Below, piece by piece: positions 1-64,000 of a DNA stretch of 64,000 bases; within the stretch, counting starts at the first letter, position 1, and each line of letters starts with the position of its first letter. This stretch comes from Hydractinia symbiolongicarpus (lineage: Eukaryota; Cnidaria; Hydrozoa; Anthoathecata; Hydractiniidae): NCBI RefSeq assembly GCF_029227915.1, contig NC_079881.1, forward strand, positions 4,216,001 to 4,280,000. Reading direction: 5' to 3'. The notes beneath the pieces are model-generated. The model worked only from the letters and a program-made list of their open reading frames with translations. It did no database searches and had not been told where the DNA came from. Position numbers and translations under genes: made by a program.

Positions 1-3000
1 GTCTTTAATATATTTTATAGATTTAAAAGTTATGTTCGAAATGTCAGGCATTAGTAATATCGAACCATTTTGTTATCACAATGATTAAAATTTCACAGTA
101 ACTAAGATTTCGGATTACATTCGAGGTAGTATAAAAACAAGGCTCCCCTTTTTTCTTCTTTTCCCGATTCGACCGATTTTTGGAGTGCTTGCCGTAACGT
201 CCGATAATTTATCAGTTTATTGACCCCGCGGAAAAGTAAAAAATCTGTAAAGTTGAAAAGGCATGAAAAAGATGTTGTTTATCAGTCACGCGTGAAAAGC
301 AAAGGAATGTAAAGTTGGAAAGACTTCAAAGAGATGTTGTCATGAGCCAATCGCATATTTGACTTTAACATATAATAATTAATACAACAATTTTTAGCCA
401 AATTTGGTTAAGAAAGAATTGTTTAAATTGAATCAGTGATAAAGAATTATTTTACCCAAGTCGTGCCTGAGTGGTCTAACTCAGGGACAGAATTCCAAGA
501 AATTGATCTTAGACACGAAATAAGACAAAGAGTTTGCTGGCTAAAAAGAAAAAAAAGCAGTTGTTTGCACTTTTCTTTTACATCGTTCCAACAAGTTTAT
601 TGACTTTTGCTTAGCGTGACTAGGTGGATACCAGGAATGGTAAACAATAGTCAAAGTGAAAAACATGGCTAGCTAACTAAGGATATGAAAGAAGTTTTAG
701 TACTTTTAGCTATAGCTTCAATCAGTACTTTTTATAGTGGCTTAAAGTTAAAGTAGATGCTGTCAACATGCAACAAAATAACGTCCAAAGGACAAATAGA
801 CATTATAACCCACCCATCCGGTCTCTTAGGGACATCCATCGGGGATCAATAGGCGGATTTCTGTGCTTGCATTTTTAGGAGTCTTCAAATATTACTTGCG
901 TTGCATGTTTAGTTAAGTAGAAACATGCTATGTACTTAAACAACATGGGCGGTAAAAAAGTCAAAGTGTAATTCACATTTGCATTTGCCAAGGCTTAATG
1001 CTGGATGGTATTAAAAATTTTTTTAATTTATGTTGGTGAATTTTTGCGGAACTTGGATGTAATCTGAACTTTAGCCCTAATTTTTTTGATATAAATAACT
1101 GTTGCTCGGGTATTGTAGCGTGCGATCACAAAACAAAAATAGGAAACGCCAACACGAAACCCAAGTTTGACGAACACCAACAAGAATTCGAAACAAAACT
1201 GCAAAATCAGAGTACATTGAAAAAAATGAAGATTTTAGCAGTTAAGTTAAGTTTAAACAAGACGTATGATATACGCAAACAACCTCGCGAATAAAGTTTA
1301 CAAAAAGCTGTCTATCAAATTGGGATTTTTGTTACGAAGTTAGACACGACATATTTTTCTATTCAGATACGCAATAATATTTGTTACACACTTATTTTTC
1401 AAAATTGATTTGTGAGACCTTCCTGAACGGAAAATTCCTCGAACTTTTAATTTTCGATGGGTCCGTCTTGGGTGAACCGACTGACAGGAAGAAGAAAGAC
1501 CACAAACCCACAAACCCCAAAATTTGCGAAATTCATTAATTCAGTTAATTCTGCCTACATTCACTTTTAAAAAGTTTGGTGGAAACACCTTTATTTACTA
1601 GTTAGTTAAACAAGTGTTTTGAACACTTGTCTTATCTTTTTAAAAAAGAAAAAAGAAAAAAAAGTAAAAATAGTTACCAAGATAAGATTCGAACACACGA
1701 CGACTCCCGTGTCGGTGCTCAAAGAGGCAAAAAATTCCATTCTTGTAGGACACATTTGCGTTTTAATACAAGCTCACGAGCTTGTAATAAAGGTAATTAA
1801 ATCCAATTTTAATTTAACAAGAAATTATCGGAAGATTTAGAAGACGTTATTGACCTTTATAAAGTAACGTGCCGTCTCGAGGTCAACAAAACGTTTCAGG
1901 AACAAAACTGAAAACTACGAGCGAAACAAGCTAAAATGAGAAAGACATTCGTGTTAGACAACTCCGTGCTACTCTAAGTGAACCGAGAGAGTTTTGGAGA
2001 ACTCACCCAATCTATATAACAGCGAACATTTCTTTCAAAATATAAAGCTTCAGTTTGAATGTTTTGTAGTTTTTGAAGGAGTCTTTGGGCATATATTAAC
2101 ATAATTTTGTTTACTAAATAAACATATTGACGTTAACTTATTGCAGGTATGCAGTTTGTCCGTCTTTTGGGTGTCATATATATTTCCAAAATAATAACTT
2201 TACTGCAAATTCAGCAGAAATAGAAACACAGTTTACAACCCGTCGTTACCCCGTCATAGTGGGAACAATCAGTCAATATTATTTTATTATGCGGAACATG
2301 TTTTAACTTAATCGTAATACCGGGTTGAGCACTTGTATATACACACCTTCCCTTTTAAAAAAACTTTATTTCAGACGTGGTTTAAATAAAAAACACAGAA
2401 AACTGTGTTGTTAACACCGGGCTGAATGCTTAGTACAGGTAAACCGCAACTTCTTAATCAATTAAACTTCTTCGATTAAAATAAAAAAACACTGGGAATA
2501 GCCTGTAATTACCCGGTCCAGCTAAAACAATCACTCAGAAATCTTATTATGCAAAATAAGTTTTCATGACAGTAATAAAAGGTGTAGCTAGGCACTTAAC
2601 TAACTGCATTTAGCATAGGAATTATTGACTGGGAATTTTCTTGTAAACCAATCTTCATATGGCTACTTGTTTTACTAGAGCTAGCTAACTAGATAGCCAC
2701 AACTCAGCATGAAAAATAAATAATAATATGACGAACTGAATAAAACTTGAAAATGATAGAAATAAATAAGGATAGTTATAGCTAGCTAGCTGGCTTTAGC
2801 TGGATCTTAAAACTAGTTGTTGATTTCCACCAACCGCTACGCGAAGAGGTATCTTTAAAATCGTTTTGAGGGAGATAGAGAAATAGTGACAGCGCAGTTA
2901 GGCTGGACGTAGGGGGCTGTGATATTTAGGCTAAAATATTCGCGCCGACCCTGGCCATTGTTTTTTTTTCTTTTATTTTTTTGTCACTTGAAAAGCCAAT

Positions 3001-5423
3001 AGGAAAGCTTCGTTTCGTTTTCAACTAATAAGAATACACATTGTAAATAACCTGATCTTAACGACTTTCTAGTATTCTACGTTACTGGGCCAAATCATAG
3101 TCGCCATGGACTATGGCCAAAAGCACTTTATAGATACGGTAGACCCTTATAGTTAAAATTAATGGAGGGGAGTTACCAAAAGCTTTAACAAGTGAGGGTG
3201 TTTTTTTCATTGGAATTTTCTTTCTCCTTTCCAGTTTTTTTCACCAATTTATTTACTTATATACTTGTAGGGAACTTATTAATGTTTAATAATATATAAA
3301 AATGTTTTTAAAAAAGGGATATGTTAAGGAGATATTTTGATTATACTGAACATGTGTAAAAAGGGTCTATCGTATCCTTAAATTCTAGTTTAACTGAATT
3401 GTCCTTTTGCTGTGCCTGTGGGGAAAAGGATTGGTTGCTTGTGGGAATTTTAGGGTAGTTTATATTATAGTATGTCAGTGATGAACAAAGTACTTTTTCT
3501 ACAATATAAAAAAGATGATGTGTAAAAAGTTGAATGTCTATTTAACTGTATGCTCCAGTTTTAGGAACTACGATTGATTTAAGGTAGTATTCGTATATCT
3601 TTGCTAAAAACACATTGACCGTTTTAATAATTAATCTTACCTATCACTGTTATAATTACACGCAACAAAACTTTCATCAACATACAAAATAGTAACATCA
3701 TGCAAGTCAGGATTCTTAGTAACTAAGAGAAAATATGATAAAAAAATATAACAGTATACAATGTATGGTCGTAGCCATTTTCAATAACCTAAAGAGTGGA
3801 TGAATAACTCAATGGTTGCATGTGCTTCTTATGACATACACATAATAAAAACATTAGAGAAAATGTTGCTAAATCATAAGCATCACCATCAAACATCAAA
3901 CAATGTTTTAATGATTAAACTAAAGCAAACATATATATTTCGTCCAGATATTTAACTTTTTTTGGCGTTTATCTTCGTATATGTGCGAGGTTGTATTATA
4001 TCTATACCGAAAAATCACTGTATGAAAGACATCCAATATCTATTTTTAATGAGAAAGTTATATACGTTCGTAAATGGCAAAGATAACATATCCTCTCTTA
4101 TTAACAATACCTGTATTCTGTCTGTGTGCGAAATGATACAAGAACAGCCAATGGATTCTTTTCTTGCTGCGAAGTTATCCATAAAGCGGGAGGTCATTTT
4201 TCAAACTGCAATGTTTTGATACTCGGCATTTTGAAAACGACACATTTTTTTTTCGTTCATTTAAGTCGATAATTTTAATACGCATTTCTGAGAATGCTTA
4301 TGGATGATATGCCTAGTTGTGGCCATTTTGATGGTTTCTTTTAACCTTTAGGAATATTTTTGCATTTTTGTGTTTCTACAGATTAAGAAATACAGGGTGG
4401 CATGTATAAATGTTATACAATGTTATAATTTTCACTAAAAGCGAGGTTATACCTTTACCGTATCATTAAACTTAATTGTAAAATGACTTCCGCCTTAGCT
4501 ATCTACGCATAGCTACTTTTTTTATAAGGAACCCAAAATTATGGTTGAGGTTCGATGTGGCTTTGCTTAAACTTGCTTTTCATCTGGCGTTAATTCACGT
4601 TAATTAGAGGCGTTAAGTTTTTTTAATTTTTCAACACAAAATTAAAACTTTGATGAGTAATTAGGGCCTTTTTATATGAGACCGGGAAACTCAGTCCACC
4701 GAGATATCCCGCATGACTGAGATCTCGGATATTTGCGAAAAAACGCTGAAAATTTAAATCGTGTTTATATGGTGCATATTCGTCTCGCCCCGGCTACAAC
4801 AAGAAACTCGGTCAACCGAGATCCCAGACAGATAAATAATAGCTTGAATGTATTAAATCACACTGTAGTTTAAAACCAGAAAAGTTAGCTTCTTCCTCTG
4901 TTATATTTAGAACAGATATAAACGTGTTCAGTTTCACAGTGAATTTCTACAGATTTATTCGATATATTATTTGGAAAACTTGCAAATTAAAAAGATGATA
5001 TATTACAGGTGCTCTTGTTACTGCATTAATATAAATAACACACGTTCGATTTAAATATATCGACAATTTAACCAAAAAAGTTTGTAAACGGATAACATTG
5101 TATGTTTTATATCAATCGTGGAAAAAATAATGAAACAGCTAGGTGGACAACATTTAAGATGTGATAGTAGAATTATCTCACGCTCTGGCGCCACAAATTT
5201 ATCCACGTCAGGGCGCATGAAGGTCTCGAAATATCAAAGTAGCAACAATTAAAACGTTTAAAGGTAGAAGTTCAAAGTGCGCTATAAACATTTTGTGTCC
5301 AAAGTCGGCTGTGAAAAGTTTTGTACATTAACAAGTTCAAAATGCGCGACTCCAATACAAAAATAGCCCATGTAAATGTGATGGCGAATTTCAAAATAAA
5401 CTGTCTTGTCACATTATATAACA
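1..5423. other. Gene-free AT-rich flank
   Basis: No ORF here has domain-like composition, splice-site support or a recognisable motif; the small ORFs look like chance frames in AT-rich DNA. Visible structure is limited to a dispersed repeat near 2140-2600 (listed separately), short TAGC-rich runs near 2690 and 2780, and a stretch near 4665-4830 in which CTCGG/CCGAG motifs recur in both orientations, probably an old DNA-transposon remnant. Confidence 0.5.
2140..2600. repeat. Dispersed repeat, about 180-bp unit, shared with 52.8-53.2 kb
   Basis: Two to three diverged units carry a shared core: a run like ACTTTACTGCAA, then AAATAAAAACACAG, then a CTGTTGTTA or CCGTCGTTA-like segment. The units are spaced about 180 bp apart (near 2190 and 2370). 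The same core recurs three times at about 52790, 52975 and 53150. No coding potential was seen. This is probably a satellite-like or non-autonomous transposon repeat. Confidence 0.45.
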
Positions 5424-5910
5424 CTAGTCACTATAAAACTGGAAAAATCCACGGGCTCGTCCTTTTTATACAGTTTTGCGTGCGTCTTGCTACTTGCGGT
5501 ACCATTTTGCGTGACAGACAGACAGACAGACAGACGTATACGGATATTATAATATAGACTAGTCGTTAGCCCGTGGAACAATCCACGGGGTCGCTTGTCC
5601 TTTGAATTTACCCGTCGCAACAAAGTGGACGAAAATATAACGCATTTGGTATGGGTGCGCATTTTAAAAATTTCGTGTTTCCGTTACGGGACGCGGCTTT
5701 CGCGGACACACAGACAAAATACGGCTATTATTAAAGACACTAGTCGTTGCCGGTAGAAAAATCCACGGGTTCGCCCGTCCTTTATATTTACCCGTCGCAA
5801 TAAAGTGGATAAAAATATTTCGCATTTGATATTCGTGTCTCCGTAACATCATTTTTTAACTAAGTGGGGGGTCCGCGCAGAGACAGACAAAATACGGCTA
5901 TTATTAAAGA
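5424..5910 (-). mobile_element. Three short non-autonomous Helitrons, head to tail
   Basis: Read on the minus strand, three related copies follow one another (about 5740-5910, 5559-5737, 5424-5558). Each begins TC (TCTATATTATAAT or TCTTTAATAATAG), runs through a CTGTCTGTC tract, and ends with a short hairpin whose arms resemble CCGTGGA/TCCACGG, followed by CTAACGACTAG or a close variant. A 5' TC, a 3' hairpin and a terminal CTAG are the Helitron hallmarks. The junction near 5558/5559 is exact: CTAG of one copy is followed at once by TCTATATT of the next. There is no Rep-helicase gene, so the copies are non-autonomous. Confidence 0.65.
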
Positions 5911-7094
5911 GATAAGCGGAATCAATACGTACACCACAAGAAAAAAACATTAAACACTAAATATTTCAATATATGTTATGTTACATTACAATACATAGCA
6001 GTACTTTGGACCTTGTTACCTAAAAGTGCTTTAGAATTTGAAGAAAACATGGTATTGGTTTTTCTAAGACGTATTTTTTTCACACTTCAGCTTGCATGAA
6101 TGTTAAAAGTTGCAAATTGTTGTATAGCAAAAAGTCAAAAAAATTACAAAATTATTAAAAACTCTGCCAAAACCTTCGGAGTACGCAGATAACTGTTTAA
6201 ACTTAATGCTAAATTTTAACCTAAACACCCAAAATAAATAGTTATTGGGTTTAAAAACAGGAAAAGAGGGTCGTTTCATAAATTATAAACGATTATCTAA
6301 GAAAATGAATGAAATTAAATTACCCAATAAAAAAATTCTAATAATGATCAAAATTCTAATAATGACTTTTCAGACTGCATTTCAAAATTAATTTGGTACT
6401 TGTGCTCAATATTGTTTGTGCTAAAGCTGCTAAAATTTTGCAAATTTTAGTACATTTGCTTAAGACATATGCCTAACCAATTTTAAACAATTCTAAAAAA
6501 CGAGTTGAACATGGTTGTTGAATTTCGACTATGGTGTATCTCTTTGCTTGCACTGTAAGTGCGGGGCTGATTTTGCCCATTCTTGGTCCGTAAATCTACG
6601 TGCTTCATCTTCTAAGAGTATTTATCAGCTAAGGCTTCGTCATAAAAAAGTCACACAGCACCGAAACATCATCAAACTCAAAGACAAGGAGATCTCTTAA
6701 AATAATAATATTAATCAGCCATACATTGTTTATACTCAACACTATAATACCTAAATTTAAATAATCGCTGACTTTTACCAAAACAAAATTGACAGTACAA
6801 TTACATATATTTTTTATAAGAATACCCAACTTCTAATCAGGTTGGTCATTATTATTATTTTTCTATTGTAACCTAAAATGCCAGCCATTCTTATCAAGCA
6901 TATTCTTATAAAAAAATAGCGTGTTTAGAATATATTGAACATTGGTGATGAATTTTTTCACATGTATTAGTTTTTATTTTTCATTGAAATACTTTCCACG
7001 CATAGAATTATTGCCATAACGGAACTTATTAAGTATTATAGCCACAAGGTAAAATTTAAATATACATGCATTTTTTGCATTTGTTTTGCATCTA
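5911..7094. other. Intergenic, nothing recognised
   Basis: AT-rich sequence downstream of the beta-helix receptor gene. It probably contains that gene's 3' untranslated region on the minus strand, but I could not fix a polyadenylation site. I saw no coding sequence, RNA gene or repeat I can support. Confidence 0.4.
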
Positions 7095-10000
7095 TTAGTT
7101 CTCCTTCTTGCTCAAACATTTCTTCACCTTGAAAATGAGATTCTTCACAGCGGCTGATATTAAAATAACAAAAATTACCAACGGAGGCGTAACAAGTATT
7201 ACATCTCGTACCCAAATGCAGATTATATCTATCATTTTAAAACCTGGCAACTCTATAAGGTCATACATATAATCCATAGCCCAAATTAAGTGAAATACAT
7301 TGAGAGTCAGCAACAGTGATAGCGACGCAGTTTCCAACCTGTTAAGTGCACTGCTGCAAAACGGCTGTTCATACCAGTGATGTAACAAGAATAACAGAAG
7401 CATTGGAAATGTGAAAAACGTTTTCAAAACAGGGTTTAATATGCATACACACATAAGTGAGAGAATGAGTCTTCGAAGTAATACAATGATTTCCCAGTTC
7501 ACTGAACCAGAGTTAGATTTCTTTGGTCGATACGGTCCTTGAAACAAACCAATAATTTGATCCTTCTCTTTCTTCTCGTTAAATGATTGATTTCTGTTAA
7601 AGTTAGGAATAGTGCTTTTTATTCTCAGGTAGCGATAAATGGCATAAGGAGGGAAAAAGAAGCAAAAGTAAAATTGCGAATTCGTTATATTGTGCTTAGT
7701 CAGCATTTTTTCAGAAACATAAGCTGATAATGGAAATGACACAATCCAGATGGAAAAGAACACCATGATAAGATATTGCCACCATGAATAACAAACAACG
7801 TCACCTTGTATGTACAAATAATGTGTGTCGTTTATATTGACGCAATTCATCATTTTTATACAGAATGCTGAGATTCCCGTGTAGCCCAACAATGCAAGTT
7901 GAATTAGGCATGATTTTATCTTTACTTGGATGTTTCTGTGGCCATTCCCTAATTCTTGGTCCTCCCTCTGTCGAGTTTTCCATGCTAAGTAAATTTCCCT
8001 TATAACGAAAGCTAAAACAAGAAATACCATGGCTGTTGGAATAGTTGATAATTTAACGACTTCTTTGCCGACCTTTGTTAGATTTTCACTGGGGCACAAT
8101 TTCGATAGCGGTACGAAAATAATTTGTAAATTAAACACAGATGAAATTGCTTTTTTTAAATTTCCCAAAACAGTTTTTTTTTGGTGATCGTCGTTGTTAA
8201 TTCGCAGTAAAACTTCGATTTGATAGAAGAAAAACAAAATGGTCTTTAGTCCAGAAATATTTTGTACCATGCCAACTTCTGCATTCCAGTTAGAAGTTGT
8301 GTAAAGCCCTTCTTGTGTTGACACTGTACTAATAATGACCGTACTGTCATCCTCTTCCTCCTCATCAGACATATCAAATTCACTATTGTCAAGCAAGGGT
8401 TCCATTAATGATTCTTGATTATCCTTTGTTTTCTTAGAACTTTTGATGTATTTTAAAACATACAAAAACACATTTTTGTAACAAAGGAGTATTCCTGTGT
8501 AGATGATTGCATAAAACATGTAAAGTACCCAAAAAGCGCGTTTCCAGCAATGTCGCTTTGATATACAGCTGTCATCGAAAAAATTTACTCGGTAACCAGT
8601 TGTACATGATCCACAGAGAACTCCCTCTCTATTGTTATTGCAAGTATTGTATGAAACACATTTAGAGTTTCCAGGTGAGCAACAGTACGATGGAGGACAA
8701 GGCGTAAATGTAACAATATCTCGCATTGGATAGCCCCAGAAATTACCACGACTAATTAACCCATTGTCACACTTTCCACCTGGGGGACATTTTTGGCATA
8801 TTACACCATTATTTGAGATTGTATTATTTTGATAGTCACGTCGTAAGATATGAAGATTTCCTTCATTTATCGTGTAAGTCAACTTTTTGCATCTAACACA
8901 ACGCAGGGTTGTGATTGCTTTAGCTGAGATTTCGACATTTGGCTTTGCCATTAATTTATACCGTCCATATTCTTCAAAGAATAGTGCGACATTGTGGTTT
9001 TCTGGACAACGGTAGGTAAAATCTTGCTTTTTAAATCTCATAGCTTCGATGCACTTCACATGACAAGAGAATCCTTCTGTCATTGGCCAATTTGGTAGCG
9101 TTGACGAAAGCCTCATGGTGACGTTCCAAAATATTGTAAATGCTGTTGAGTATATTAAAACACTACAGCTTAATGGAGAGATTGGTCCTCCGTATAAGGT
9201 AACGTTGTGCAGTTCAACACTCTTTAAATATAATGGTGGAAGGGGGTTTTCGATGTAAATGCTTCCGCCTTGCGAGATTGCCGAATTTGAAATAAACTTC
9301 GAATTCTTTATCAGCAATTTTGTCACACACCTTTCATAAAAAATTGCACCTCCCCGGGTTCCTGTGTTGTTAACAAAAACAGTTTCTCCAATAACTCCTT
9401 CACATCCTATTATTCGCAGAGCACCCCCGTCAATACCTTTATTGTTTTTAAAAACCGAGCGAGTTATGTTGAAATGTCTAACATCTATCAGGTGTATTGC
9501 TGTGTTTTGAAATCCTTTAAAGGTGCAATAAATTACACGAAACTGCAAATAATTCCTAACAACTAGTAAATCTGTCTTGCTCTTTGTGTTTATGAATGTT
9601 GTATTAAAGATGGTAACAACATGCCCTATTTTAAAAATTACTTTGCAGTATATCATCAACACGAATTTACTTTTGAAAAGACAATTTGATATAGTGACAT
9701 TTGCTCTTCCATAGACTCGGATTTCTGTTGTATTTTGGGCAGTACTATTAAATATTTTCAAGGCCGTAGAAAATAGTTTTAAACTTGAATTACTAAACTG
9801 GCAATGGGAGATCTCAAGATTTAGGAAATATGTCTGTTTTCTACCCAAACCTTCTTCCAAAAAGTTAAAGGAACTTTCAACAATGCAGTTTTTTAACTTT
9901 ACATTCATACTAAACTCAATAAAAGCTAACGAAGCATTATGGAATCGAATTCCATCTATTCTTATGGTGTACTTATTCTGACATTTAAACAGATATGGAT

Positions 10001-12945
10001 AACCAAGTTCTTGCCAATTTGGGATAAGAATTGTTGGATGGATTCTCCCCGTGCTTTTTATGGTAACGTTTTGATGTAGAACAAAAGTTGAATTAACTTC
10101 ATACGTAAAGGGGTTTAGTACATCCTCTCCTCCATCTATTTTTATTGTTAACTGTATCAGCATCCCATTGTTTCGAAGGACGTACCCCACAGAACTGCAT
10201 GGAGAGGCTGGATCTTGCCCACAGTCCTTTTTATCATTTCCATTACGTTTTGAAATAAATATGTCGGTCGAATCTAAAATAAAACGTCCTGCAGTAATAT
10301 GGAAACAGTATTGAAATATAAAACAAAGTATATACTAAAATTAATATAAGGATCTTTGAATAAATATTTTAAAGGACAAAACGTCTATTTTAAAACAATA
10401 GATAAATATTATACATGAAGCTCCCAAAAGATGGTTATTTTTGTTGGTTGCTTTTTTGTTGGTGTGTTTGATTTACCCTGTACCTGAATGTTTACAATAT
10501 TTTTTCTGATACGAATGCAGATTATAAGCTTTTTAAAGTACCATTAAAATCTGACCTGTGGGTGGGTGATCTTATTTTTGAGCTTTTTTCAACCTGTTTT
10601 GTCTTTATTTTGTTATGAGCAAACACAGCTGCAAAACTCATTTTGTTCCTATTTATAGAATTGTTCGAAACGGAACTTTTTGTGTTTGTGTCAGAGAAGT
10701 AAGTGTTAAAGTGGCTGTCAAAATGGGGGTCGAAGCGGGTGTTTTTGTTGCTAATGCTCCTTTATAATAATGTTCATGAACAGTCGCACCTATATCAATA
10801 CCAATTTTTTACTTTTATTTTAAGAATAATAAAGTATTTTTAAAAAGACAACTAGTATTTAACCATCAAAAACTTCAAACAGAAAGTGAAAATTTGCTTT
10901 AGAACTAAAGTAATTGAATTTTAAGCAGATAGTGGTATTTTGGAGACATTTCAAGCTTTCTATGACGTCACAGTGCTGACATTTATTGCCGCCATTTTTT
11001 TAAATTTGAGCTTTTTTCAGTCTAATTTAATTCTTATTCCGTTACAACTTTAAAATCCAGACTAAATATTTTTTCCAAAAATTTATTTATTTATTTATCC
11101 GTTATTCCGAGAATTTATCCGGTTTTCTATATACGCAAAATGAGTGTTTTTGCAAGCGGAGCTCTCTGGTTATGTTTATGAACGATCGAGTAAATATAAT
11201 TATTATTTTTGTAGTTATTTAAGTGGGAAAGAATCGACCCCAAACAAAAATAAAAAATTTGCATCCTTGATTGTTTATAAATAATAGCAAAATTCAGAGT
11301 CGGGTTGTTTGCAGTTTTAAAGATCATGGTCTCAGCCTGAAACTGTTTTTATATTGTTCTTATTTTCCAGCCAAATTTGAGACTCGTGTTCTTATAAAAT
11401 TGTTCTTATAAACAAAAAGAGTTTAGTAATTTTTACGTTTAAGGATACGGTAACCTCCTGTGACACATACTCAGTATATTTAAAATATCTCCTCTGCTCG
11501 CTATATTAACCCTAACAAATATATATATTCGGAAAGCCAAATAAATTATCTCTAGAGTGATGATAAAATAATTATATACAAAAATTCACCCTTCCAGTTT
11601 ATTTTGTCGAACACTCCCCTCAGTAAAGTTTTTGTTCGTGGAAAAAAATATCATTGCGAAGCTCCTATTCAGCTCTATAAAACCTTGCTTTTTTTTACTC
11701 AAAACAACACGTTGTTCCGCAAATATAGCATATTTTGTGTTACAATAGCTGTTTTATCTATTTTTAAGCATGATAGATCAATAACTCGATATTTCCTTAC
11801 TCACTACGTTAGAGAACTCAAAGTTTTGTAGCCAAAGATATAATTGTCGCAACAAACTTATCTTCGTACAAATTCGACAAGATTGAGGGGAGTGTTCGAC
11901 AAAAATATATACTGTTACGACTGAAAATTTTATTTTGAGAAAAAGTAAATCAAAGATCTTTGCTTTTGCCTGCAAAAATCACGATAAAGGAATGTGACAC
12001 CCATTTAAACGCTATGAATAATTAATAACTCCTGAATATTTTATTAAAAATTAAAGGAAAGTATTTTCGCAGAATTTTGGGTCTTGTTATTGCTAAACAG
12101 ACAACAGGATAACATAACATAACAGGATAAAAACGAAAATAAATAAATAAATAAATCAAAAAGGCATAGATAATAACTAATAATAAACTTGTATAGATTA
12201 TTAAAGTGTGAACGTTTCGTGAAGATGCAATTTTTTATAACTCTCTTAAATTATCATACAGATATAATATATGGAATTTTAAACTTTGAGCACACTATTG
12301 AAAACACTACAAGATAAAAAAAATAATTTTTCTCATTTTATCCCTCTTAACAATATTTATTTTTGATTTTTTTAAAAAAAAAATATCAGGAAAATATGCC
12401 AAAGAATCAAAATTAAAAAAATATTTTTTAGAAAAAATTACCCTAAAGGGGGTTACTGTATCCTTAACATAAGAAATAATATGGCATGATTCACAAGTTG
12501 TTAACAACATGATTTCAATGGTATATAGACATTCAGAAAGAATGAAATATCCTTTCCATTACAATAACAAAATAATCCCTGTTGCTTTTATTCTCTTCAT
12601 AGGTTAACCTTACATAATAATTTCATAAAAAATACAAAAATGAAAGTATGATGTTCTGCTTATACTTTATCTATATTATAAAACCCGTATACGTCTGTCC
12701 GTCTGTCACGCACAATGGTAGCTTAGCTGCGCAAGTAGCGAGACGCACGCAGTACAGTATAAAAAGAACGGGCGAACCCGTGGAATTTTCCACGGGCTAA
12801 CGACTACTTTATTATATTTATTTTGTGTTTTTTTATTGATAGAGGACTAAAATTGATGTACACAGTTGTTGTACTAACCTGCCACAGGAATGAGCACAGC
12901 TGTTGTTATTGTCAGGACATGAATGAAAGATATTTTATAGAGCAT
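7095..12945 (-). CDS. Beta-helix / Cys-rich multi-pass membrane protein (receptor-like)
   Basis: Two-exon gene. Exon 1 is 12945-12879: ATG, a hydrophobic signal peptide, donor GTTAGT. Exon 2 is 10273-7095, with acceptor TTTTATTTTAG. The intron is phase 1 and the product is 1081 aa. After the signal peptide (about 1-22) comes a right-handed beta-helix region (about 50-420) with GGAL/GGAI/GGSI motifs near 305, 330 and 358, of the kind found in polymorphic-membrane-protein repeats, and many N-glycosylation sites. A cysteine-rich module follows (about 445-597; CPPGGKC, GVLCGSC), like ephrin-receptor-type GCC2/GCC3 modules. Then come about eight to ten membrane segments (near 602-630, 764-782, 810-830, 852-875, 948-965, 970-988, 1003-1022 and 1036-1062), with an acidic cytoplasmic loop near 650-666. 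It is predicted to sit at the cell surface; ligand and signalling output are unknown. A broken paralogue lies at 43.6-50.6 kb. Confidence 0.85.
11602..11904. mobile_element. MITE with 21-bp perfect terminal inverted repeats
   Basis: The 21 bases at 11602-11622 (beginning TTTTGTCGAACACTCC) are the exact reverse complement of 11884-11904. The 260-bp interior is AT-rich and non-coding. Target-site duplications are unclear because the flanks are low in complexity. The element lies inside the receptor gene's intron. Confidence 0.6.
12670..12807 (+). mobile_element. 138-bp non-autonomous Helitron
   Basis: It starts TCTATATTATAAAACCCG directly after an A/T-rich target and contains the CTGTCCGTCTGTC tract. 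It ends with a hairpin at about 12777-12796 (arms CCCGTGGAA/TTCCACGGG), then CTAACGACTAC followed by T. The last base differs from the usual CTAG of the family. It lies in the receptor intron near exon 1. Confidence 0.6.
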
Positions 12946-13416
12946 CTTCACTTCTAAACAAGTATCGACGAAAACGCTGTTTATAAGAAAGAGAAGCGTT
13001 TTGTACTAAAAACTTTTGTTTTATTCTCAACTTTCATTTTAATGTGAAACTGAAACATTATTATTCTTAGTAACATTAACCCTACATTCGGTCCAGGGTT
13101 TGTCGAAGATATTATGACGGGAAAGGATTCAATAAATATTAAAGAATTATTTTCTTTAATGAAATAAAGTTGGGTTTTAACTTTTAACTTCTTAGTATAA
13201 TCCCAACGAATATAAGTATTTCATAGAGATTTTTAGGGGTAGTTTCGGGTAATAGCCAATATCCACGTCTCTGAGAAGTATGGGGCCTGAAAATTTGGTA
13301 TGCAGGTATTTTTAGTTAAATAATTAAACTCAGGAAGTATAATAACCTTATATCCGAGCAAAAAAGAGTTATAAAAAAAATCGAAAGAGGTGGGGGGTTG
13401 AATTCGCCTCCCTTCC

Positions 13417-13620
13417 CTAAGAAAAAATAGGGTTAATGCTCTTACATATGTTGATTATTATTCCTTTAATAAAAGAAAAAGAAGTAAAAACAAGCAAACA
13501 AACAATATAGTTTATAAGATGGACCAACAAACGTCCTTTTATTATAAGATGAACCAACAAACGTCCTTTTATGTCAAATATAGTAATTACTTTATTATCG
13601 AAGAAAATGATTACTATCAT
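13417..13620. repeat. Short direct repeat in intergenic DNA
   Basis: A roughly 30-bp unit (TAAGATGGACCAACAAACG then TCCTTTTAT) occurs twice in a row near 13515-13575, with one base different. The surrounding sequence shows no gene. Confidence 0.4.
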
Positions 13621-14112
13621 TACAACAGGATAAACAACTAATTAGACCACTCGTCATGTTAGACAAAGAGTGCTAGCTAAAACAGGTCACATGTGACTTA
13701 GCTAGGTGAACAAAAATTGTTACATTTAATCAACGTAAATCGTTATGTCTATTCATGGAAATGCCAGCCCAAATATTGTCATTTTAAACTGCGTGTTTAC
13801 CACAACTCACCGAAAAAGTCGCTGTACTATGTTACTTTCATATTATCAGAATAACTATGTCATTATATCGTCATCAAATGGAAACACGAATTGATGAACC
13901 ATAAATCAAAAGTAATAGAAAAAAGGGAGTCGACAAGAAAATGTTGGAAAAACAAGTAATTAGGATGTTTGCATAAAGTACTGTCGAAAAAAATGTAACA
14001 CTGCTTTACTGTCAGTGAAAACTTATGAAGTTCACTTTAAAACACAATATCTAGGCATCGAAAATAGCATTCTACCTAGTACCTTGCAATAAAAAGCAAT
14101 GAAAAGAAAGCT

Positions 14113-15202
14113 CCGGTGTAACCGTAAATAATTACTCCCCGAAAAAAATTACTCCCCCAGTAATAATTTCCTGGGAAATTATTACTCCTGGAGTGTTAAT
14201 TTCCCAGGAAATTATAACTCCCTTAAAATCACTCTTTTATGAATGGAGAAGTACTATTTTCCCAGTAAAAACTAACTCTCATGAAGACATTGCATTGCAA
14301 ATTTGAATGCGCGAGGTTCCTTTAATCATAATTTTATACTTTGTTTTATCGATTTCTAATATTAAGCAGTTCCTTTTGTATGTTTTTTTAAAGTGTCAAG
14401 CTCCAGTTATTTTTACTTTGTGTGATACTTTTTTTAAACTCAAACGTTTTTTTTTTATCTACAACAAAATACTATTATTTACTTTATCCGACAAGTTCTT
14501 AAGCCCAAGGTCAAAAGTTTGTTTTTCTATTATTTAAAGCTCTTATTATTTAATTCATTTTTAAATTTTGAAGCTCAAGCAGTTCATGTTTTCCAGATTT
14601 TTACAGTTTTTTGTTGTAAGGTTGTAGTTATCGTGGGAAAATAGATTATCAAATGATCTTGAAATGATTATTCTAATTACAGTTTTTCGTTGTAAGGTTG
14701 TAGTTATCGTGGGAAAATAGATTATCAAATGATCTTGAAATGATTATTCTAAAGTCAAGTTCAGCTGAATAAAAACATTGAGATATCTCTGACATATACC
14801 AATCATTTATAAGAAACAATTAAAATCATTTGATTCTGAAAGCTTTCTGTATTGACATTTCTTTAAACAACTCTTGCTTCTTATAAAAGATTTTACATAG
14901 ATTTTGATGGTCCCACTAAAAAAGAGAAGCCAGACCCACCCCACCGGATTTTTAACTCTTTCGGTAGCCCACTGTAAGTTCTCTTAATAAATTCTTTTTA
15001 TAAACACCATAATAATGGTCATCTTTTATTTATTAAGGTAGGGGAGTAAAAATTTCCTGCAGGGAGTAATAATTTTCTGGTAAATAGATACTCCCGGGGG
15101 TAACAATATCCCGGGAAATAAGTACTGGGGAGTACATATTTCCTAGTAAATTATTACTGGAGAGTAATTATTTCGGGGAGTATGTTTTTACGGTGACACC
15201 GG
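14113..15202. mobile_element. 1.09-kb non-autonomous DNA transposon (MITE-like)
   Basis: The ends at 14113-14144 and 15171-15202 form imperfect inverted repeats of about 32 bp. Each starts CCGGTGT(A/C)ACCGTAAA and ends ACTCCCCGAAA, with about four mismatches. Internal ACTCCC/GGGAGT and CCCAGGAAAT-like motifs recur in both orientations next to each end, as subterminal repeats. No transposase ORF is present. The interior holds an 86-bp direct duplication (14601-14772). No clear target duplication was seen. Confidence 0.65.
14601..14772. repeat. 86-bp tandem duplication
   Basis: Two nearly identical units start at 14601 and 14687, each containing GTTGTAAGGTTGTAGTTATC and ending ATGATTATTCTAA. 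The near-identity suggests a recent duplication inside the MITE, or an assembly artefact. Confidence 0.7.
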
Positions 15203-15489
15203 CAAGATTGGTATCTGAAAATAAATGAGCACCTAAGCGTAAACTTCCAACACAAGGCTCACGGAAACCTATTTTTAATCTCTCCCTTTATTTAATCTGT
15301 TCCAATAAACCTACTTAAAATCTCTCTTTAACTTTTCTTTTACAGTTTATTGATTTGAATTTCTTTCGTACTGATATAAAAGATCTTTTAAAAAAAAAAA
15401 ACGTTATCTGTCTATAGGCCAAAACCATGCTAAACTGCACACGATATATTTAAGCTAAAATTAACAAATGCTATATAATTCTGTCGACT

Positions 15490-15539
15490 TTGTTGTGACG
15501 GGCAAGTTCATGTGGATTTTACACGGGCTTTCGACTAGC
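15490..15539 (+). mobile_element. Helitron 3'-end fragment
   Basis: A GACGGGCAAG-like segment is followed by a degenerate hairpin (GTGGATTTTACACGGGC) and TTCGACTAG, matching the 3' terminus of the short Helitron family in this window. No matching 5' end was found, and it abuts the left end of the RAG1-like transposon block. Confidence 0.4.
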
Positions 15540-15579
15540 ATAGTGATACTGAAAGTAATATCATACCCAGCCGGCACAA

Positions 15580-16044
15580 AGATGTCTAAAAGACGTCTTT
15601 TAGACATCTTCCGCATTTCTAAAAGACGTCTTTTTTAGCGCTGATTTGTCCGTCTATAATGCATCTTTTTAAGCGTCTAAAAGAGGTCTTTTCAAAGATG
15701 CATTCCAAAAGATCTCTTTTAGACATCTTTTAAAAGACGTCTTTCCAAAGACGTCTTTTAGACGTTTTAAAGAAATTTTTTTACGACGCGTCTTTTTAAA
15801 GACGTCTTTTAGACCTTTTACAGATGTAGGAGCGACTAAAATGCATCTTAAATGCAACTTTTTAAATGCATCTTCCCAAAGACTTCTTTTAGACGTTTTT
15901 AAGAAAAACTATTACGACGCGTCTTTTTAAAGACGCCTTTTAGACCTTTTACAGATGTAGAAGCGACTAAAATGCATCTTAAATGCAACTTCTTAAATGC
16001 ATCTTGACAAAGACTTCTTTTATCTATCTATAAGACGTCTTCCT
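15580..16044. repeat. Subterminal palindromic GACGTC array, left block
   Basis: Dense repetition of AAAAGACGTCTTTTAGAC and degenerate forms, each self-complementary around GACGTC, starts right after the left terminus. It includes two copies of a 131-bp unit: ACGACGCGTC starts at 15783 and again at 15914. Such arrays are typical binding platforms at DNA-transposon ends. Chance ORFs across it, such as 15669-15857, are repeat translations and not genes. Confidence 0.75.
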
Positions 16045-16641
16045 TTGTTTTTGTTGTTTTTGTAGGCATTTGATAAAATAAATTTAAGACGTTTACGTTA
16101 ACGTTTTAAAACGTACATTTTTAATAAATTGCAGAAATAACGACATGAAAGACGACAAATATTTTGCGATAAAAATATTTTGAACTTTTTATATCAAACT
16201 CGTACAATAAATATATTTTATAATTACATAAATATAATTTAAATATAACCGGAAATAAATAAATAAAATATTATTAATAATCAACACTATACAATTCATT
16301 TATATATTCATATTTACAAATTGTGATCATTACAATAATCTGTAATACGAATTCTACTTGTGAACTTATCCATGCTATTTAAAGCATAAATTGGAACTCT
16401 AGTCGAAAAAATCTTAAGCATATTGAGCTTAGGCCATATGAAAGAGTCACCTTAAAAATTTTGTGAAAGTTGCTAGTAGTTGAAATTCGTCGTAACGCTT
16501 GCAAGGCCGAAATAAACAAAATAAATATTGGAAATAATAAGGAAGTCTGTTCAGAAGAAACAAAAAGAGATATATTAAATGTATAAATGACATTCATAAA
16601 TGAGGTAAGTCGAAAGGGCTTTTTATTTGTTTTTTGGAAAT

Positions 16642-18510
16642 TTATACATTTAAGGTACCCCTTATGTCCCTGATCCTTTGACTGGGAGCGTTTCGAAGTT
16701 TGGTTCCAATTATGCGTCTCATCTCTTGTTCGTTCGCATCTTTAAAACGCTCGTTGACAGATTCTAGAGAGAAAGAAATAGCTTATTTCCAGATAAATAA
16801 TAGATTTTTATAGAAACGTAGTCAGTAAATGTTTGAGAAATAGACCAATGAACCTAACGCGATCATTTGCATACTATGTAATAGCAAAACGATTTACTCA
16901 TTATTTTTGTAAATGACTGTAGCACAGTAGAACATTCTTAAAACATTATAACTTGAATCAACCTTGCCTTTCTCAATCAATCTCTCTATCCAAAAACTAA
17001 GAGAAAACACACCATACATAGAAGGGTAACAACGTAATACATCAGCTAATACACGTACCTACTATAATTCTATAAATTAATTTCCCTTCCAGCGGGACTT
17101 TGTCTTTCTTGCCTTTTAAATTGGCTTGCGCCATGAATGTAGTGGTGAAGATCCTGACGAAAATTAAAATTAAAATTAAAGGTAAGTAGAAATAAACTAC
17201 TAAGGAGAGTGTATTTCCTTAAGGAGAAAAAATTATACCTTTACCTATTCATTGCGAGACGTACAGCATCTCTGTAGTCCACCCCGCCAATTTGTGATAT
17301 TTGTTGTTTCTAAAAAGATAAACTAGATTGTGTAAATTAAAGGTATTACAATAATGCTAGTTTCAAAATTAAGAATATAAATAAAATCACTAAAGCCTGG
17401 TTCCCACCAATGCGTTTATCGATAAACAGATGTTTATTTTTAAAGTCATAAAGTTAAAACTGAACAATTTTACATTGCTTTCCGATTTGAGTCATGATGT
17501 CGACATTAAATGATAATGATCAAATAATAAAAATATCATTCAATGTTAAAATGGGATATCAGGCTAATAAAAACCTCACCATTGCCGTGAAGTCTTCAGG
17601 ATTTCCCAAACGTTCCTCACAAAGCTCAAGTTCTTCCCTGTTGTCAATTTGAACCAGAGGCCTTTTGTCAACTGGTACCTGGTTTTGCCCTTCCATACCA
17701 TCTATTCGCCTTTCCAGGCGAACAAGGTACCTGCACATTTTCTTTTGATTCTCCAGAATCTGATTGCATGTTTCTAAATTGTATATAAAATGTAACAAAC
17801 CCATTTAAACAAAGGAAAATTAAAAACATAGTATTGGACGTTTACAAAGATTACAAAGAAAAGTTATACCTTGTAACGAGTCTAATGATGGTTTTTTTGA
17901 TGAACTTTGAGAGCTATAAAAATTCGGTTTAGCGCTTGTTTTTTCATACATACTTTAATATTTATTTCTTGACAATACTTACTGCTGTTTTTTCTTTGGA
18001 GGAGAAAATGATGGAATAATTGGCAATGCTAACTCCGAGGTTTGGGGAAGCAAATCATTATAAACTACAAGTAAAATTTTAGAAGTAAACATTACACCAT
18101 GTTTAAAAAGCATGGATATAAAATTGGCTTTGGAAAAACAAGATTTACACACCTGGACTTTCTGATTCATCGTTATCAGATATACTGCTTGACACAGCAT
18201 TACATTCACTTTCATTACCTAAAAACGAAAACAATATATATATTTATAAACTTGAAAATTATTTGTCTTATTTTGTTAAGGATATCACAACATCTTGAAA
18301 ATTTAATTTATAAATACCGTTTTTTAAGATCCTGGTAATCTTATATCTTTGCCAATCATCTTTTGGGAGTGTTTTGGCTTTGAAGAGTTTGCCTGCTTCA
18401 TATACACTTTTATTGGGCCAAAAAAACTTGTCTCCACTGATCCACTCGTTTGGGATAGTCAACATCTGTGTCCTGCCTCGATCAATAAACTCAACACATT
18501 GATGACTCAT
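16642..18510 (-). CDS. DUF4806-like partner protein of CACTA-like transposon
   Basis: Eight exons: 18510-18318, 18218-18153, 18064-17983, 17913-17870, 17773-17580, 17309-17245, 17153-17059, 16763-16642. All splice sites are GT-AG and the phases join cleanly into 286 aa with no stop. The N-terminal part (about 1-64; HQCVEFIDRG, TIPNEWISGD, WQRYKI) matches the small domain usual in animal proteins ending in DUF4806. The middle (65-130) is acidic, then Ser/Pro/Lys-rich. The C-terminal part (about 165-275) looks like DUF4806 (EELELCEERLGN, QISQIGGVDYRDAVR). Such proteins often accompany CACTA/EnSpm-like transposases. Here the gene lies 0.7 kb downstream of one on the same strand. It may be a DNA-binding helper; that is inference. 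An upstream non-coding exon is likely, because an acceptor lies at 18522-18523. Confidence 0.75.
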
Positions 18511-19183
18511 TGCTACCAAATCTATGAAAAAATAATAAAGAATAAGCAAAAAAATTAAAAAAAGGTAATGCAAAAGTCTTTCTTTTTAAGAGTTTAATGC
18601 ATCATTAAACAAAATGATTGCTCCTTGAAAGAAATTGAGAAATCAATTCATTGATTAAATTTATACTAGCTGAGTCTTGATTGTTACTAACTCTATTATT
18701 ATTATCTCTATAATAATAGCCGTATTTTGTCTGTCCGCCAGAAAAGTGTTGTGCAACGGGCACACAAAATAGCGTGTAATTTAAAGAAAGAAGGACGACA
18801 CCGTTTATTTTTATTTGTAATTATAATATATTGTACACACAATATGTAACAAGATGTAACCTTTTCAACTATATCAACTGAAAAATTATGTAAAATGGAT
18901 CCCAAATAGTAGAGGTCAACTTGAGTTACAACAAAATACACTAATTTTTGTGTAAGTACCTAAAGTATATAATGGCTTTTCACTCAAACTAGAATTTCGT
19001 TCCTAAAAGTTGCTCAATCGGAAAGAAAACACAATTTGCTCAACAAATAATCACAAAAGAGAAACTTATTAATTTGTAAAAATGTAAAAACATATAAATA
19101 TAGTATATATATATACAGTTATATGCTTTATGCACTTTTTCATATTAAGCAATGTAAAGCCAAACATGAATAACAAGTAAGTT

Positions 19184-21064
19184 CTAATACTTTGTTTTTT
19201 CAAATTCGTGTAGAAAAGGAAAAAGAGCAAAACCATTTCGGTGTGGTAAACAAACAACTTTTCTTTTCAACATGTTTTTTGGAAATTCTTTTCGTTTACC
19301 AGTAATCTTTTCAACAAAAAAGTTATTTAACAAAGATGATTCTGCTGGTGATTTGTAAATACTTCCAAGGCTGCAAGGTTTTAAAACTGTCCCAATTATT
19401 TGGTTAGAATGTTTTTGAGCTTCATTAACAACACAAAACTTTCCTGATTCAAGTAAAAAACAAGAATCTTTCAGGTGATCAGCAGAGATGAATGGGGTGG
19501 GTTTAGACTTTTCAACCAAAGAAGACAATTCACTTTCTCGTTTGATAACTTGGGCAACCGGGTTATTATTACTTCTAACATTTTTTTTCAACACCTGCAT
19601 ATAATTTTCAAATTTGAAAGCTGATAGGTGGTTTAAGGAACTTTGAAAATTTTCAGCATCGTCACATAAGTGGATCAATGAGTGGACATTGTAAGAGATA
19701 AATTTTCTTCCATAAACATCTTTTGATTTACTGACAAACCAGAGTAATAATTCTCGACAATAACCCAAAAGTCGATAACGAGATTGACTAGAATCATTTA
19801 GAAGGATGCTCATTGAAATATGAAGACCAAGGAAGTGTTCATACACATTATGAGAAACAATCCCTTTCAAAACAACTGGACCAAGATATAGCAAAAACTG
19901 CCTGAATTCAGTTGCTTTCCAGTATGGAAGATCACGTAAGGGCCTTGGTTGACGATTAAATTCTGTTGGCATAGAACCAGAAATATTATTCAAGCGAGAA
20001 GAAATTTGTGAGATGTGATTAGATGATAACCTGATTTGAAGTGGCCCTTTAGTTAAGAACTGCAACATACGCTTCATCACTCCTAACAACACAAGGTGCA
20101 TATAGTCCAATGTAAACTTTGACACACAATCAAAATTAAGCTGAGAGACTAATGGACTGATACATTTCTGGTGTGGATGGTATAAAAATTGTTTAAAATG
20201 TTGATCGTTCCTTGCTATTTCTGAACCATCATGAAGAAATACTACTCGGTTGTCAATATACTGGCCTTTTATATTACACCTCTCACATGAATAATACCCA
20301 GTATGACCGACTACACACTTCAAGAAAGCTCTTGCCGGTGCATCACATACAAATGCTTTTAAAAAAAATTGAAATGTTTTTTCCTCAACTTCCAGGCCAT
20401 TTATCTGAAGAAAATTTACTTCGTTTAAAAAATCTTCCAAAAATTCATTTGTAGAATTGGGCTTTGAGGTGCCATGATAGAGAGCAATAACAAAAACACT
20501 GTCAGAGTTGTTCAACGAACCAAGGATCGGCCATAACTGTGATTGAGATGACTTTGACAAAGGAAGGCCATCTATGTTTACTGTCAAAAAAAGATTGTTT
20601 TCATTCATAAGACAGTGGTGAAGTTTTAACATCTTTTTCACTTGTTTAACAATACCAACATAAGAATAAATTCCACCACATTTATGAGCAGTTTCGACAT
20701 GACGTGGTGTTTCAAGTAGAGTTCTACTATCTGCAGGAAGTTCAGTCATGCCATGTTTACGTAATATCAACAAAAGTTGATTTAAACACTCTCTGGAACA
20801 TCCACTTTTAGCTGCCCATCGTGAAATGTCAGATAAAATTAATGATTCTGGATTGGTCACTGTATCCAGACTGTTATACAGAATTTCATTTTCATTTGAT
20901 GAGAATGAGGAATCTAAAGGCTCGTCATCACAACTGATACATCTATCATTTTCATTGTCAGAAGGATTGCTTAACAGGTCATGTTGATCACTATCTTCAC
21001 CGTTTAAAATCTCAACTTTTTGATTAACCAATCTCCTTTCTTTGCGGAGACGGGAATCATTCAT
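19184..21064 (-). CDS. CACTA/EnSpm-like transposase
   Basis: An uninterrupted 626-aa ORF. I chose the ATG at 21064 (MNDSRLRKERR) because it lies just inside an acceptor (ATTTTCAG before ATACTGTC), although the frame stays open to 21181. Visible landmarks are NIDGLPLSKSS (Asp near 165), FVCDAPARAF (Asp near 241), a CERC zinc pair (260/263) and LDYMHLVLLGVMKRM (near 319-333). The last is the D-x-H-x3-LG-x2-KR block typical of the Tnp2/CACTA-like transposase family of animals. The product should bind transposon ends and catalyse DNA cut-and-paste in the nucleus. The reading frame is intact, so the copy may be young. Family assignment rests on motif memory; other DDE superfamilies are less likely. 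Confidence 0.75.
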   Translation of the reverse strand: MNDSRLRKERRLVNQKVEILNGEDSDQHDLLSNPSDNENDRCISCDDEPLDSSFSSNENEILYNSLDTVTNPESLILSDISRWAAKSGCSRECLNQLLLILRKHGMTELPADSRTLLETPRHVETAHKCGGIYSYVGIVKQVKKMLKLHHCLMNENNLFLTVNIDGLPLSKSSQSQLWPILGSLNNSDSVFVIALYHGTSKPNSTNEFLEDFLNEVNFLQINGLEVEEKTFQFFLKAFVCDAPARAFLKCVVGHTGYYSCERCNIKGQYIDNRVVFLHDGSEIARNDQHFKQFLYHPHQKCISPLVSQLNFDCVSKFTLDYMHLVLLGVMKRMLQFLTKGPLQIRLSSNHISQISSRLNNISGSMPTEFNRQPRPLRDLPYWKATEFRQFLLYLGPVVLKGIVSHNVYEHFLGLHISMSILLNDSSQSRYRLLGYCRELLLWFVSKSKDVYGRKFISYNVHSLIHLCDDAENFQSSLNHLSAFKFENYMQVLKKNVRSNNNPVAQVIKRESELSSLVEKSKPTPFISADHLKDSCFLLESGKFCVVNEAQKHSNQIIGTVLKPCSLGSIYKSPAESSLLNNFFVEKITGKRKEFPKNMLKRKVVCLPHRNGFALFPFLHEFEKTKY

Positions 21065-22165
21065 TGCCCAAAGTGACAGTATCTGAAAATTTAGTTGAAG
21101 GTTTGTTTCAAATTTAAAAAACAAAATGTATATATATATAAATTTTATTTTACCAAAACATGTTTTCATTAATGACACCAAAATATAATTAGTTTTTAGT
21201 TATGTGGTCTCTTTATGTATGTTGATATTATGTAAACATGGCATAACTGAACTTTCTGCAGATTAAAATCACTCTGAAACACCTGGACAGTGTCATGAAT
21301 GGTAAATATGAAAAATTGACTTTGTTGATTGACTGGTAAAGGAAGAAAGGCGGAGGGCAGAGCTTCCATTGACAGTTTGTACCGAAGAGCAATAAGACAG
21401 GGTTAGGATTAGAGTTAGATAAAGATAAAATTAGACAGTATTTTCCATTTAGCTTGAAGTTAGCTAGCGTCCTATATAGCTAGGTGCTACCTAATAACTA
21501 ATTAGCTAGCTTCAGCAGTGTATAACAAAAACAAAATATATACATTTTCTCAATTTCTTTCAAGGTTAAAAGAAATAGTTTTTGTCTAAAAATAAAAGCA
21601 TATAGAATAAAAATAACGGTTCCTTCATTAAACACCAAAACCAGAAAACAAATTTGATTTCTTTAATATTTTCTTTCCAGTCTTTGTCCTTTTTTTTGAC
21701 TACTGGCTGGCTAGCTGGGTTTGCTTGTTTACATATCGCCATCTTTCTGTAAAAGATGGCCGGGACCGACTTTTTGTGTCCAGGGAAACCGAACACGAAT
21801 TTGACCTTTAGACTTAGTACTAAAAACCGCTGTACTCTATTCCGAGAATCACAAAACAAAAATACTTACTTTTTAAACGACCGGTATCCCGCAGATGCTT
21901 TCATGAAACTACCGCCAATTTTTATTGAGTGTTCCAATGGTCAAGTGTCAAAGAATATCCGTCAGGGGGTGCAGGAAAACAAAATTACGACGTAATGAAA
22001 TAAAAACGTATTATAAAGGGTCGCCAAAATACATTAGTATTTAAAAATAATTAAAAGTGACAATTACCACTTTCAATTTCGTGAAAAATTGATTTCCTAC
22101 AAAATAAACATGCTAACTAAGTTTGCGAACACCCCCGTTATTTTAAATCGAATTTTCCATATAAA
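21065..22165. other. Upstream region of the CACTA-like gene; inner element boundary
   Basis: This should contain the transposase promoter and the right end of the inner element. ORFs at 21566-21859 and 21756-21995 overlap on opposite strands and resemble nothing I know. I looked for terminal repeats matching 16045-16640 and found none, so the exact end of the CACTA-like insertion is open. Confidence 0.35.
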
Positions 22166-22505
22166 AAATCGAACGTCTTTTAAAAGACGCATTTTAGACC
22201 ACTTTTAGAAGTAGGAAAAGACGTCTTTTAAAAGACGCGTTTTAGATGCATTATAGCAAAAAGAGAAAGACGTCTTTTAAAAGATATATTTTAGATAACT
22301 TTTAGATGTCTTTTAAAAGACGTCTTTTAAAGATCTTCTAAAAGACATCTAAAATGCGTATACTACAGGATTCGCATTTATTTACTTTCAAAAGACGTAT
22401 AAAAGATGTCTTTTGAAAGACGTTCTTAAGAAGATGCATTAAAGACATCTTAATAGCGTTTTCTAACAGAAGATTAAAAAAAGACATCTTAAGACGTCTA
22501 AAAGA
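22166..22505. repeat. Subterminal palindromic GACGTC array, inner block
   Basis: Repeated CGTCTTTTAAAAGACG and AAGACGTCTTTTAGA motifs of the same type and orientation as the block at 15580-16044. It is followed directly by CACGGCTGTTTCAG...GACTGCGCATG (22506-22542), the counterpart of the right inner end at 28412-28459. This continuity is the main evidence that the two array blocks were once one array. Confidence 0.7.
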
Positions 22506-23333
22506 CACGGCTGTTTCAGAGCGGAAACTAAGACTGCGCATGCGTCAATAATTACGGCCACGTTGAGGCGCAAGATGGCGGGCGCAAATAAAAACAATCA
22601 TGATAAATAAGTAACTAACTTTTTGAAATCGCTTTTGCATGATAGAATCTATTTCAGTGGATTTAATTTAGTTTTTTAAAGCATTTCAACACGCTGGAAG
22701 CTAAATCTTTCTTTTACCTTTGCGACAAGCATGCTGTTGGAGTAATACTGTGGCAGTTTTGAAGGCATACTTTTTTTTGTTAAAATTAACATGGCAACTT
22801 GTTCCAACTAATTTTTGGTTTTGTGGACGTTGCGAAGTTATGTGGCTGGTGTATTATATATTTTTGGAAAGCTGAAAGGCTCATCTACAAGGTAAGAAAA
22901 ACGAAAAAACTGTATCAGTACTTCTGAAAGAATGCTAGAGCGCTGAATTCTGGCAATAAAAGTTAGTGTAAAACCTGAAAATTTTAACTCCCTCTTTGAC
23001 ATAATCTACTGTATGATTTATTGTAGGCATTAAAACTGTTGTAGTTTACTAAGCTAATATTTCACAGAATAACAACACTAAACAACATTCTATATAAACA
23101 ATTCTGTAACTCTAAATAAGGTTTCTGCGTCTCATACACTACTAACGTAAGCTCGACAAAAAGTCAAATAAAAATGAACTATGCATGTAGTAAGCTAATT
23201 AACTGTTCAATTCTTTTTCTTTCTAGACCAGCTGATCCACCTTTGAAATAATGCAAAGACTAAAGGAGCTTGCAAAGTAATGCTAATATGCAGTTAAAGA
23301 TATAACTAGCTATCTAAGCTGTAAGTCTAAAAG

Positions 23334-26300
23334 TTATTCTTCACGTGCAATTTTTCTTTTTTTAATTTTTGGTTTTAATTGGCTCGATTCAGGATTTACA
23401 TTAACAAAATGTTGCTTTAATGTATTTCGTAACCGCTCGACTGGGTTTTTGATGCAGCTGTACCTGCTCGACATCCTGTTGATTTCATGATGCAAGCTTT
23501 CTCCACCTTAAAAATGTTATAATTTGACATTTAAGCTAGCTAGCTACACATTTTCTGAAAAATAACACATTTTGGTAAAAAACACAAATTTTGGTGTTAC
23601 CAGGTTACAAATTTAAGTGGCTGTTTACCTTGTTCGCCATAAAACCCAAATCCAACATTCCATTTTGCTATGAACTCAGTGACATGATCTTCAAGCATAT
23701 GCAGTTTTGGTGAAATATTAACTTTTGGCCAGTTAGTTCGCAGATGCATCATGAATTTATTAATTGAAATTTCTAGAATTATGTACTATATGTATATTAT
23801 TCTTTCTTTTTGTTTTGTTTTTGGCACATGAAATTTTAAAAAAAACTTATTTATTATTAAAAAAAGGAACAAGTTTCTCACCTAAAGCCAGTATTTCCTC
23901 ACATGACAGATATTTTGCCGAATTGTAAATGTTATGAACTTCTGCAAAGTAAGTAAATAACATGTCGTACTTATCCATTTCTAAATTCACACTGTGAATA
24001 AGCTGGTCATCATGCTTTTGTGCTGCAACAATCTCTTTAATGCTGGATGTTAAATTTTGGATGTTTTCTTTCTATAAGAGCAAGATTGTTTTTTTAATTT
24101 TCTTTAAATATGTTATTTTTAAATTGCTACATTATTGTTAGTATTAACAAACCTTTAGCAATTTATGTACATGGTTGCCGATAAAACTTTGGCCATGGTA
24201 GGCCTGACGTTCAACACCCATTTTTTGCAGCGTTTTATCTATTGAAGAAGCACAAGGACCAACACCTAAAATAAGATGAACAAACTATTAAACATAGCTT
24301 TAGATTGGAGAGAATATAAGGCTTGCATCATAAGATCAGAATGAAAATTATAATTTTGGAAAGTTTTTTTTCGGGAATTAAATTTCTTGGAATTTCCAGA
24401 CAAAAAAACATTTGCGAATATCACAAAAAATTACTTAGGTAATAAAAATGATCATACCCACTAAAATTCTTTTGTTGTTTCCCAAGGTTGAGATTTCTAA
24501 TTCTAATTCTGTGATTTTCTTCTCAGTTTTTATTATACTTTTCTCGTACGTCAGTATATTTCGTTGTAAGCCACCAGATATTACAAGCCAGTTTAACTGA
24601 TCTTGCTGGTTTGCTAATTTGGCTTTTTCATCTTCCAGCTTTTGCTGCAAGTCATTTGTTTCTTTAAGGACTTCGATGTAGTCACCATAATCTGAATCCA
24701 GTTCATTGTCTTCTGTTGCCAACAGCAGAGCTATTTTTACATCATAGTCTTGGCAAGAAGACTCAAACATTTTAAACATCTTTTGATATACACCCAAGGA
24801 AATATGAAGACCAGGAATACAGACCTAAAATTAGGTGTTTATATAGATTTTATTTTGGGATTATTAAATCAACTTGCAGTGGAAAAGCATAAAAATATGA
24901 TGTATACTTGATCAATAGGTATGTCAAAAAATATGTTGTCAATGACATTATAAAATTCTTTCGCATTTTTAGGGCTCCCACCACTTTCACGGAAATCTGC
25001 TAAATTTTCTTCAAGTGTCGCCAGTGACCTTTTCTTAAATTTCTTGCGAGTAAACACTGGGATGTTCATTAGTTTTGAGGTAATGTTGCAAAACAAACAG
25101 CTGTGACGCCCTAAACACAAATGTTAAAGTATACATATTTTATTAGAAACTTTTAAAAATAAACCATTTTTAACTATGCATTTCCCATATCCGCGTAGTA
25201 AAAACCCATTGTTAAACTACAGGAACTTTATGAAGTTGCAAAAAAAGTTCTGTAAAAATTAATTAATTTTGATTATCAACTAGCAACTTGCCCCAGATCT
25301 TAAGTAATTAATATTTACCATTTGCACCAGTTATACCATACATTGCACACAGAAATTCGTAGTCGCCATACATAAATACACGGAATATCGACTCTTTATA
25401 TTTGACTTGTTGCAGCATTTTTATTTGTGGTCAAAAATTAATTAATTTTGATTATCAACTAGCAACTTGCCCCAGATCTTAAGTAATTAATATTTACCAT
25501 TTGCACCAGTTATACCATACATTGCACACAGAAATTCGTAGTCGCCATACATAAATACACGGAATATCGACTCTTTATATTTGACTTGTTGCAGCATTTT
25601 TATTTGTGGTCGAAACCGTTCAAGGCAGACTCTTAAGTTTGTTCTTGTGTCTTTCCCTAATTTAAAAAAAAAATATAAAAAATGTTTTGATTTCTACTTT
25701 AGATCACTTAGATCATTTCTACTTTAGATCACAATTAGACATCACATGCATAGAATTTTGGAAATTCCAGTTTTAATTTTTTTTTTTTCATATTTGTAAT
25801 ATATTGCATTAATGTTTGTTACCTTCAAAAATGCTAAACATTATTGTGTTTTCCTTCTTGTTTGGGTTTAGAACATTGCCTATTTGATATGCCATTTTAA
25901 AACTATTTCCTCCATGGTCTCCACCAATTTTAACATGGATCTCATTGTCAGGAATGAAACTATGTTTTACAAGTAAATTGTGACATTCTAGCTTTTTGAG
26001 TTGATACAGAATGTGGCCAACTACATTATACAGATACCCCCAGGGCCTAGGTATAACGGATACCCTGTTTCCAACTGATAATTTGGTGAGAGGAGCCAGC
26101 TCAACTCTCAGTCCTTGGCCTACCCATTCAGCAGCGACACTTCTTGCTTTTTTTTCTGATTCAATTTTTATGTTGAATGTTTTCAACCAACGTGATATTT
26201 CACGTAGTTGATTCCATGGCATGTTTAAATTTGATTTCATTGCTGTGATGTGATTGGCTGGAATAATGACTTCTGTACCCAAATTTTTAATGATAGTATT

Positions 26301-27978
26301 TCTGTCACTTTCTTCCATAGACTTTAGCAGTGCTGTGGTCTGTTTTGTGACAGATTGGGTTTCTTCACCAGACATCAGATGGATTAACTCCTTGGCTGTA
26401 TTTGCTCTTTTCCGCACATTCCTTTCACATGTTTCATCAGAAGACTTGCGAGGAATTCTAATGGGTGTTATTGTCAATGGCTAAAATATGGAACATATGT
26501 TATTAATTTGTTTTATGTAAAATGTAATATTACTATTAAAATTATCATATTGTTACAGACAATTATGTGTACATTATTTTTAATATAACATAGCATAGTT
26601 TTGTATTTTTGTATAAAGTAGTTATACACATTTTTTATATAAGATCACTTAACGATGTAGACGCCTTAGCATTTAGGGTGGGCACATCAAAATTTTAGTA
26701 AATCTCCTAATATATAGAATGGTTTTTATTGACCCCCAAAACTTCCTATATTCTGTGACCCCTCTAGCCACTTACTTATATTTATTATTATTTTTAATTA
26801 TTTACTCTGAACATTTTAAAATTTGTCTTGTTCTTATTATGGCTTGTTTTTTGTATAAAAAATGTGTATAAGAAACATTTCACTGGAATTGTAAAAAAAT
26901 GATAACCTAGGTATGCACATATATAGACATATACAAAAGCAACTTATTTTCAGTTTTGATTTCAGCCTTAAAATTGCTAAGATCAAAATTTTTTGCTTTA
27001 TCAGCCGTTTGAAAATCAGTTGCTTGTTAAAAAAAGTCAATGTCAAATCACTTTTACTGAGTCCACTCCATACATAAGTAATCTTACTTGTGAACTTCCA
27101 CTGGGCAATTGGACAGTTTTATTCGGCAAGTTTGACTGCTGCATTTTTATTCCAACCACATGAGCAATGCATTCTTCTACCTTTTTCGGTACAGGCTTGG
27201 AAGGGCTCAACTGCATCATCTCTAGTGTTGTAAATGACAATGCTGGAGAGCATGTGTGCGATTGTGCAGACAGCAGTTTAAATGAACAACCACATGTTCC
27301 CTTGACAACTCGTGTGTTTAAAATCCTGGAAATGCACAAACCAGGCGAGACATCCCCGGGTGTTGTTGGGATGCTGCAGGTGGGACATCTATTTGAATTT
27401 TCCAACCAATTTGTTAAACACAAGGCACAAAACACGTGGTTACATTGGTTTATCATTAATGGCCTTTTTAAAATATTGCTACACAAAGCACAAATCAGAT
27501 GTTCCCAGTTGCCTTCACTGATATTTATGTCTGAGAGAACGTTTCCACTATAGTCAAAAAGTTCAGAGGTTTTTCTGTAAATTTTATTAAGTTCTAGGGG
27601 TGTCCAAGTTTTTTCTGCGGAATCCACAGCTTTGTGTGTTGGGTTACCACCGCCCCTTCTTTTCATAGGTTTGCCACCTCTCTTTTTTTGTGCACTTAAT
27701 ATGCATGTTTTGCACTCGGTGTCTTTATGTGTATACCATTTAACAGGCACAATAGCGGTAGCTGAGTCACGTTTTAGGACATTACTTATTGTAGCAAAGC
27801 ACGAGTGACAGAATTTTTTTGGGTGAATGCCTGCCCGATCAGAATAAAAATCAGCTCTGAAAATACTGTCCAAGTTCTTTATGTGCTCTTGGACAATATG
27901 TGATCGTCCAGGCAGAGTGTTTCCACATATTCGACACAGCTTGTTCAACCGAGCTAGGTGTAAATCCCCAGTAGCCAT
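23334..27978 (-). CDS. RAG1 N-terminus-like/RING transposase (N-RAG-TP type)
   Basis: Nine GT-AG exons: 27978-27088, 26480-25823, 25656-25498, 25110-24908, 24824-24458, 24265-24153, 24071-23882, 23772-23629, 23506-23334. All phases join, giving 965 aa with no stop. Residues 1-100 carry the RAG1-type zinc region (CRICGN at 15-20, IHPKKFCHSC at 51-60, CKTC at 89-92). A C3HC4 RING follows (C163, C166, C179, H181, C184, C187, C198, C201). The transposase part has candidate catalytic residues D485 (GGDHGG), D555 (MYGDYEF) and E911 (GGESLHHE), a CLFC zinc pair, HISLG, and a coiled coil near 682-752 between the second Asp and the Glu. It should cut and join its own element's ends in the nucleus; the RING may act in ubiquitin transfer, as in RAG1. 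I recall the fold combination from the molluscan N-RAG-TP elements; the family name is from memory. Confidence 0.85.
25254..25611. repeat. Perfect 179-bp tandem duplication spanning part of an exon
   Basis: Bases 25254-25432 and 25433-25611 read as identical. Each holds the 3' part of exon 3 of the RAG1-like gene plus its donor and the intron start. The upper copy is the functional one because it is continuous with the exon's acceptor. The lower copy (exon-like part 25319-25432) has no acceptor and should be removed as intron. Confidence 0.85.
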
Positions 27979-28411
27979 CTTGAACTTTAACAAAAATTTT
28001 GAAAAAAAAGTACCTAATGTTTGATACAATATCAATTCGTAATGTACTGATACACCTACAGTTCTTTTTTTATTCGTATCTCGTAACTATCTTGGAATGA
28101 TTTTTATAAAAATTATCTGTGGGATAACTTCGTATCTGAAAATATTTTGCTTTAAGTTGGCATGGTGTCCACAGTCTTCAAAATGGAGGTTGAAAGTTTT
28201 TGTTTTGTTTTAGCTAGGCAACAAGCGAATAGCTTTGTATTTGAATTAATCTTATTGGTATAGGACTATATTTTATTTAAACCACTTAGTTTCCAGTCCT
28301 TAAGTTGGTTTATGTGATTAAAATGCCTATTAAACCTGGTGCTAGCTACCCTAAAATTTGTTTACTTTTAAGCGCAACTCGCCCCAGTCCTTATTTTAAA
28401 TTTTTTTTTGA
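27979..28411 (-). promoter_or_regulatory. Upstream region of the RAG1-like transposase gene
   Basis: This is the 430-bp stretch between the chosen ATG and the right inner terminal repeat, so the promoter must lie here or in the terminus. An in-frame ATG at 28035 would add 19 residues. I preferred the ATG at 27978 because its product starts close to the conserved CRICGN motif. No clear TATA box was identified. Confidence 0.4.
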
Positions 28412-28480
28412 CATGCGCAGTCTGAGTTTCCGAAATCTCGCTAGCTGAAACAGCCGTGAAGACGTCTTGTGCCGGCTGGG

Positions 28481-31253
28481 TATAGTCAGAATAAACACCT
28501 GATCATGCTGCTGTGACTTAGTTAAGCTTATTTTAATCTATTTAAAAAGTAATTTGATTCACCTTTCTAACTTCCGCTAATATAACCCTGACGAATGCAA
28601 TGATAGCTAAGCCACATCCATTGATCGGCTACAGAACATATCCTCATTTCCTGCCAAAATATATTAAAACATGTTGAAAAAATTTTGAAGTTCGTCCCCA
28701 AAGTTATTTACGTGATTCCTTTATTAGATCCACAAAATCTGAGCTTGTCAAAGTTCACTTGTCAATGTTTACAGCAAAAACGGACTTAGGGACGTTATTT
28801 GGTTAGATTCCAACTCTCAAAATGTGGTAATTGTTGCTGACTTCAGCGGGTCATTTTTCTGAACCTTTGTTGGACCGTGTGATGGATTATTCCGTACAGT
28901 TTGCATGTTGGGAAATGTGAATAGTGCATTTTGACCGCTACTTGCCGAACCTACCCACTTTAAATTTCCATCTTCTGAGTTAACTAAGACGCGGAGCTAA
29001 ATAGGCGTACACGTGCAAACGCAACCTTGACTAGTGCTGACTAAAAATATTTAATGAAGATATCAAATAATGTGATTAATGGCATTTATTCACAAAACCA
29101 AATAGAATAAAAGAAATTACACATAATAAGGTTTTTATTTAGTCTATATTTTAGCAGCTGCCAGTTTTTATTTAGCTAACTAACATCACCTTCTGCTACC
29201 ATAACGACGCTAATCAGATTTTTGTTCTTGCCAAAATTTATGTTCTACCTTGGAAGCATTTTTAGATTCACGTCATCTTCTACTAAATGATATCTTCCAA
29301 TTAATTTTATCCAAATTGTCATTCGATGTAAAAAGAATCGTTTATGTGAATTTTTTGTTATTACCATCTATAAAATGCCGCCTTTGCTGCTTTTAGAGGA
29401 AAGCCTTTTTAGGCCAACCCTAACAAAGCTCAACTTAAACACAGTTAAGCCTATTCATAACAGAAAGGGATGAAGGAAAGTATGGCTTGCTTTATATTAG
29501 CAAGGCAAATCGTTATTTAAAAATCTAGGTAAATTAAAGAAAATTGGTGAAGAAAGATATCAAAAGTTTTCTTCATCTTTTCATCAGCAGTAAGATTAAT
29601 ACGCTTTACTTTATTTGCATTTTCATTAAGACCTTAATTAAAATTGCTGCAGTCAAAGCAGGTTGCTTTAATGTTCTTTTTACTGTCTGCTTACATCTAA
29701 AAGCGCCAAACTCTCTATACGTGAAAAAGTTATCTATATATTAATACGCCTTGTGTGTGTGCACGAACGGTGAGGCCATGACACACAAATCGCGGGTCAC
29801 TTTCTTATGACGTGATGTTACGCTAAAATTTACCAAGTTAAAAAAAACGCAAATCAGGGAGTTACTATTTAAACATTTAATTCTCTTTTCTCATTACTTT
29901 AAAAAAGAAAACTATTTTTCTTTATTTTATTAAAACTAATTTTTATTTTATTTTTAAATGTTTTTATTTGTTTTTTTTTTGTTTTAAAAGCTCCGTTGGT
30001 CGTTAATTTAATTTTACTCCCGGCTACCGTGTGCGCGCAGTATCACACGGAAACAAAGTTTATCAACTGAAAAATGAAAACCGAAGCGAAGAAGGTTGTC
30101 TCTTTTTCAAAGTAATCCTGAAAAAAGTTATTTCAAACAATGTTTACTCATCATGAGGTTAGATTAAGTCTTATCTTGTTTCTTCTATCATTTTTGTATT
30201 CTGGGACCGAGGTTGCTTTCTTTTTTTAAAAAAACTATCGAATTCGAATGATAATTCGAATCTAAGAAGTAAAGAACAAAACTGTTGTCGTTGTAGAGCG
30301 ACTGTTGTTGTCGAGCGAGAATAAAAAAAGTTTATGTTGTGTTCAGAAATATTTGTTATAAACAAGAAAAACGTACGATGATATACCGTCAAAAAGAGAA
30401 CTGATTGGAGATGTATCAGACAATTGTAGGTGGCTATACATTTTCAATTTGTTTTCTTTTGGGATGAAGCGAAGTTTAATAATCGAAATAAAAAACTTAT
30501 TGAACTTTTATCCAGAGAACGCTAGATAGCAGCCTACTGAGAAAGCGAAAGAAAACCAGGTGTGTTGTTTAGATTATCTGGTAGAGAAATGAATTTAGTT
30601 GAATAACGATATTTAAGCCGTTTACACTTTCAAAGCTAAACTTTCCCTTAAATATGAAGTGAAATATGTCTTGCGCCTGAATATATTCTTTTTTGTAAAA
30701 ATATACCCTGGGTCAGTTAAGAATATCTTAAGAATATGTCCTACCTCGATTGTTTGTTATAAATATAACAATAATTTGCCAATAGCTACAGCAGGCTTTA
30801 TTTCATTAAGGCATTATATATTTTCAGGACATGGCCATGCTAAGAATATATTCAGAATAATTGAGGATAGCATTTGTCAAAAAGTTAAAAACATTAAGGC
30901 TGAAACGGAATAATTCTTATAAAATACACGGTGCATAATATACAGAAGAATTTACATAAACTTTAGGAGCTTCAATACTGTGTCCAAAAGTTTTGCTAAA
31001 CTAGTGTAGAACTCGTACAGCAAAATCTTGATCATCATATAAAAGCAGCAGCGCATCGCAGATATGCACTTATAAAGAACGAGAATGTTACAGTATCATA
31101 AAGCTGCAACTCAGTTATGCACATATATAAAAAAAGAATGTTTATATATAGAATAATGAGAGAGAAAGAGAGTTTCCGTGTTAGTTGCTCGAGTAAGGAG
31201 GAGTGTGCTCGCGGATGTTAATCAGTAGTTAAATATTAATAGCCGATGCTTAC
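28481..31253. other. Intergenic, nothing recognised
   Basis: AT-rich sequence to the right of the transposon block. ORFs at 29544-29744, 30171-30392 and 30659-30913 have low-complexity, chance-like translations. Downstream exons of the P-loop gene whose first exon ends at 31254 could lie here on the minus strand, but I could not identify any. Confidence 0.4.
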
Positions 31254-31845
31254 CTAATATACATAGTGTGGTGTCAGATGAAATCTCTCTTCTGTTTTCA
31301 GTCCCATAATTGAAGGTGCAAGATTCTCCGCTAAAAACTTTGCATAATATTTCGACATCGCTCGCCGCATTTTCGTCATTTTGTTTAATTATTTTTAGCA
31401 GATATTCCTGAATCTCTGGATTAACAATAAATGCTCTTTGTATTTTTGATAATAACTTTGTTAAACCGGATGATGTAGAACAGGAAATTAATTCCTTATG
31501 TAAATCCAAACCTGTTAAAGGATTACTGACGCTGACTTTGATTGCTGGACTTTTCCCTGTCGATGGTTGTCCCGCGAATAAGAAGAACGTATTCAAATTA
31601 ACAGCATAACCATCTCTTATTTCGCAATTGAAATTTTGGCTTGATGCTAAGTAATTAATTGTAGTTAAAATTGAAGGTAATACGAATCCGATATTTGTTC
31701 CGACGGACTTAGCGATGGCGTCAATGAACTGATACAAAGGTTCTGTCAAAACTTTATTGTAGTTTATTTCATGCTCCATGAGTTTCTTATTTAGTTCTGC
31801 CCAAGTTTCATCCGATTGTGATTTTATGATTGTTTTTATAGACAT
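31254..31845 (-). CDS. First exon of a P-loop ATPase-like gene (partial)
   Basis: An open frame from ATG at 31845 to a strong donor (G then GTAAGC) at 31253, phase 1, about 197 residues. A Walker A-like GQPSTGKSP near residues 92-100 follows a hydrophobic strand (FFLFA), and an upstream helical region contains FIDAIAKSVGTNIGFVLPSILT. This layout recalls DUF3987-type primase/helicase-related ATPases, some of which sit in mobile elements. I cannot confirm the family. No Walker B or downstream exon was found, so this is either the 5' part of a long-intron gene or a stranded fragment. Two copies of a hairpin-bearing 80-bp repeat lie just upstream (31901-32060). Confidence 0.5.
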
Positions 31846-31900
31846 TTTAATTCTTTGTTAATACAGTAAAGAAGCTATATTGTTACGTCGGCCGTTCGTC

Positions 31901-32060
31901 GCTAAAGCTGTCGTTAATATAACGGACGTGATTGCAATGCATTGCTTTTATAAGCGAAGAAACCTTTGCATTGCAATTTTAGGAGAAAGCTATCGTTAAT
32001 AACGGACGTGATTGCAATGCATTGCTTTTATGCGCGAAGAAACCTTTACATTGCAATTTC
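31901..32060. repeat. Two 80-bp direct repeats, each with an inverted repeat
   Basis: Units start near 31901 and 31981. AACGGACGTGATTGCAATGC occurs at 31921 and 32001. In each, ATTGCAATGCA pairs with TGCATTGCAAT (one mismatch in the second copy) about 30 bases later. They lie 56-215 bp upstream of the P-loop gene's start codon and could be promoter elements or the end of a mobile element. Confidence 0.65.
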
Positions 32061-32399
32061 AGGTGTACGCGTTGGTCGCGTAGGTCGCGTTGGTTTGTAC
32101 ATGTATTTCCTTTTTGTGGTTTGGATTGTTACTGTAGTTTTTTGTTATTTAATTTTAATTATTATATTTTTGTGTTTGTTATTTTTATTATTACTTGGAT
32201 TTTATTCTCTTTTTTATTTTTGTTGGCCTACGCGTTGGTCATGTATTTTAATTTAATTGTAAAATTAAAATGACAGGTGGTATTCTAAAGTCTAGCCAAA
32301 CTTTAAATGTATTTTTTCTGTTGTTACTGTTTTTAACGCTACACACTGTGTAATTCAGTGTTGATGTCGTTATAAAAAAACTAAACCTAAATCCTAAAC

Positions 32400-33288
32400 T
32401 TAAATCAATGTTTACATCTGTTACGTTACAATTGTTTGAAATATATTCGATTCTTAAATTCGAAAACACTGCATTGTTATCTTCTTTGCTTTTATGCGTG
32501 ATTTTCTAGATTATAAGTTTGGGTCTGTTCTTTGAATATTTCGGTAGATATACAATATGCAAAATGATTCAAGTTTTTATATTTCTCTTTTATGTGTTTC
32601 AACTATTAATTTCTTATATTTTGAGTTCTGGAATGGCCAAGCAACTATATAGTTTTAGCGTATTTCACTTTTTATGAACGATCGCTAGACACCTTTGATT
32701 TTGTTGGACATTTTCCATTTTATTTTACAATTTTATTTATTTACTTATTTTTTTGTTGCACATGCGTATATTTTTAGACGTTATGTTTCAGCGGTTATAC
32801 ACATAGAATAATGCAGATTGTGAGCAACCTCGATCCCAATGCATTTTTTTATCTTTCTGCCATCCCGTTATAAAAGAGACATAGAGTCCTGGGTCGAGGT
32901 TGAAATGTGAGTTTTGAAAATTCAAATAACTGTGTTGTATGTTTTTGTTTGGTATCCCTTACATCGGTTTAATGAGAGATTCAATGGATTCTTCCACGGG
33001 AATTCAGATAACTGTTAATTTCTTATATTTTGTGTAAAAGGGTTGCTGTATGCAATAGACTGATTATTTGATTTTGGTATGACGTGTTACAAACTGTACA
33101 GTGTGGAAATTTTGTAATAACTTTATTTGTATAACTGGGCAGAATATGTTGGATTTTTTAAATGTCTGATATACTTTTTTCCCTGTTGTACTTCTGGCAT
33201 GGCAAAGCAAGTATAAATTTTAGCAGATTTCACTTTTTAAGTAACGGTTGTTAGACGCCTTTTGATTTTGTTGGACATATTGCATTTT

Positions 33289-33356
<68 letters not shown>

Positions 33357-34534
33357 GCAACTGCTTATATTTCAACGTTTTGGTTTCAACGGGTGTAAAT
33401 ATAAAGTTACCAAGTTTCCATGCTGTATATATGTTTTTGTTTGGTATCCTTACATGCATTTCATAGAGACATTCGGTGGATTCTTCCACGGGAATTCGGC
33501 TAGTTATATATATTCCACGAGGAAAGTATTTGTCAAGAAAATTAAGAACTTTTGTTTGTAAGAATATACTCTAAACAATGGGCCAGAATATCCGAAGAAT
33601 ATGTCTAAGCTTGATTGTTTGTTTTAATATCAAATATTGTATGATGCACAAATTTAATTAGAAGTTTACTTTTTTATGCGTATATATCTCACAAACTGGA
33701 CCTTTGGACTCCAATGCAATGGGCAAATACACCAGGGAAAGTTAAGAACATGAAGGCTGAAATGAAAAAAAACACTATTCTTATAAAATACAGCGCTTAT
33801 ACCGTAGAGAAGAATATATAAAATGTAAAAAGTAAGTTTTCCGTTGTTACAGTTTTTAACGCTACGAAGTGGTTGATGTCGTTATAATAAACCTTAATGT
33901 TAACAAAGTTAAATCAATGTTTACATCTTTTACGTTACCGTTTGAAATATTATTCGATTATTAAATTCGAAAACACTGCATTGTTATCATGCACGGCACG
34001 TTTGCGCATTGGGAGAGTTGCTGTATGCAACAGACTAAATAGCTAATTTGGTATGATGCATTAGAAACTGGAAGTTTTGCAATAATCTTTTTTTGTGTGA
34101 CTTAACGATTTTTTCCTAATGTCTGGTATGTTATTTTCCCTGGTGTACTTCTGGCATGGTAGAGCAAGTATATAGTTTTAGCAGATTTAGCTTTTTACAT
34201 AACCGTTGTTAGACACCTTCGATTGTGCGATTTGCATTTTTATTTTATTTTATTTTTATTTTGTTGTTGGACCTGCTTATATTTTTAAACGTTCTGTATA
34301 ATGCAGATTGTGAGCAACCTCAATCCCAGGGCTTTTTGTCTCACTTTTTTTAATTTTTTTTTATTGCCGCACATGCTTACTTTTTGGACGTTTTGTTTCA
34401 GCGGTTATAGATATAGAATAATGCAAATTTTGACTTTTAAAAATTCAAATTACTGTGTTCTTTGTTTTTATTTGGCAGCCATCATATGGACTCGATGAGA
34501 GATTCAGTGGATTCTTCCACGGGAATTCGGCTAG
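32400..34534 (+). mobile_element. Second Helitron-like family, about three tandem copies
   Basis: Three related segments each run through a shared text (AATTCGAAAACACTGCATTG, a CTTCTGGCATGG-like segment, GTTAGACACCTT) and end in GTGGATTCTTCCACGGGAAT then TCGGCTAG. Ends lie at about 33010 (decayed), 33503 and 34534. The GTGGA/TCCAC hairpin shortly before a terminal CTAG fits a Helitron 3' end. 5' TC starts were not located. A related copy in reverse orientation lies at 63.24-63.7 kb. Confidence 0.45.
33292..33357. repeat. (TTG)22 microsatellite
   Basis: Sixty-six bases of uninterrupted TTG repeats lie inside the second Helitron-like family. Its translations (poly-Leu or poly-Gln) are not taken as genes. 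Confidence 0.95.
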
Positions 34535-34869
34535 TTTAAGTTAATTTAATCATTAAGTTTTTTTCCTGTTTTTTATTATGGTGGAATTTTCCAAGTAAAC
34601 GGGCCACGTCTTCAAGTAAGAAATTCAATCTTTGACTGGTTTTTAAATGTTTAGCCCCTAACGCCATGTTTGTGCAAATTTGGCTAGAAATTTTTTAAGC
34701 TTTATAGTTTTATTATCCGCAACAGAACATTAACCACGCTGGGAAAAAACCCTTCTCTGAAATAAAAAACAATTTAATGATTCAGGATTTTTCAGACAAT
34801 TGCATATTACAATACTTAAAAATAAATAAACAAGCAAATATTCCGCTTCCTGTCTTCGACGCTTGCTTC

Positions 34870-37800
34870 TTATTCACTTTCATTTTCCTTGCAAATTTTC
34901 AGATCGCAGTATTGCTTTTCAGTATCCATTAATGTTGTGAAACACCATGGTCGCTCTCTTTTGCCACCTGGGTTACGACAATAATTATGCTTACCAAGCC
35001 CGTCGGCTTGGTTACTCGAATCGTAGTCATGACGATGTGGATACTTCATGTTCCAGGGTTGGCACGTTACTCCTTCTTCTGTGTAATCCAACTTGCCTCT
35101 GTAATCACGACCTTTAGTAGCTTTGCTAACGCAAACATTTTTGCTTTCCGGGCTTGGAATTTTATTACACTTGTACATAGCTCTGACTCGAGCAATGTTA
35201 AGAAAGGATAAATAGCTTCGTTGACCAAGATCAGTTTGTAGGTACCGATATTTTTTTTGAACTTCAATTGTTGGCTTTTTATTTTTGGAACCAAATGTTG
35301 GTGCGAGATTCATAATTGACCAAAAGTCAAATGGATATCCCATGCTGTCAATGTCTTTCGATATTTCTAAATGAAGAGGAAAGCAGTAAAGCGTGGTATA
35401 GTATAAATAACGTTTTAAAAAAACAAGACGATATAATTCGCAAAAATTTCTTATCGCGAGATACACAAAAGTCAGGCAGTTGGCAACATTAGTTCTTGCG
35501 CAAAACAACTTTAAATTTGTTACATTCGCAAACATGGATGGGACAGGAGTTCAGTAGTTAAAAGGGTTAAATTTCCTGAGTATAATAGGATAGTGGTGGA
35601 ATACGATTAAAGGAACAACAAATGTGTGTTATTCTTTTTATTTATCCATCTTCGCGAAAATAAATTCGAGCGAACCACCTCCCCCTCCCCTTCCTGAGAA
35701 ATAAGATTTAAACTTACCAAAAATATCGTTCATGAAGTCATATATGTTTTTCTCAAGAACTTCTATAAATTTACTTCGATCTGGCCTGTTGATTTCATTT
35801 TCCAATCCAACAGCTTGTCCAATTAGACGCATGACAGTTCCTTTATCACCACAAGATTCATCAACAGACAAGATTTGCTGACCAGGAAGAATACCATCTC
35901 CTAACCAACATCTAAATGTTTAGTTGCAGTGAAATGAAATAATCATGTCGTGAACCTAACAGACGACGTTTGGAAGTCTATTTCTGCTTTTGCAGTCCTT
36001 GTTTCTGCTCTTTAAAGCCAAGCTGCAGCTTAACAGTTGTTAGGCTGTTGCTGTTTAGCTGCTTCATATTACGATAATAAGGAACCTTTTAGATTAACCA
36101 AACTGAAAACAAGAAAAAAAAAAAAAAACTCACCCTATTTTGTGGCTTGAGAAGAAGATATGAGGGACCATTTTTTCCCAAAACTCTTTGCTGCTGATAT
36201 TCTTCATTAAAGATTCGCTGTTTTTTAAATGCACAAACGCAAGACAGCCTTTAAATGTCTTTTGCCACTCCTTTATTGCATTTTTAATTGCAGATTTTGT
36301 TTCGGGTTCTAAAACGTTAAAGGTTGAATATAGTGCGTGGTTATGATACTTCATGATTTTTTGTGTTTATCTAGATGCACAAACATGCCAAATTTGGAGA
36401 TCCCATCCTTCTCAATTGATTTATTTAGTAAACATTTATGAAAGATTACAAATTATGATTACATGCAAGCATACATGCATGTAAAATATTCTGTTGTAAA
36501 TATGGTTCCAGCGAAATTAGATAGGGTAATACTCGAAACTACTTCTTAAATTTCTATGAAATCTTTATAAGCCTATCAAAAATTATGGAGGGGTGCAGAA
36601 TCCTTCCCACACACCCTCCCGATCATAGTATCAGAAAAACCAGCATTGTAACCGCGCAAAAATTCACGAATTTTCTATAGGGAATTATGTAGGCCAGGTA
36701 ATATCTTTTGATCAGCAGAGGCATGCATTCTGCCTCTTTGTTTCGACGGGAAATTTCCCTTAGACTCCACACTAATTGGTTTCACAAGATGCCCTGTGGA
36801 TGAGGTTTGGAAATCATGTTTTTGGGGCGCAGAAATGGCAAAATATTGCATAAATTGAAAATTTTATCGGACATTCTTCAGGTGACTATAAAGTATTAGA
36901 TAAAAAATGTGTGCTTGGAGAGCAATTTCATATGATGGTGATCTTATTTCAGCACGGTACACTGAACAAAGCTGAATTATCATGCTTCAGTTACTTCGTT
37001 TGGGCTACAAAAATGGGGCACTTTGTGACATTTATATGAAGTGTTAGGTTCCTTTTTGTGCTGCAAAAAGGAACATTAACCACCTTGCGTATAAAAAGGA
37101 AACCACAATATGTCAAGTAATTAGTTCCTCTTTGAAATTTCACAGGGCACCTTTGAAGTATAGAAATTGTCTAGCTGTGTCGCTATTCTAAGTTTGCAGC
37201 TATTAAACAATTTAGAAAAAATGTTTTGTATTTGTGTGCTTTATCTACCTTAATTGAAACTAGCCTTGAGCGCATAAAATTTCCATGAGAATTCACCTAT
37301 CCCATTTTTTGTCCATTTAACTAAGCGTTCTTCTCGGATATTAAAATAATTTTCTCTTACACGAAAGCTTTACGCGCAAAATAATGTGTCAGGGAAAACC
37401 CCCAATTGAAATTCTCCAATAAACAGAAAATAATTTTTACACAAAATTAAATCAACCAATGGACAGCGTGGCCACAATTTACCCTCTTAAGTAATAGGAG
37501 AATTGATGTTAGTTGGTGTGGTTACTATTCTCACTCAAAACAATATTTCATAATAATCAGATCAATAAAAGTAAACAGTCAAAAAAAGCGGAAAATTTGT
37601 TTGCGACCAAGTGTAATTTACCCAACCTTAACAAAAGGGATTATGCTGGTTCTCCCAGGTCTATTATTTTTGATTCACAGACAGACATTGAGCATTATAG
37701 TACAGAATTACACTCAAACATTTCTCCTTGCTTCTTGATAAACATAATACAAACTGCAATACTCACTGAAACCCTGACTAAATTTGTAGTAAACAGTGTT

Positions 37801-38225
37801 ATTCTTCCAAAGATGACTCTTACTGACAGCTCTTTTGTTGCTATCATCACTCTTGTCGCCTTCAAATAACGATTTTTGCTCTGGATCTAACCGCATATCG
37901 CCTTGAGTCAATCCTTTATCTAACGGTAAAGGAAGGTGAAAACTTTAGACTAATTAATTTTATAAGCAAAGTAATTAGCTGCATTTCTTTTATTACCATG
38001 GTTAAGGTTCAACTCAGGTGAAGCGCTGATTTCTTCATCATCATTGTCATCATCTTCGTCGTTTTCCTTTTCGTCATCATCAGTGTTTTCAATTTCGTCA
38101 GTATCTTCAGCATCGTTAGACCCTTCAAAGTCATCAGGTTCACCTAGTGTTTTTGCAGCAGTTGTATATGGACATATCAGGAAACCAATTAACAAGAGCA
38201 CCTGAACACCAAGATATCTTTTCAT
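34870..38225 (-). CDS. Secreted astacin-like pseudoprotease with C-terminal kringle
   Basis: Five GT-AG exons: 38225-37997, 37919-37767, 36308-36134, 35911-35718, 35366-34870. Phases join into 415 aa. A signal peptide (about 1-23) and a very acidic propeptide precede an astacin (M12A) domain (about 110-320). At the zinc site the usual HExxHxxGxxH reads R214-L215-x-x-Q218-x-x-G221-x-x-N224; the following RPDR is kept. At the Met-turn (S267-I-M269-N-L271) the zinc-ligand Tyr is Leu. All zinc ligands and the catalytic Glu are therefore lost, and the enzyme should be inactive. The C-terminus (C329-C409) is a kringle with six Cys and NYCRNPGG...PWCF. The intact frame argues for a retained non-catalytic role, perhaps binding or inhibition; that is inference. 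Confidence 0.85.
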
Positions 38226-39643
38226 GTCTGTCAGCAGACTGCCTGAAGTATAAAAAAAGTTTCCTTAAAGTTTAATTGATTTTTTTGAGCAAAAAAAATT
38301 TTTATGCACATTTTTTAAATTTACCAGTCAAATGCAATTAATTTTTACTTTTAGCAAACATTTATTCTTATGTTGCTCTCAAACACCACGTGAGTAATAC
38401 AGGACTCGCAAATTATAAATAAACGAAACAACAATAAATTTGTACATACCAATATACCAATACAGTCCGAACTCAAAGAGTAAACCTTCCAAATAATGTA
38501 ACTTTAAACACGAGCGCTTTTTTATCAAGTGAGATGCTGGCACTCTAGTTCAGGTTCACTGGTTTTTGTTCATTTTAATAAGCAGGGTGAAAGGTTCGTT
38601 GTAGCTATGAATAAATCACACATGAGGTCACACGATAAACATGGCTTATTTTTTTAAAAATCCAATAGGTTTAGACTTTGTTAACATAACGTTATGTTTT
38701 GCAGCTTGTATTTCTATACGATGTTCTCTCGGTGTGGTTTTTCATAATCATTACTATACGTTATGTAGTAGAAAACTTGCGGGTCGAAAGTTTCTTCCGC
38801 TTTAGAGTGGTGTAGACTTTGGAAAGTTTTGGTCGAAAGTAACTGGTAGAAGCATTTAGCGAAGAAGAAGGTACGAGATAGAATTCCCTTGTAATTAGCC
38901 ACTATGTGAAAGGTAAAAAACAAGGCTATTGGATATTAGCTATTGGTTGAAGAGAAGGAAATAACTGTGTTTTAAATTATCCTACAAATATGGTTAGCCA
39001 ACATTATTGTAGCACACAAGCAGCCCTCGTTTTCAAGAAATACTTTCCGCAAAAAAAAGTCTAAATAAGATTATTTTTTTGCTATGATATTTACTATATT
39101 CTTTCTACTTAGCGACAGTTCACTATGCAACCTTGTCATTTGCATCTACACATAAAGTTAAAGAAAGTTCTAGATAAATAAATTGCATAAATAAGCAACT
39201 ACATAAAAAAAGAAGCAATAAACTATTGTTCAACCATAATGTTCGTTGTAATTATTTGGAATAATCGAGCATTTTCGTAGACAGAGTAGTTGTTCGCCAG
39301 TTGAATTTCCAGAATGTTCACACCATGATCTAGCATATTTGTTGAACTTATTGTGAATTCACGACATCTACTTTGATACCTTACTAATATATTTAATTCG
39401 TAAAGAGATTGTTTTTTTTATCATACCTTGTTCCGTAATGTTGCATGAAAGTATTAGCTTAGTTGACTAAGCTTTCTTTCAGAATTTCAGTCTCTCTCGT
39501 AAATTAAATTCACTGATCAGCACGAACTAAACTGCGTCACATGATACACCCCTTAATTGGGACATACTTTTCAGTAAAATGCAAAATGAATATAACTGTG
39601 GAAAGTTTATCATTTCTTGAACATGATAGTTTAGTAGGCGGCG
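38226..39643. other. Intergenic, upstream of the astacin-kringle gene
   Basis: AT-rich sequence that should contain the promoter of the astacin-kringle gene near 38226-38600. I saw no other gene and no repeat I can name. The right end merges into Penelope-derived sequence. Confidence 0.4.
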
Positions 39644-39671
39644 TTTCGGGAGATCCTTCTCCCATCGTCGG
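39644..39671 (-). ncRNA. Decayed hammerhead ribozyme core (Penelope-associated)
   Basis: On the minus strand the order is CCGACGA, a stem GGGAG/CTCCC with a six-base loop, then GAAAC. This is the hammerhead core layout (CUGANGA, stem II, GAAA) except that the U of CUGA is C, and the expected GUC cleavage triplet after the core reads GCC. It lies about 140 bp downstream of a Penelope endonuclease remnant on the same strand, where such ribozymes are known. It is probably inactive. Confidence 0.5.
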
Positions 39672-39807
39672 ACAGAGTAAAATGATGTTGCGCATGTATT
39701 TATATAATTACAGAAGATCGAAATTCATAAAAATTAACCAATCAGAAACGAGCTGATAATTACAGTTAATTACGGTAATTAACATTTTCGGACCTGGATG
39801 TAGGTAA

Positions 39808-40317
39808 CTACTTTTTCTGTAGGGCTGGTAACCAAATCTCAGGAAGTTGATACGAGATGCTGTTTATGTGTTTGTTACGTTCTACACTGTTGATGGTTTC
39901 TTTAGTCTTCCTGGCCGTTGTTCTGGATTCTCTGTCAATGATTTTCTTCTCATCCCAATTAAACTGATGACTTCTGCTCCACCTGTGGTCCGCAATTTAG
40001 TTTTTCTTTATATCTCCGTTTCTCACTGCGCGCATATGTTCTTGTACTCGTTGCTTAAACTTTCTTTTTGTTTCGCCTATATACACTGCGTCACAATCTT
40101 CACACGGGATTTCGTAAACAACATTGCTTGGTTCTTCCAGTTTTATTTTGTCTTTTGGTTTAGACAAAGTGCTTCTTAGGGTGTCTTTAGAGGTAAGAAT
40201 GCATTTGATCTTGTGTTGCCTTAAAACTCGACGAAGGATCTCGCTGGTACCTGGTACGAAGGGTAGGAATGCTGATGCGATAAATTCCTCTGATGGTGGT
40301 AATATTTTTAAAACCAT
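39808..40317 (-). pseudogene. Penelope-like element, GIY-YIG endonuclease remnant
   Basis: The C-terminal part of a Penelope-like retroelement protein: ILRRVLRQHKIKC, then VVYEIPCEDCDAVYIGETKR with the GIY-YIG signature (Y-x-I-P-C and VYIGET), then RVQEHMRAV. An in-frame TAA follows KKN. Translation continues in the same frame as IADHRWSRSHQFNWDEKKII to a terminal TAG at 39808. There is no upstream reverse transcriptase nearby, so this is a 5'-truncated, dead copy. The enzyme normally nicks target DNA for retrotransposition. Confidence 0.75.
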
Positions 40318-43300
40318 GGGGCTGTTTAATCAAAAACTTTAGAATTGTATAAAATAAATTCAAAAAATTAATTTATTTCTTTAATTAATTTAATTACTTT
40401 ATTTTATTAACTACACTAAAGAAAAATAAATTAAGTGCAAAAATAAATGCATTATTTTTAATACGCCATTTTTCTTAATAATTACCCCCGTGATCTCAGT
40501 TGCTATTCCGCTCAGAAGCTACAGAAAAACAAATAGGCCAGTTTTACTGACAGTTTAGATGGCTTTGTTTTGACCGCTCGTACGTACTTTACCAATCAAA
40601 ACGGGCGATTCGAAGAAACATGATGGTCATTTTAGTTTATAAGGTGATGGTGGCCAGTGTTGTTTATAGGTCTTTTCACCTTTTTGTCTTCTATAAGCTT
40701 TTTATTTTTGTAATATTGGTTTTTTGTATGTTCTAAAGTGTTTTAGGATGTTTGGCTAGGAACGAAGAATTTTAAGGCTAGCTAGCTAGCTATAGCCTTA
40801 CTTATTACTATTCTATATGGTATAAACGCTTTTTATTCTACCCATTATTTACTTATATGTTAAGGCTGTAGCCATTTAGCTAGCTCCTATCTTTGGCTGC
40901 AAAGTGAGAGTATAAAAATGCAGTTTGCCTACAACAATATTCTTAAGCAATTAATCTTATGATAAATGCAGTTAGTTAGCTAGGTCGCTGCATCTTTCAT
41001 TTTTTCCTGAAAACTTTTTCTGCAAATAAAATGACTGAACAATTGTTTTAGCTGGACGGGTAACGACAAGCGGTTTCCTGTGTTTTCATTTAAACCGAAG
41101 TTTCAATGACGTTTTTTTTGCTATGATAGGGTGACAACAGTTGATAAACTCTATTTTTATTGCAACTAATGTGGGCAAATTTTTTGAAAAATATATCACA
41201 GCCGCAACACTATAATGGTGTATGCCCTTCATTTGATTTACGACATACTGTATGTCTGTCCTAAAGCGCTCCACCTGATCGTATGACACAGTTACGGCTC
41301 TTATTAGGCAGTTCGCTGAGTGTTTAATGCCGGATCACACCTTGCCTAATGACTTACCCCGGCATTTCGACGCGGTTTCCCGTTTAATCTCTTATAACAA
41401 TGCGATGAATTAGTGTGTTTGTGAAGTCGAATTTCGAAATGCTCTTTTTTTTTCACTTTGTAGTCACCGAAAAATGCATGTCTCAAGTGTTAATCGGCAA
41501 ATACCATATTGCGCCGTCAAAAACACTAATTTAACGTCAACATCTTAAGTTCAAATATTAAAGCTGTTACAATGCAGTTTTAACTTTGAGGCCCAAATAA
41601 CTTAGAAGTGAGGTGATGATGTCAGTCATATAAGACGCGTGGGTAACTAGGGACAAACTGGGATCAAATTGAGCAAGTTTCCCAAACGTAGGTCGCCGAA
41701 TCTGTTTCAAAATGACCGAGTTGGTGACGTCCTCAGAAACAACAAAATCTCTGTAACCGTTTGTTAAAAGTACATGATTCTATACATCTTTATTATTGAC
41801 TTTTTAAGATTCTTTCGATGAAGGCAACGGGCATACAAATTTGGAAAAAATAAATAAATCATTTTTATACTTGTGGGGACATGAGTTTTAATTGTCACGT
41901 GACAAACATCATCCGTACCAAGTTTTATGACTTAAACCCCAATACTAGCAAGTAATTGTGGTGGGGAATTTTTTCCTCCCTGAAACTACACTACAACCTA
42001 CATCCCGACATGAATAGGGTTAAAGAAAATATAGACAGAAATATGATGCCGTATCCCGTATGCTGTATTTTTTTATCGTTCAATGTATTGTAGATTTCAT
42101 TTTGACGAGACGAGACGAGTAAATATACAGCAATTCGGCGAGGATTCCGTTGAAAGCAAATGCGATTGATACATTTTTTTTTTACACAGAATTGATACAA
42201 TGTCCAACAAAAGAACGGGGAAAATTCAAAAAAAAAATATTTAATATTTTACTGCAGAAGGTCATTAATAGGACAAACATTAATAATTTTTATATTAACA
42301 ATACAACATAAGCAATTCAAGATTGCTTTGGCCCCGCTGTATGACTTTGGCCCACTGTCTGACTTTGGCCCCGCTGTCTGACTTTGGCTTACTGTCTGAC
42401 TCTTCGTGTTTGAGGATCAAACCGGATATATTACCGTATTCAAATTTTTATTACCGAACCAAGCACTAACGTGTACAAATGGAAAAATAAGGGCAGGAAC
42501 TAATCACGAAAGCAAATACTCTTGAATCCACCTTAATACGCCATTTCGATCTGCAAGCTCTTAGGATGAAGCGATCCTGATAAAAAACTTGAAAATATAG
42601 TTATTAATTTTTTTTGTTTTATTTTATCCGAATATCTTGCCACAAGGAAGGAAGTACCATAGAGAAGATATAGACTGCAACGTTTGTCAGCTCATAATAT
42701 TTATCCAGTTGATTAGTCTTTTATGAGTTTTGTAAAATAGATCCACAATGTCGCAGTGTTTGCACTCTCATCCCTATAACTAGCATATGGGTTTGTAAAG
42801 AAACGAAAAACGACAAAATCTACGACATAACTAAGATATATATTTCTCTCCAGTCAGCATATTTACACTAATTCAAAATTTTTTAAACGTCCGAGATAAT
42901 ATACTAAATATAGCAAACAGAATAAAATTGTAACAATAGAACTATCACAAAAATTCTAAGGGGATAGACTTTATCGTGTTATTTAAAATAGGTCGGTCAT
43001 GCCCTGCTTTGCTTTTTTTGATTTTAAATTAAGCATAATTGAATTGGCAGAAATCTTCAACTGATTCCTCCATGGAAAAAAGGCTGTTTTAGTGGCGTTA
43101 TTGTTACAGTCAAAGTCTTGCTAATAAACCTTATTTTTGAGAAAAAGGTACAAGCTGGTACAAAAAAATTTTGTTTGCTTTATGAATATTAAAAGGCCTA
43201 ATGTTGGTTTGTGTGCAGCAGCGTGAAACTTGCGACGTTCGCATATTATTTTTAATAATATATTTGGATATTAAATAATAGTACGAGAAAAAATGAAACT

Positions 43301-43584
43301 AACCATTGGCAATTTCTTCATTTTTTTCTCAACAAAAACTATATAGCCACCGCACTATATAGACGAAAGAATGTCAATTGTAAATTGTAAATAAATTGTA
43401 AATTGTATTTCAATTAATTATTTCATTTTAAAGAAAAACTCTAAAACGACTTTCGTTTGCTATGAAAAAGACGTAAACAAGTTAATAATCTCCTTCTAAT
43501 CGACTAATCAAAAAAGAAAAAGAGTCCGATTAGATTTCATTCGAGCACAAGATAATCTGGTTAATTGAGATCCCTACCTATCAT
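40318..43584. other. Intergenic, nothing recognised beyond a minisatellite
   Basis: No coding sequence could be supported. Features seen are TAGC-rich runs near 40780 and a short minisatellite at 42330-42404. The right end should contain upstream sequence of the beta-helix pseudogene. Confidence 0.4.
42330..42404. repeat. Short minisatellite, four units
   Basis: A unit of about 18 bases (GACTTTGGCCCCGCTGTCT and close variants) repeats about four times head to tail with small substitutions. Confidence 0.7.
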
Positions 43585-44955
43585 ATGACAATGGCTGGAA
43601 TTATATTTGTAATTATGATGACAGTGTCAACAGCTGCCGTAACAGGTAAATATTTTCTAAATCATATAGAGTAGTTTCTCTATGTCCCAAATACCTAAGT
43701 CTCAAACTTCTCCCTAGTTTGACTTAACACTTTCGTCCCATTTTATCAACCTTATGCTATTATTCTTCCCTTTTTTGGTTCCTTACAAGTATGTTTTTTA
43801 TAATTTATAGCGAAGTTATAAAAGAATCAAGTAAATAAATATAAATATATATAAAGCATATTTCTTATCAAAACACTCATAAACTTTGTTACGTTGTACA
43901 CAGATGACGTTATTTTTTCTCTCAATTGGATGAGATCATCAACATTCTTATCATCCCAATTGGCCTCAAACATGGTAAAACACAGTTGGATCATTTTTCG
44001 TGGCGCACTTTATCTATTTAAGTGGGGTTTTTTATCCTCTCCTCTCCTCCCCGCCCCTTTTCAAACCACCACCCTTCCCAAAAAGAAAGCTTGATCGGAA
44101 TAGGGTTAAAGTGAAAGTAAATCTCGTCCTAGAGAAAAGAAGAGAAGAAAAAGTAATTAGAAACACTAATTAAAATAAAAAATCAAACAACTAAATAAAC
44201 ATAACCAAAATTAAGAACATCACAGAAGAAAAGTGTAAAACAAAAGAAACTTGCAGAATTTACTTTATGCTTCTTTACTATAATAGTATTTGTTCTTTCT
44301 GTGTTAAATTTTAAAAAACAACCTTTTTTTAATGTAAAGGCTTTGGTCACAACTTTTCTTTTATTTAATGCCCTTCCTTGCTAGGATTAATTAGATCAAA
44401 GAGAATCTAAACGATTTTATGTAGCAGTCCCGACATAGCGGCTGCAGAGGTAGGCAACTTTCACTTTTTCATTAATGCAAAACTTTACATTTTTGTTTGT
44501 CAACTAATTGAAAAGCACAGACGAAGAGAGACAGCAAAGTTATTTTTAGAAATTCCTTTTAGGCAAAATTGCACCATATCGGTGCCACCTTACGAAGCTA
44601 TTTACAAGGAATCTTTCGAATAACATTATTATTGACATGAAGTTACTATATTCAGGACTATTAACAGCTTGAATAAACCAGATATGATTGTAAATGTGTG
44701 GCATTATCATTTTCAATTTAATACTTGCAATATACTATTCTTGTTCACTTAACATTACAGCGAACCATAAACGACTTTTTGAGTGATTAATGGCTTATAG
44801 ATTAAAACAATTTTTTTATAGCTATTTCACAATATTATCATATAATCGTGAAAGTTCAAGTATTACACAAATAAACAAAATTGAGTTTAAATTGATCGCA
44901 GTCATACGGGTAATTTTTTCATCTTGCGCTAAAAAGACGGTCTAGAGCATCAAAA

Positions 44956-45010
44956 ATGTTTGGGATGCAGTGCTTAAACATGATTATGGCTTCAAGAACT
45001 GCAGTAACAG
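44956..45010 (+). pseudogene. Possible second leader exon of the beta-helix pseudogene
   Basis: An ATG-initiated 55-base segment encodes a short hydrophobic peptide ending in TAVTG, followed by donor GTTAAT in phase 1. Ending, phase and donor position mirror the leader exon at 43585-43645 in the same long intron. It could be a duplicated alternative first exon or the relic of another family member. Confidence 0.35.
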
Positions 45011-45479
45011 GTTAATAATATATCAAAGATTAAATTTCGCGATGCAGGAAATGTTTGCCTTTTTCGCGAGATTTTATATTTCGAAAACACGCAAAATTGT
45101 CACATCCCGAGAATTAATCCACGCATAAAAATATTTCTGGCTCTTTGTTTTTTGGCTCTTTGTGTGGTTTTCGCCTTATTCACACATATTTCTCGAACTT
45201 TTGCTTTTCCTTTCGCTATTGTGAAAATGTTAATTTTTTTTAATTTACAAATGACAAAGTAGTGTATACTTAGCAGAAGTTAAATATTCTCCTTAAAATT
45301 ATTTTTGCGTACAATGGTGAGATTGCTTTCTTCCTGTTTTTTCTTCGTTTGTGAATGCACCCTTGCTCAAGAAACGTATTCTCATGTGCTTTGATTTAGG
45401 CTCATTTTTCTTCATTTTATTGGGTGGCTGTGACACTCTTAAGGCATCTTCTCTTGTTCTTAGGCACAGACTGCACTAT

Positions 45480-45795
45480 TGACATATAGCGTTGTGGTAG
45501 AGCGTTCGCTTCCAGTGCAGGAGGTCTTAGGTTCAAACCCCGGCCGAGTCATGCCAGAGACTATAAAAGTGTGAATCCATCCTTTCTGCTTAGCGTTCAG
45601 CATGAGAATAGGATCAGATATCTTAGGTGGTTGTCTAGGTGAGCGATTGCTGTGCTTGCACAACTTTCGTAGCTTAAATGAGAGCTTTAAATGCAATAAG
45701 GACCCCTTCGCAGGACCCTCGTTGATATCAGTACTAATAGGAACTGAAGAGGCTATCCTGGGTAAATAATTTAAATAATTTAAATAATAATAATA

Positions 45796-45826
<31 letters not shown>
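45480..45826 (+). mobile_element. tRNA-derived SINE
   Basis: The head resembles a tRNA: box A-like GTGGTAGAGCG near 45494 and box B-like GGTTCAAACCC near 45530, with a possible CCA anticodon loop (CTTCCAGTG). An unrelated body of about 230 bp follows, and the element ends in a (TAA)n-type tail at about 45785-45826. Internal pol III promoter plus simple-repeat tail is the SINE layout. It lies in the intron of the beta-helix pseudogene. Confidence 0.65.
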
Positions 45827-46247
45827 TAAGTTCTTTCTAAGTACAGAGCCAAAAATAACGGAAGCATTTTGGCTCAGTGCACAAAGCATTAATTTAAAAG
45901 ACGTTTAAAAATCAGATTGCACGACTTTGTATGGACCATTATTAGATGTCAAATTATGCTTGTCAACTCTCACATAATTTTACAAAAGAAGGATTGTTGG
46001 GTAAACCCTTGAGAGCTTTTTACCAATAAGATTTGGCAGAATTCAGTGAAAAGCCTATTTTTAATCTTTCACAAGTGAAATTGTCGGAATTGAGTAAAGA
46101 AAGGATTGGTAATTAGTCGTTTAGCGAGAAAATCGCGAAATAAACTGGAAATTGTTTGATGGAACAAAAGAGTTTTAAATAAAAAGTTATTGCGTTGTGT
46201 CTCTCCCTTTTATTATATAATTTCATGAGTAATTTTATATTTAAAGT

Positions 46248-46880
46248 GTGTTTCTTTCACTGAAATTCCTTCAATTCGCGAAAAAGTCAACAGGAGGATG
46301 GCCTTCTTTCAGACCTATCATCTCTGCAACTGGCACTCAAACATATAACTTAGCTCAGTCATTCCTTGAACTGTTGAAGACGTTAACTACTGATTCATTC
46401 TCTGCCAAGGATTCCTTTTTCATTTGCTGACAAAATTCTTAATTATGATCACAATTGTTACATGGCTAATTTACATGTGCACTCGTTATTTACGAACATA
46501 CCACTTGACGAGACTATTGACATATGCCTTTCTCAGTTACACGTGGTCACTGATATAGTTAATGGCATACGCAAAGAAGATTTTCGTACTTCACTTACTC
46601 AGTGTACTAAATATTAAATGTAATTATTACCAGCAGATTGATAGCGTTGCAATGGGGCCCTCTTGTCCAACCCTGGCTAACTCATTCTTATGTCCACCTG
46701 TCTATAGACGCTATTTAGATGATATTTTTGCACTGCTCTCATCGGTCGAGCAAGTAGTGTGTACATTGTTATATTAATTTTTAATTTTAGAAGGAAGAAA
46801 GTAATTCTTTTTTTACTTCTAGAGGTAAAATAGATGAAGTAAATGGTAAAATTTTTACTAGCTTTTATAAGCATTCAGTG
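46248..46880 (+). pseudogene. Penelope-like element reverse transcriptase remnant
   Basis: Fragments in changing frames read as Penelope-type reverse transcriptase: RPIISATGTQTYNLAQSFLE, then LFTNIPLDETIDIC, then QIDSVAMGPSCPTLANSFL, then YRRYLDDIFALL with the DD catalytic pair. Stops and frameshifts separate the pieces and no endonuclease part follows. It is a dead insertion in the intron of the beta-helix pseudogene. Confidence 0.7.
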
Positions 46881-47209
46881 GTGGATACAGTAACTTAGCC
46901 AGCTTTATACCTTGATCAGATAAATATGGTTTGGTGTGTTCTTTATTACTTTTGCATTTTTTTTGACTGCTCTGATTTTTGTAGATTCCACGTCAAGATT
47001 GACATGCAATGTCATTCGCAGCTAACAAAATCGCATTACGTTATCACATGATTTGTTCTGGCGAAAAAAAATTGTAAAATTTAAAAAAATAAAGGATAAC
47101 AAATATTAGATTATTTTTACACATAATAATAATCTGATGTAAACGCCTAATATAGACATACAAGTCGGTAACCTGTTGATAAATAAACGGAATTGCCAGG
47201 CTTTTATTT

Positions 47210-47285
47210 TTTGCATTTCGTGTGTCTCGCTACTGCCGCTACCTGCGTGACAGACAGACAGATAATATAGGTATTACAATTTAGA
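47210..47285 (-). mobile_element. Helitron 5'-end fragment
   Basis: On the minus strand it shows the TAATACCTATATTATCTGTC-like start and CTGTCTGTC tract of the short Helitron family, then GGTAGC and GAGACACACG. No 3' hairpin is attached. It sits just before the acceptor of the pseudogene's main exon. Confidence 0.4.
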
Positions 47286-50200
47286 TTAGAAAAGTTGTCA
47301 CAAAATTGTTTTTTATAGATTCATTGGATGTTTTTGTGTCAAAACATAAGGGAGTTGATCAAAAAAATTGTGGATATCAGTTGTACCCACCCTGCAAATC
47401 ATTGGATTATGCCTTTGGAAACAGAGACGGTGCGTCAAAAATTGTTTTTAAAATAGACGGCGGCGATAATATGTTAAAGCCATATGTTTACATTGCAAAG
47501 AGCTTACAGTTTCTTGATGCAGATATTACAATTAAGAAAACTGGAAATGTTCGTCCATCAATCGTTACCTCAAAGGACATTCAAACTACTTTATTTACTA
47601 CGCTTGGAGGAGGAAGAATTTTAGAAGTAAATGGCATTCAATTTTACAATGTATCTTTAATTGCTATTGGGTGTGCAATGACCGTCAAAATAATCAACTG
47701 CATTATTGGCAATGGAATTCCTTTTATACATGTTTTCACTGGACCTGCATGTGGATATGGGCCAAACAATATCGATATCTTTAATTCTGAACTTAATAAT
47801 TCATATTTACTATTAAAGCATAAAGACCATCTGAAAGTAAACATATTTAATACAAGTGTTAGTAAAGCAGAGAATGGCTATGGCTTTCTCGTTAAAGAGG
47901 GACATGGTACTCTTGATTTAAAAATTTTGAACTGCATTGTAAGAGATGAGATCAGTATTAATTCCAGCTTTAAACAATCCAGGAAATCCAATATTCTTAG
48001 AAAGGTAAATGTATCGAATACGCAGTTTATTGGAAATAACACGAACAAGTTTGCAATAAAAGTTTCCCATTCTACTCTCGTCAGCATAAGACATTGTCTC
48101 TTTCAAGGCTATACTGATACTGCTATTAGATTAGTTGGTATTAATTCATTTAGGATTATTCATTCAAAGTTTATAAAGAACAGCGGGATTTTAGGGGGCG
48201 CTTTGTATGCAAAGGAAAGCGCAGGTATTATCACAAAAAGTATTTTTTTTAAGTAATACGGCACAAAATGGAGGGGCAATTTATTGGGAACATGGCTCCA
48301 GATTATTTGCAATTAAAGATTCGAGATTTATTTCAAATCAAGCAAGACTTTCTGGTGGAGGTATATATACTGGCATCCAGCAAAAAGGTAGAGGTGCTGA
48401 AGTTTTGTTACGCAATGTTACTTTAAGAGGATCAAAATCGCCAGAACTTTCAGGTATTCTAATTCATTCAATGGCTCCAATAATCTTGAGAAATGTCAGC
48501 ATGATAGTTGTGATAACGTTACCTGGTTGGTCAGAAACCGGATTTTATTGCAGTCGAGGTTGCAATATAGGTACTTTCAATAAAAGTTATGAATACACCT
48601 ACTCTTGTCCAAAAAACCATGACGTTGAACCAGTTTTTACAGAATATCAGAGAAAAAGTGTAATTTCAAAAATTCAATGCATCAGATGCAAAAAAACAAC
48701 CTATACAGAGCGGAGGGTAAACTTCAGAATTTTGCACAAAGAAAATAACTCTTCAGTTGTTGGTGTTGATCTAAAATGTCGAAAATGTCCATTGGGTGGA
48801 AATTGTGATGGCCGAATAACTAGTCGAGGCAACTTTTGGGGATACCAATCAATGACTAATCATGGTATACTATTTATATCTTGCCCTTTTTTGTATTGTT
48901 GTTCAGCCCACGGCACAATATGTATCTCCTATAATACTTGTGGAAAAAACAGAAAAGGAGTTTTATGTGGTTCCTGCATGCCTGGGTTTAGGGTAAACGT
49001 TTTTGACGGTGAGTGTACTGCAAAAAAAAGTTGTTGGAAGTACTTGTTTTGGCTGCTTTGCACTCTTTACACTATCATTTACACGGTTTTTTTGTTGTAC
49101 TACAAAGATGTATTTCTGTTTATTTTAAAGCACTTTAAGAGCTTAAATGAGAAACGGAATAAAAGAGATTTAACTGAACCCATTATTGAGAACTTATCAG
49201 ATAATACATCCCAATATGAAGAAGTATGCGAAAAGTTTAAAGCTACAAACGAAGCAAGTGAAGATATTAATCAGTCCAGTACGACAAATTATGATTTAGA
49301 TAACTCCAAGGAATCAAAAGATGACATCGATGTTACCAATGAATCAAGAAAACCACATACTTCAACACATTTCTTGAACGCCAGCACCTCAAAAAATATT
49401 GAAGGAGTTAAAACAATTTTGTTTTTCTTTTATCAAATTGAAGCTTTGTTACAAATCAAACAACATGGCCAAGAAAATCAAGCCTTTTTGGACTACAGTA
49501 GGAAGATAATTTCATCGGCGCTCAATTTAAAAGTTATATCTGCTAAACTCTCAAAATTATGTCCAAGCGAAAACCTTACGATCATTGGTAAGGAAATTGT
49601 TCAAATTGCTACAATTCCATCAGCAATGGCATTTCTTTTTCTTATTCTCTTTTGTGGAGCACTTCAAAAAAAGGGGAGAAAAAGGAATAAGCCAAACGTG
49701 CTGCCAACAAAATATTCAAAAAGATTTCAAACAAAGGTGAAGTTATGCATAATCTAACTTACGTTGTTAACCTACACTGGTGTTTCAGCATTCTGCTTGA
49801 AGATGGTAAATTGCGTCAATATTAACAACACAGGTCACTTGTACATACAAGGTGATGTTGTCTGTTATTCATGGTGGCAATATCTCATTATGGTGTTCCT
49901 TTGCATTTGGATTGTGCCATTCTTTTTCACGACATATATGTCGGTAAGGATGCTGGAGAAGGGGACGATATCTGTTACACAATTTTATATCTGCTTTTCT
50001 TTTCCTCCATATGCAATTCATTAATACGTATGGAGAAGAATTGCCGATTTTGATTTTAACGTCGTTAAACGATCTGACGACAAAAAAGAAAAAGATGGCA
50101 TCGTGGAGTTGTTTACTAATCCATACCGAATACAGTCATCGACAAACAGCACAATGAATTGGGAAGTTGTTGTGCTAATTCGACGTCTGATCTTATCTGC

Positions 50201-50585
50201 TCTGTGCACATGTATCACTAACCCAGTATTTAAGACGCTTGCTACCTTTCCTGTGCTTCTGGTAATCCAACTACATCACTGGTATGAATATCCATTTTAT
50301 AACAACATGTTAAATAGAATGGAAACAGCGTCGCTATCAGTTTTAATGCTTTTAAATAATTTAAATTTAATATGGGCGCTGGATTACCTGTACGACTTGT
50401 CAAATTTGCCAGGTTTTCAGTTGATCAATACAGTTTTTATTTGGGTTCGAGATATCATCCTATTACTACCACCATTATTCATCCTTGTTATTTTAATGAT
50501 CACAGCAGTGAAAAAACTTGTTGTAGTAACAAGAAAATGTATCAAAAAAGAAATAAATGACGATATAATTCACTTAGAATATTAA

Positions 50586-53500
50586 CTATGACATCACCTT
50601 GCATACGAACCAGTTCTGTGTTTAAAGTTCAGCACGTAATTGAATTATGAACACAAGGAGTTGTAACAGTTTTTTTATCTTCTACGTAGTTAGTTGGGCT
50701 TTGTGAAGAAACTGTATTAATGCTATCATTTTATTACTGTTAAGTTAATGTTAAATGCGAAAATTATTGGAAAACACACTCGGCCTGATACGAAAGTATT
50801 TCGTTGTGATTTTAATTAGAATTATATTATTTTTGTACTTTCGACCATATTTCTTATCAAAATGAAGCTTTGTTTTTTGTAGAAAAGTCTGTTTCAAACA
50901 TACTTAATGAAATTGCTAAGGTATTCTACATAATGAAATCTTTAAAACCAAACTATACTTAATCCTATGGGATTATTTATACCCAGAAATTGAAACTGAA
51001 AGTCCAAAATTTAGCTCCTTATTTTAATATTTAAATGTTTTGCTATTTTGTTGTTTGAGATTTTTTCATATTATACCATTTTCTGGATCTTATTCGATTC
51101 AATTTAACTCAGCTAACTTATTGATTTTGGAAAGGTACGGTGTACACGTGACTAGATAAGCGCCTTTTTTTAAAAAAAAAATATAGAGAGTTGTGCTAAT
51201 TATCGCAGCCTTCTAAATTGGTTTTAATTATTGTTCTAACATTTCAAGAAAATTATTTTGTTGTACTCATCTATATGGTAATATAGTAATTCTGTACGTA
51301 ATTCCCGTAGGGGATATGTTTATTTTTCGTGAATGTCAATCCACAAATTAGACCTCTCTTTTACGTCAATAGCTTTCATTTACATTAATGCCCTTGTAAT
51401 TTTAAGGTTAAATATCTTGGAAACGGGGTGGTGATATCAGTTAATTTACCTGCGCGGGTTGCTCAACTACCTGTGATTAAAATGTGCGAACTGCTTAAAG
51501 GTAGGCCAACCCACCTTATGTAAGACTTAAAAGTTGGTGACGTCATGAAAAAAGAATTAAACACTCATATTTTCGCCATTAGCATTTTAAGCTCTGCACA
51601 ATCGAGGAAGCAGGTTAAAGAACATAAGACAAAAAATATTTGATTTTTCCTCGGAAAATTCAACTGGTCTACATATTTTTGAGTAGTTATGTGTGCGTAC
51701 GGTCCAGCTATAAAAAAACAATTGCGGGTTTCCTGCCCAACGTCCGATAGTCACTCCTTTGTAAGAGAGGACAAACGTGAAATAATATCAGTTTCCCAAG
51801 AAATATAAATTTGGGCAGTACTTGAAATACAGAGGATACTAGACGTACATATATAAAATTTATTTACTGCATAAATCTATATGTCCGTATAGTGAAATAC
51901 CTATATACAACCGTGTGTAGCCACAGTGGCGGATTTTTAATTGAATTGTCGGCTATAAGTAACGAAAGTTGATGCAAAAGCTAAGTATGTCAGTGTGCTG
52001 TGTATAGCTTTTTTTTTACAGCACTTTCACATTTATTGTTTTGAAATAAACCTTTATAAAGTATGTAAAGAAAATGTGGTTTTGAAATATACCATAGAAA
52101 AGGTTATGAAAAGTTTGCTTACTTTTCCAGTTTATATGACATAGCTTGCTAGCATAAAACTAGCCACCGCCAAGATAAACCTTTCGTCTAAGAAGATGGA
52201 AAATAATTTGCAACTAGTTGATAAGGCCCGTGAAGAAATCCACTTAGTCAGGAGAACAATGAAAAAGAAAAACATAACTTAATGAGGTCTGCAAGGACAC
52301 CTCAGTACACAATTTTTTAACGGTAATTTGTTTACGCGTTTCTTCTATTGTGTAGTTTAGAGCTACAAACTCTGATGAAGAAAATGCATGTGTGGTTTTG
52401 ACAAACAATTAACCCTATTTGGTCCCTATCTATGAGACACCTGTGTGCTAAATTTTGTGATCCTATACCTCTCAAAGGCATTCACATTGGCTATTACTTA
52501 AAACTAGTTCTAAAAATATCTATAAAATTGTTATAATTGGGAAAATATAACTCTTGTTAGAATTGTCCTTTGAACTAGAAACTTACAAAACAACTTTGTT
52601 TTGTCAAAGAAAATTTTTCTGTATATTTTGGACACGTGTTTTATCAAAACGGTGGATTAAGTCACAAGTAACTGTGTGACCTACTGCTGAACGCCCTGTG
52701 GAGCGCTTAATAAGATCCACAAACTGTGCCATACATTCCGGTTGAGGGCTTCAGCACAGATATGCATTATGTAGTATATATTTTCAAAAAGCAACTTTAC
52801 TGCAACTTTAGCTGAAATAAAAACATAGTTTACAGCCTGTTGTTAGCCCGTGATAGGAAAAGAAGTTAGTTAATTTTGTTTTATTTTGCAGAATAGCTTT
52901 CCGTGAAACCAGGCTGATACTTAGTGCAGTAATAGTTCATATTGTATAGGTGTAATAACCTTTTCCAGAAATACTATATCCTAACTTGGGTTTAAATAAA
53001 AACAGGGAAAAGTCTGTTTTTACCCTGTTAAAACAAAAACAATTGTGGATTTTCGTCATAAAGTTTCCGTGAAAGTTTCAAAATTAACCGTGACACCACA
53101 GGTAGGCCATATTGCATGTCCGTATAGGCGTAATACTTTTTCCAAAAAAAATTTTATTGCAACTTCGGTTTAAATAAAAACACCGGAATCAGCCCATTGT
53201 TATAAGGAGATAAAAAACAACGAAATTTAATAAGTAACTTTAGTAAAAAAAAGAAAGTAAACTAATAGATAACAAATTTTTTATTTTTTTTATTTATTTA
53301 TTTATAATGAATATTTACACAGGTTAAAAACATTCTCAGTAGTAGTAGTGTAGTGTGTATTTTTTTCCCCGAGTTACAAGTTCATTCATATATACAAGTG
53401 CGTATCGTTTAAAAATGAATAGAAAATATATACATACATCAGCTAGTATAATAAAGAACTAAGCCATACGAAGAAGTTTAAAAGACTGACTTGAGCTTGC

Positions 53501-54022
53501 AGAAAGCATTTTTTCCTTATCACCAAGCCCTAGTAATAAATTACTGCTATTAAAATGTGTCGTGTAAAATAGTAGTAAAGTTAGTAAATATACAAATATG
53601 CTACAAATGATAAAATATTTAAAAACAACATTCACAATGCAAGAAATGAAAAAGTTTACCAAAAAACAAAAAGTGAAATCACCACTGCAAGAGGAAACGA
53701 TAAAAAGCAGAAGTTGAATACGAAAAAATAATAGTAGTAAATAAAATAAAAATAATCATACACACAAAATAGATATACACAGAAATTAAGATAGAGTGCC
53801 TTATTTGACAGGGCGACTTGTAGTTGAGTATTTTTTGAAGATAAAAGAAGGCAGATAAAAAAAAATGGTAGCCGTTAATTCTTCAAAAGTTTTTAATTAT
53901 AAAATAGGAGCCAAATGCTAAAGAACTTGGTGCGAGTCTTGTTTTGTAAAATGAATTTTTGCTCCACATTTTTGCTGACATGCGCAGTCGAACATAAATA
54001 GGTAAACCAGCAATAATAGTAA
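50586..54022. other. Intergenic, AT-rich, with diverged repeats
   Basis: No coding sequence was recognised; the ORF at 53459-53662 has no family features. At 52.79-53.21 kb lie three units of the repeat also seen near 2.1-2.6 kb. Confidence 0.4.
52780..53215. repeat. Three units of an about 180-bp dispersed repeat
   Basis: Units near 52790, 52975 and 53150 share an ACTTTACTGCAACTTTAG-like start followed by AAATAAAAAC and a CTGTTGTTA or CCATTGTTA segment. They match the diverged repeat at 2140-2600. Confidence 0.5.
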
Positions 54023-54157
54023 CTAGTCGGCGACGTGACCCGTGAAAAAATTCACGGGTTCGCCCGTCCTTTTAATACCCCACTGCGTTCATCTCGCTAC
54101 TTGCAGTACCATTTTGCGTGAAAGACGGACAGACGTATACGTGTATTATAATAGCGA
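54023..54157 (-). mobile_element. 135-bp non-autonomous Helitron
   Basis: On the minus strand it starts TCGCTATTATAATACACG and runs through CGTCTGTCCGTC and a TACTGCAAGTAGCGAGATG segment. It ends with the hairpin CCCGTGAATTT/TTTCACGGG and CGCCGACTAG followed by T. It belongs to the same family as 5424-5910 and 12670-12807. Confidence 0.65.
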
Positions 54158-54486
54158 TAAGCATATTTCAATCATTATCATTATACTATTAAAACTTATA
54201 TTATAAGGAGTTTTTTTCCGAGATTAAAAAATGCACTATGCTTTTACTGAATTTAATTCAATTTCCAAATCTCTGGCACTTTTTCAATGGCTAGTTATCA
54301 AGATATACTATATATATGTGTGTTTTCTTTTCTGCTAAACTGATGACTTTTTCTTAAGCACGCTAATGACGTATTAGATGGACGGTGAACATTCGAACAG
54401 TTCTTCACGTTTTGTGGCTCACAATTACGTGGATATATTATAAAGTGCTTACAAATGCTAGTCCATAAAAATATTCGTTGAAGGTT

Positions 54487-57400
54487 TCACACTTTCTTTT
54501 TTAACCTCAGAACAACGGTGAAATATTTTGATGGAATAGTATCGGTCTTTTCCCGCCAAAAACCTGCAAAGAAATTAGCATTTTCATGCGACTTACACCA
54601 TCCTCCAACTCCGAATTTCTTTGTTCTATCTTTAAAGGCTCCTTGATCATAGGTGCTAAATTGTTTACCATCGTAATTCGAAAATTCGTCTACGAGGTTC
54701 TCTACAATGAATAATCTTATGCATCTAAGTTTAAGAGTATTAGCAGTAGTATATAAAATTTAAAGTATTTTTAAGGGATGTTAGGGGTAAAGCATCTTTA
54801 AAATAGTAGCTGTGTTTTGTCAATGGAACTTTCAAAATTTCACTTTTCTAAAGAAGCTCAAAAAAGTAATGCCAGCAATATGAGGAATTAGAAAAATTAG
54901 ATATCTGCAATATCTACTGGCTTATCCGTAAATTCTTCCACCAGTTATCGACTAGCATCTCAGATTACCCTACGATGTCATGCTGCATTTACATACTCTT
55001 TGAACGTTATTTAATTATTCTCTTTTATATGACAAAAAAAATTTCTACAATTAAAAGATACTATTTCCATAAAAGTTTTCATAATTTACCTAATTTTTTA
55101 AATGCAAAAAAAAAAAAGGTAAAAGATAGACATTAATTCCATAAAACAAAAAAATTACCTCCTGCAATTAACTGGAATTCGCCAACTTCTAATTGGTAAA
55201 AGGTTGCTTCATCTTTCACAACAAAATGCTTGTACAAAAACCTGTAGTTACCCATTGGCCCCGACATAATTACATGCAATTCACATTGGTGTGACGTGGT
55301 AATTTGATGAATCAACTCGTTCCCTACATAAAATTCCTCACCACCGAATCCATCTTTGTAATCTTGCCAGGTTCGGTTAAAAAGTGTGTGGTTTTTTTTA
55401 TTCAAAATCACAAAAGAACCTGTCAAGTAGAAAGAAAATTATTTTTAAATAATACACTGATCCTTTTACTAAATATTTAAAGTTATACTTAGAATTTAAA
55501 AAAAATTAATAAGATGCCACCGTAACGTCGACACTCATTGCCTTTACACCGTAGTTTGAAGGGAAAAACGGGAGCCTTAAACAAGGCTAACAATTGTTGA
55601 CATTAAAGCAAACTGACAAGATGCTTTCATTGATCCAATTAGAAAATGGTAAAATAAAAATAAGCAAATATCTTACCAGGTATAAGTGCTGTGTCACATA
55701 CGTGACAGAACGGTGTTGGAATTGCCACTTCAAGTGTAATCCATTGACTGGTCCCTGTTACAGGACAGATATGTGGCCATGCTATACCGGTTTTATTTTG
55801 ACAGCTATATGATGTAAGGGCGTCATCAGGAACGCACTTCTTGTAGTCTGGACACAAATTGTACAATTGTACGCATGGATTCTGTAAAAAACAAAACAGA
55901 AATAAAATAAGTAAACAAACAAACAAGCTAGCAGACAAACAATTGATGGCCACACGCCACCACAAGTGCCAGCAAGATAGCTATAACTATGTTCTTTTCA
56001 TTTTTTTCTTGAATATAAGAACAGGATACAACGTTGGCAATCGTTTTGGGACGGTAGTAGTTCTGACTACAAATTTTACCATTTCTTAGTTATTACCTTC
56101 TACTCGATATTGAATTTTTAACTGATCTTCCTGCTTAGCAATATGTCTCTGTGGCTTCTCTACTAAGCTACAACTTTGACTCAGCTAACAGTCAGAATTA
56201 TTTTCATCGTAATATGTAAACCTTATTACATCGTCATATCAGTCCTTACTATATTTTTTCCTAATCGTTACAATTTTTTACGTCATCAAAAAATATATGT
56301 ACGTAATATAAAATAAACAACAAGAAATCAGAAGGTATTCGCCTTTTTTCTACTGATTTAAGTTTTTTTTTTTTAATTTTTTGGGGGTAGGTGGATGGGC
56401 TTTCTCTTTAACTTGTTACAGCTCTGATAGTTAGTCGACTTGTGAGAAGGGTGGGAGTTGTTGCACGTGTTATAACGTTAAGACTGGAACTAATGTGCCG
56501 TGTAACGGCACACGAATATTTCTTTACGGAAATAAATACGATTTTTTTTTGTTATAATCATTCAATTCAAGGACGCTTAGTTGAAGATTGGAAATTGCAC
56601 TGTTTTCTCTTGCTATAAAATTAAGTAAAAATAGCCGGCAATAATCAGGATAAATGCTCATCTGTGGATGCCGGCATTACTGAGTTTACTTTTATTCTAT
56701 GTCATATAAAAATATTGGAAAGTTTTCCATCTGTACCTATAACCAATGCGACATTGCTAACCAAGCATTTTCATATCTTCTTTTCTCTTCTTCCTATTTT
56801 TTTTAAACAAACAGAAAAAAAGAAAAAAAAGGAAATGTCGGGTGTATAAATGGAAAAAAGGTAATTCAGGGAAAACGCTCTGCTTGTCAAATTTTTTGAA
56901 AATTTGACATTTATGACGCACAAAATAAAAGGCGTCTTATTATTGATTTTTTTATTGAATTTTCTCGTGTTTAAAAATCAAAATGTGCTCGGTAAACTTT
57001 AAACTCGCGATGTTAAAAAGAATGTATTCAATTGATAAAATTGTTTTTCCCCATTTGGTTAATTTCACACAACTCAATGAATCCATGGACGCCAAGTTAC
57101 TGATAAAATGTATTTATTTGTTTTTTCTATGTTGTTACCATTGAAATAAATCGCCAATTCTCTATACGCTTAACATTGTTTTAATAATTCATTTTTATTC
57201 ATAAAAATTTTTCGCTAATTTTAAATTCACGTTAAGGTAAAACAGTAATTTTAATGACTTAGACATTTTTATGATTATATACAACAAGTCATCTCATGCA
57301 AGTAAAAAAAAAGTAATAACAAAAGAAGAAAAAAAACTGCATTGCGAAATTAGCTAAAGAAGACTTTGCGTAAAAACAATAAAATGTTTTACAGGAAGGC

Positions 57401-57948
57401 GAGAAACGACAAAGCCTTTTGCTTGTCCGCTGAGATAGTTTCCTGCATGAGGAGTAAATGTCAACTTACGATCAATCACAAATCCTAAAAAATGTGATTT
57501 CATCACTGCTAGAAATCACCACATTATTTACAGAAAAAATTATCAGCTTCAATAAAACTTTCCAAAATCATATAATGCATGCTCTACTTACTGATATGAT
57601 GTAATGCGTTGCATTCGAATGTCTTTCCAGTTTGCAAGCTTGAGTGTAAAACGTATGATTCAGCAATTGACAACGAAAAGAATCTTTCAAGGGTATCAGG
57701 TTAAAACTTTTGCACGTTTCTTTAAGAATGCACAACCTGTGACATTTGGCAAGATTTGGAACGATTTCTTGATGGAACGGGGATGTGTTAAAAAGCCGTT
57801 GTGAGTACTTTTTGAAGTTTATCCAACCAACTTTAATGTTACCGAGGCCCTGCACAGCATTCATGTGGTGAACATTTTGAGTGACACTCTTTACTGCAAA
57901 ATAAGTTGTAATGCAGAAGATAAACTTTGTGCGTCTGAACACATTCAT
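54487..57948 (-). CDS. Secreted PAN/apple + EGF-like + fibrinogen-like protein
   Basis: Four GT-AG exons: 57948-57592, 55881-55677, 55419-55159, 54701-54487. Phases (0, 1, 1) join into 345 aa ending in TGA. A signal peptide (about 1-24) is followed by a PAN/apple-like region (about 40-119; CHRLCILKETCKSFNL). Next is an EGF-like segment (120-147; NPCVQLYNLCPDYKKC), then a divergent fibrinogen C-terminal domain (from about 185; WQDYKDGFGGEEFYVGNELIH, DEATFYQLEVGEF, FSTYDQGAF, GVGGWC). This domain order is common in cnidarian secreted lectin-like proteins. The fibrinogen part is short and lacks the usual DxD calcium-site spacing after FSTYD, so calcium-dependent sugar binding is doubtful. An extracellular adhesive or recognition role is inference. 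Confidence 0.8.
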
Positions 57949-59030
57949 TTTCGTTCTGCTCGATTTTCTTTCTTTCTTTTTACATTACAATAACTATGTT
58001 TGCGAAATATTTCCGTTTCAGCAAGTAAATTATTTAGAAGGGATGTATGGATAGTTAACATATATTCATTGTACATAGAGATATGTAATACAACAATGTT
58101 ACATTCAGCTGGTCTTCAATTCATTGGGCGAAATAGTTAATAAATTAAGGGACGGCTACAGAATTATCAATTCAATAAATAATCCATGGCTTTTCCTAAA
58201 AATACTCTAAATAATGTCTTAAAAGAAAAAATATTTTGCCTTTTTAAAGCATCGTCATACATTTTCAATGTTACATCTTAATTCCGTTTTAACTCATACC
58301 AAACATTTCATGGCTTTTCTGATATCATTTAAATAGTCTCTTGACTTTACATAAAATCATATTTTTAACGATTTATAGTTTAGTGCATGAGTTACCATAA
58401 AAATGAAGAAATTGTAAATTTCTTGAGCTATCTTGAGATGCTGGTTAAATTTTTAATTTCATCCATTGAATTTCTTAAAAGCTCATTTCTCATAAAACGG
58501 CGTATATATATATCTACATATTTTTCACAAACAACCAGAGAAAAAAAATCAGCATTTTGCACTGCAGAATTAAAAAATAAATAAAAATTGCACTGTTTCT
58601 CGTTAGAAGTGAAATATAGCATATACCAAGCATTTAGCAAGAAGAACTCCAACCCTATGATGAGGATACTATAAAGTGAGAATTTTAAAAAACACAAATA
58701 GTTTTGCAATTTGCTTAAACAACAATTGCGTGATCAAATATATTTTTTATCTGCAATTTCCATTTTATGACTTTTAATATTTTTTACTTGCAGTCAATTG
58801 TTAGAAAAAAAAATTTCTTTTAGTAGCTTTGCTTAGATCGGACAATCTGTCGGTCGCATCCAACCATTTAAAGACTAGGACTAGATTATTGTTTGTAATA
58901 AATATTACACGATTACATACTTATAATAATAATTATATAAAATTTCATTTAGCAGTTTCCAAATGATCTAAGCAGCACAAATTGTAAAATAACTTTTAAA
59001 AATAAAAAAACATTTTTTTTTATTTTTACC
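57949..59030. other. Intergenic, nothing recognised
   Basis: AT-rich sequence upstream of the PAN-EGF-fibrinogen gene, presumably holding its promoter. ORFs at 58387-58584 and 58428-58709 overlap on opposite strands and have no recognisable features. Confidence 0.4.
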
Positions 59031-59064
59031 GACATGTTTCGACAATTCTGATTGCCATCATCAG
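59031..59064 (-). ncRNA. Hammerhead ribozyme core, Penelope-type
   Basis: On the minus strand: CTGATGA, then a six-pair stem II (GGCAAT/ATTGTC, one G-U) closed by CAGA, then GAAA, then CATGTC. This gives both invariant core segments (CUGANGA and GAAA) and a GUC cleavage triplet. Very short stem III hammerheads of this form are known from the terminal repeats of Penelope-like elements. Stem I pairing is weak in the flanks. No Penelope ORF is attached here, so it is probably a solo terminal remnant. Confidence 0.65.
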
Positions 59065-59274
59065 GTTACAAAGTTTCTAAAAGTTACGTACATATATATA
59101 CTAAAATAAGAAACACTTACTTCAAAAAACTTTTTCTAATAAGAAAAAGCAGTTAGCCAGAAAAAGTTCACAACAAAGTGCAAATTAAAAATTTAAAAAA
59201 CTTCTGAAATTTAATTTTTAAACCTAATGAGATTGATAATGAATCCGTTAGACAAATTTAACATTAGCATTTCT

Positions 59275-59534
<260 letters not shown>

Positions 59535-59933
59535 CCACCTCGTTGCCTGCGTCGAAACAATAAAAATATAACGTTTTCAATCGCTTTTCACACGCTGGCT
59601 TCCCATTCACTTATTTTGAGAGATGCTAAGCCATAAATTGATATAGTCGGTGGAGGTAAATATTAACTTAATGATCACGTAATAAGGACAGTATAAGCTA
59701 CATATGCAGTTGTGGCATTTTTACTGATTTTCTGTCCAATCTTAAAAATGGTCTTTGATGATTATCCATATCTTGATTCTTTCAGCATGCTATTTGATTA
59801 TCCATTATTTCTAATTTAGTTACAATTTGCTAGCTAGCTATAATTCTTATTTTTTTGACCTTGTCCTAAGCAGCTATAGCAAAAAAGCATACATTTCATT
59901 GAACATTCCAGCCACCTATATTTAATTTATACC

Positions 59934-61621
59934 ATGAATAATTATACGCGTAATTATAATTATAAACGTAATTATATGCGCACGATTAATAAAAGGAATC
60001 TATCATTTAAATTCCAACCAGTGACAGTTAATCAGGTGAATAGAGTACTAAAATCGGTTAAAACGGCTAAAGCCGCAGGTATTGACACTATCCCCGATAG
60101 GATAATTAAGGACATCTCAAACGAACTAGCTCCACCTGTCATGTTCTTGATGAACAAAAGTTTGGAAACTGGTACATTTTCAACCTGTGAAAAATTTGCA
60201 AAAATAATACCATTGCATAAATCTGGCGATCGCTCAAACATAGATAACTACCGACCCATTTCCGTACTAAATGTGCTGTCTAAAGTCATCGAACGAATCG
60301 TCCACGACCAGCTAGCCGAATACTTAGAAAATCAAGATCTATTGAGTGAGCACCAATATGGTTTTCGACGAAAAAGATCTACACGTGAAGCGGTTAAATC
60401 ACTTGTTGTCGATGTATAATATGGATAAAGTAAGACAACCGGAGCTCTATTCATTGATTTGAGAAAGGCCTTTGATACCGTAAACCATGGCTGCCTTCTC
60501 CAGAAACTGCCTTTTTATGGTATTACTAGCACTGAAACTGATTGGTTAAGCAGTTATCTTTTTAATCGAAGTCAAACTGTTTTCATTGATGGAGCATACT
60601 CAGATCCTGAAAATATGATGCATGGTGTTCCCCACGGTTCTATTCTGGGTCCATTGTTATTCTTCTTATCAATGACTTACTATGTCAATTAAAACACTGT
60701 CGAGTATTGATGTATGCTGATGACACAGTCATATATTCATCAAGCAAGTAGTTAGATGAAGTTGAACATTGTATAAATTTGGATGCAAAAATCATTCACG
60801 ATTGGATCAAGGAAAATTGCCTAATTCTTAATCCAAAAAAGGGCAAAACAGAATTTGTCGTCCTTGCGTCCCGAAAACCACAAGCCCCTGTCAGTATTGT
60901 GATCGATCAAAATGATATAAACCAACCAGATTATTACGAATACCTTGGGATTCAACTGGATACTCACCTTAACATGAACCATCACCTTAAAAAAACATAC
61001 AAGCGTATAACCTCACGCATCAAACTTTTATATAAAATACGTTACAAAATTTCTCCAAATGTTGCTGAAACCATCTTTAACTCAATGATCCATCCACTGT
61101 TCTTCTACTGTTACGACATATTTGGTGCAATGAATAAAACATAGATTGGGAAATTTGAGTCCTTGCTGAAAAGAGCTAAGCACATCATCAAAACACGCAA
61201 GAATTGGTAAACATTCGTCACCCAAAGAAAACGGAAAGTAGCAATTAATGTGTTCAAGGTCGTCAACGATATTACTGTTGACAGCAATTACAAATTGGTT
61301 AGCCATTCGATTAACACCAGAGGAAATAAATCTAAATTAGTCTTACCTAGCATCAAGACGGAAGCTGGTCGGAAGCTTACGTATTATCAAGGAGCTTTAG
61401 TTTTTAATAGTCTCCCCTCTAATATCAGGAAAGAAATGATAATCACTATTTCATCGCGTTATTATAAAAAACAAACAACTAGGAAAGAAACAACAGAAGG
61501 TAACACATTTGTAATTCATTCCACGATTTACACGATCATAAACACACGGCAAGATCGACCACGTGCTTGCTGGGTACATGTCATTACACATAATTTAATC
61601 AATGAGGGAGAACATGTGTAG
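59934..61621 (+). pseudogene. Non-LTR retrotransposon (LINE) reverse transcriptase, dead copy
   Basis: It reads as a LINE reverse transcriptase from the fingers onward: AAGIDTIPDRIIKD, IIPLHKSGDRSNIDNYRPIS, EHQYGFRRKRST, FIDLRKAFDTVNH, HGVPHGSILGPLLF (His replaces the usual Gln), and MYADDTVIYSS with the catalytic YADD at about 60711-60725. The C-terminal tail runs to GALVFNSLPSNIR. In-frame stops follow VVDV (60419) and GAMNKT (61144) and precede TTGALF, with a frameshift near 60661. No endonuclease domain lies upstream, so the copy is 5' truncated. The enzyme would copy element RNA at a nicked target. The clade (CR1, Jockey or RTE-like) is not resolved. Confidence 0.8.
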
Positions 61622-63236
61622 CTCTATATTTTTACTTTAGTTTCCTCAAAAGTTAGTTCAAAGTGAGTGTATTTTGTTGTTTTAATTTGCTACGCGTCCC
61701 TGCTTAATTAACCGCCTGGCCAAATAAGCGCCCCCTCTAATGGCCGAAATTTTAAATAAGCTTTCCTGCCCGGGCGCTTATTCGTCATTTACGGTAAATT
61801 AAGAACATCCCAAAAACATTATAGGTTGCATTTAAAAAACGTTAAAAACATTTCAATGTTCTTATAAAAAAAGAATGTCCATATATAAATAAAAATTAAA
61901 ATATTTTACATGTAGTATATATTCAAAAAAATAAATAAAAGCTTTAACACGATGTCTTTGAAATTGGTCTAGAAATTTTTGGAAATTCTATGATGCAAGT
62001 CCCTTCATGTGAAATTGAACTTTTGACCACGTTCATTGAATGTTTCAGTATTTAGACGTTACTCTAACCCTCTCGCTCATTTTTTTCGAAAATGCCGACG
62101 TTGGATGCTTTGATAAAAGCTTATCTAAAAAAGAAAAAACATTTAAAAAATGAGGAACAATTGTAGCACAAACTGAGTTAACACCACGTTACTATACAAT
62201 CATTGTCTCTTTAAAGCCACGCCTTAATGATTTGAAGAGGGCATTTATTAAAAATAGACAAATCAAATCGGCTTGTTTCTGTTCTTGTCCTTTGACAGTA
62301 GCCATAATCCGAAGGTGAAATCGATGAAGAACAGTTTGTACAGTAACTTCCATGTTGCATTGATTATTGCTAGGGTTGTTCATGTGAATATTGCAGGCAT
62401 TTTCGGCCTGGATAATATACAATTGGCTGTAAGAAGGCTTCATTAGGATGTAAAGTATCATATGAAAAATCTGGCCATAAATTCTAAAACAGGGAGGGTC
62501 ACATCTTTGAGGAGTGCGAATTTCCGCAGTCAGAGAAACAAAACTGAACAAGTTATTATAGCATCTAATAAGATGAAAGTTTTAACTCATTCAGAATTGC
62601 TATTAACACACACAGTTATTCAGATAGATATGGATGTAAAGGTGGAAATTACACTTTGACATCAGTGCAGCATTTAAAATTCTTTTCATTCTGAAACTAT
62701 AATTCAAAACAATGGTCATAGAGGGTATTAAATGGACCTAAGGATAATTAAAACAATATAAACGGGAGAAACGCAGAGGTGTAGATATGTAGTTGAAAGG
62801 GAATGGGAAAAGGTTAAGTGTTGCATATGCATGTGTATATTCTGGCGACCTCGTGGACATCCCTGGTTAAAACTAAACGCCGGGTTGCGTAAACACGTGA
62901 AACAAGTAAATTTTTTGATTGGATAATGAAAGTAATTTCCGGCGCAAAAGGGCGAAAGTGTGAAGATAAGAACGCTGACCGGTTTAATGGTTAAGATTAA
63001 CGCGCGATGGCTAGATCGAAAATTTTGGAGTGGCAGTAATCGTGGCAAAAAAGGAAGTGTAACTTTAAAAAGATGTATAAAAACGTTTGTAGGACAATGA
63101 AAAGGGTATAACCAAAATAAAAAAAGCTATGGTTGTTGTTTAGCCATTTTTCAATCGTGGTTGGAAGGAATCAACTATGCGCATCTAAACTACCACTTTG
63201 GATGACAGACAGATGTGTACTGGTGTTATAACATAG
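61622..63236. other. Intergenic, no gene recognised
   Basis: AT-rich sequence after the LINE remnant. GCGCCCCC and CGGGCGCTTATTCG-like segments near 61710-61790 look like ends of an old DNA transposon. ORFs at 62192-62551 and 62728-63048 have no recognisable features. Confidence 0.35.
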
Positions 63237-63237
63237 A

Positions 63238-63770
63238 CTAACCTTATTTCCGTGAAAGAATCCACTGTACTTTTTATTGAATCCATAACAAATACATAGA
63301 ACACAGTAATTTAAATTTTTAAAAGTCACAATCCGCATTATTCTATATTTATAACCCCTGAAACGTCTAAAAATATAAGTATGTGCACTAATACAAAAAA
63401 TAAAAAAAAAACAATAACAATAAAATAAAAATGTTAAATTTCCAACAAAACCAAAGGTGTTTAACAAAAGTTACGTAAAACTGAAAACTGAATCTTTTAA
63501 AAAAAAATATATACTTGCTTTGCCCATGCAAAAAGTACACCAGGGGACAAAAGCTTACCAGACATTAAAAAGTTCCAACAGCGTTAAGTTGTACAAAAAA
63601 GGTTATTACAAGATTTCGATAATCTGCAGTTTATAACACATCATACCAAAATCAGCTATTCAGTCTATTGCATAAAGAGCATCCCTTCCAAAGTTTTGTC
63701 ACAAAATATAAGAAATCAACATAAAATAGAAAAAAAAAACTTGAATTATTTATATCTAATACAAGATTTT
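63238..63770 (-). mobile_element. Second Helitron-like family copy, reverse orientation
   Basis: The minus strand repeats the text of the 32.4-34.5 kb copies and ends GTGGATTCTTTCACGG...GGTTAG at 63238. Directly beyond it (63237 downward) is a TCTATGTTATAACACC start with a CTGTCTGTC tract from the short Helitron family, another head-to-tail junction. Part of the text (CCAAAGTTTTGTCACAAAAT onward) recurs at about 63950-64000 at the window edge. Confidence 0.45.
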
Positions 63771-64000
63771 AATCCAATTGGGTCTGCGTAGCTCAAAATG
63801 AGCATTAAATACTCTAGGACTCTCCATCTACGCCATGGCCTCTCCTTGAAATAATAGACAGGGTATTCTTTTGTATCGATATTTGTGAGGCTAGCCATGT
63901 AAAATATGCACATCTATTCAGTCTATTGCAAAAAGAGCATCACTTCCAAAGTTTTGTCACAAAATATAAGAAATCAACATAAAATAGAAAAAAAAACTTA

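Follow-up and report, generated by a model that had tools for sequence, protein, structure and literature searches.

A probable young Chapaev-superfamily transposon of Hydractinia symbiolongicarpus with a RAG1-like protein layout and terminal signals offset by one helical turn

The published hallmarks of Chapaev transposons are a DDE transposase, termini of CAC/GTG and target duplications of 3–4 bp (PMC4079192). The Chapa domain is reported in Chapaev, with a RING following it in two subgroups (PMC4411706), and a C(2)C plus H(3-4)H motif is given as common to Chapaev, Transib and RAG1 (PMC12730594). Hydra is among the species abbreviations of the published Chapaev tree (PMC4079192); in the main text of the Hydractinia genome paper (PMC11067881), neither Chapaev nor RAG1 occurs. 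As regards the origin of the 12/23 rule, the ends of ProtoRAG are 27/31 and those of most Transibs symmetric (PMC8289069, PMC8355894). Some Transibs are described as having 12/23-like ends (PMC8355894).

The locus described here lies in a stretch of 64,000 nucleotides from Hydractinia symbiolongicarpus (the window). It is probably a young, autonomous DNA transposon of the Chapaev superfamily, with a RAG1-like layout and bipartite ends offset by 10–11 bp, whose short and long ends are presumed to pair. An earlier note, made from the letters alone, had placed the sequence in a cnidarian genome, which is supported by a profile match (P0011) named Hydractinia symbiolongicarpus. The nine exons that it joined in phase are borne out: on the minus strand (27978..23334) they give 965 aa and a stop codon, with GT-AG at all eight introns. 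Its coordinates fit the gene (23334..27978) but were too narrow for the mobile unit, the ends of which had been missed (Table 1).

Table 1. Features of the transposon, in window positions
Feature	Position	Strand	Remarks
Whole mobile element	22506..28458	.	5953 bp, termini CAC...GTG; boundaries common to near-identical copies with different flanks
Target site duplication, left copy	22502..22505	.	AAGA
Target site duplication, right copy	28459..28462	.	AAGA
Short end, 3' side of gene	22506..22542	+	outer block CACGGCTGTTTCAG, inner block GGAAACTAAGACTGCGCATG; GCATG from 33
Long end, 5' side of gene	28412..28458	-	outer block CACGGCTGTTTCAG again; inner block GGAAACTCAGACTGCGCATG displaced inwards by 10 bp; GCATG from 43
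Exon 1	27088..27978	-	aa 1-297; Chapa/RAG1-type zinc region (~27939-27670) and RING (27492-27376)
Exon 2	25823..26480	-	has a stretch aligning with RAG1 up to and including its first catalytic D; codon of D485 25919-25917
Exon 3	25498..25656	-	D555 codon 25543-25541, opposite RAG1 D708 (mouse numbering)
Exon 4	24908..25110	-	C574-x2-C577, 19 residues past D555
Exon 5	24458..24824	-	
Exon 6	24153..24265	-	
Exon 7	23882..24071	-	
Exon 8	23629..23772	-	H885-x4-H890; E907 (23635-23633)
Exon 9	23334..23506	-	E911 (23501-23499) and stop codon
Exact tandem duplication of 179-bp unit	25254..25611	.	exon 3 end and intron

Intact, otherwise near-identical copies of the element differ in whether they carry one, two or three of the 179-bp units at the end of exon 3, with one unit at loci L013, L020 and L023 and three at L011 and L012. 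The element adjoins an array rich in GACGTCTTTTAAAAGAC palindromes (window 22170–22500). Just outside it lies an open reading frame of 665 aa (19184–21181, minus strand), 626 aa of which gave no Pfam match at E 0.01. Other long open frames in the window are at 7095–10190 (minus strand, 1031 aa), 47306–48256 (plus strand, 316 aa) and 48207–49757 (plus strand, 516 aa).

Copies were sought throughout the genome (assembly of 480.9 Mb) with a 601-bp query across the right flank, which gave 40 scored matches in all. Elsewhere in the genome, 23 right ends match at 100% rounded identity and stop no more than 4 bases from the same base – 24 dispersed, near-identical right ends with the window copy. Weaker matches comprise 4 right ends at 83–95% (one partial) and more distant ones. 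Twenty of the 23 near-identical loci were compared with the window copy. Both ends are present in 20 loci of this set (20 loci and the window), with a perfect 4-bp target duplication in 20/20 and a 5-bp duplication in 0/20; the flanks of L011 and L012 are identical, so there are 19 independent insertions. Exons, splice sites and frame are all kept in 17 of the 20 loci (16 with 0–1 amino acid differences, one lacking 4 aa), while three copies are deleted (L015, reduced to its last 508 bp, L026 and L028). The earlier note's young, intact copy is supported, and near-identical copies, which it had proposed to count, do exist in the genome. Judging by these sequences, the family, here called A, has moved recently.

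The two ends of the window element carry the identical outer block CACGGCTGTTTCAG, but the inner block GGAAACTnAGACTGCGCATG begins at position 18 of the left end and position 28 of the right end. A genome-wide search for this outer block with CTGCGCATG 4–30 bases behind it gave 65 matches, most of them family A copies, whose length is without exception either 37 or 47 bp; the reversed pattern has no match genome-wide. Three diverged relatives (L029, L030 and L031) keep the end spacing. Target duplications are perfect 4-bp repeats in L030 and L031 and imperfect (GGTT/GGCT) in L029, an older relative.

PF12560, the Pfam model that matches the N-terminus of the window protein, matches 60 places in the genome. 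The ends of a second family, B, were defined by comparing two copies (L032 and L033). Families B, C (L034), D (L036) and G (L039) were scanned for ends with CAC at both termini, a 4-bp duplication free of mismatches and, at any position from 26 to 55, the inner motif; this motif was chosen after A, B and one end of C, and the spacing rule was set before L039 was examined. The scan gave one candidate at each of the five loci (L032, L033, L034, L036 and L039), with GCATG at 33 on the 3' side and at 43–44 on the 5' side. In 400 shuffles of L032, L033, L034 and L036 there were 2 candidates, none with the 33/43–44 spacing, and the window outside the element gave no candidate. Three further loci (L035, L037 and L038) had no candidate with GCATG at both ends. 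L035 has a 5' end only (43) and no 3' end, and in L037 (family E), where the stretch breaks off within the core, the 5' end alone (44) is seen. L038 has no core match, and eight looser motifs gave one candidate there, 34/47, which does not fit the rule. The family C copy, L034, sits in a satellite of ~200-bp units (its first ~2150 and last ~770 bases), the orientation of which flips near 760.

The inner motif includes GCGCATGCGC, which we take to be an NRF1-type palindrome. The pattern CACG-N15..45-GCGCATGCGC has 481 matches in the genome (4 for a reversed control). Among the 100 matches listed, all on two contigs (C1 and C2), GCATG stands at 33 in 12, at 43 in 12, at 44 in 11 and elsewhere in 65; with 65 of the 100 at other distances, the inner motif alone is common rather than specific. 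The same 100 contain ten convergent 33/43 pairs, three of which recur through a second CACG 7 bp upstream, and one 44/38 pair that does not fit the rule; pairs of 33/33, 43/43 or 44/44 do not occur among them. The ten 33/43 pairs, which belong to families H and I, have a perfect 4-bp duplication in 10/10 and a 3- or 5-bp duplication in 0/10, and shared flanks make them seven independent insertions. In family I (C2:28350095-28355867), a Chapa match at C2:28355057 shows which way the gene runs, with the long end at its 5' side. Different loci with identical 10-bp flanks (L011/L012; L046/L048; L050/L052/L054) suggest segmental (or assembly) duplication after insertion.

Across all seven families in which both ends were seen, GCATG begins at 33 in the short end and at 43–44 in the long end, and in all six with a placed gene (A, B, C, D, G and I) the transposase has the long end on its 5' side. 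A 23-bp block, at 18–40 of the short end, recurs at the long end with a shift of +10 in families A, D, H and I and +11 in B, C and G. The two ends agree at 19–23 of its 23 positions in the seven families, and no other shift reaches more than 13. The inner block is family-specific yet common to both ends, as would be expected of a site read by the transposase, and the short/long pair would, we infer, be required for recombination.

All of these families come from one genome and share ancestry, so they are not independent tests of the spacing, and the ends of H resemble those of D, so the families are not all independent of each other. A 10-bp insertion or deletion in one ancestor would be inherited, and the offset of 10–11 bp could then be a frozen accident, kept by descent without any pairing rule. 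This is unlikely, since the spacing has stayed at 33 and 43–44 while the sequences around it diverged. The outer blocks of the two ends agree at 8–10 of 14 positions in six of the seven families, and identity between the N-termini that A, B, C, D and G encode is down to 26–36% (the DNA of A–D aligns in short patches only, of up to 201 bp; G was compared as protein only). The inner blocks, for their part, are family-specific and still match between the two ends.

It is still less likely that GCGCATGCGC is a host promoter site, presumably of NRF1 type, and goes unread by the transposase. The 5' side does need a promoter, and the many CACG-N15..45-GCGCATGCGC matches at other places (481 against the control's 4) would agree with such a role. 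However, the motif also occurs on the 3' side, its distance from the cut site is fixed, and the likeness between the ends spans the whole 23-bp block, including its family-specific bases. In the C1 and C2 listing, GCGCATGCGC is frequent beyond these transposon ends too, and promoter and transposase sites may overlap.

The protein supports the earlier reading of a DDE-type transposase. The residues proposed as its catalytic triad (D485, D555 and E911) are all where they were said to be, and the two aspartates are invariant in 8/8 aligned rows (window protein counted), but it is uncertain which residue is the third acidic one. The stretch concerned is contained in 6 of the 8 rows, all of which have both E907 (GEQG) and E911 (GGES), and in a sub-threshold HMM alignment to RAG1 (score -2.7) E907 adjoins RAG1 residue 962. 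C574/C577 and then H885/H890 lie between the second aspartate and E907/E911, which as a sequence motif is C(2)C plus H(3-4)H. In the hhalign alignments, D555 stands opposite a residue that we take to be RAG1 D708 (mouse numbering). With both profiles shallow, D485 falls opposite the second D of CDGMGD in one run and opposite K in the other, and in neither opposite RAG1 D600.

RAG1 was the best match in a fold comparison, for which the model was made of the homologue P0001 (without a RING) and not of the window protein. On hhalign and this model, the core is predicted to be homologous to that of RAG1. Compared by sequence with solved structures, the core found nothing related (2 weak matches, best E 2.4). 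PF12940, the RAG1 core model, had no sequence match; the Pfam listing, with E up to 10, comprised 21 families and did not include it. PF06918 (DUF1280) was listed for 14 of the 15 homologues P0001–P0015, and PF12940 for none. PF06918 spans the first part of the RAG1-like core (aa 373–540 of the window protein; also in P0001, P0006 and P0010) and looks like an unlabelled Chapaev transposase model.

At the N-terminus, the zinc motifs CRICGN and IHPKKFCHSC are both present, and the RING reported as complete C3HC4 is so (aa 163–201; PF13923, 44 bits, cut-off 27). In a Pfam search of the 965-aa protein, PF12560 (RAG1_imp_bd) scored 26.2 bits against a cut-off of 23.3, and this match is the proxy by which the Chapa zinc domain of the Chapaev superfamily is recognized here. 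With phmmer against solved structures, aa 38–229 are collinear with RAG1 156–357 in one stretch (whole-sequence E 1.4e-13). The family profile matches the RAG1 N-terminus at E 2.6e-10, with no significant RAG1 match outside the N-terminus. From these three matches the N-terminus is RAG1-like beyond a generic RING, and the RAG1-specific match that the earlier note had proposed to look for was found (PF12560; phmmer to RAG1 156–357). RING columns are absent in five of seven homologues (P0001–P0004 and P0007), so the RING comes and goes among them.

A reading of the protein as a RAG1 N-terminus joined to an unrelated transposase is not supported: hhalign and the fold comparison point to a Chapaev transposase with a RAG1-like core. 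The suggested use in tracing the N-terminal module of RAG1 stands in part, the element being one more Chapaev with a layout published in 2015, but a young and multicopy one. The Chapa, RING and core layout has been in print since that year (PMC4411706) and is therefore not new.

Target duplications are of 4 bp in 20/20 family A loci and 10/10 H/I pairs, within the 3–4 bp of Chapaev, and the ends are CAC/GTG as in that superfamily. A RAG-like (RAGL/Transib) transposon, which would be a direct cnidarian relative of the RAG1-RAG2 element, could also have the RAG1-type N-terminus, the CAC ends and RAG1 as best fold match (of the P0001 model). This reading was rejected on the 4-bp duplication (5 bp in 0/20 and 0/10 loci) and is very improbable: the 21 Pfam families listed (E up to 10) do not include PF12940, the homologues carry PF06918 (14/15) and never PF12940, and the list of open reading frames holds no second long frame, though a spliced gene could escape such a list. 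That this is a domesticated host gene is scarcely credible, since its long reading frame is intact but 24 near-identical right ends (window counted) are dispersed with differing target duplications.

For the Chapaev element, the following mechanism is proposed. The transposase would cut at CAC and hold the inner 23-bp block with a region that corresponds to the nonamer-binding domain of RAG1. One short and one long end would be paired, under a rule like 12/23 that joins two different ends of one element. The flanks would be cut, probably through hairpins as in relatives, and insertion would follow with a 4-bp stagger. The RING, a putative ubiquitin ligase or dimer part, would probably modulate activity.

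A more speculative possibility, doubtful but worth stating, is that signal pairs offset by one turn are older than RAG, with short/long pairing present by the time of the ancestor common to Chapaev and RAG/Transib. If so, V(D)J recombination would owe its 12/23 rule, along with the Chapa-RING-core protein, to deep transposon ancestry, and the symmetric ends of Transib would be a derived state. An intact, multicopy relative with the RAG1 layout and strict 33/43–44 ends allows the question of whether a RAG1-like transposase, apparently without RAG2 in the element, can enforce short/long pairing. The same element, whose host is a hydroid cultured in laboratories, also suits work on the protein region that recognizes the inner block and on the role of the RING.

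The offset ends are the new and more informative part of this work; the Chapaev family and the domain layout were already known. No report of a conserved one-turn offset of Chapaev ends was found in a search that covered later literature in part, with the original Chapaev papers outside it, and it may be recorded elsewhere. PMC4079192 nowhere uses the word 'symmetric' or one related to it. Chapaev elements with Chapa and RING (PMC4411706, PMC4079192) share with this one, as described there, the CAC/GTG ends, the 3–4 bp duplication, the DDE transposase with C2C and H(3-4)H and the Chapa and RING N-terminus, and the present element differs in its conserved one-turn offset of the inner block and in being a young, intact, multicopy family. 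Transib (HzTransib) differs in its 5-bp duplication and in that most Transib ends are given as symmetric (PMC8289069), and it is without the RAG1-type N-terminal region (PMC7204232). The P element has transposase sites 9 and 21 bp from its terminal repeats, already likened to 12/23, but has a THAP/GTP-binding transposase and an 8-bp duplication (PMC7776569). N-RAG-TP of Aplysia (Panchin and Moroz, via PMC8355894) is alike by description, as a RAG1 N-terminus-like protein in a transposon. The 12/23 signals of RAG1/RAG2 and the ends of ProtoRAG (27/31 bp; PMC8289069) resemble this element in having CAC where the cut is made, two-part signals whose spacers come in two lengths and a collinear RAG1-like protein; the duplication is of 4 and not 5 bp here, and the signal sequences are other ones. 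No RAG2 was seen here in the list of open reading frames, in which a spliced gene could be missed. In geometry, the ends of this one element carry signals of two lengths one helical turn apart, as in the 12/23 type. The nonamer of 12/23 signals begins at 20 or 31, close to the starts of the inner blocks described here (18–19 and 28–30).
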